A DNA stretch of 34,530 nt from Verrucomicrobiota bacterium. GTDB taxonomy: Bacteria; Verrucomicrobiota; Verrucomicrobiia; Chthoniobacterales; UBA10450. The stretch lies in NCBI GenBank assembly GCA_003218755.1, contig QHOK01000030.1, forward strand, positions 36,195 to 70,724, given 5' to 3'. The notes under the pieces were generated by a model. It worked only from the letters and a program-made list of their open reading frames with translations. It searched no databases and was not told where the DNA came from. Shown here piece after piece: positions 1 to 34,530 of this stretch; within the stretch, counting starts at the first letter, position 1; every line of letters starts with the position of its first letter. Both the position numbers and the translations under genes were made by a program.

Positions 1-347
1 GCGAAGGTCCACAACACGCGGCGCGTGAGCTCACCTGAAGAGTATTTCCGGGCGCGGCGATTTTGTTCAACGTTCAGCATGTGAAAGACCACTGACCACG
101 GACTACACGACTACGGGACTGGGGGCTTATAGTCCAGTTGTCTTGTTGTCGTCGTGTTTCCCGACACTGCTAGGGGGGCCGCCTGAATGGGTGCAAAAAA
201 GATTGAACACCATACGTCCGGGGGTTGTCACAGATTCGAATATTTAACCTTGTTAAATACTTCCCCGGATGCTACAACGCGTGACCGACATAGCATCAAC
301 GAATACAATTTACGGGACGTTGTCGATCCGAACCCCCCAAGAATTTG

Positions 348-1217
348 ATGAAAAAGAGTTATATGGCTGCTGAAGATAGCGATACCGGAATTAAGATTTA
401 CCTGCGCGAGATTGGGCAAATCCCACTGTTGACTCCGGACCAGGAGATCGAGCTGGCCGCGAAAATCAAAAAGGGCGATCGCGAAGCGCGAGCCCTGATG
501 ATCCGATCTAATCTGCGCTTGGTGGTAAAAATCGCGCATGATTACGCGAATCTAGGGCTCCCGCTCCTCGACCTGATTTCCGAAGGTAACATCGGCCTGA
601 TGAAAGCGGTGGAACGTTTTGATCCTGCTAAAGGCGGAAAGCTCAGCACGTACGCCGCGTGGTGGATCAAGCAGTCCATCAAGCGCGCGCTGGCGAACCA
701 GAGCAAGACGATCCGTCTGCCCGTGCATCTGGTGGACAAGATCTCCAAGATGCGCCGGGTTTCGCTGCAAATGAGTGAGGAGCTGGGCCGTGAACCGACG
801 GACGAGGAACTCGGTGACGAAATCGGCATTGCGAGCGGAAAAGTTTCGCAACTCAAGACCGTGTCAATCCGTCCGGCTTCACTCGATGCACCGATCAGCG
901 ACGATGACTCCACGGAGTTCGGTGAAATTGTCGGCGACGAGGAAGCTCAAACGCCCTTCGAATTATTGCGTGATAAAAATCTCCGCAATGAAGTCGGCGG
1001 TTTGCTCGATGTGTTGGATGATCGCGAGAAGAAGATCATTTTCCAGCGATTTGGCCTGGACGGCGGCAAGCCCAAGACGCTCGAAGAAGTCGGCAAGAAA
1101 TTCGGTGTTACACGAGAACGGATTCGGCAGTTGCAGAATATCGCCCTCTCGAAACTTCGCCGTGCGCTCAGCAAGAAAGAGCGCCCGGTGGATGTCGAGT
1201 TGCCGGTCGAAGCGTAG
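348..1217 (+). CDS. RNA polymerase sigma factor, sigma-70 family (RpoD/RpoS-like, short group-2 type)
   Basis: Region 1.2 'DTGIKIYLREIGQIPLLTPDQEIELA', region 2 'NLRLVVKIAHDYANLGLPLLDLISEGNIGLMKAVERFDPAKGGKLSTYAAWWIKQSIKRAL', region 4 'TLEEVGKKFGVTRERIRQLQNIALSKLRRAL'. ATG at 348 follows an in-frame TTG at 345. Confidence 0.95.
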   Translation: MKKSYMAAEDSDTGIKIYLREIGQIPLLTPDQEIELAAKIKKGDREARALMIRSNLRLVVKIAHDYANLGLPLLDLISEGNIGLMKAVERFDPAKGGKLSTYAAWWIKQSIKRALANQSKTIRLPVHLVDKISKMRRVSLQMSEELGREPTDEELGDEIGIASGKVSQLKTVSIRPASLDAPISDDDSTEFGEIVGDEEAQTPFELLRDKNLRNEVGGLLDVLDDREKKIIFQRFGLDGGKPKTLEEVGKKFGVTRERIRQLQNIALSKLRRALSKKERPVDVELPVEA

Positions 1218-1304
1218 GAGACTGTAGGCGCTTCCTTGTGGAAAGCGCGACACTGATCTACTAAACACGCACGCGGTGCGCCGCTCACAGCCCGGCGGCT
1301 ACAA

Positions 1305-2627
1305 TTATTTTACCACGCGCAGCTGAATGGAATCGATCAGCGCCCGCCCCATGCGCACGTCGCTGATGATCACCATGCGATTTCCGGGCGCAGCAAGTTT
1401 TTTCGCGCGCAAGAATTTCTCCGCTGACGCAATGGTCTCGTCTGGGTCTCCGGTAAAATGGATGCGAACGGGAAATGTTCCCCAATAAAGCGCCAGCTGC
1501 CGATATACTTGTTCGCTTGGGGTGAAGGCAAAGATCGGCGCGCGCTGCGGACGCAAATTCGACGCATAACGCGCCATCCTCCCATGCACGGTAAAGACGA
1601 TCAGTTTCGAATCTTCCAGCGAGTTCGCCAGCGCGACGGCTGAAGCAACGGTCTTTTGTCGAATGTTTTCCAGCAGCGCATCTTTCGCATAACCTGCGCC
1701 TCCGCTGCGCTCGATGCGCATGGCCACGCGGTTCAGGACCTCAACGCATTCTACTGGATAGCGGCCGAGCGTCGTTTCAGCGCTGAGCATGAGAGCGTCG
1801 GCTTGTTCGAAAACCGCGTTTGCCACGTCGGTCACCTCTGCGCGAGTGGGAAGTCGATTTGTGATCATTGATTCCAGCAGCTGCGTTGCGATTACCACCG
1901 GTTTGCCCTGGCGAATGCATTTCTTCACGATTCGGCGTTGAATAATTGGCAGTTCCTCCATTGGACATTCGATTCCCAAATCGCCGCGAGCGACCATGAT
2001 CACGTCAGTACTTTCGATCATCTTATCGATTGATCGCACTGCCAATTGGTCCTCAATCTTTGCGACGATCTGCGCGTTGCTCTTTTTCCTGGACAGGAGT
2101 TGGCGCAGCTGTTCGATGTCGCTTTTCTCCCGCACAAAGCTTAGCGCCACAAAATCGACGCCTAGCTGCGCGCCGAGCGCAACATCGGCAATGTCCTTTT
2201 TCGTAAGCGGCGGCAGATTCACGTGAACACGGGGCAGATTAATGTGACGCCGCGAGCCGAGCACGGCAGGAGTCAGGACTCTGGTGCGCACCCGGTCTCT
2301 TCCCTTTTCCAGCACGACCAATTTGATCAAGCCGTTATCGACCAAAACCTTGTCGTCGACCCCCAAGTCCTTCACGAATCCAGGGTAATTTACGTTCACG
2401 GAATATTGCTCTTTGCTTTTTGTGCCGCGCACAGTGAACTCCAGGATGTCGCCCGGCGTTAGGTGCAGATCGGTTTTCATGCGCGGCACAATCTCGCGGA
2501 CCCATTCATGAGTAGCGTGACTCATGTTCAGCCGGAAAACATCCGTGCCTTTCTGGATTAACTGTCGCAGGGCCTGTGTCTTTTCTGTTGCCGGGCCGAG
2601 CGTGCAAATGATTTTGGTCTTCCGCAT
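1305..2627 (-). CDS. pyk: pyruvate kinase
   Basis: N-term 'RKTKIICTLGPAT', 'VAKIEDQLAVRSIDKMIESTDVIMVARGDLGIECP', 'RAEVTDVANAVFEQADALMLSAETTLGRYPVE'. Confidence 0.95.
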   Translation of the reverse strand: MRKTKIICTLGPATEKTQALRQLIQKGTDVFRLNMSHATHEWVREIVPRMKTDLHLTPGDILEFTVRGTKSKEQYSVNVNYPGFVKDLGVDDKVLVDNGLIKLVVLEKGRDRVRTRVLTPAVLGSRRHINLPRVHVNLPPLTKKDIADVALGAQLGVDFVALSFVREKSDIEQLRQLLSRKKSNAQIVAKIEDQLAVRSIDKMIESTDVIMVARGDLGIECPMEELPIIQRRIVKKCIRQGKPVVIATQLLESMITNRLPTRAEVTDVANAVFEQADALMLSAETTLGRYPVECVEVLNRVAMRIERSGGAGYAKDALLENIRQKTVASAVALANSLEDSKLIVFTVHGRMARYASNLRPQRAPIFAFTPSEQVYRQLALYWGTFPVRIHFTGDPDETIASAEKFLRAKKLAAPGNRMVIISDVRMGRALIDSIQLRVVK

Positions 2628-2737
2628 TGCTTGAAAGAATTAAGTTTGTGGCAGCGAAAGCCAAGTCGCTTTTGACGTTTAGTAAATTGCTGCCAAATCG
2701 AGCGAATGCGTTCCGCCGGTCGCATTGTACACAAAAT

Positions 2738-2763
2738 GCGGCACGCCTTGCAAAGCGTGCCGC
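2738..2763 (-). terminator. hairpin, likely terminator of the DUF4142 gene
   Basis: Perfect 9-bp inverted repeat GCGGCACGC / GCGTGCCGC with an 8-nt loop, just 3' of the minus-strand stop at 2785, followed on the minus strand by ATTTTGTG. Confidence 0.6.
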
Positions 2764-2784
2764 GTCGCGCAACAAGCGTTTTAT

Positions 2785-3300
2785 TTATTTCAGCTTGCTC
2801 TGGGTTTCCTTGGCAAGGTCAAGATGCTCTTGGACCACTTTTGCTGTGTCCTCCGCAAACTTTTTCACGTCGGGATCACTCCCACCGTTTGCTTCCTCCT
2901 TGAATTCAGCCAGGTCCTTTCCGTGATCCTTGACCATCATGTCCATGTAAGCTTTGTCCGAGCTCCAGCTTACGGTTGGCTCTTTCGCCGGCAATTTTAC
3001 GTTCTTTTCCGCCGCGATCTTTTTTAGTTCGTCGTTGGCCTTGCCATGATCGGCGACCATTCGTTTGCCGAATGATTTAACGTCGTCGTTTTGCCCCTTC
3101 TGTTCAGCTAATTTTCCCATCGCGACTTCCATCATTCCGCCCTTGGCGGCCTTCTTCATGAAAGTCTTGTCCTTGGCGGTCAGCGAGGAGTTTTTGCCGG
3201 CTGGAGTGTCTTGTGCTGCGGCCACTCCAGCCAGGCTGAGCGCCACAATCGCCAGAGAAAGAATACAAAACTGCGAAATAACTTTGATTTTGGTTTTCAT
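2785..3300 (-). CDS. DUF4142 domain-containing secreted protein
   Basis: Signal-peptide-like 'MKTKIKVISQFCILSLAIVALSLAGVAAAQ', then 'FMKKAAKGGMMEVAMGKLAEQKGQNDDVKSFGKRMVADHGKANDELKKIA', typical of DUF4142. Confidence 0.85.
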   Translation of the reverse strand: MKTKIKVISQFCILSLAIVALSLAGVAAAQDTPAGKNSSLTAKDKTFMKKAAKGGMMEVAMGKLAEQKGQNDDVKSFGKRMVADHGKANDELKKIAAEKNVKLPAKEPTVSWSSDKAYMDMMVKDHGKDLAEFKEEANGGSDPDVKKFAEDTAKVVQEHLDLAKETQSKLK

Positions 3301-3456
3301 GGTTTTTTGTACGGTTGAAATATGCCGGGACACCCCGGCAATTAAGAAATCGCAAAGGGGTGCCTGCTTGGACGCGGACGAATTGCGATTTCCCTAACCA
3401 ATTCGTGCCGCCGTACGTGCCGCGACTGCCAGGCCGAGGAGAGATGCGAAGAGCGG

Positions 3457-4872
3457 TCAGACTCCGGAGATGTTCCTCGCGTACGAGCTCTCCACGCGTC
3501 TCGCCACGTCCTTGTAGCCGTAATCAACCTCGTAAATCTGCTTCATACAGGCGAGTGATTTTTCCTGTTCGCCCATCCGCTCGTAAACGAGACCGAGATT
3601 GTACACGATCTCTTTCTTCGTCGCGTCCATTGATAAAATTTCCTTCGAGACGTCCTCGAGTTGTTTGACTGCAAGATCAAGCATCTCAAGTTCGTTGTAG
3701 CAGCAACCGAGCAGATTCATCGCTTTCGGACGCGCATGTGGATTTTGCCGTGCGCGCTGCAATTCCGGCAAGGCCTCGCGAAAACGCCCGGCATTGAAGA
3801 GGTTTTCACCCAATTCAAACCGGAGCTGAAGATCGGTGGGATTCCGTGCAACACGTTCGAGCGCGTCGGCGATGACGATTTCTGCGCGCTTGGATTTGGC
3901 GGTCTTCAATTGCTCAGATCTTTTGCCATACAATTCATTTGCTGGATCGTGCGAGGAAAGAAACTCCTCGTGCGCAGCAATCTCCCGTTCGAGGCTTTTG
4001 ATCTTCAAATCCGAAGCCTTTCGAACTAATCCGGCGTCCGCGCCTTTGGTCAGATTGGCAGCATACTCATACCAGCCAATTGCTGCCTCGAAATCTTCCT
4101 TTTGCTCGTTCAATGCACCCAGGCGCCGCGCGAGATCGATGTTTGCGGGTTCCGCTTGGTGCAGCGCGTACGTTTCGGCAATCTGTCGGTCGAGCGATTC
4201 CCCGGTCAATCGCATCCGGCTCTGTTGTTCTAACGAAATCGCTATCTCTTTGTCCTTGATCAGGTCCCGGTAACTTTCAGCCTGCGTCCATCCACCCCGC
4301 TTCATGGATCCATGGGCCGAAGCGTCTTTGCCCAGACGGAGCGCTTGAGCATCGAGCGGATTTATGGCCGTGATTTGATTATAGATTTCTACCTCCTGGT
4401 CGTGGTCGCCAAGCTGGCGATACAAGCGCCCAAGCTCGTGCAGCACCTTGACGTCGCGGGGATTTTCCTCCAGCAGCGTCCGCAGCGCAAACACGCCGAT
4501 CTCCGGCCAGCCCGCGGCTAGCGCGGCTTCTTTCAAAACCAGATTTGCCTGCCGATTGTAAGGCTCCTTTTCCAGAGCCTTTTCCAGCATTTCAACCGCG
4601 TGTTTCGGGTCGTTTTTAATTTGTCGCTGCGCTTTCATCACCGTGATCGACGCAGTTGAGATGTAAAAAAAACTTTTCTTTGCCGATTTGCTTCTTGTTA
4701 CCTCGGTACGCCGCAATAATTGACGGCCCGTAAGAAACTGTGGCTCCTGCTTGAGAATTTCCTGTAAGAGTGAAATTGCGTAACCGAGGTTGCGCAACTC
4801 GATGGCGGTCACTGCCTTGAGCCAAAGATTGCGCTGTGCTTCGGTCAGTTCCTTTTCTGTTTTAGCAGGCAT
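3457..4872 (-). CDS. tetratricopeptide repeat protein
   Basis: Repeated TPR-like helices ('AVEMLEKALEKEPYNRQANLVLKEAAL', 'LHELGRLYRQLGDHDQEVEIYNQITAINPLDAQAL', 'LGENLFNAGRFREALPELQRARQN'). ORF extends to 4929; ATG at 4872 preferred. Confidence 0.8.
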   Translation of the reverse strand: MPAKTEKELTEAQRNLWLKAVTAIELRNLGYAISLLQEILKQEPQFLTGRQLLRRTEVTRSKSAKKSFFYISTASITVMKAQRQIKNDPKHAVEMLEKALEKEPYNRQANLVLKEAALAAGWPEIGVFALRTLLEENPRDVKVLHELGRLYRQLGDHDQEVEIYNQITAINPLDAQALRLGKDASAHGSMKRGGWTQAESYRDLIKDKEIAISLEQQSRMRLTGESLDRQIAETYALHQAEPANIDLARRLGALNEQKEDFEAAIGWYEYAANLTKGADAGLVRKASDLKIKSLEREIAAHEEFLSSHDPANELYGKRSEQLKTAKSKRAEIVIADALERVARNPTDLQLRFELGENLFNAGRFREALPELQRARQNPHARPKAMNLLGCCYNELEMLDLAVKQLEDVSKEILSMDATKKEIVYNLGLVYERMGEQEKSLACMKQIYEVDYGYKDVARRVESSYARNISGV

Positions 4873-5033
4873 ACTCGTGCCGCTGACTATAGTTTCATTT
4901 CCACATGCCGTCACCGCAAATGGTGGCACGCCGGGAGTTCAGCGTTGAGCGCTTGCCGAGCCGTGCCAAGGCGAAGGCGGGTTGAGCGTCAGGCGTTGAG
5001 CGACTAGTCTTAGGTTAGCCGTCGAAACTCGGA

Positions 5034-6083
5034 ATGAAACGTGGCTTCAATTTCTCTGACCGCGCTCCGGTCGAATTGAGTGGCGGCGGGCGGTTTGTAG
5101 TGCCGCGCAAGGATTTCGTACCGGCTTACGTGCGGACGTTCGAAAAAGGCGTTCTTCAGCAACGTGCCACGGAAGCCGTAGATTCGCTGCGCTCATGCCG
5201 CGTCTGCCCGCGTGACTGCGAGATTGACCGGTTTAATAACAAGATCGGCGTGTGCAAAAGCGGCCGCCTTGCGCGCGTGGCCAGCGCGTTTCCGCATTTC
5301 GGCGAAGAAGATTGTCTGCGCGGGTGGAACGGGTCGGGCACGATCTTTTTCGGCTGGTGCAATCTGCGCTGCGTGTTCTGCCAGAATTTCGAGACCAGCC
5401 AGTTCGGCGAGGGCGCAGAAGTCACGGCCTCGGAACTCGCGGGTATCATGCTTGATGTGCAAGAGAGCGGCTGCCACAACGTCAATTTCGTCACGCCGGA
5501 GCACGTCGTGCCGCAGATTCTCGAAGCGCTCGTGATTGCCGTCGAGCGCGGCTTGCGTCTGCCGCTCGTTTATAACACATCCGCATACGACAGCCTCGAA
5601 AGCATCGAATGGATGGATGGCTTAGTCGACATCTATATGCCCGATTTCAAACTCTGGGACGCCGAACATTGCCGAAAATATCTTGTCGCCAGCGATTACG
5701 CCGACGCCGCGCGCGCCGTGATCGCTGCGATGCATGCACAAGTCGGCGAATTAAAAGTGGACGACAACGGTCTGGCATTGCGCGGGGTCCTCGTGCGCCA
5801 TCTCGTCATGCCCGGCCTTCTCGACGATACACGCGAAATTATGCAATGGATCGCTGACAACTTGTCGCGCGATACTTACGTCAACGTGATGGACCAATAT
5901 TATCCAGCCCACAAAGCCGAAACCGAACCGCGCTTCGCCGAAATCAACCGCGGCATTTCCAACGACGAATTCTGCAATGCCCTCGAACTAGCCCGCGCCA
6001 CCGGCCTCTGGCGCTTTGACACCCGCTGGCGTCACGTGATTCCGCACGGCGCTCCGGTTTGGCTGCCACGATTGCAAGGCTAG
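5034..6083 (+). CDS. radical SAM protein, PflA-like (putative pyruvate-formate-lyase-activating-enzyme family)
   Basis: 'CRVCPRDCEIDRFNNKIGVCKSG' and radical SAM CxxxCxxC in 'FFGWCNLRCVFCQNFETSQ'. Confidence 0.88.
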   Translation: MKRGFNFSDRAPVELSGGGRFVVPRKDFVPAYVRTFEKGVLQQRATEAVDSLRSCRVCPRDCEIDRFNNKIGVCKSGRLARVASAFPHFGEEDCLRGWNGSGTIFFGWCNLRCVFCQNFETSQFGEGAEVTASELAGIMLDVQESGCHNVNFVTPEHVVPQILEALVIAVERGLRLPLVYNTSAYDSLESIEWMDGLVDIYMPDFKLWDAEHCRKYLVASDYADAARAVIAAMHAQVGELKVDDNGLALRGVLVRHLVMPGLLDDTREIMQWIADNLSRDTYVNVMDQYYPAHKAETEPRFAEINRGISNDEFCNALELARATGLWRFDTRWRHVIPHGAPVWLPRLQG

Positions 6084-6093
6084 CGAATGCTGA

Positions 6094-8634
6094 CTAAAGA
6101 AGATCCAATTGCGGTTTATCAGAGCTTTTCGCAGATTTTTTCCTGCGCCGCGGTTCGCTGGCGGCGATCGTTTCGATAGCGCCATCTGGCTTCTCCAAAC
6201 GCGCAAGGATTTCCTTTGCGCGGTCGAGAATTTCCCTTGGCAAACCGGCCAGACGCGCGACGTGGATTCCGTAGCTTTTGTCCGCGCCGCCGGGGATGAT
6301 TTTGCGCAGGAAAATGATTTGCTCGTTCCATTCGCGCACCGCGACATTGAAATTGCAGACGCCGCTACGGTCCTCGGCGAGTTTGGTCAGCTCGTGGTAG
6401 TGCGTCGCGAACAACGTCCGCGCTTTGATTTTATCGTGCAGAAACTCGGCCACACTCCAGGCAATGGAGAGCCCGTCGAAGGTGGACGTGCCGCGGCCGA
6501 TCTCATCGAGGATCACCAGGCTCCGTTCGGTGGCGTTATTCACGATGTTTGAGGTCTCGTTCATCTCCACCATGAACGTTGATTGGCCGCGCGCGAGATC
6601 GTCGTTTGCGCCAACGCGGGTGAAGATGCGATCAACCAGACCAATCTCTGCGCTCTCTGCCGGCACGAAACTGCCGATCTGCGCCATCAACACAATCAGG
6701 GCAACTTGGCGGATGTAAGTTGATTTCCCGGCCATGTTCGGCCCCGTGATAATAGCGAGCCGCAGATTTTCGCCGTCGAGCGTCGTGTCATTCGGCACGA
6801 ACTTCTCTTCTACCAGAGTTTGATCCAGGACGGGGTGCCGACCATCCTTGATCACTAGCCGCAGCGTTTCGTTCAGCGTCGGCCGGCAATAGCGGAAGAG
6901 ACGCGCGGTTTCGGCGAGCGCACAGATAACGTCAAGAACCGCGATTGCTTCCGCAGTTTGCTGGATTGGCCCAAGCTCACGCAAAGTGTCGTCGCGCAGC
7001 TTTTGAAAGAGCTGGTATTCGAGCTGCCGAGCGCGCTCGTCTGCGCCGAGGATTTTCGCCTCCATTTCCTTGAGCTCGGGAGTAACGAAGCGTTCGCCGC
7101 CAACGGTCGTTTGTTTGCGCGCGTAATGCGCGGGCACATTCGCGAGGTTCGATTTTGTCACCTCGATGAAGTAGCCGAACACGGAGTTGTAACGCACTTT
7201 GAGCGACTTGATTCCGGTGGCTGCAATCTCGTGCTCCTGCAATTGGCTAATCCAATTTTTCCCGTCGCGCGATGCTCGCCGCAGCTGGTCCAGATCGCTA
7301 TCGTACGTGTCGCGGAAAATTCCGCCGTCTTTCAGGGAAAGCGGCGGATCGTCGACGAGCGCCTTCTCCAGCTTCTCCGCCAGGTCCGGCATTTCGTGGA
7401 TGTTGTTTTGCAGCTGTAGTGGCAGCCGTGTCGGCGGCTCTGTCGAATCGTTTGCAGCCGACACGGCTGCCTCTACAGGACCCGCGCCAAACGCAAGACG
7501 CTCAATCAGCTTTTGTAGTTCGCCTTTCAACTTCGGGATTTGTTGAAGCGAAGTTTTCAGCGCGACGAGATCGCGGGCGTTGCCCGAAGCCTGGCTCAAC
7601 CGTCCGGTGGCGCGTTCGATGTCGCGAATTGACTTCAACTGGCCGCGAATAGCTGCGAGCAGATCCGGCTCCTGCAATAAATCGGCGATCATCTGGTGGC
7701 GACGTTGCAGCTCGTCCAGATTGCGCAGCGGTTGCAAAATCCAGGCGCGCAGTTTGCGTCCGCCCATCGGTGTAGCCGTGCGATCAAGTACTGCGAGCAG
7801 AGTCGTGTCACGCAGACTACGGGATTCCACCAGCTCGAGATTCGTCTGCGTGGCAGCGTCGAGCAGGACGTAATCCGCAGGCGCATCGCTGCGCAACGAG
7901 GTCAGGTGATCGATCTTGCGCCGAAGCTGATGTTTCAGGTAATGAACGATTGCGCCGGCGGCCGCCACCGCCTGCGGCATCTGCGCGCAGCCAAATCCGT
8001 CCAGCGATTTGACTTTGAAATGTTCGCACAACGTGAAGACTGCTTGTTCTGGCAGAAACGCATAGCCGTCGTAACCAAGCGCGTTCGGGATTTCTTTAAA
8101 CTGCTGCTGCTGCTGTTCATCGCTAATGAGAAGTTCCGAAGGGGAAACACGCGCTATTTCGTCGAGCAGTGATTGCCGGTCTTGCAATTGAATGATCCGG
8201 AACTCGCCTGTGCTGAGATCGGCATACGCAAAACCGAAGCTATCGGCATCGGCATAGATCGCGCCGAGATAATTTGCGCGCTTGGATTCGAGCAAGTCGA
8301 GATCGCTTACCGTGCCGGCGCTGACAATCTGAGTGATGTCGCGTGAAACAATTTTTCCCGGTTGCGGCTCGCTGGTTTGGTCGCAGATGGCCACGCGGCG
8401 CCCTGCTTTGATGAGCTTTGCCATGTAATTTTGCGCCGCGTGGTACGGCACGCCACACATGGGCACGCCGTTGCGCTTGGTCAGCGCGACATTCAGCAGT
8501 CCGGACGCTTCTTTCGCGTCTTCAAAAAACAGCTCATAAAAATCCCCGAGGCGAAAGAGCAGAAGCGTATCGGCCGGAATGCTGGCCCGTAGCCGTCGGT
8601 ATTGCTGCATCATTGGAGTGAGCGCGTCGCGCAT
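6094..8634 (-). CDS. mutS: DNA mismatch repair protein MutS
   Basis: 'TPMMQQYRRLRASIPADTLLLFRLGDFYELFFEDA', Walker A 'ITGPNMAGKSTYIRQVALIVLMAQIGSFVPA', 'FMVEMNETSNIVNNATERSLVILDEIGRGTSTFDGLSIAW'. Confidence 0.98.
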   Translation of the reverse strand: MRDALTPMMQQYRRLRASIPADTLLLFRLGDFYELFFEDAKEASGLLNVALTKRNGVPMCGVPYHAAQNYMAKLIKAGRRVAICDQTSEPQPGKIVSRDITQIVSAGTVSDLDLLESKRANYLGAIYADADSFGFAYADLSTGEFRIIQLQDRQSLLDEIARVSPSELLISDEQQQQQFKEIPNALGYDGYAFLPEQAVFTLCEHFKVKSLDGFGCAQMPQAVAAAGAIVHYLKHQLRRKIDHLTSLRSDAPADYVLLDAATQTNLELVESRSLRDTTLLAVLDRTATPMGGRKLRAWILQPLRNLDELQRRHQMIADLLQEPDLLAAIRGQLKSIRDIERATGRLSQASGNARDLVALKTSLQQIPKLKGELQKLIERLAFGAGPVEAAVSAANDSTEPPTRLPLQLQNNIHEMPDLAEKLEKALVDDPPLSLKDGGIFRDTYDSDLDQLRRASRDGKNWISQLQEHEIAATGIKSLKVRYNSVFGYFIEVTKSNLANVPAHYARKQTTVGGERFVTPELKEMEAKILGADERARQLEYQLFQKLRDDTLRELGPIQQTAEAIAVLDVICALAETARLFRYCRPTLNETLRLVIKDGRHPVLDQTLVEEKFVPNDTTLDGENLRLAIITGPNMAGKSTYIRQVALIVLMAQIGSFVPAESAEIGLVDRIFTRVGANDDLARGQSTFMVEMNETSNIVNNATERSLVILDEIGRGTSTFDGLSIAWSVAEFLHDKIKARTLFATHYHELTKLAEDRSGVCNFNVAVREWNEQIIFLRKIIPGGADKSYGIHVARLAGLPREILDRAKEILARLEKPDGAIETIAASEPRRRKKSAKSSDKPQLDLL
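7415..7477. repeat. inverted repeat inside mutS
   Basis: Left arm TGTAGTGGCAGCCGTGTCGGC (7415-7435) and right arm GCCGACACGGCTGCCTCTACA (7457-7477); 20/21 complementary, 21-nt spacer, no frame disruption. Confidence 0.9.
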
Positions 8635-8741
8635 TATTTCAGAATTAAATCAGCCCACGCGAATTGCGAGTGTGGAATGGCGCACTAGCAAAAATTCCTT
8701 GTCTGTTGGAGAATATTGACCTCCAATCCACCGCGACTTTC

Positions 8742-9725
8742 ATGCATTTCATGATCAGTTTCTTCAGCAGTCGGCTCTTCGTATTAGGCTTTCTCGCTTT
8801 TCCTTCAGCGCTCCTGGCGATAACCTTGGTCGAAAAACATCCGCCTGTTCGCCCTGCGGACGCCGATTCGGCAGTGGCAATCTGGGACATTGACCTAAAG
8901 CTGGCGAACACTTTGCCACGAAACTTCCGCACGACAAACGATCCGCTTAACGAAAGCAAAGGTGAAACGCTTGCCACGACTGGGTTGAGCGATCTGCGCG
9001 CCTCGGGCAGCGGCGAGTTTACTCCTGAGGGTCTAAAGCTTGTGCTGGCGCGAACTCGCGGTCCCGTCACCGTCTTCGATTTACGACAAGAAACGCACAT
9101 ATTTGTGAACGAACTGCCTGTCAGCTGGTATGCTACACACGATTGGGTGAACGTCGGTCGCAGTCACAGCGCAATTGAAGAGGGGGAGGCTTCTCGAGTG
9201 CAATCGCTTAAGCCGGGGAGCGAAATCGACGTTCGACCCGGCCATCCTGTCAAACACGGCAGCGCCAATTCTGTCACGCCAGAACAGGTCACTGTCGAAC
9301 GGGCAAGCACCGAACAGAATATCGTCGAAGGCGCCGGCGCGCATTATGTGCGCATTACGGCCACCGACCACGCGCGTCCGCCCGATGACGAGGTGGACCG
9401 CTTTGTTCTCGCTGTCCGCGCGCTTCCGGAGGATGCATGGGCGCATTTCCACTGTGAAGCGGGTCTGGGACGCACCACCACGTTTATGGTGCTTTATGAC
9501 ATGCTCCGAAATGCGAATCGTGTGTCGCTGGAGGACATTGTCCGCCGTCAAAAGATTCTGAGTCATGGCTATGACGTGCTTCAACCGGATGAACCCGGAA
9601 ACTGGAAGGCGCCTTATGCCGCAGACCGGGCTGCATTTGTCCGCGCATTTTACGACTATGCTCGCGCTAATCCGAATGGCCGGCCGCAGCTTTGGAGCGA
9701 ATGGCTCAAGTCCGCTGCGCAGTGA
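8742..9725 (+). CDS. secreted PTP-like (cysteine) phytase / inositol polyphosphate phosphatase family
   Basis: Signal sequence 'MHFMISFFSSRLFVLGFLAFPSALLA'; 'DLRQETHIFVNELPVSWYATHDWVNVG', general-acid loop 'TDHARPPDDEVDRF', P-loop 'HFHCEAGLGRTTTFMVLYDMLRNA' (HCxxGxxRT). ORF opens at TTG 8664. Confidence 0.88.
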   Translation: MHFMISFFSSRLFVLGFLAFPSALLAITLVEKHPPVRPADADSAVAIWDIDLKLANTLPRNFRTTNDPLNESKGETLATTGLSDLRASGSGEFTPEGLKLVLARTRGPVTVFDLRQETHIFVNELPVSWYATHDWVNVGRSHSAIEEGEASRVQSLKPGSEIDVRPGHPVKHGSANSVTPEQVTVERASTEQNIVEGAGAHYVRITATDHARPPDDEVDRFVLAVRALPEDAWAHFHCEAGLGRTTTFMVLYDMLRNANRVSLEDIVRRQKILSHGYDVLQPDEPGNWKAPYAADRAAFVRAFYDYARANPNGRPQLWSEWLKSAAQ

Positions 9726-9890
9726 TTGCGTTAACTTTGAATCGCGCCAGCAAGAAAGCGATGCGAGGACGCATCGCACTCAAAGGCACTTCGTGCGAAA
9801 TGCACCGGACTGGTGGAGTAAAATCTGGAGTTGCGGAATAATTTCGCACTCAGGGTGCCCCCGGGGTCGCGTAAGCAAAGAGGAAACTAT

Positions 9891-11720
9891 TTGAGTCGAT
9901 TACTTCTCGTGACAGCAAACAATCCGGTTGTCCCAATACCGGTGAAGCCGTCTGTGAGGCCCGGCATGGGGACGAGTCTTTATCACGGTGGCGTGACATT
10001 TCGAGTATGGGCGCCCTTTGCCTCAAGTGTGTTTGCTGCCGGAACTTTTAACGAGTGGAGCGACACAGCCAATCCGTTTGCCAGCGAAGGCAACGGCTAT
10101 TGGTCGGTGGATGTGCCGGGGGCGAAGATTGGTGATGAATATCAGTTTGTTATCCGCAATGGCGATCAGGTGCTATGGCACAAGAATCCCTATGCCAGCG
10201 AGGTGGTGAACTCGTCCGGCAACGCCATCATCCACGATCCCGAGTTCGACTGGACGGGTGAGGATTTTGTGATGCCGCCGCGCAATGAATTGGTGATTTA
10301 CGAGATGCACGTCGGCAGTTTCAACGATTCGCCTGGTGGTGGCCCTGGCACGTTCGACGAAGTTGTGCCCAAGCTAGGTTACCTGCGTGATCTCGGCATC
10401 AATGCGATCGAGATCATGCCGGTGCTGGAGTTTCCGATGAGCTTCTCGTGGGGTTACAATCCTTCGAACCCCTTCGCAGTGGAATCTGCGTTGGGCGGAC
10501 CGCAGGGTCTCCACCGGTTCGTGAAAGCTGCGCATGCACAGGGCATCGCGGTGATCATGGACGTGGTTTACAATCACTTCGGCCCTGGCGATCTCGATCT
10601 CTGGCGCTTCGACGGCTGGAGCGACTGGAATCACAACGGGGGTATCTATTTCTATGACAACGATCGTTCGCACACGCCCTGGGGCGACACTCGTCCGGAC
10701 TACGGGCGGCCAGAGGTACGCCAGTACCTCCGGGATAACGCCCTCTTTTGGCTGAATAAATATCGCATAGACGGTCTGCGTTTCGATTCAGTGAGCAACA
10801 TCCGCAGCGTCAATGGCCGCGACTTGCCCGATGGTTGGAGCCTGCTGCAATGGATCAACAATGAAATCCGTTCCACGCAGTCGTGGAAGATTACTATTGC
10901 CGAGGATTTGCAGAACAACGAGTCGATCACGAAGAGCACTGATGAAGGAGGAGCAGGCTTCGGCTCGCAATGGGACGCCGGTTTTGTGCATCCCATCCGG
11001 GATGCAATCATCGCTCAAAGCGATACGGACCGGAATCTAGATGCCGTTCGGGACGCACTCTATCATCGCTACAACGGCAACGCGGAGCAGCGCGTTATTT
11101 ACACGGAATCGCATGACGAGGTGGCGAATGGTCATGCTCGGGTGCCCGAAGAAATCTGGCCCGGCAATGCCGGAAGTTGGTTTTCGCGGAAACGCTCCAC
11201 TCTCGGTGCCACGCTTGTCTTTACCGCCCCCGGTATTCCAATGATCTTTCAAGGCCAGGAGTTTCTTGAAGATGAATACTTTCGCGACTCGGCTCCGCTC
11301 GATTGGGCGAAACTTGATTCCTACCCGGGTATCAATGCTCTCTATCGCGACCTGATTCGGCTGCGCCGGAACTGGTTCAATCAGACGCGCGGTCTCCGGG
11401 GCCAACACGTCAATGTCCATCACGTCAACAACGCTGATAAGGTGATTGCATTTCATCGTTGGGAAAGCGGCGGACCTGGCGACGACGTAATGGTCGTTGC
11501 AAACTTTGCTAACCGCAGCTACGACAGCTACGCGTTAGGGTTCCCACGAGCAGGCTACTGGCGGGTTCGTTTCAATAGTGACTGGCAAGGTTACAGCTCG
11601 GATTTTGGAAATCAGCTGGGTTACGACACCCTCGCCGGCGACGGATCTCGTGACGGAATGCCGTTTGAGGCAAACGTAGGCCTTGGACCTTACTCCGTTC
11701 TCATCTTGTCGCAGGATTAG
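9891..11720 (+). CDS. GH13 alpha-amylase-family enzyme with N-terminal CBM48 (1,4-alpha-glucan branching enzyme-like)
   Basis: CBM48-like 'VTFRVWAPFASSVFAAGTFNEWSD'; GH13 motifs 'VIMDVVYNHFG', 'DGLRFDSVSNI', 'IAEDLQ', 'TESHDE'. TTG at 9891 has an upstream GAGG; alternative ATG at 9966. Confidence 0.88.
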   Translation: MSRLLLVTANNPVVPIPVKPSVRPGMGTSLYHGGVTFRVWAPFASSVFAAGTFNEWSDTANPFASEGNGYWSVDVPGAKIGDEYQFVIRNGDQVLWHKNPYASEVVNSSGNAIIHDPEFDWTGEDFVMPPRNELVIYEMHVGSFNDSPGGGPGTFDEVVPKLGYLRDLGINAIEIMPVLEFPMSFSWGYNPSNPFAVESALGGPQGLHRFVKAAHAQGIAVIMDVVYNHFGPGDLDLWRFDGWSDWNHNGGIYFYDNDRSHTPWGDTRPDYGRPEVRQYLRDNALFWLNKYRIDGLRFDSVSNIRSVNGRDLPDGWSLLQWINNEIRSTQSWKITIAEDLQNNESITKSTDEGGAGFGSQWDAGFVHPIRDAIIAQSDTDRNLDAVRDALYHRYNGNAEQRVIYTESHDEVANGHARVPEEIWPGNAGSWFSRKRSTLGATLVFTAPGIPMIFQGQEFLEDEYFRDSAPLDWAKLDSYPGINALYRDLIRLRRNWFNQTRGLRGQHVNVHHVNNADKVIAFHRWESGGPGDDVMVVANFANRSYDSYALGFPRAGYWRVRFNSDWQGYSSDFGNQLGYDTLAGDGSRDGMPFEANVGLGPYSVLILSQD

Positions 11721-11854
11721 CCCGTGAAGTATTTTCTCGGCCTGGCTTGATTCTTTGTCCAGGGGAGAGCGGCGTTTCCTATCGTGTTCGTACCCTCTGT
11801 CTTTTCTGGGCACAGCTTTGCGTTTCAAATTTCGCTAATTCCTGCTTCCATCAT

Positions 11855-11872
11855 TTTGCAGACGTCTGCAAA
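11855..11872. promoter_or_regulatory. perfect 18-bp palindrome, possible operator
   Basis: TTTGCAGAC|GTCTGCAAA in the gap between the GH13 gene and ssrA. Confidence 0.3.
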
Positions 11873-12052
11873 TCGCGGATCCACACGTCTTATAAAATAT
11901 CACCATTGGTTTTTGGCGTCCTCTCGCGAAACCTTGCAGGACATAAACGTAAGTAAAACTGCGCATTTTCTTGCTGGCTTGCCGAGCCGTAGCTCGCAAC
12001 AACGTGTTCCATCGACGCTGTGTGTCCGCCTACGCTAAAGCTCCGGCGTGAC

Positions 12053-12074
12053 AGCCCCGAAAGCTTTCGGGGCT
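12053..12074. repeat. perfect 22-bp palindrome abutting the tmRNA 3' end (possible terminator/processing hairpin)
   Basis: AGCCCCGAAAG|CTTTCGGGGCT; no following U-tract on the minus strand. Confidence 0.7.
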
Positions 12075-12427
12075 GGAGGCGAGGGGAGTTGAACCCCTGT
12101 CCTCGTCGCTATCCGCGCAAACATCTACATGTTTATCCGACGATAAAGTCTAGGAGCCAAGCCATGCGCCGGCGCACTACCGGCTCCCGAGCGTCCACGA
12201 AATCGATTCACAAACCGGCGCGGTCGCTCCGCCGATTTGCCAGCCTGCTGTCCACGTTTGCCGCCGTAGCAGGCGTCCAGCGTCAAACGTCGCGGTCAAT
12301 TAAGCCGCGAGAGCGAGACCTTCGTTGTCTGCGTTTATTTTTTTGGTCCGGTTTTTAACGAGGCCAACGAACCATCCTCGACATGCCGCCTGCGCTTCCA
12401 ACGATGAGTCGAAGCCAGTGCGCCCCC
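12074..12427 (-). ncRNA. ssrA: transfer-messenger RNA (tmRNA)
   Basis: 5' GGGGGCG pairs with 3' CGCCTCC plus discriminator A; T-arm 'GGACAGGGGTTCAACTCCCCTCGCCTCCA'; 'GTTGGCCTCGTTAAAAACCGG...' ; tag ORF GCAGACAACGAAGGTCTCGCTCTCGCGGCTTAA = ADNEGLALAA* at 12332..12300. Confidence 0.95.
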
Positions 12428-12501
12428 AATAATTATGCTTGAACAAGTACCCCTTTTTGCAGTCTTATGCAACAGCCCGCGCGTTGTGCGGCGCGACCTG
12501 A

Positions 12502-13461
12502 ATGGCAATCGAAATAACATCTCAATCTTTGGCCGGAGCCCACCCGGACGAGACAGCCGCTTACAAGGAGAGCCTGCCTCGAGCGCTTTCGGGTTTTCCG
12601 GCTACGGATAGGTCTGTCTCGCGCTCTCGATTTTGGCACCCAACTCCGCGATGGACCCGCCGCAACTTTAGCAGCCGAGCAACTGAGCTTTCCGGAGGGA
12701 CGGCCATTATTGTTTCGGTCCCGAAAAGCGGCCGCACCTGGCTTCGTGCATTTATCTGCGCATACTTCTGCAAGCGCTTCGGGCTCGAGTTCACGTTGCG
12801 CCCGGGACGCTACGATTTACCCGAGTTTCCACGGGTTGTGTTCTCTCATGACCTCTTCGAGCATCGCACCAAAGGCGATCGGTGGGACAGAGTTCGCGGC
12901 AAATATCTCGTCCCGCGACGCGAGCTTAACCGGGCGAAGATCATTCTGCTCGCTCGAGACCCGCGCGATTGTTTTGTCTCTCTGTATTTGCAGCTGACAA
13001 GACGCGATCCAAACGCGCCGCTTAGGCTCAGGCAGAAGACGGTGAGTGAAATGCTGCGCGACGAAAAGTTCGGCATGCGGTCGATCGTCAGTACTATGAA
13101 CGATTGGCTGAACGAGTTCTCCGAGCGCGAGAACTTCACCCTCGTCCGCTATGAAGCACTGCGCGCCTCGCCCTCCGAACATTTTCGCGATCTGCTGGCC
13201 GTGCTTGGCGAGTCAGCGCCAGACGCGACGATCTTCCAGGAGGCGCTCGAGTTTTCACGGTTCGATAACATGCAAAAGCTCGAGGCGGCTGGAGCGTTTG
13301 ACTCAAACATCCTGCATCCGGGCGACGTTCGCGATCCCGAATCGTTCAAGGTGCGCCGCGGCAAGGTAGGCGGCTACCGGGAATATCTTTCTGTTGAGGA
13401 TCAGCAATACGCTGCAAACGCGCTGGCTGAACTCGATCCGCGGTTTGGCTATAGTTTCTGA
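12502..13461 (+). CDS. sulfotransferase domain-containing protein
   Basis: 5'-PSB-like 'VSVPKSGRTWLRAFICAYF' and 3'-PB-like 'KIILLARDPRDCFVSLYLQLTRRD'. Confidence 0.85.
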   Translation: MAIEITSQSLAGAHPDETAAYKESLPRALSGFPATDRSVSRSRFWHPTPRWTRRNFSSRATELSGGTAIIVSVPKSGRTWLRAFICAYFCKRFGLEFTLRPGRYDLPEFPRVVFSHDLFEHRTKGDRWDRVRGKYLVPRRELNRAKIILLARDPRDCFVSLYLQLTRRDPNAPLRLRQKTVSEMLRDEKFGMRSIVSTMNDWLNEFSERENFTLVRYEALRASPSEHFRDLLAVLGESAPDATIFQEALEFSRFDNMQKLEAAGAFDSNILHPGDVRDPESFKVRRGKVGGYREYLSVEDQQYAANALAELDPRFGYSF

Positions 13462-13576
13462 GCCTCGCGGGCCTGCCATGGCCGGCTGAACACGGCTAAG
13501 TAGGAGCACATTTATCTTCTCGCCCGGCGGCTGCTGGGCCAGCAAAAAAACCTGAAAAAATTATTGCTTTTTATTT

Positions 13577-13593
13577 CCTACTAAGATAGTGGG
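13577..13593. promoter_or_regulatory. candidate Rrf2-type operator, site 1
   Basis: CCTACTA-AGA-TAGTGGG near-perfect dyad, preceded by TTATTT in an AT-rich promoter-like stretch. Confidence 0.45.
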
Positions 13594-13630
13594 GTATATA
13601 AGCCATAGTGGTTCAGTAGACATTCACCTT

Positions 13631-13855
13631 ATGAAACAGTTAGATAACAGCGGTAAAAATCAGATGAGCCAATCCAACAAAACAACCGGCGAGCTGCGAC
13701 CGGCGTCGGTCGGCAGCAAACCATGCGTGCAAACCTTGGAAAAGGAAGGATTAGCGCTGCCACACACTGAAAATGCTGGCCGGTCAGCGATGGTGCTAAT
13801 ACGGCCAAAAATACACCGCGATCCGATCACAAAACGTTATTTCATACTATCGTAG
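13631..13855 (+). CDS. small hypothetical protein (74 aa from internal ATG; 88 aa if from 13589)
   Basis: ORF 'MKQLDNSGKNQMSQSNKTTGELRPASVGSKPCVQTLEKEGLALPHTENAGRSAMVLIRPKIHRDPITKRYFILS'; no family recognised. Confidence 0.4.
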   Translation: MKQLDNSGKNQMSQSNKTTGELRPASVGSKPCVQTLEKEGLALPHTENAGRSAMVLIRPKIHRDPITKRYFILS

Positions 13856-13857
13856 TA
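13845..13857. promoter_or_regulatory. candidate Rrf2-type operator, site 2
   Basis: TACTA-TCG-TAGTA dyad preceded by TTATTTCA, sharing TTATTTCNTACTA-N3-TAGTRGR with site 1. Confidence 0.45.
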
Positions 13858-13904
13858 GATTTACCTATCGCCAGACATGAGACCGAAAACCCGGATCTAA
13901 AATT

Positions 13905-14063
13905 ATGAAACGCTACACACTTCGAATGCTCATTCACGACGCAAAAATCTTTAACCAATTACGTAGGGAATATCGCCGGACCAAGAAAAACCGGCGCACA
14001 CGTTCCAGCTCCGACTGGCTGTCCCGTTACTTAGCTGGCATGAGGCGACGCGCGCGAGCTTAA
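13905..14063 (+). CDS. small basic hypothetical protein (52 aa)
   Basis: MKRYTLRMLIHDAKIFNQLRREYRRTKKNRRTRSSSDWLSRYLAGMRRRARA*; below the supplied ORF cutoff; no clear ribosome-binding site. Confidence 0.3.
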   Translation: MKRYTLRMLIHDAKIFNQLRREYRRTKKNRRTRSSSDWLSRYLAGMRRRARA

Positions 14064-14067
14064 GAGA

Positions 14068-14199
14068 ATGAAGAAGTCAAAGGTCAGGTTCGGCGACAAC
14101 GGTTCGTTCCTCGTCGTCACCTGTCATTTTGGAAAGAGGATGGATTTGTTTGGGCTCTTTTTCCGCGGACACGTTTTTGTCAAATACCGGAGCGGCTAG
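14068..14199 (+). CDS. small hypothetical protein (43 aa)
   Basis: MKKSKVRFGDNGSFLVVTCHFGKRMDLFGLFFRGHVFVKYRSG*; tandem with the preceding small ORF. Confidence 0.25.
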   Translation: MKKSKVRFGDNGSFLVVTCHFGKRMDLFGLFFRGHVFVKYRSG

Positions 14200-14238
14200 G
14201 CGGCGCATTCGAAGCGGGCACGTGTAAACACTGAAAAC

Positions 14239-14838
14239 ATGAAAATTTCTAAACGTGGCGAGTACGCGTTGCGAGCTCTCATTGACCTCGGCATCGCTTC
14301 AGAATTGGGATGGCCGATGCTTCAAATCAGCGAGCTCGCTTCAAAGGAAAAACTGCCCATCAAATTTCTCGAACAGATTTTCACGCAATTGAAAGCGGGT
14401 GGATACGTGTCAAGTAGGCGCGGAAAATTCGGCGGCTACTCTCTCGCTCGGCCGATGAGCCAAATCAAATTCGGCGCCGTTATTCGTCTCATTGATGGCC
14501 CGTTGGCGCCGATCCGTTGCGTCAGCCAAACCTCCTACGCTCGCTGTTCATGCCCCGACGAGATTCACTGCGGGTTGCGATTGTTGATGTTCGACGTGCG
14601 AAACGCCATCAGTACTATCCTGGATCGCTATACTCTCGCAGACATCGTCGAGATCACGCTTCGCAAATATCGGCGCGACAAAGTTACCCCGCCTTTTTTG
14701 CACCGCGCGATTCCGATTACATCGGTGTTGCCCCAACACAAGGAGGCACTTCGCAGCAAGCGAAGAGCCGCGGCACGCAATCGCTTTTCAGGGTCGCCAG
14801 GGAGCGGAACCAACAATCATCCGCCAAAGAGGCGGTGA
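14239..14838 (+). CDS. Rrf2 family transcriptional regulator with a Cys cluster
   Basis: 'MKISKRGEYALRALIDLG...ISELASKEKLPIKFLEQIFTQLKAGGYVSSRRGKFGGYSLARP' is a typical Rrf2 wHTH; 'CVSQTSYARCSCPDEIHCGLRLLMFDVRNAISTILD'. Confidence 0.92.
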   Translation: MKISKRGEYALRALIDLGIASELGWPMLQISELASKEKLPIKFLEQIFTQLKAGGYVSSRRGKFGGYSLARPMSQIKFGAVIRLIDGPLAPIRCVSQTSYARCSCPDEIHCGLRLLMFDVRNAISTILDRYTLADIVEITLRKYRRDKVTPPFLHRAIPITSVLPQHKEALRSKRRAAARNRFSGSPGSGTNNHPPKRR

Positions 14839-14852
14839 AGGAGGAGCGAATC

Positions 14853-16250
14853 ATGTTAGTCACTAACTATTGCTCAATCAGAAAAATTGCTCTGATTGCC
14901 AGCGTACTGGCTGCCATCCAGCCGCTGACTGCGCGGAGCGCTTCGGAAACTGATCGACTGGAGAAGCTCGAGCGCGCGGTGGAGTTGCTCGAAAAACAGA
15001 ATGCGGAACTCAAAGCGGAGGTGAACAGCCTGAAGTCCAAACAGGCTGCGAGTCCGGCCGACGCGAAATTCAAAACCAAGATGATGTATGACGGAAAGAC
15101 GTACGTGGAGAAGGCGATGGTCGAAGAGAAACCGCCGATTTACGTCCAGCAGCGTGGACCGGAACTGAAGCTGGTGCTGGGTGGATTCATTCAGGTGAAT
15201 TTCGAAGACAGCGACGCCTTCGCTTTCAACGGAAATTTTGGTCAAAGCGCAATCAAAGACCGTTTCAGGCTGCGCCGGGCCCGGGTCAATCTAACCGGCG
15301 ATTTTGCGGAGCAATTCGATTTCAAGGTCGAAGGCGATTTTGGCCAGAATGATGGTACCAACAACAACCGCACGGCATTTTCAGGCACAGATATCTGGCT
15401 CAACTGGCATCAATTTCCAGCTGCGCAAATCAAGATCGGCCAATATAAAGCGCCATTCGGATTGGACCAGCTTACTCCAGATACGTCTCTGTACACTATC
15501 GAACGCACTTTGCCGACCGGCGCAATTACACCGGATCGGCAGATCGGCATTGAACTTTGGGGAAAGCCTTTCACCAAGATTTGGCCTGAGCAGAAGGATT
15601 TGCTGACCTATTACGCCGGCATCTTCAACGGAAATGGCAAGAACACGACCGTTAACGACAACAATAACTTCATGTATGTCGGCCGTCTGGAGTCGACCTT
15701 GTTCAAAGACGTTTTCGGCAAGGGTTCGTTTCTCAAGCTTGGCGCTGACGTTCTCAACAGCCGCGATGACAAGGGGACAAATATCTCACAATCAGGGAAC
15801 CTGCTGGTAAACTCCGATGGCTCGCTCTCGCCGTTTACGCTTCCAGGCGCCGATGAAAGAACGGCTTGGAGCGTGGACGCGTGGCTGAAACTGGGCCCAT
15901 TTGATTTAATCGGGGAATACCTCCAGGAACACGTCAACGGTCGCACTGTTAACGGGGTGCCTTCGGGGTTCGCCGACTTTACGACCGACGGGTACTACGT
16001 AACGGCAGGTTATTTCCTGATCCCGAAGAAGCTTCAAGCCATTGTTCAGTGGCAGGATTTAAACCCGGGACAAAAGGGGGACGACGGCCTTTATTCTATC
16101 CTGGGCGGCCTCAACTACTACATCCGCGGAGACGATCTGAAGCTGATGGTCAACTACATTCATACCTGGTCGGATTTCCGCCGGGCGAATCCTGAATTTG
16201 GCCAGGATGAGTTCGATCAAGTCCTCGGTCGCATTCAGGTGATGTTTTAG
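14853..16250 (+). CDS. OprO/OprP-like porin (outer membrane)
   Basis: Signal peptide, N-terminal coiled coil 'DRLEKLERAVELLEKQNAELKAEVNSL', then 'LVLGGFIQVNFEDSDAF...DRFRLRRARVNLTGDFAEQFDFKVEGDF'. ATG 14853 preceded by GGAGGAG; the 14517 start in the track lies inside the Rrf2 gene. Confidence 0.85.
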   Translation: MLVTNYCSIRKIALIASVLAAIQPLTARSASETDRLEKLERAVELLEKQNAELKAEVNSLKSKQAASPADAKFKTKMMYDGKTYVEKAMVEEKPPIYVQQRGPELKLVLGGFIQVNFEDSDAFAFNGNFGQSAIKDRFRLRRARVNLTGDFAEQFDFKVEGDFGQNDGTNNNRTAFSGTDIWLNWHQFPAAQIKIGQYKAPFGLDQLTPDTSLYTIERTLPTGAITPDRQIGIELWGKPFTKIWPEQKDLLTYYAGIFNGNGKNTTVNDNNNFMYVGRLESTLFKDVFGKGSFLKLGADVLNSRDDKGTNISQSGNLLVNSDGSLSPFTLPGADERTAWSVDAWLKLGPFDLIGEYLQEHVNGRTVNGVPSGFADFTTDGYYVTAGYFLIPKKLQAIVQWQDLNPGQKGDDGLYSILGGLNYYIRGDDLKLMVNYIHTWSDFRRANPEFGQDEFDQVLGRIQVMF

Positions 16251-16310
16251 CCGGCCCCGGTTGAAGTGCTCTTCGATTCCTAAACACGTCGTCTATCTCC
16301 CAAATCCCTT

Positions 16311-17276
16311 ATGAAAAAGATAATAGCAGTGATAACTGCAGCGATTCTTTGTTTTGGATCGTTTGCCACTGCAGAACAAAAAATCACAATTCGGTTCGGG
16401 CATTTTCCAAACATCACTCATGCGCAGGGCGTAATCGCGCACGCGCTTTCGCGGCAAGGCAAAGGCTGGTTTGAACACCGCCTTGGCCCGAACGTTGAGA
16501 TTCAGTGGTTCACCTACAATGCGGGGCCATCAGCCATGGAAGCGATCTTTGCCGGATCGCTTGACGTCACCTATGTCGGACCGAGTCCAGCACTAAATGC
16601 GTACTTCAAGTCAAACGGGGAAGAGATCCGTGTGATTTCCGGCGCGGCCAATGCCGGCGCGGCCCTCGTGGTGAAGGCTAATTCGCCTATCAAGACGGCG
16701 GCGGATTTTCGCGGGAAAAAAATTGCAACGCCGCAGCTCGGCAATACGCAGGACATTTCCTGCCGGGCGTGGTTAAAAGCGCAAGGATTCAAGGTCACTC
16801 AAACCGGCGGCGACGTGACGGTGATCCCAACCGCGAACCCGGATCAGATTGGACTCTTTCAAGGCGGCGAGGTTGATGCCGTTTGGACAGTCGAGCCGTG
16901 GGTGACTCGTCTCGAGCGCGATGCGAAAGCGCGCGTTTTTCTCGACGACAAGAATACGATCACTACCTGGCTTGTATCCAGCATGAAGTTCCTCCGTGAC
17001 CGACGCGAGTTCGCTAAGAAAATCGCGGACGCGAATGTGGAACTAACGAAATGGATCCAGCAGAATCAAGCAGAAGCGCAGAAGTTGTTGATCGAGGAAT
17101 TGAAAGAGGAAACGCGAGCTGATTTTTCGCCAGACGCAGTCGCGCAGGCATGGAATCGGATTCAATTCACGAGCGACGTATCCCTCGATTTAGTTGCCAA
17201 ATCAGTGCAGGATGGAAAAGATGCGGGTTTCTTGAAAGGCACAACAGATACCTCCAAGCTGGTCGAAACTCCGTAA
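16311..17276 (+). CDS. ABC transporter substrate-binding protein, aliphatic sulfonate / NitT-TauT family
   Basis: Signal peptide; 'IRFGHFPNITHAQGVIAHAL', 'VTYVGPSPALNAYFKSNGEEIRVISGAANAGAALVVK', 'AVWTVEPWVTRLE'. Confidence 0.88.
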   Translation: MKKIIAVITAAILCFGSFATAEQKITIRFGHFPNITHAQGVIAHALSRQGKGWFEHRLGPNVEIQWFTYNAGPSAMEAIFAGSLDVTYVGPSPALNAYFKSNGEEIRVISGAANAGAALVVKANSPIKTAADFRGKKIATPQLGNTQDISCRAWLKAQGFKVTQTGGDVTVIPTANPDQIGLFQGGEVDAVWTVEPWVTRLERDAKARVFLDDKNTITTWLVSSMKFLRDRREFAKKIADANVELTKWIQQNQAEAQKLLIEELKEETRADFSPDAVAQAWNRIQFTSDVSLDLVAKSVQDGKDAGFLKGTTDTSKLVETP

Positions 17277-18109
17277 TGCAACGACTCTCCCGCCACCATT
17301 CCTCAGCAGCTGAGGAGCTCGAGGTCATCGCGCCGTCGAAGCTCGCGATCGAGAACGTTTCGAAAAACTTCAAAGGTGCGTCCGGAGCGGTCCTAGCGCT
17401 CGATCGTGTGAGCCTGAATGTCGCTGAAGGTGAATTCGTTTGCCTGGTTGGCGCGAGCGGCTGTGGCAAAACAACATTGCTCAACATCATTGCCGGGCTC
17501 GAAAAACCCGATAGCGGCACAGTGCAGGCTGATGGCAAGTCAATTACCGGCCCCGGCCGCGAGCGGCTCGTCATGTTTCAGGAACCGGCTCTGTTCCCAT
17601 GGCTGAACGTGTTTGGGAACGTTCTATTTGGACTCAAGCTCAAGCCGAATCTGACAAACAAAGATCGGCACGACGTCGCCAAGTACTACCTCGAGCTGGT
17701 CGGTCTCAGTCGGTTCGAGCGCGCCAACGTTCACGAGCTTTCTGGTGGAATGAAGCAGCGTGTATCGCTTGCTCGTGCGCTGGCGCCTAATCCGCGCGTG
17801 CTGCTTATGGACGAGCCGTTTGCTGCTCTCGATGCGCTGACACGTGAGCAACTCTATGGCGATCTCCAGCGAATCTGGAAAGCGCGAAACAAAACAATTG
17901 TTTTTGTTACGCACAACGTGCGCGAGGCAGCTTGTCTCGGCGACCGCGTGATAGTTTTTTCACCACGTCCAGGTCGGATTCGCGAAGAATTTGCTGTGGA
18001 CTTGCCTCGGCCGCGCGACATCAACAGCGTCGACCTTGCGGTTCACGCCACCGAAATTACGAAAGCGCTGAAGAGTCATAGCCAACCGGAGGTCGCAATC
18101 GCAGAATGA
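17276..18109 (+). CDS. ABC transporter ATP-binding protein (SsuB/TauB-like)
   Basis: Walker A 'GASGCGKTTLLNIIAGLEKPDSGTV', signature 'ELSGGMKQRVSLARALAPNPRVLLMDEPFAALDALTR'. Start overlaps the upstream stop (TAATG). Confidence 0.93.
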   Translation: MQRLSRHHSSAAEELEVIAPSKLAIENVSKNFKGASGAVLALDRVSLNVAEGEFVCLVGASGCGKTTLLNIIAGLEKPDSGTVQADGKSITGPGRERLVMFQEPALFPWLNVFGNVLFGLKLKPNLTNKDRHDVAKYYLELVGLSRFERANVHELSGGMKQRVSLARALAPNPRVLLMDEPFAALDALTREQLYGDLQRIWKARNKTIVFVTHNVREAACLGDRVIVFSPRPGRIREEFAVDLPRPRDINSVDLAVHATEITKALKSHSQPEVAIAE

Positions 18110-18873
18110 AACGCTTTTTGTTGGCGGCACTCTTTTTTGCTGTTCTCCTGCTGATTTGGGAGGCGTTGTTTCGTGCAAAGATTTGGTCGCCGGTCCTCCT
18201 GCCTTCGCCGCGGCAAGTGGCGGTCTACTTAGAAGGCGCTGCCGTAGATGGAACTCTGGCAAAGGCGACGATTGTTACGATGCGTCGATTGCTCATAGGC
18301 TACATCATTGGCCTTGTTGTAGGGCTGCCGTTGGGATTGCTGACCGCGCGTTGGAAAGTGTGGCAAGACACCATTGGAACGCTAGCCCTCGGTCTGCAGA
18401 CTTTGCCGAGTGTCTGCTGGGTGCCGCTTGCGTTGTTATGGTTTGGACAAACGGAAGCCGCCATGCTTTTCGTGGTAGTAATGGGCACGTTGTGGTCGGT
18501 AGTGATCGCAACGGAAACTGGCGTGCGCCATGTTCCGCCGATTTATCGTCGCGCCGCATTGACCATGGGCTCGAAAAGTTTGCACATATGGTTCAAAGTG
18601 ATTTTGCCCGCAGCGCTTCCGTTTATCGTTAGCGGAATGAAACAAGGCTGGGCATTCGCCTGGCGCTCGCTCATGGCAGCTGAGATTTTCGTGACGATCC
18701 TGACCGGTTTCGGGCTCGGACAGCTTCTACACTACGGCCGTGAATTGAGCGCCATGGAGCAGGTCATCGGCATTATGATTGTCATCGTCGTCATTGGTTT
18801 AATGGCCGATAAAATTTTCTTCTCGCCGATTGAAAAATTCCTGCATCGGCGTTGGGGTACCAGCCAGGCATGA
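18106..18873 (+). CDS. ABC transporter permease (SsuC/TauC-like)
   Basis: Multi-TM; EAA-loop-like 'YRRAALTMGSKSLHIWFKVILPAALPFIVSGMKQGWAFAWRSLMAAE'; ATGA overlap with the ATPase gene. Confidence 0.92.
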   Translation: MKRFLLAALFFAVLLLIWEALFRAKIWSPVLLPSPRQVAVYLEGAAVDGTLAKATIVTMRRLLIGYIIGLVVGLPLGLLTARWKVWQDTIGTLALGLQTLPSVCWVPLALLWFGQTEAAMLFVVVMGTLWSVVIATETGVRHVPPIYRRAALTMGSKSLHIWFKVILPAALPFIVSGMKQGWAFAWRSLMAAEIFVTILTGFGLGQLLHYGRELSAMEQVIGIMIVIVVIGLMADKIFFSPIEKFLHRRWGTSQA

Positions 18874-19059
18874 TCTTCAGGCATCTGGCTTGTCACCGCT
18901 GGCGGCCGGTATTCGGCTTCAAGCTTAATCGAGGTTCTACGCGCCAACCTCGATTGCGGGGCTAACGCTACGCTCGAAGCACACGGTGTTGATGCTGAGG
19001 AGGCCGTGGAACAACTACAAAAGCTGCTCGGCCAATTGGACAAGTTCGACGAATCCTAA
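18874..19059 (+). pseudogene. HPr-like phosphocarrier domain remnant (C-terminal half only)
   Basis: Open frame after the permease TGA: SSGIWLVTAGGRYSASSLIEVLRANLDCGANATLEAHGVDAEEAVEQLQKLLGQLDKFDES*. Resembles the HPr second half (S-x-x-x-I/V-L ... G...LEA.G.DAEEA...L..LL). No N-terminal His region and no ATG. Confidence 0.5.
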
Positions 19060-19943
19060 CGCAAAGGTCGGGCGACCAGAATTCCGCTGTCGGAGCCGTA
19101 GCGATACAGGTATCTCGAGAGCTGGTCGTCCACCACAACTTTGCCATAATTACTCGGCGAGGAAGCGTGCATGAAATGCAAAACGCCGTCACTTGTGCGC
19201 AACGCGAGGCCGACATGGGCGGTGGAGTAAAGCCCACTTCGATCGCGCGAAATTATTCCGATAATGTCGCCGCTGCGCAGTTTCGGTTCAATTTTGGCGA
19301 CTTGGCTTTTTGGAATTTCATAGAGCGGCCGCGATGAGACGTTCGCTTCCATACGCGCCAGCGGCCCAAGGAGCGAGCGATTCGCGGCGAGATATCGGTA
19401 ATGTCGCCAGCCGGCGGTCATCTCCCGCGCAGAATGGGGGACGCTCTGCCCGCCGAGATCGCGGGTGAGATCGTCCACCAGACCCCTGCGATCATTGTCG
19501 TAAAGCCAGTCTTCCAGGTAATGGAGACGCGAAAGATAATCGCCCGTGCATTCGCCGCCGCGGTACCGGTCGAGTTCGATGTAATGCAACAGACGCTCCG
19601 GAGTCCAGTTCGACTCCGGCTCGTTCAGCATTCGGGCAAAGCCGAGCGCTATCTCAAAAAAGGTCCAGCAATCCACGCCCTGAAAATTTACCGACGGCGA
19701 CTCGATCCGATTGTCGATTTCCAGGGTGAAATGTCTATACCGTGTTCCTACCAACGCTTGTCCGACCGCCGCGGTCCGCTCTCCGACCGGCAAAGCCTTC
19801 CAATTTCCTGCTTTGGCCTTTGCAACGAGTCGGTTGAACTGGTCCTGTCCCTTAAAAATTGTGGTAAATGGCAATCGCGATGTCGATGCTAACGCGACTG
19901 AACAGATCAAACAGAGCGGCACAAAGGCTTTCCAATTTCGCAT
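19056..19943 (-). CDS. DUF1460 (N-acetylmuramoyl-L-alanine amidase-like, NlpC/P60-related fold) secreted protein
   Basis: Signal peptide; 'AVGQALVGTRYRHFTLEI...VNFQGVDCWTFFEIALGFARML', 'LRSGDIIGIISRDRSGLYSTAHVGLALRTSDGVLHFMHASS'. Confidence 0.8.
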   Translation of the reverse strand: MRNWKAFVPLCLICSVALASTSRLPFTTIFKGQDQFNRLVAKAKAGNWKALPVGERTAAVGQALVGTRYRHFTLEIDNRIESPSVNFQGVDCWTFFEIALGFARMLNEPESNWTPERLLHYIELDRYRGGECTGDYLSRLHYLEDWLYDNDRRGLVDDLTRDLGGQSVPHSAREMTAGWRHYRYLAANRSLLGPLARMEANVSSRPLYEIPKSQVAKIEPKLRSGDIIGIISRDRSGLYSTAHVGLALRTSDGVLHFMHASSPSNYGKVVVDDQLSRYLYRYGSDSGILVARPLR

Positions 19944-20119
19944 GACGCGGACAACTCAACGCGGAATAGAGAAACTTACAAGGTTACAACCTCAAAAAAA
20001 TTAGCCTTGGAACATGAACATCGTGCCTTTCTAACTCTTGTAACTTTCGACACTTCGCGACTACTCGTTCGGGGTAAAGAGTTTTACTTGCGTGAACCGC
20101 ACCTATATCGTCTACCAGC

Positions 20120-21085
20120 GTGGCACTTCGTTTTCCTAAAAAGAGCCGGCGAAATGTTGTTCGCCAAACATCGCGGGATGGTGCGCCTCTTCCACGACTT
20201 CGGGATTCCACTCGCGTCCGGCTGCGTCCACGAGCTGACTGGCATAAGCGCAATTTTCTGACCAGCGTCTTGATCCCCTCGCTTTTCACTAAGCGTTCCG
20301 GTGGTCCCGCGGCTCCGCAATTCCCGAAAATCCGCGAAGGCGAGATCTCCATAACCTGGATCGGTCATGCGTCATTTCTCATCCAAACCCACGAGGTCAA
20401 TATCTTGATCGACCCGATCTGGTCGAAATGGCTCAAGGTGATCAAGCGGTTGAAACAACCAGGCTTCGAAATTCATCATCTGCCTTCGATTGATTTTGTC
20501 CTGGTGACGCATGCACATTTCGATCATCTCGACCGGCGAACGCTACGGCGCGTCGCGGCGGATCAACCGATTGTTGTGCCCATGGGCGTAGGAAACCTGG
20601 TGCATGATCTCGGCTTTCATATCGTGCACGAGCTCGATTATTGGCAAACGGTCGAGCTCGGCCCGCTAAAAATTTCTCTCACCCCTTGCCACCACTGGGG
20701 CGCCCGGTTCCTCGCCGACTTGCATCGCGATTTTGGCGGATTTGTAATCGCTTCGAATGGCCGCACGATTTTTCACTGTGGCGACAGCGCTTACTTTCCC
20801 GGGTTCAAGGAAATCGGCGACCGCTACAAGATCGAGATCGCACTGCTCCCCATTGGCGCTTACGAAGCGCCCACCGGCCGCGAAGTTCATATGAATCCCG
20901 AGGAAGCGGTAAAAGCATTTCTCGAGCTTCGTGCGGAGACTTTGATTCCGATGCATTACGGGACGTTTCGCCTCGGCTTTGAACCGCTCCACGAGCCACC
21001 GCAACGCCTGCTTAGATGCGCACGCTCGCGTGGCATTGAGGAAAAAGTTTTGGTGATGACCGAGGGAAAACCGGTGGTGCTGTGA
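20120..21085 (+). CDS. MBL-fold metallo-hydrolase (UlaG / NAPE-PLD-like)
   Basis: 'ISITWIGHASFLIQTHEVNILIDPIWSKW', 'VLVTHAHFDHLDRRTL', 'LTPCHHWGARFLADLHRDFGGFVIASNGRTIFHCGDSAYFPGFKEIG'. Likely GTG start. Confidence 0.88.
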   Translation: MALRFPKKSRRNVVRQTSRDGAPLPRLRDSTRVRLRPRADWHKRNFLTSVLIPSLFTKRSGGPAAPQFPKIREGEISITWIGHASFLIQTHEVNILIDPIWSKWLKVIKRLKQPGFEIHHLPSIDFVLVTHAHFDHLDRRTLRRVAADQPIVVPMGVGNLVHDLGFHIVHELDYWQTVELGPLKISLTPCHHWGARFLADLHRDFGGFVIASNGRTIFHCGDSAYFPGFKEIGDRYKIEIALLPIGAYEAPTGREVHMNPEEAVKAFLELRAETLIPMHYGTFRLGFEPLHEPPQRLLRCARSRGIEEKVLVMTEGKPVVL

Positions 21086-21543
21086 GAAAGAAAACGCCGA
21101 ACGCCCAACATCGAACGCCGAACATTGAATTCGGAAAGTGGCGCGTTGCTGAGCTTCCTGACGGACGATACAAGTTCAAGCGCGAGCACCTGTACGATCT
21201 TGAAGACAGGCTCCTGGAGTTTGCCGCAAATATTATCGAACTCACCGAGTCATTGGAAAATACTCGAGCTGGAAATCACGTCGCCGGACAACTCTTGCGA
21301 TGCGGCACATCATCTCTTTCGAATCACGGGGAGGTTGAAGCAGCAGAATCACGCAGAGACTTCCTTCACAAACTACGGATTTGCCTTAAAGAACTGCTCG
21401 AAACAAAACGGTGGTTGCGACTCGTAGGCCGAGTAAAAAAACTCGGGTCACCCGCAAACTTCACCATTTGCATCAATGAAATCGAACAGCTGATCCGGAT
21501 TTTCGTGGCCAGCATCCGGACCGCTGAGAGAAACGCCAAATGA
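21082..21543 (+). CDS. four helix bundle protein (23S rRNA-intervening-sequence / S23 family)
   Basis: 'LYDLEDRLLEFAANIIELTESLENTRAGNHVAGQLLRCGTSSLSNHGEVEAAESRRDFLHKLRICLKELLETKRWLRLV'. GTG start overlaps the MBL stop (GTGA); N-term 'KTPNAQHRTPNIEF' is encoded by the flanking repeat. Confidence 0.85.
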   Translation: MRKKTPNAQHRTPNIEFGKWRVAELPDGRYKFKREHLYDLEDRLLEFAANIIELTESLENTRAGNHVAGQLLRCGTSSLSNHGEVEAAESRRDFLHKLRICLKELLETKRWLRLVGRVKKLGSPANFTICINEIEQLIRIFVASIRTAERNAK

Positions 21544-21599
21544 TGCTCGCTCCGTCGGAGTTTGACGTTCGGCGTTGGACGTTGAGCGTTCGGCGTTTT
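21091..21599. mobile_element. candidate compact element: IVP-like gene bounded by 33-bp inverted repeats
   Basis: Left 21091-21123 AAAACGCCGAACGCCCAACATCGAACGCCGAAC; right 21567-21599 reads AAAACGCCGAACGCTCAACGTCCAACGCCGAAC on the minus strand (30/33 identical). Confidence 0.45.
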
Positions 21600-21608
21600 C
21601 TGTTTTAG

Positions 21609-23786
21609 ATGTCCGCTTTGCGCTCCACGCGTTCGGAAATTCTCGGCGCGGCAACAGCAGGGCTAGTCGTCGTATTCTTTTGCTTCATTCTTCTCTGGCA
21701 TGATCCGCTGGTTTTTTGGAATGATGATTATGAGTTGTCGATCTTGCCCGTGTTCGCCGATATGGCGCGCAGCTGGTCGGAGGGGCATTGGCCGATCCTG
21801 AGTCCGTATTCGTGGGTTTGCGGCAATCTTGCCGGCGAATTTCAATACGGCACCTTTTCCCTTTTTGTAAACGCGGCCGTTATTTTCATCTGGAAATTTC
21901 CGCTTACGTTTCCGCAGCAGGCCACTGCGCTTTCAATCATGCACCTTTTTGTGCTGGCGATGGGCGCATTTTTGCTCGCGCGTGACCGCCAACTTTCGAT
22001 TCCATTATCGATCTTCGTTGCACTTGTCGCCTCGCTAAACGGCTGGATCATCTGCTGGGGCGCGACCGATTGGTTCGGGGCCCTCGGTGCGTTCACGTGG
22101 CTGCCATGGGCGTGGTGGGGCGCGGGACGCGCGCTGGACCCGCGACGAACGAAATGGCGATTCCTCTGGCCAGCGCCGTTCGTTTACCTGCTCGTCACCG
22201 GCGGCTTTCCTTATACGGTTTTGATGTTGCTGCTGTTGATTGGCTTGCTTTTCATCAAGTCGTTAGTCCAAACCCGCAGCATCTTCTCGATCTCGCCGAT
22301 GCTTTTTGGTATCGCGCTCGGCTTTGGATTGTCCGCGCCAGCATGGCTTGCGGTTCTTGATCTCGTTCAAGGTTCAGCGCGCGAACTGCAGCCGCCGTCC
22401 GCGCACTGGCAATGGCTCGTTCCACCAGCGGCATTGCCGGGATTAATCCTTCCCTCGTGGACCGTGAACTGGACCGATTTCTCCTCGAAAAGCGTTCCGC
22501 ATACCGCAACGGAATTGGCGTGCGGCTTGGTTGCTCCCGGTGCGCTTGTTGCTGGCTTGGTCTGGCGCGTCCGCATGCTCATTACGCGACTCAAATGGGA
22601 GTTCGTCCTGCTTCTGATCGTGTTGTTGCTTTGCATGATTCCGACAGCTGGACTTTTCCGTTGGAGTTTTCGGTGGCTGCCGTTTTTTCATTTGGTCCTG
22701 GCAATTTGTGCCGCGGAGGTGCTGGAACAGCGGCCGGGATCACCGATCCCGGCTACAGCAGCGCTCGCTCTCACTGCACTGACAGCCCTAGCGATGCTAG
22801 TCTTGCATACCGCTGGCTCCTACGCTTTGCCGCTGACGTGGCTCTTACTCGGGCTCGCGGCGATTTGGTTACTTTCAGAGCTCTTGCTGCGTGATTCTGA
22901 ATTTCAAAAATGCGTGCCTGTCGTGATCGCGTTTTTAGCGCTGCTCGCTACATATCTCTGCATTCCGACAAACTGCGATGTGCCGAGATATAATTTTTCT
23001 CAAGAGCTGCTTAAACCTGAGCCGCTCGATCCGGAGCGCCTTTATCTAAGCATCTATCCGTGGGCAGAGCTAACGTATTGCATTGCAAATAAACCACAGC
23101 CGGTGGGCCAGGTTCTGCGCCCGGGAAGCACATCGATGTGGGCCGGACTGCATTTCATTAATGGCTACAGCCCAATCCGAGCCGCTGGCATGGCGCGCAA
23201 ATTTGCGACCACCATTCATGGTGAAATTAATCCAGATGTGGGAAGCTATTTGCTCAGTCAACAGGCTGGCAAGGATGGCGAACTGGCTTTGCTGGGTGTG
23301 GATGGAATTGTTGTTGCACGAGAATTAGACCTCACGCCCCAGCCGGGTTCCGGATGGGAAATGGTTGTTTCAACAGATGAAGGACGCGTCTTCCATCGAC
23401 ACGGTACGCCATTCGCGCGGGTGCGTTCAGTCACGTCAATCGATTCGCGGCCTAACGAACAATTTGCCTCGGCGACGATTTCAAAGATTACTGATTCGCG
23501 AAATTCGGTTGAAGTGGATGTCGATGTTCCGAGCGGTGATCGGCCCGCGCTGCTGACTTTTTCGCGGCCGTATTTTCGCGGCTACGAAGCGCGAGTCGGC
23601 GACCAAAAACTCGTCCTCACTTCTTATCGCGGCTTATTTCCGATTCTCGAAGTTCCACCCGGCGCACATGGCCGGCTGAGGCTCACCTATCGGCCGTATT
23701 GGCTAGTCTGGGGAGGCGCTGTAGCCGTGATTTGTGCGTTGGTGGTGGTTTTGAGCTTTCTTGCTGCGGTTAACCGACGCACATAA
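21609..23786 (+). CDS. large multi-pass membrane protein, YfhO-like
   Basis: Many TM segments, N-term 'LLWHDPLVFWNDDYELSILPVFADMARSWSEGHWPILSPYSWVCGNLAGEFQYGTF', C-term 'RPALLTFSRPYFRGYEARVGDQKLVLTSYRGLFPILEVPPGAHGRLRLTYRPYW', typical of the YfhO family. Confidence 0.7.
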   Translation: MSALRSTRSEILGAATAGLVVVFFCFILLWHDPLVFWNDDYELSILPVFADMARSWSEGHWPILSPYSWVCGNLAGEFQYGTFSLFVNAAVIFIWKFPLTFPQQATALSIMHLFVLAMGAFLLARDRQLSIPLSIFVALVASLNGWIICWGATDWFGALGAFTWLPWAWWGAGRALDPRRTKWRFLWPAPFVYLLVTGGFPYTVLMLLLLIGLLFIKSLVQTRSIFSISPMLFGIALGFGLSAPAWLAVLDLVQGSARELQPPSAHWQWLVPPAALPGLILPSWTVNWTDFSSKSVPHTATELACGLVAPGALVAGLVWRVRMLITRLKWEFVLLLIVLLLCMIPTAGLFRWSFRWLPFFHLVLAICAAEVLEQRPGSPIPATAALALTALTALAMLVLHTAGSYALPLTWLLLGLAAIWLLSELLLRDSEFQKCVPVVIAFLALLATYLCIPTNCDVPRYNFSQELLKPEPLDPERLYLSIYPWAELTYCIANKPQPVGQVLRPGSTSMWAGLHFINGYSPIRAAGMARKFATTIHGEINPDVGSYLLSQQAGKDGELALLGVDGIVVARELDLTPQPGSGWEMVVSTDEGRVFHRHGTPFARVRSVTSIDSRPNEQFASATISKITDSRNSVEVDVDVPSGDRPALLTFSRPYFRGYEARVGDQKLVLTSYRGLFPILEVPPGAHGRLRLTYRPYWLVWGGAVAVICALVVVLSFLAAVNRRT

Positions 23787-23974
23787 CCGCGCCGCAGTTA
23801 TTTCTCTTTCAACCCGGAAACATTCAGCGTTCGAATTTTGCTGTGGTCCGCAGGAGCGTCGCCACTGAACGCGATCGATTCGGTTTCCGCACTTTGCAAA
23901 TCCCGCATGAATGATGAGGCGTGATCTCACGTGGACGGCATCCAGACGGCGCCTTGCATGATGTGGGACGCGCG

Positions 23975-25198
23975 TCATAGTTTTTTGGGATTTTCCAAGA
24001 GTTCGATCACGCGTTTGAGCAAACGACCGGCGCCACCCCCGTCGATGCTGCGATGATCAAAGCTTAGGGTGATCTGGGCCTCGGTTTTGGGAACAAATTC
24101 CTTTTTTTCTTCGTCCCACGAGGGAACCTTTTTCCCGAATCCGAGGCCGAGCAGCAATGTCTGATCTGGCAGAGGAATAGGAGTGCCCCATTCCATTCCG
24201 AAAGTGCCGAAGTTTGAAACGGTCGCAATGCCGCCGGCTTGCATGTCTGGTGAAATCCGCCGCTGCCGCGCGAGATCGACGAGTTCCTTGTATTTTGTCG
24301 TAAGATCCGCAAGCGACGTTTTGTCTGCGCCGCGAATCACCGGCACCATGATTCCGTCCTCCGCTTCAACTGCGATCCCAATGTCAATGGAGTTCGATTG
24401 CACTACGCGGTTGCCGATCAATTTCGCGGCTGCGCCCGGATTCTCCGCGAGTGCGAGAGCGAGCGAGCGCAGCGCGTAAAGACCGGGGCCAGGCTTTGGA
24501 TCTCGCGATTGCCGGTCTTGCAACACCGGATCGAGATTTACCGACGACCCGATGGTCGAAAGCGGGCGCGTCCAACTGCGTCGCATTGCGTCGGCGACGC
24601 CCGCGCGAATAGCGGAAGCTTCGTGCGCGGTTTGGTTCTCAATTTTGTGCAGAAAATTTTCGAGGTCTTTAATGGTGACGCGATTGCCTGCTCCAGTACC
24701 CATGATGCCGGCGAGATCAGCATTCGTTAACTGCAATTCGGCCATTCGCGCGCGGACGCGCGGTGACATGAAAGCCGCTCCCTTCGTAACCGCAGGAACG
24801 GGCAGGCCGCCCACCCGTGCGCCTTCGCCATCGCTCGCGGCGATCTTTCGCTCGAGTGCAGGAGCGACTTCCTGATCGGCGCGCGCGGGAATTTCTTCAG
24901 CAACTTCTCGCTGCGGACGGGGAGGCGCTTGCTTTGCGAATCGCGCTGCGTCTGCCTCGCTTGCTTCCACATACCCAAGCACTGCGCCAACTGGGTAAGT
25001 TTCCTTTAGCTGGACAGTGATCCTGTCGATTTTGCCTTTGCATGGCGTGGTCACACCCATCACCGCCTTGTTGGTCTCGACATCGATAATTTCCTGATCA
25101 TCCACCACTTCGTCACCGGGCTTTACTTTAATATCGACAATGGTCGCTTCGGCGATCGATTCGCCTAACTGCGGCATGATGATTGGAACTTGCGGCAT
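23975..25198 (-). CDS. 2-oxo acid dehydrogenase E2 (dihydrolipoamide acyltransferase)
   Basis: Lipoyl domain 'MPQLGESIAEATIVDIKVKPGDEVVDDQEIIDVETNKAVMGV', E3-binding 'MSPRVRARMAELQLTNADLAGIMGTGAGNRVTIKDLENFL', catalytic 'SFDHRSIDGGGAGRLL'. Confidence 0.93.
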   Translation of the reverse strand: MPQVPIIMPQLGESIAEATIVDIKVKPGDEVVDDQEIIDVETNKAVMGVTTPCKGKIDRITVQLKETYPVGAVLGYVEASEADAARFAKQAPPRPQREVAEEIPARADQEVAPALERKIAASDGEGARVGGLPVPAVTKGAAFMSPRVRARMAELQLTNADLAGIMGTGAGNRVTIKDLENFLHKIENQTAHEASAIRAGVADAMRRSWTRPLSTIGSSVNLDPVLQDRQSRDPKPGPGLYALRSLALALAENPGAAAKLIGNRVVQSNSIDIGIAVEAEDGIMVPVIRGADKTSLADLTTKYKELVDLARQRRISPDMQAGGIATVSNFGTFGMEWGTPIPLPDQTLLLGLGFGKKVPSWDEEKKEFVPKTEAQITLSFDHRSIDGGGAGRLLKRVIELLENPKKL

Positions 25199-25203
25199 AG
25201 ATT

Positions 25204-26172
25204 CTATTCTCGCAGCAGTGCGCGAGCTTTGGCTGCGATATTTTGTGCGTTCGGTCGATGCGCGCTCCACAGGTTTGGGTGATATGGAATCGGAGTGTCT
25301 TTAGCGTTGAGACGTTGCGGCGCTGCGTCGAGCAGATGAAAGCCCTGACTCGTGACGCGCGCGATCACTTCCGCAGTCGCGCCGCCCCACGGAAACGACT
25401 CGCCGGCGCACAGCAAACGTCCGGTGCGCGCGACGGATGCCAGCACGGTATCAGCGTCGAGCGGTTTAACGGTGCGCAGGTCAACAACTTCAGCTTCGAA
25501 ACCTTCACGCGCGAGTTCCTCCGCCGCCGCGAGAGATTCCTGCATCATTGCGCTGTAGCTCACGATGGTGAGATCGCGTCCCTCCCGCGCAATACGCGCC
25601 CGGCCAGTCGGCAACCCTTTTTCCGGTAATTTGTCGGCCTTGAGGTGGTAGTAGAGGTATTTGTGTTCGCAGTAGATGACGGGATCGTCGATCGCCACAG
25701 CTTCTATTAACATCGTGTAGGCGTCTTCCACTGTCGCCGGCGTCATCACGATCAGTCCGGGATAATGCGCGTAAATCGATTCCATCGATTGACTGTGGAA
25801 CGGCCCACTGCCTTTTGTCCCACCGGAAGGCAGACGAATCGTGATGGGGACGGGCACATTTGTCCGCCAGTAATGAGTGCCGGCATTGTTTAGAATTTGA
25901 TTGAGCGCGATGCTTGAGAAATCGGCAAACTGCATTTCGACAATCGGCCGCATTCCTTGGATGGCGGCGCCAATCGCGGTCCCGACGATGGCGTCTTCGC
26001 TGATCGGCGTGTTCAATACGCGCCCGGGAAATTCCTTTGCCAGACCTTTCGTCGCTTTAAACGCGCCGCCGAACGTGCCGCCGACGTCCTGCCCGTAAAT
26101 GAAAACGCGCTCGTCGACGCGAAGTAATTTTGCCTGTGCCTCCCGGATCGCTTCGAGATACGTGATGCTCAT
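25204..26172 (-). CDS. 2-oxo acid dehydrogenase E1 beta subunit
   Basis: 'MSITYLEAIREAQAKLLRVDERVFIYGQDVGGTFGGAFKATKGLAKEFPGRVLNTPISEDAIVGTAIGAAIQGMRPIVEMQFADF'. Start overlaps the E1 alpha stop. Confidence 0.94.
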   Translation of the reverse strand: MSITYLEAIREAQAKLLRVDERVFIYGQDVGGTFGGAFKATKGLAKEFPGRVLNTPISEDAIVGTAIGAAIQGMRPIVEMQFADFSSIALNQILNNAGTHYWRTNVPVPITIRLPSGGTKGSGPFHSQSMESIYAHYPGLIVMTPATVEDAYTMLIEAVAIDDPVIYCEHKYLYYHLKADKLPEKGLPTGRARIAREGRDLTIVSYSAMMQESLAAAEELAREGFEAEVVDLRTVKPLDADTVLASVARTGRLLCAGESFPWGGATAEVIARVTSQGFHLLDAAPQRLNAKDTPIPYHPNLWSAHRPNAQNIAAKARALLRE

Positions 26173-27203
26173 TCGAAGGAATCGACAAGATCGCGTGTCG
26201 ATAATGCGCACCAATCTTCTTTATCGCCTTCGGGTGCGGGTTCCTTTTGCGCGTCGGCAATTGCCTCGTCTACCTGCGCCGCGGCCTTTTTGCGCCACTC
26301 GGCCAGTGTCTCCGCGTCCACCAAGTTAAGATCAATGATCGTCTGCTCCGCGACCTTCAAACAATCACGCGCAAACGGTTGCCGTTTAATCTCTTCTGTC
26401 ACGTAGCTTGCATCATCGTGTTCGCCATGACCGGACAGGCGCAAGACGGATGCAACGACCAACTGCGGCGGTCGCCCAGCGCGCGCACGTTTCACCGCGC
26501 CACCGATCACGTCCAAGCACGTGCCGAGATCGGTTCCGTCAAGACTGTAACCTTCAAACCCGTAACCGATCGCCCGATCAACCAAATCATGACACGCGAA
26601 CTCGCGGTCGTTAGGGGTTGAGTAAGCATAATGATTGTTTGTGGCGACGACCACGAGCGGCACTTGTTCCACTGCGGCAATATTCATTCCCTCGTGCAAC
26701 GAACCGGTCTGCATCCCGCCTTCGCCGATGCACGCCAGTCCAACAAAGTTTTTCTCGCCTTTAAATCGTTTCGCCATCAACGTGCCCACTGTGACCGAAA
26801 TCATCGCCCCGAGGTGGCTGATCATTGCGAGTTCGTTCTTACGCGGATGACCTCGATGAATGTTGCCGTCGCGCCCGCGCATCGGCCCCAGGCGCGAGCC
26901 CAGATAGGTGCGCGTCACATCAATCAGCGGTTCGCCGAAGGCAGATCGCCCCGCCTGGTCGCGAATCAATGGCGCGAAGATGTCGCCTTGTTGCAAAAAC
27001 AACCCGCATGCGACGCTGACTGCCTCCTGGCCTTTACCGATATAGACTCCGCCCGTGATCAATCCGCCGCGATAGAGACTAACGAGCTTTTCCTCAAGCG
27101 TGCGCGTCAGCAGCATCCAGCGGAATGCCTCAAGGAAACGGTCGTGCGGCGGCGCGGTCTTTTTTGTTTTTGATTTCGCGGTGCGCTGCGCCGTCTGAAG
27201 CAT
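26169..27203 (-). CDS. 2-oxo acid dehydrogenase E1 alpha subunit (thiamine-pyrophosphate dependent)
   Basis: 'GGLITGGVYIGKGQEAVSVACG', TPP-binding 'ACIGEGGMQTGSLHEGMNIAAVEQVPLVVVATNNHYAYSTP', 'RLSGHGEHDDASYVTEEI'. Confidence 0.93.
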   Translation of the reverse strand: MLQTAQRTAKSKTKKTAPPHDRFLEAFRWMLLTRTLEEKLVSLYRGGLITGGVYIGKGQEAVSVACGLFLQQGDIFAPLIRDQAGRSAFGEPLIDVTRTYLGSRLGPMRGRDGNIHRGHPRKNELAMISHLGAMISVTVGTLMAKRFKGEKNFVGLACIGEGGMQTGSLHEGMNIAAVEQVPLVVVATNNHYAYSTPNDREFACHDLVDRAIGYGFEGYSLDGTDLGTCLDVIGGAVKRARAGRPPQLVVASVLRLSGHGEHDDASYVTEEIKRQPFARDCLKVAEQTIIDLNLVDAETLAEWRKKAAAQVDEAIADAQKEPAPEGDKEDWCALSTRDLVDSFE

Positions 27204-27270
27204 CCAGCAATTTTACGCGAGATCGACGATCGCGCGCAAAAATTTTTTGGCGCTCGAATTACACAGGTGG

Positions 27271-27292
27271 AACGCGTTGTCCTCAACGCGTT
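27271..27292 (-). terminator. hairpin downstream of smc
   Basis: AACGCGTTG-TCCT-CAACGCGTT, perfect 9-bp stem; no clear U-tract. Confidence 0.4.
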
Positions 27293-27346
27293 GGGGAAAG
27301 ACTCGCCCGTGCCGCCGCCCTATCTTCTCTGGAGAACCCGATCCAT

Positions 27347-30300
27347 CTATCGGGTCGCCAGCGCGAGGCGCTGTTGTCTGGAGTTCTGTTCGCCTCCGTT
27401 GGAGGTTATTTCAGTTGAAACTTGCCTGGGCGGAGTCAGCTTCATTCCAACCAGCCTGCTCACACCACGTTCTTCCATTGTCACGCCGTAAAGAACATCG
27501 GCTTTGGCAATGGTGCGTTTGTTGTGTGTGATAATGATGAACTGGCTCTGTTCTACGAAACGCTCCAGCACTCGGATAAAACGGTTAATGTTGCCTTCGT
27601 CCATTGCCGCATCCACTTCGTCCAGAATGCAGAACGGGCTCGGTCGCACCATATAGATGGCGAACAATAACGCCACCGCGACCATGGAGCGTTCGCCTCC
27701 ACTCAGCAGCGAGATGCTTTGCAGGTGTTTGCCAGGAGGCTTGGCGGTGATTTCGATTCCGCAGTTAAGCGGGTCGTTCTCATCCAGCAACGACAAGTCC
27801 GCGCGCCCGCCGCCGAAGAGTTCCGCGAACATTTCGCGGAAGTTGGTTCGCACCTCGGCAAAGGTTTCGCTAAACAACTTTCTGGTGGTGGAGTTGATCT
27901 GCGCAATCACATCGAGCAACTCGCGACGCGATACCGTCAGATCGTTGTTTTGGTTTTCGAGAAAACGATGACGTTCTTCGAGCTCATCGTACTCATGAAC
28001 GGCATCGAGGTTCACCGGGCCCATGTTATCGAGCTGCCGGGTGAGATCCTCGATGAGCTTTTCTACGTCTGAAGAAGCGAGCTCCGGGGAGCCGGGCGTC
28101 GCAGGAGCTCCGCCCTCCACCTTTTCACTCCGCTTCATTTGAGCGCTCAGGGTCTTCTCGAACGCCGCGTGATCCGCCGCGAAGGCGCGAAGATCGACGT
28201 GGTACTTGCGCGAAATATCATCGGCCAGATTGTTGATCTTCATTTCCAATTGCGACTCGCGCACTTGCCGCTGAGCGCGGCGGTCCTGCAATTCGCCTAA
28301 CGAATTGCGCAGACGTCGCAATTCGGTTTCGCTATTGGAAATCTCGCCGAGCCGTGTGGCGCGTTGCTCGGCAATTTTCAAGGCATTCGCTTCTGCTTCC
28401 TCACGCTGCGAGGTCTGGTCTCTAATCAATGCTTCCGATTCACGCGATTCCTCAGCCTGTGTGGCCAATTTTTCTTCGTAGATCTCAATATCCGCCTTTC
28501 GCACAGCAATCAGCTCGACCAGCTCGGCATCACGAGCGCTCATGGGTTCGCGTTGCGCGATCAAATTTTCATGGCGTTGACGCTCGGTCGCGACGGTCAG
28601 CCGCAGTTGATTAATTTTTTCAGTCAGCTGTTCCTCCCCAGACGTGGCCTGTTTCTGCGCAACTTCGAATGTGGCCAACTCGGTCTGCTCTTTTACGAGT
28701 TGATTGCGCACCGTTTGAAGTTCGCGCTCCAGCTGTGCGACCCGTTCGTCGGCCGCGGCTAACTGACGCTCCAGCGCAATTTTCTCCGTTTGCAAATTCT
28801 CGATCTTACGGTGGGCCTCACTGAATTCGCCCTGGAGCCGGGATGCGATTTCGAGCGCGGTTTTCGCCTCGTCGCGTCTGGCGCAAAGTGAATCGCGCTC
28901 CTTGGCCAGTGCCGCTTCTTGTTTCGCGAGGTTGTCGATTTGCGCCTTGCGCTCCAGCAAAGAGACCGCGCGTACTTCACTACTGCCGCCAAAGACGATC
29001 CCTTCCGTGGAAATAAATTCGCCGGCAAGCGTGGCCATCGCCAGCGTAGGCTCGTGCCTTTTGCACTCGAGCGCGTGTTGCAACTCGGAAAAGATGACGA
29101 CGTTGCCGAGCAATTGCCTCACGAGTGGCTCGAGCGATGGCGGCACGATCAGTTTATCAGTGGCCCAGTCGAGTGCGTCTTTCGGCAGAACTCTTCGGAC
29201 TGATTGCTCTGCAGGCGGTATTAGTTGCGGAATGAGTAGTGCAGCCTGTCCGAGCTTCTTCTTCTTGAGTCGCGCAATGATTTCGGAAGCAACGTTCGCA
29301 TCTTTCAAAACGATGGCGTGTAAATTTCGGCCGAGTGCAGCTTCGACGGCCGGAATGAATTTTGGATCGACATCCAGTTGCGCAACAAGTGAACCGGCAA
29401 TCGCCTCGTGGAACTTTTCGGAACCGTCCACGCCTTTGAGCACAGCTTGCGAACCTTGCGCGAACCCTTCACCCTGTTCGTCGAGCTGGCGCAAAACGTC
29501 CAATCGGGATCCTTTTTCGGCGAGTGTGCGCTCAACCGCAGCAAGATTTTGTTCTACTTTGGAGAGTAGTTCCTCTTTCTCTCGCACGCTGGCCTCGACA
29601 TCAATTGCTTCGCGCTGGTTCGCTTGGAGTGAGACAGCGATTTGCTTAACGAGTTTCTTACGCCCTTCGATTGATGTCTGAATTTCCTTGGTAAGTTGTG
29701 CGATTTGAGCGCGGCTCAATTCGCGGCGCGTTTTCGTTCCGGAGAGTTCCTCTTCAAACGTCGAGATTCGGCCTTCAGACTTGGAAAGATCGAGTTGCAA
29801 CTCCTGCAACCGCATCGCGCGCTTGGGGCGATTTTTTTGCATTTCTCCGAACAGACTCGTGAGCTCGGCCAGCTCGGCTTGTTTTTCTTTCAGGTGCCTC
29901 TCGATTTCTGCGATCGAGTTGTTGGTTTGCTCGATCTCAGCGACCTGCTGTTTGCGTTTCTTTTCAGCCTCGGCGATGTCGCGCCGCGCGCGTTCAATGA
30001 GCTCAGCGAGCTCTTTAGCGCGCTGCCGGTTGAACTCAATGCGGCTGCGGTGCGCGGCGATTTCGCTCTCCAGTCGCTGCACTTCCGCACGCGAATCAGC
30101 GATCTCGATGTCAATCTTGTCCAGTGTACGGCGTTCTTCTGCGAGCGCATTTTCGGTTTTGTCGATTTTCGCGCGTGTGGCATGCTCGGACTCGGTGAGG
30201 CGCTCAAGTTCTTCGCGGCAGGCGGCGAGATCGCGCTCCAGCGAAGCAAGCTGTTTGCGCGCCTGATGGGTTTCGAGCACCCGCAGGTCGGCGTGCAAAG

Positions 30301-30949
30301 CCTGGTAGCGGCGAGCTTTGCCTGCCTGTCGCTGCAACGAACCGATTTGACGTTTTACCTCTTTGATGATGTCGCCAATACGCAGAAGATTTGCCTCGGT
30401 GGCTTCCAGCTTGCGGAGTGCTTCGCGCTTTTGCGCCTTGTATTTTGTGATTCCGGCCGCTTCCTCGAAAACTGTGCGGCGATCTTCCGGACGCGAACTC
30501 AGGATCATGTCGATCTTGCCCTGCTCCATCATCGAGTAAGCGGCCCGTGCGATTCCGGTGTCGGCAAAGAGATTTTGAATGTCACGGAGACGGCAGGACG
30601 TTTTGTTTAGCAGGTATTCGGAGTTGCCATCACGATAGACGCGTCGCGTGACGCGCACTTCGTGCCACTCGATTCCCAACTCTTCAGCACAATCCGTGAA
30701 CGTAAGTGACACCTCCGCAAATCCTACTGGTTTGCGTGTCTCCGCGCCGTTAAAGATGACGTCCGCCATTTCGTCGCCCCGGAGCGACTTGGCAGATTGC
30801 TCACCAAGCGCCCAGCGGACGGCATCAAGAACATTGGATTTTCCACAGCCGTTCGGCCCGACAATAGCGGTGGTGCCCTCGTGAAAATTAAAAATCGTTT
30901 TGTCGGCAAACGACTTGAAGCCGAGTAGCTCGAGCGATTGTAGATGCAT
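27347..30949 (-). CDS. smc: chromosome segregation protein SMC
   Basis: 'MHLQSLELLGFKSFADKTIFNFHEGTTAIVGPNGCGKSNVLDAVRWALGEQSAKSLRG', coiled coils, hinge, 'LLSGGERSMVAVALLFAIYMVRPSPFCILDEVDAAMDEGNINRF'. Confidence 0.97.
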   Translation of the reverse strand: MHLQSLELLGFKSFADKTIFNFHEGTTAIVGPNGCGKSNVLDAVRWALGEQSAKSLRGDEMADVIFNGAETRKPVGFAEVSLTFTDCAEELGIEWHEVRVTRRVYRDGNSEYLLNKTSCRLRDIQNLFADTGIARAAYSMMEQGKIDMILSSRPEDRRTVFEEAAGITKYKAQKREALRKLEATEANLLRIGDIIKEVKRQIGSLQRQAGKARRYQALHADLRVLETHQARKQLASLERDLAACREELERLTESEHATRAKIDKTENALAEERRTLDKIDIEIADSRAEVQRLESEIAAHRSRIEFNRQRAKELAELIERARRDIAEAEKKRKQQVAEIEQTNNSIAEIERHLKEKQAELAELTSLFGEMQKNRPKRAMRLQELQLDLSKSEGRISTFEEELSGTKTRRELSRAQIAQLTKEIQTSIEGRKKLVKQIAVSLQANQREAIDVEASVREKEELLSKVEQNLAAVERTLAEKGSRLDVLRQLDEQGEGFAQGSQAVLKGVDGSEKFHEAIAGSLVAQLDVDPKFIPAVEAALGRNLHAIVLKDANVASEIIARLKKKKLGQAALLIPQLIPPAEQSVRRVLPKDALDWATDKLIVPPSLEPLVRQLLGNVVIFSELQHALECKRHEPTLAMATLAGEFISTEGIVFGGSSEVRAVSLLERKAQIDNLAKQEAALAKERDSLCARRDEAKTALEIASRLQGEFSEAHRKIENLQTEKIALERQLAAADERVAQLERELQTVRNQLVKEQTELATFEVAQKQATSGEEQLTEKINQLRLTVATERQRHENLIAQREPMSARDAELVELIAVRKADIEIYEEKLATQAEESRESEALIRDQTSQREEAEANALKIAEQRATRLGEISNSETELRRLRNSLGELQDRRAQRQVRESQLEMKINNLADDISRKYHVDLRAFAADHAAFEKTLSAQMKRSEKVEGGAPATPGSPELASSDVEKLIEDLTRQLDNMGPVNLDAVHEYDELEERHRFLENQNNDLTVSRRELLDVIAQINSTTRKLFSETFAEVRTNFREMFAELFGGGRADLSLLDENDPLNCGIEITAKPPGKHLQSISLLSGGERSMVAVALLFAIYMVRPSPFCILDEVDAAMDEGNINRFIRVLERFVEQSQFIIITHNKRTIAKADVLYGVTMEERGVSRLVGMKLTPPRQVSTEITSNGGEQNSRQQRLALATR

Positions 30950-31228
30950 GATGGGCCGAATCTCGGGCCTCGGCAGCCTCAATACAGCAAGCTTCTAGGG
31001 GTTACAAGCGAAAAAACACCATTTAAAGGGGTTCTGGAACCCTCCAGCCACAGGATGTTGCGGTATACGAGGCATCCGCTCAAGATTTGAACGCGTCTGA
31101 GTTGCCAGCAGAAATCCATGCTTTCGAAATAGGAACCAGCCATTGCTTTAAGCGAGAGAGCTGAAGTCATTTCAGGAGCGTAGTCGCGTAAGATCGAACC
31201 TGCGCGGACGCTTGATGCGGTCTTTCTC

Positions 31229-31334
31229 GCCTCTCCCCCGCGATGAGGAGAGGATGAAGGTGAGGGGGGCGGCATAATTAGCGACGCCTTCGAGTACACC
31301 CTCACGCTCGCCCTCTGCCTCGCCAGGGAGAGGC
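31229..31334. repeat. imperfect long inverted repeat in intergenic DNA
   Basis: Left 31229-31266 GCCTCTCCCCCGCGATGAGGAGAGGATGAAGGTGAGGG versus minus-strand reading of 31299-31334 GCCTCTCCCTGGCGAGGCAGAGGGCGAGCGTGAGGG. Confidence 0.7.
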
Positions 31335-31449
31335 ATCCCCCTGCACGTGCCACGCGACGATTCCCTGCCATTCGAAAAACACGACCCTTAAGCCGCACAG
31401 CCTAGCTCGCGCTCTTGCCTCGAGCAACTGAATCACGCAGGATGCGCCG

Positions 31450-32663
31450 ATGGCCCACGAGACGGCGATATCTATCGACCGAGCGGAGCGCGTCGATCAC
31501 CAGTTGGTTCGCGGCATTGGAGTTCCAGCCCTCACCGCGAACATCGTCAGTTCGACAATCGGTGCGGGAATTTTCGTTATTCCGGCAACAGTCGCGAGAG
31601 GGCTAGGCTCGGCGGCGCCACTTGCATTTGTTTGTTGTGCGGTTACGATGGTGTTGTTCGTCACTTGTTTCGCGATCGCCGGCAGCCGCGTGTCTTTGAC
31701 CGGCGGTCTTTATGCCTATGTGGATTTCTCGCCAGTCCACTAATGCGAGTTCTCGTCATGCTCGCCGTTTACGGCTTGCTCGTGTTCATCAATATCCGCG
31801 GCGTGCGCGAAGGCGCGGGTGCGGTCACCGTGATCACGTTCGCAAAGCTTCTGCCCCCGTTACTGTTTATTTGCGTGGGAATATTTTTCATTCACGCGTC
31901 GAACCTTGCCTGGAGCGGTTGGCCGAGCAGCAAGTCGTTAGGCGATGCCGTTATCCTGCTGATTTTCGCCTTCGTCGGAATCGAAGTGGCGTTGATTCCG
32001 AGCGGCGAAGTGAAGAATCCGGCCCGCACCGTTCCGCGGTCGGCTTATCTCGCGCTCATTGTCACGACGATCATCTACCTCATGATCCAACTCGTGGCGC
32101 AGGGAACGCTCGGCGCCAATCTCGCGAAATATCCTGACGCGCCATTGGCCGAATCGGCGGCGAAATTTCTCGGGAACCTAGGGCGCACGATTCTTTTGGC
32201 CGGAGCCAGCATCTCTGCATTTGGATTTGTGACGAGCGACATCCTGAGTTCACCGCGCATGATTTTTGCTTTCGGCCGCGATGGCGCGTTGCCGCAGTTT
32301 TTCGCGCACGTTCATCCGCGGTATCGGTCACCAGACGTCGCGATCATTACTTACGCGACACTGGCCTTTGCGCTGTCAATTAGCGGCACGTTTGAGAAGT
32401 TGGCGGTCCTTTCGAACGTCGCCGTGTTGTTGATGTATCTGCTTTGCTGCGCCGCCTGCTGGTTTCTGGTGCAACGGGATGTGCGCTCGGACGGTGAGCC
32501 TTTCAATTTCCCTGGAATGAAGATTGTGCCTGCGCTCGCGATCCTCGCGATCATTTGGATTCTCGCGCATGCGACGCTTCGCGAATTCGTCGTTACTGGA
32601 ATCGTGCTGGCGCTCGCGTCGATCATGTATCTTTTGCGCGGCCAACTTCGGCGGAAGTCGTAG
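31450..32663 (+). pseudogene. APC-family amino acid permease, disrupted by internal deletion plus frameshift
   Basis: N-term 'LTANIVSSTIGAGIFVIPATVARGLGSAAPLAFVCCAVTMVLFVTCFAIAGSRVSLTGGLYAYVDFSPVH*'; continuation in another frame 'GFLASPLMRVLVMLAVYGLLVFINIRGVREGAGAVTVITFAKLLPPLLFICVG...'. Confidence 0.8.
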
Positions 32664-32694
32664 GCAAACGGCGAAAACCGATTAGTTTTTGGCC

Positions 32695-33911
32695 ATGCGC
32701 GACAATTATCTTGAGGAGTATTATTCGTTCCTGCGGTTTCCGAGTGTCTCGACCGACAATCAGTACAAGGAAAAGCTGGAGGAGTGCGCACGGTGGCTGG
32801 TGGACAAACTCACGAGCATCGGTTTAGAGACGCAGCTTGTCCCAACGCGTCGTCATCCGATTGTTTGGGCAACGGCTATGTTTTCGCGCGAGGCGCAACA
32901 GACAATAAAGGCCAAATCCTTTCGCACATTCTCGGAATTCAGGAAACGATGGAGGAACATCACGATTTGTCCGTGAATTTGCATCTTGTCATCGAAGGGG
33001 AAGAGGAAATCGGCAGTGGCAACCTCGGCAGTTTTCTAGAACAAAATCGGGACGCACTGAAGTGTGACGTAGCAGTTGTTTCTGATACCGGAATGATCGC
33101 ACGCGGTGTCCCGACCTTAAGTTATGGTCTGCGCGGAGTGACCGCGCTCGAGGTCAAAGTGACTGGTCCGAAGATGGATTTACACTCCGGCGTTTTTGGA
33201 GGGGCGGTTGCGAACCCGATTACCGCACTCGCACAATTGTTGGCTACGCTTCATGATCGCCAGGGTCGTGTGGCTATCGCGGGATTTTACGATCGCGTGA
33301 AGCCGCTTGAAGATTGGGAACGCGAAGCGTGGCGCAAGCTTCCGGTCGATGGCGACAAACTGATTCTTGAAGAAACAGGCGTGCCCGAGCTTTTCGGCGA
33401 AGCCGGCTACAATTCAGTGGAGCGGATTTGGGCGCGGCCGACTGCCGAGATCAATGGAATCGGCGGAGGTTACCAAGGGCAGGGAACAAAGACCGTGATC
33501 GCCAGCCACGCGATGGCAAAACTGACGTTTCGTCTCGTTCCGGAGCAGGAAGGCGACGAGATTCTCAAGCTCGCAAAGGAGCATTTGCAAAAGCATTTGC
33601 CCAAAGGCGTCACGATGGAGATCACCACCGGGCATAGTGGGCCGTGGTATCTCACCGATCCGCACTCAGCGCTCGGCGAAGCGGCCCAGCGCGCCCTGCG
33701 CAAAGCGTTTAACCGCGACCCCGCGCTCATCCGCGAAGGCGGCAGCATCCCGATTGTCTCCCAATTTCGAGAGATTCTCGGCGTCGAAACGCTGCTGATG
33801 GGACTTGCGTTGCCCGACTGCCGCGCACATTCGCCTAACGAAAATTTTCCTCTCGAAAACTTTGAGGGCGGGATTCGTCTCAACAAAGCAATCCTTCAGG
33901 AGCTCGCATAG
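32695..33911 (+). pseudogene. M20-family dipeptidase, disrupted by internal deletion plus frameshift
   Basis: N-term 'MRDNYLEEYYSFLRFPSVSTDNQYKEKLEECARWLVDKLTSIGLETQLVPTRRHPIV' in one frame; 'GNGYVFARGATDNKGQILSHILGIQETMEEHHDLSVNLHLVIEGEEEIGSGNL...' in another. The segment with the expected GHYDVQP metal-binding motif is absent. Confidence 0.82.
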
Positions 33912-34004
33912 TGTCATGTCGACCGAAAGTGGAGACATCTCTGGCACCCTCCAACGGGAATTAAAATAAAAACCAGAGATTCCTCGACTTCGCTCGGAAT
34001 GACA
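33912..34004. repeat. imperfect inverted repeat, TGTCATTCCGAGCGAAGTCGAGGAATCTCTGG family
   Basis: Left 33912-33944 TGTCATGTCGACCGAAAGTGGAGACATCTCTGG; right 33973-34004 CCAGAGATTCCTCGACTTCGCTCGGAATGACA. Confidence 0.75.
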
Positions 34005-34068
34005 ACTGGTCTTGACCCCGGATTTGTTTCTCTTGCTGTTACTTCGCTTCACCCGTGAATGCTGTGCC

Positions 34069-34145
34069 GTAGCGTGCGCTGTCCTCAGCGCATACGAAAC
34101 GAGTGATCGTGCGCTGGATTCTCCGCTGGGGACAGCGGACACTAC
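34069..34145. repeat. imperfect inverted repeat, 22-nt arms
   Basis: Left GTAGCGTGCGCTGTCCTCAGCG (34069-34090); right arm on the minus strand GTAGTGTCCGCTGTCCCCAGCG (34124-34145); 19/22 match. Confidence 0.75.
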
Positions 34146-34172
34146 AGCGTCACACTCGCACGCTTCGAATTT

Positions 34173-34530
34173 ATGAAATGGCTTCTAGTCTTTGCGATCT
34201 TATTGGGAGCTATTGATGCGGCGCATCCTGCTGAAGAGTCGTTAGGCACAAAGATCAAAAAAGTTTTCGAGCCGTCGCCCACACCGAGTCGCAAACACCG
34301 GAAGAAAAAAGCGACACCCACTCCATCGCCGGAGACTTCGCCGAAACGAAAGAAAGCTTCGCCGACTCCGTCTCCAAGCGCGACGCCCAGGAGCAAATCG
34401 AAACGCAAAAAGGGATCTCCTACTCCCACACCAACTGAATCTCCGGCTGCAACAGAAACTCCATCTCCAACTCCAGCGGAAACGGCCGCGCCTTCACCCG
34501 CTGAGAGTCGTGGTCGGGGAAAGAAAGGCT
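34173..34530 (+). CDS. secreted low-complexity Pro/Ser/Thr/Lys-rich protein, truncated by window end
   Basis: MKWLLVFAILLGAIDAAHPAEESLGTKIKKVFEPSPTPSRKHRKKKATPTPSPETSPKRKKASPTPSPSATPRSKSKRKKGSPTPTPTESPAATETPSPTP...; open to the window edge. Confidence 0.6.
   Translation, partial: MKWLLVFAILLGAIDAAHPAEESLGTKIKKVFEPSPTPSRKHRKKKATPTPSPETSPKRKKASPTPSPSATPRSKSKRKKGSPTPTPTESPAATETPSPTPAETAAPSPAESRGRGKKG

Follow-up and report, generated by a model that had tools for sequence, protein, structure and literature searches.

A short gene of the S23/IVP family lies between the genes for an MBL-fold hydrolase and a YfhO-like membrane protein in a Verrucomicrobiota genome, enclosed by inverted repeats, which raises the question of what kind of unit the gene and its repeats form and whether this unit moves. 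Proteins of this family, known since the early 1990s, appear in many genome annotations as “four helix bundle protein”; to our knowledge, they have no settled function. We analysed the locus within a window of 34,530 nucleotides, that is the whole stretch of DNA under study, which covers positions 36195-70724 of contig C124 in the source genome, a 2.6-Mb draft of 293 contigs. We find that the segment 21089-21601 is, with a probability that we put at roughly 60%, a compact selfish element free of a transposase, in which inverted arms made of short tandem repeats enclose the S23/IVP gene.

An S23/IVP gene between heptad arms

The original prediction placed near-identical 33-bp inverted repeats around an S23/IVP-like gene, and both the coordinates and the match of 30/33 (91%) hold for the arm cores, which ungapped extension lengthens to 47-nt arms that are 83% complementary (Table 1). 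The sub-repeat had been taken for a decamer (AACGCCGAAC), but the actual period is 7, and the arm unit at this locus is the heptad AACGNCN. The left arm begins 5 nt after the MBL stop (21083-21085), within the ~6 nt first proposed, and 9 nt separate the end of the right arm from the YfhO-like ATG at 21609, exactly as claimed. Because the IVP reading frame starts at a GTG (21082) that overlaps the MBL stop (GTGA), the left arm is the N-terminus of the IVP protein and is translated as VRKKTPNAQHRTPNIEF, in agreement with the same prediction. An overlap of this kind (ATGA or GTGA) is found in 8/8 genomes carrying an IVP at the MBL-yfhO junction.

Table 1. Window coordinates of the element and its neighbouring genes
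Feature	Position	Strand	Support
MBL-fold hydrolase gene, upstream neighbour	20120..21085	+	PF12706, 2.3e-39; ORF list
S23/IVP four-helix-bundle gene, GTG start	21082..21543	+	PF05635, TIGR02436; PDB 2rld (sequence and fold)
Left arm, AACGNCN heptad array, core 21091-21123, translated as IVP N-terminus	21089..21135	+	
Family domain of the S23/IVP gene	about 21214-21501		
Right arm, inverted AACGNCN heptad array, core 21567-21599	21555..21601	-	
YfhO-like membrane protein gene, downstream neighbour	21609..23786	+	PF09586, 3.4e-07

As arm score we used the highest-scoring local match between the 300 bp upstream of the IVP domain and, in inverted orientation, the 300 bp downstream of it. The window locus scores 29.4, while shuffled flanks of same-genus IVP loci never exceed 13.6. 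Of 1854 places chosen at random, 1429 of them in the window and 425 at other loci, none has such arms, and the highest score is 13.2. In its predicted RNA fold (z -4.17), the element has its two arms paired from end to end, and the inverted ends form a stem around the S23p ORF as they do in the intervening sequence (IVS) of 23S rRNA. Elsewhere in the window (12071-12427, minus strand) lies an ordinary tmRNA gene with the tag ADNEGLALAA.

The IVP domain is conserved, its arm-coded end less so

Both family profiles match the protein above their cut-offs (PF05635 with 42.6 bits against 33.8, TIGR02436 with 70.5 bits against 24), and its AlphaFold2 model, a monomer, consists of four helices, with low confidence for the arm-coded residues 8-17. 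Profile and four-helix-bundle fold thus both place the protein in the S23/IVP family, as had been supposed, and the nearest solved structures in a structure search are the S23-family entries 2rld and 2gsc. A weaker structural match leads to Avd (4dwl, 8ub7; query-normalised TM-score 0.55-0.62, E about 0.02-0.08). The S23-family structure from X. campestris is a homopentamer (as cited in PMC4990558). No nuclease or transposase domain was found in the IVP, PF05635 being its only Pfam match.

In five comparisons of window-type orthologues with usable divergence, dN/dS is 0.10-0.14 for the IVP domain and roughly 0.5-1 for the N-terminus encoded by the arm. Judged by these ratios, the domain is under purifying selection and the arm-coded N-terminus not clearly so.

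Inverted arms surround most IVP genes examined

We examined 140 scorable IVP loci in 35 genomes of the same genus and found inverted arms (score at least 14) in 119, with 107 reaching 16 and 21 having no clear arms. In the wider phylum 25/29 IVP loci are armed, and so are 63/78 in named genomes from at least six phyla (0 in shuffles), both sets being the best-scoring or closest IVPs rather than a random sample and the named loci having been gathered with a single-protein query. By phylum, the armed loci of the named set divide into Verrucomicrobiota 21/25, Planctomycetota 11/11, Bacteroidota 23/33 and others 8/9 (Acidobacteria, Armatimonadota, Patescibacteria, Gastranaerophilales and more); these others include a Thermoplasmata locus (L397) whose long repeat lacks a heptad period and may be of another kind. 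Arm units are arranged in tandem and are mostly 6-8 bp long, period 7 being the commonest (67/107), and they vary widely: GTGAGAA, CGAAACGG, ATTTAGCG, GATACTG, AGTTGAG, TTTTAAG and others.

We considered whether IVPs that have no arms sit in 23S rRNA; of the 15 named loci that lack clear arms, 13 were run through Rfam and none of these contains rRNA. Our search of the open literature found no account of repeat arms around IVP or GxxExxY genes. That most of the IVP relatives examined in many phyla are armed suggests that S23/IVP is part of an overlooked type of minimal jumping element.

Arm units follow the IVP, also away from it

The similarity of arms rises with the identity of the proteins between them: arms match with a score of at least 14 in 0-1% of the IVP pairs below 40% identity, in 51% at 60-80% and in 98% above 80%. 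For pairs without a common neighbour gene at the protein level, the values are 36-41% at 60-80% identity and 4/5 above 80%, and a Mantel test on such pairs gives 0.21 between arm similarity and IVP identity against a permutation maximum of 0.08. Arm units differ between IVP clades. Copies also exist at other sites: in G003 (C86, L234), a second, related window-type element follows a porin-like gene, and another family, the CGAAACGG-armed IVP, occupies three unrelated sites behind genes that, from reading translations, resemble those for thymidylate kinase, an efflux adaptor and gamma-glutamyltransferase.

Arrays are also dispersed without the gene. The source genome has 74 matches to the AACGNCN pattern against 15 to the reversed pattern, and most of its arrays stand without an IVP, some as short-loop hairpins (L003, L005, L235, L236) and some as single arms. 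Several of these orphan arrays are spanned by long ORFs; in uvrB, an AACGNCN array lies in frame (L004:1503-1537) with no stop in an ORF of 742 codons. Where a genome has a window-type IVP, the density of AACGNCN arrays is about 3.6-fold higher (median 32.6 per Mb, n = 9) than in genomes that lack one (9.0, n = 25; p = 8e-5, relatedness ignored), a comparison that omits G034, where a contig ends in the apparent first bases of the element. The reversed pattern does not differ in abundance between the two groups. A window-type IVP was looked for in the array-rich genomes G004, G008, G019 and G027 and none was found. One condition under which the original prediction would fail, namely that the arms are generic repeats occurring as often without an IVP, applies in so far as most arrays have none; however, since array abundance is higher with the cognate IVP and units track IVP identity, the arms are not unrelated generic repeats. 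The arrays without IVP look like non-autonomous hairpins.

A parallel family of arms exists in the genus. GxxExxY/PDDEXK_3 genes (PF13366; L204-L233) lie within inverted arrays, 25/30 scoring at least 14 where shuffled flanks reach 12.8 at most. Their unit is mostly 9-10 bp, distinct from the 6-8 bp of the IVP arms, and the same unit type occurs in the junction hairpins CACAGATGAA and CACGGATTA.

These observations bear on a second explanation, in which the heptad hairpins owe their movement to a different enzyme (a RAYT/Y1 transposase or one not yet known) and the IVP is cargo caught between two arrays. The abundance of arrays without IVP fits it, as does the presence of Y1_Tnp genes in 33/35 same-genus genomes, and the similar arrays around GxxExxY genes mean that arrays may be a general container. 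We nevertheless consider it unlikely, because the arm unit follows the IVP clade and the period follows the gene family, which cargo leaves unexplained, and because classical REP palindromes (GTCGCGTAGCGAC, CCCAGCGTTTCAACGCTGGG), not heptad arrays, flank the four RAYT-like Y1_Tnp loci examined (L344-L347). A RAYT origin of the arms was rejected for the same reason, these loci carrying other repeats. We likewise set aside movement dependent on reverse transcriptase (RT): in the genus, 8/35 genomes have RVT_1, and a search of the source genome gave no match to it, so the element is probably not RT-driven.

Gene junctions are occupied, empty or swapped

Next to the question of what moves stands that of where. 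Site identity was judged by 450-600 bp of flanking sequence in draft genomes with broken contigs. At the MBL-yfhO junction, 8 of the 27 informative genomes have an IVP with AACG arms (one frameshifted), one has an AACATCG heptad hairpin without IVP, two have GTGANNN hairpins, 12 have CACAGATGAA-type hairpins and four another palindrome. The comparison of this junction between relatives, as had been proposed, shows the IVP in some species only and an empty site in 0/27 informative congeners. Every one of these congeners has a palindromic repeat here (L021-L043), drawn from at least five repeat families.

Other junctions fill in the picture. Between sdhA and sdhB the site is cleanly empty in four species, stop and start overlapping or abutting, and two have 11-nt spacers; about 12 have an IVP with arms of several units, three have hairpins of the 9-bp type and the rest other inserts. 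Between nuoH and nuoI, four have an IVP, two a decayed copy with an internal deletion (L262, L264), eight AATGACG heptad hairpins without IVP and about nine hairpins of the 9-10-bp type. In close species, one and the same junction can be taken by IVPs or hairpins of unrelated families. On both sides of the sdhA-sdhB insert TGA/ATGA is repeated, which may reflect coding or functional constraint, and no unambiguous target duplication was found at the loci examined. Between G007 and G014 (L016 and L018), IVP dS is 0.05 and that of the neighbouring MBL gene 0.23, both for short sequences; this difference hints at a recent exchange of the element.

In 90 of 107 armed IVPs the left arm lies at most 60 bp, mostly at most 10 bp, from the stop of a long ORF on the same strand, a proximity met by 14% of random positions. 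A role of the hairpins as terminators is unlikely, because the inserts lie inside the nuo and sdh clusters, whose genes are presumably co-transcribed.

The marked tendency to follow a stop codon, on the same strand as the upstream gene, is also what one would expect if IVP and arms were a module useful to the host, such as a device for RNA processing or mRNA stability where genes of an operon meet, which owes its spread to ordinary recombination and transfer and not to any mobility of its own. Purifying selection on the domain, the full occupancy of the MBL-yfhO junction and the RNase III cuts at the heptamers of the Coxiella IVS (PMC4990558) agree with such a module. It is made quite improbable by the four species with an empty sdhA-sdhB junction, by the unrelated families that one junction carries in close species, by the persistence of decayed IVP copies between nuoH and nuoI, and by orphan arrays inside long ORFs, including uvrB. 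Finally, an origin on the spot by replication slippage and palindrome formation, without movement, would suit degenerate tandem arrays that slippage can extend and whose unit order varies among copies, but is highly improbable given dispersed copies in one genome that share the unit and the end motifs AGAAAACG...CGTTTTCT at unrelated places, random places without such arms, and a whole gene present or absent between species.

A proposed mechanism and its meaning

We return to the reading of the locus as a selfish element. On this reading, the arms are its ends and probably serve its own IVP as recognition site. Of the minimal mobile element originally predicted, the repeat-flanked minimal unit is well supported; active transposition, target duplication, binding of the arms by the IVP, mobilisation in trans and the underlying chemistry are what we infer from this organisation. 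We hypothesize that the IVP, as an Avd-like four-helix bundle, binds the long stem that the arms would form in RNA or single-stranded DNA, and helps host enzymes to copy the arm-bounded segment to new places. Hairpins consisting of arms only would depend, as non-autonomous copies, on an IVP acting in trans. Elements would survive mainly just behind stop codons, where neither gene is disturbed and read-through from upstream may provide expression. As to how the DNA would move, our guesses are that host nucleases attack the stem or that the element is copied in the course of replication.

Clade-specific arms around most IVPs examined give a broad clue to the function of the family, namely recognition of its own arms. 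A wider proposal, to which we give somewhat less than even odds, is that stand-alone S23/IVP proteins across bacteria are dedicated to mobilising array-bounded elements that have no transposase and form a class not yet described, that the 23S IVS is a special case that landed in rRNA, and that GxxExxY nucleases drive a parallel class with 9-10-bp units at the same stop-start junctions. The finding that most IVPs examined are armed could also explain unassigned palindromic repeat families in Verrucomicrobiota, Planctomycetota and Bacteroidota and, if the reading is true, would open to study a form of mobility in which no known transposase takes part.

Comparison with known systems

Tandem heptamers at gene junctions are also known as the TAACTGA repeats of Beggiatoaceae, for which the author raised the possibility of a mobile repeat-binding protein (PMC4679880); we found no mention of S23 or four-helix proteins in that paper. 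Unlike the arms described here, the TAACTGA repeats are direct and almost never inverted. Avd, from diversity-generating retroelements, has the same fold by structure search but belongs with a reverse transcriptase, unlike the IVP, given the RT distribution above. The palindromic elements of Rickettsia are small palindromic repeats that can sit in frame inside genes, as the uvrB array does; what we describe differs in being a heptad array with a related form that carries a gene.

RAYT/REP systems are marked by inverted flanking repeats, co-evolution of gene and repeat, and repeat abundance correlated with gene presence (PMC2817692). Our elements share with them a single gene within inverted repeats, further copies of which are scattered on their own, a protein and repeat that co-vary, and an abundance that follows gene presence, relatedness being ignored here. 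They differ in having no HUH/Y1 transposase between the repeats and arms that are tandem arrays without an internal palindrome; furthermore, apart from these elements the genus also has genuine RAYT/REP loci, with different repeats.

In the 23S rRNA IVS of Coxiella, Leptospira and Brucella, an S23/IVP ORF likewise lies within inverted repeats. The Coxiella IVS has tandem heptamers directly before the S23p ORF, the first of them with a site of cleavage by RNase III, and IVSs with an S23p ORF have long been proposed to be selfish or mobile (PMC4990558). In contrast, the elements described here lie between protein-coding genes, tmRNA being all that Rfam finds in the window, and occur in many copies with many units and dispersed orphan hairpins. 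Moreover, the Coxiella S23p is reported to be decaying and probably unexpressed, whereas the IVP protein here is under selection. Taken together, the best reading by analogy is that of an element built like the 23S rRNA IVS and organised like RAYT/REP.
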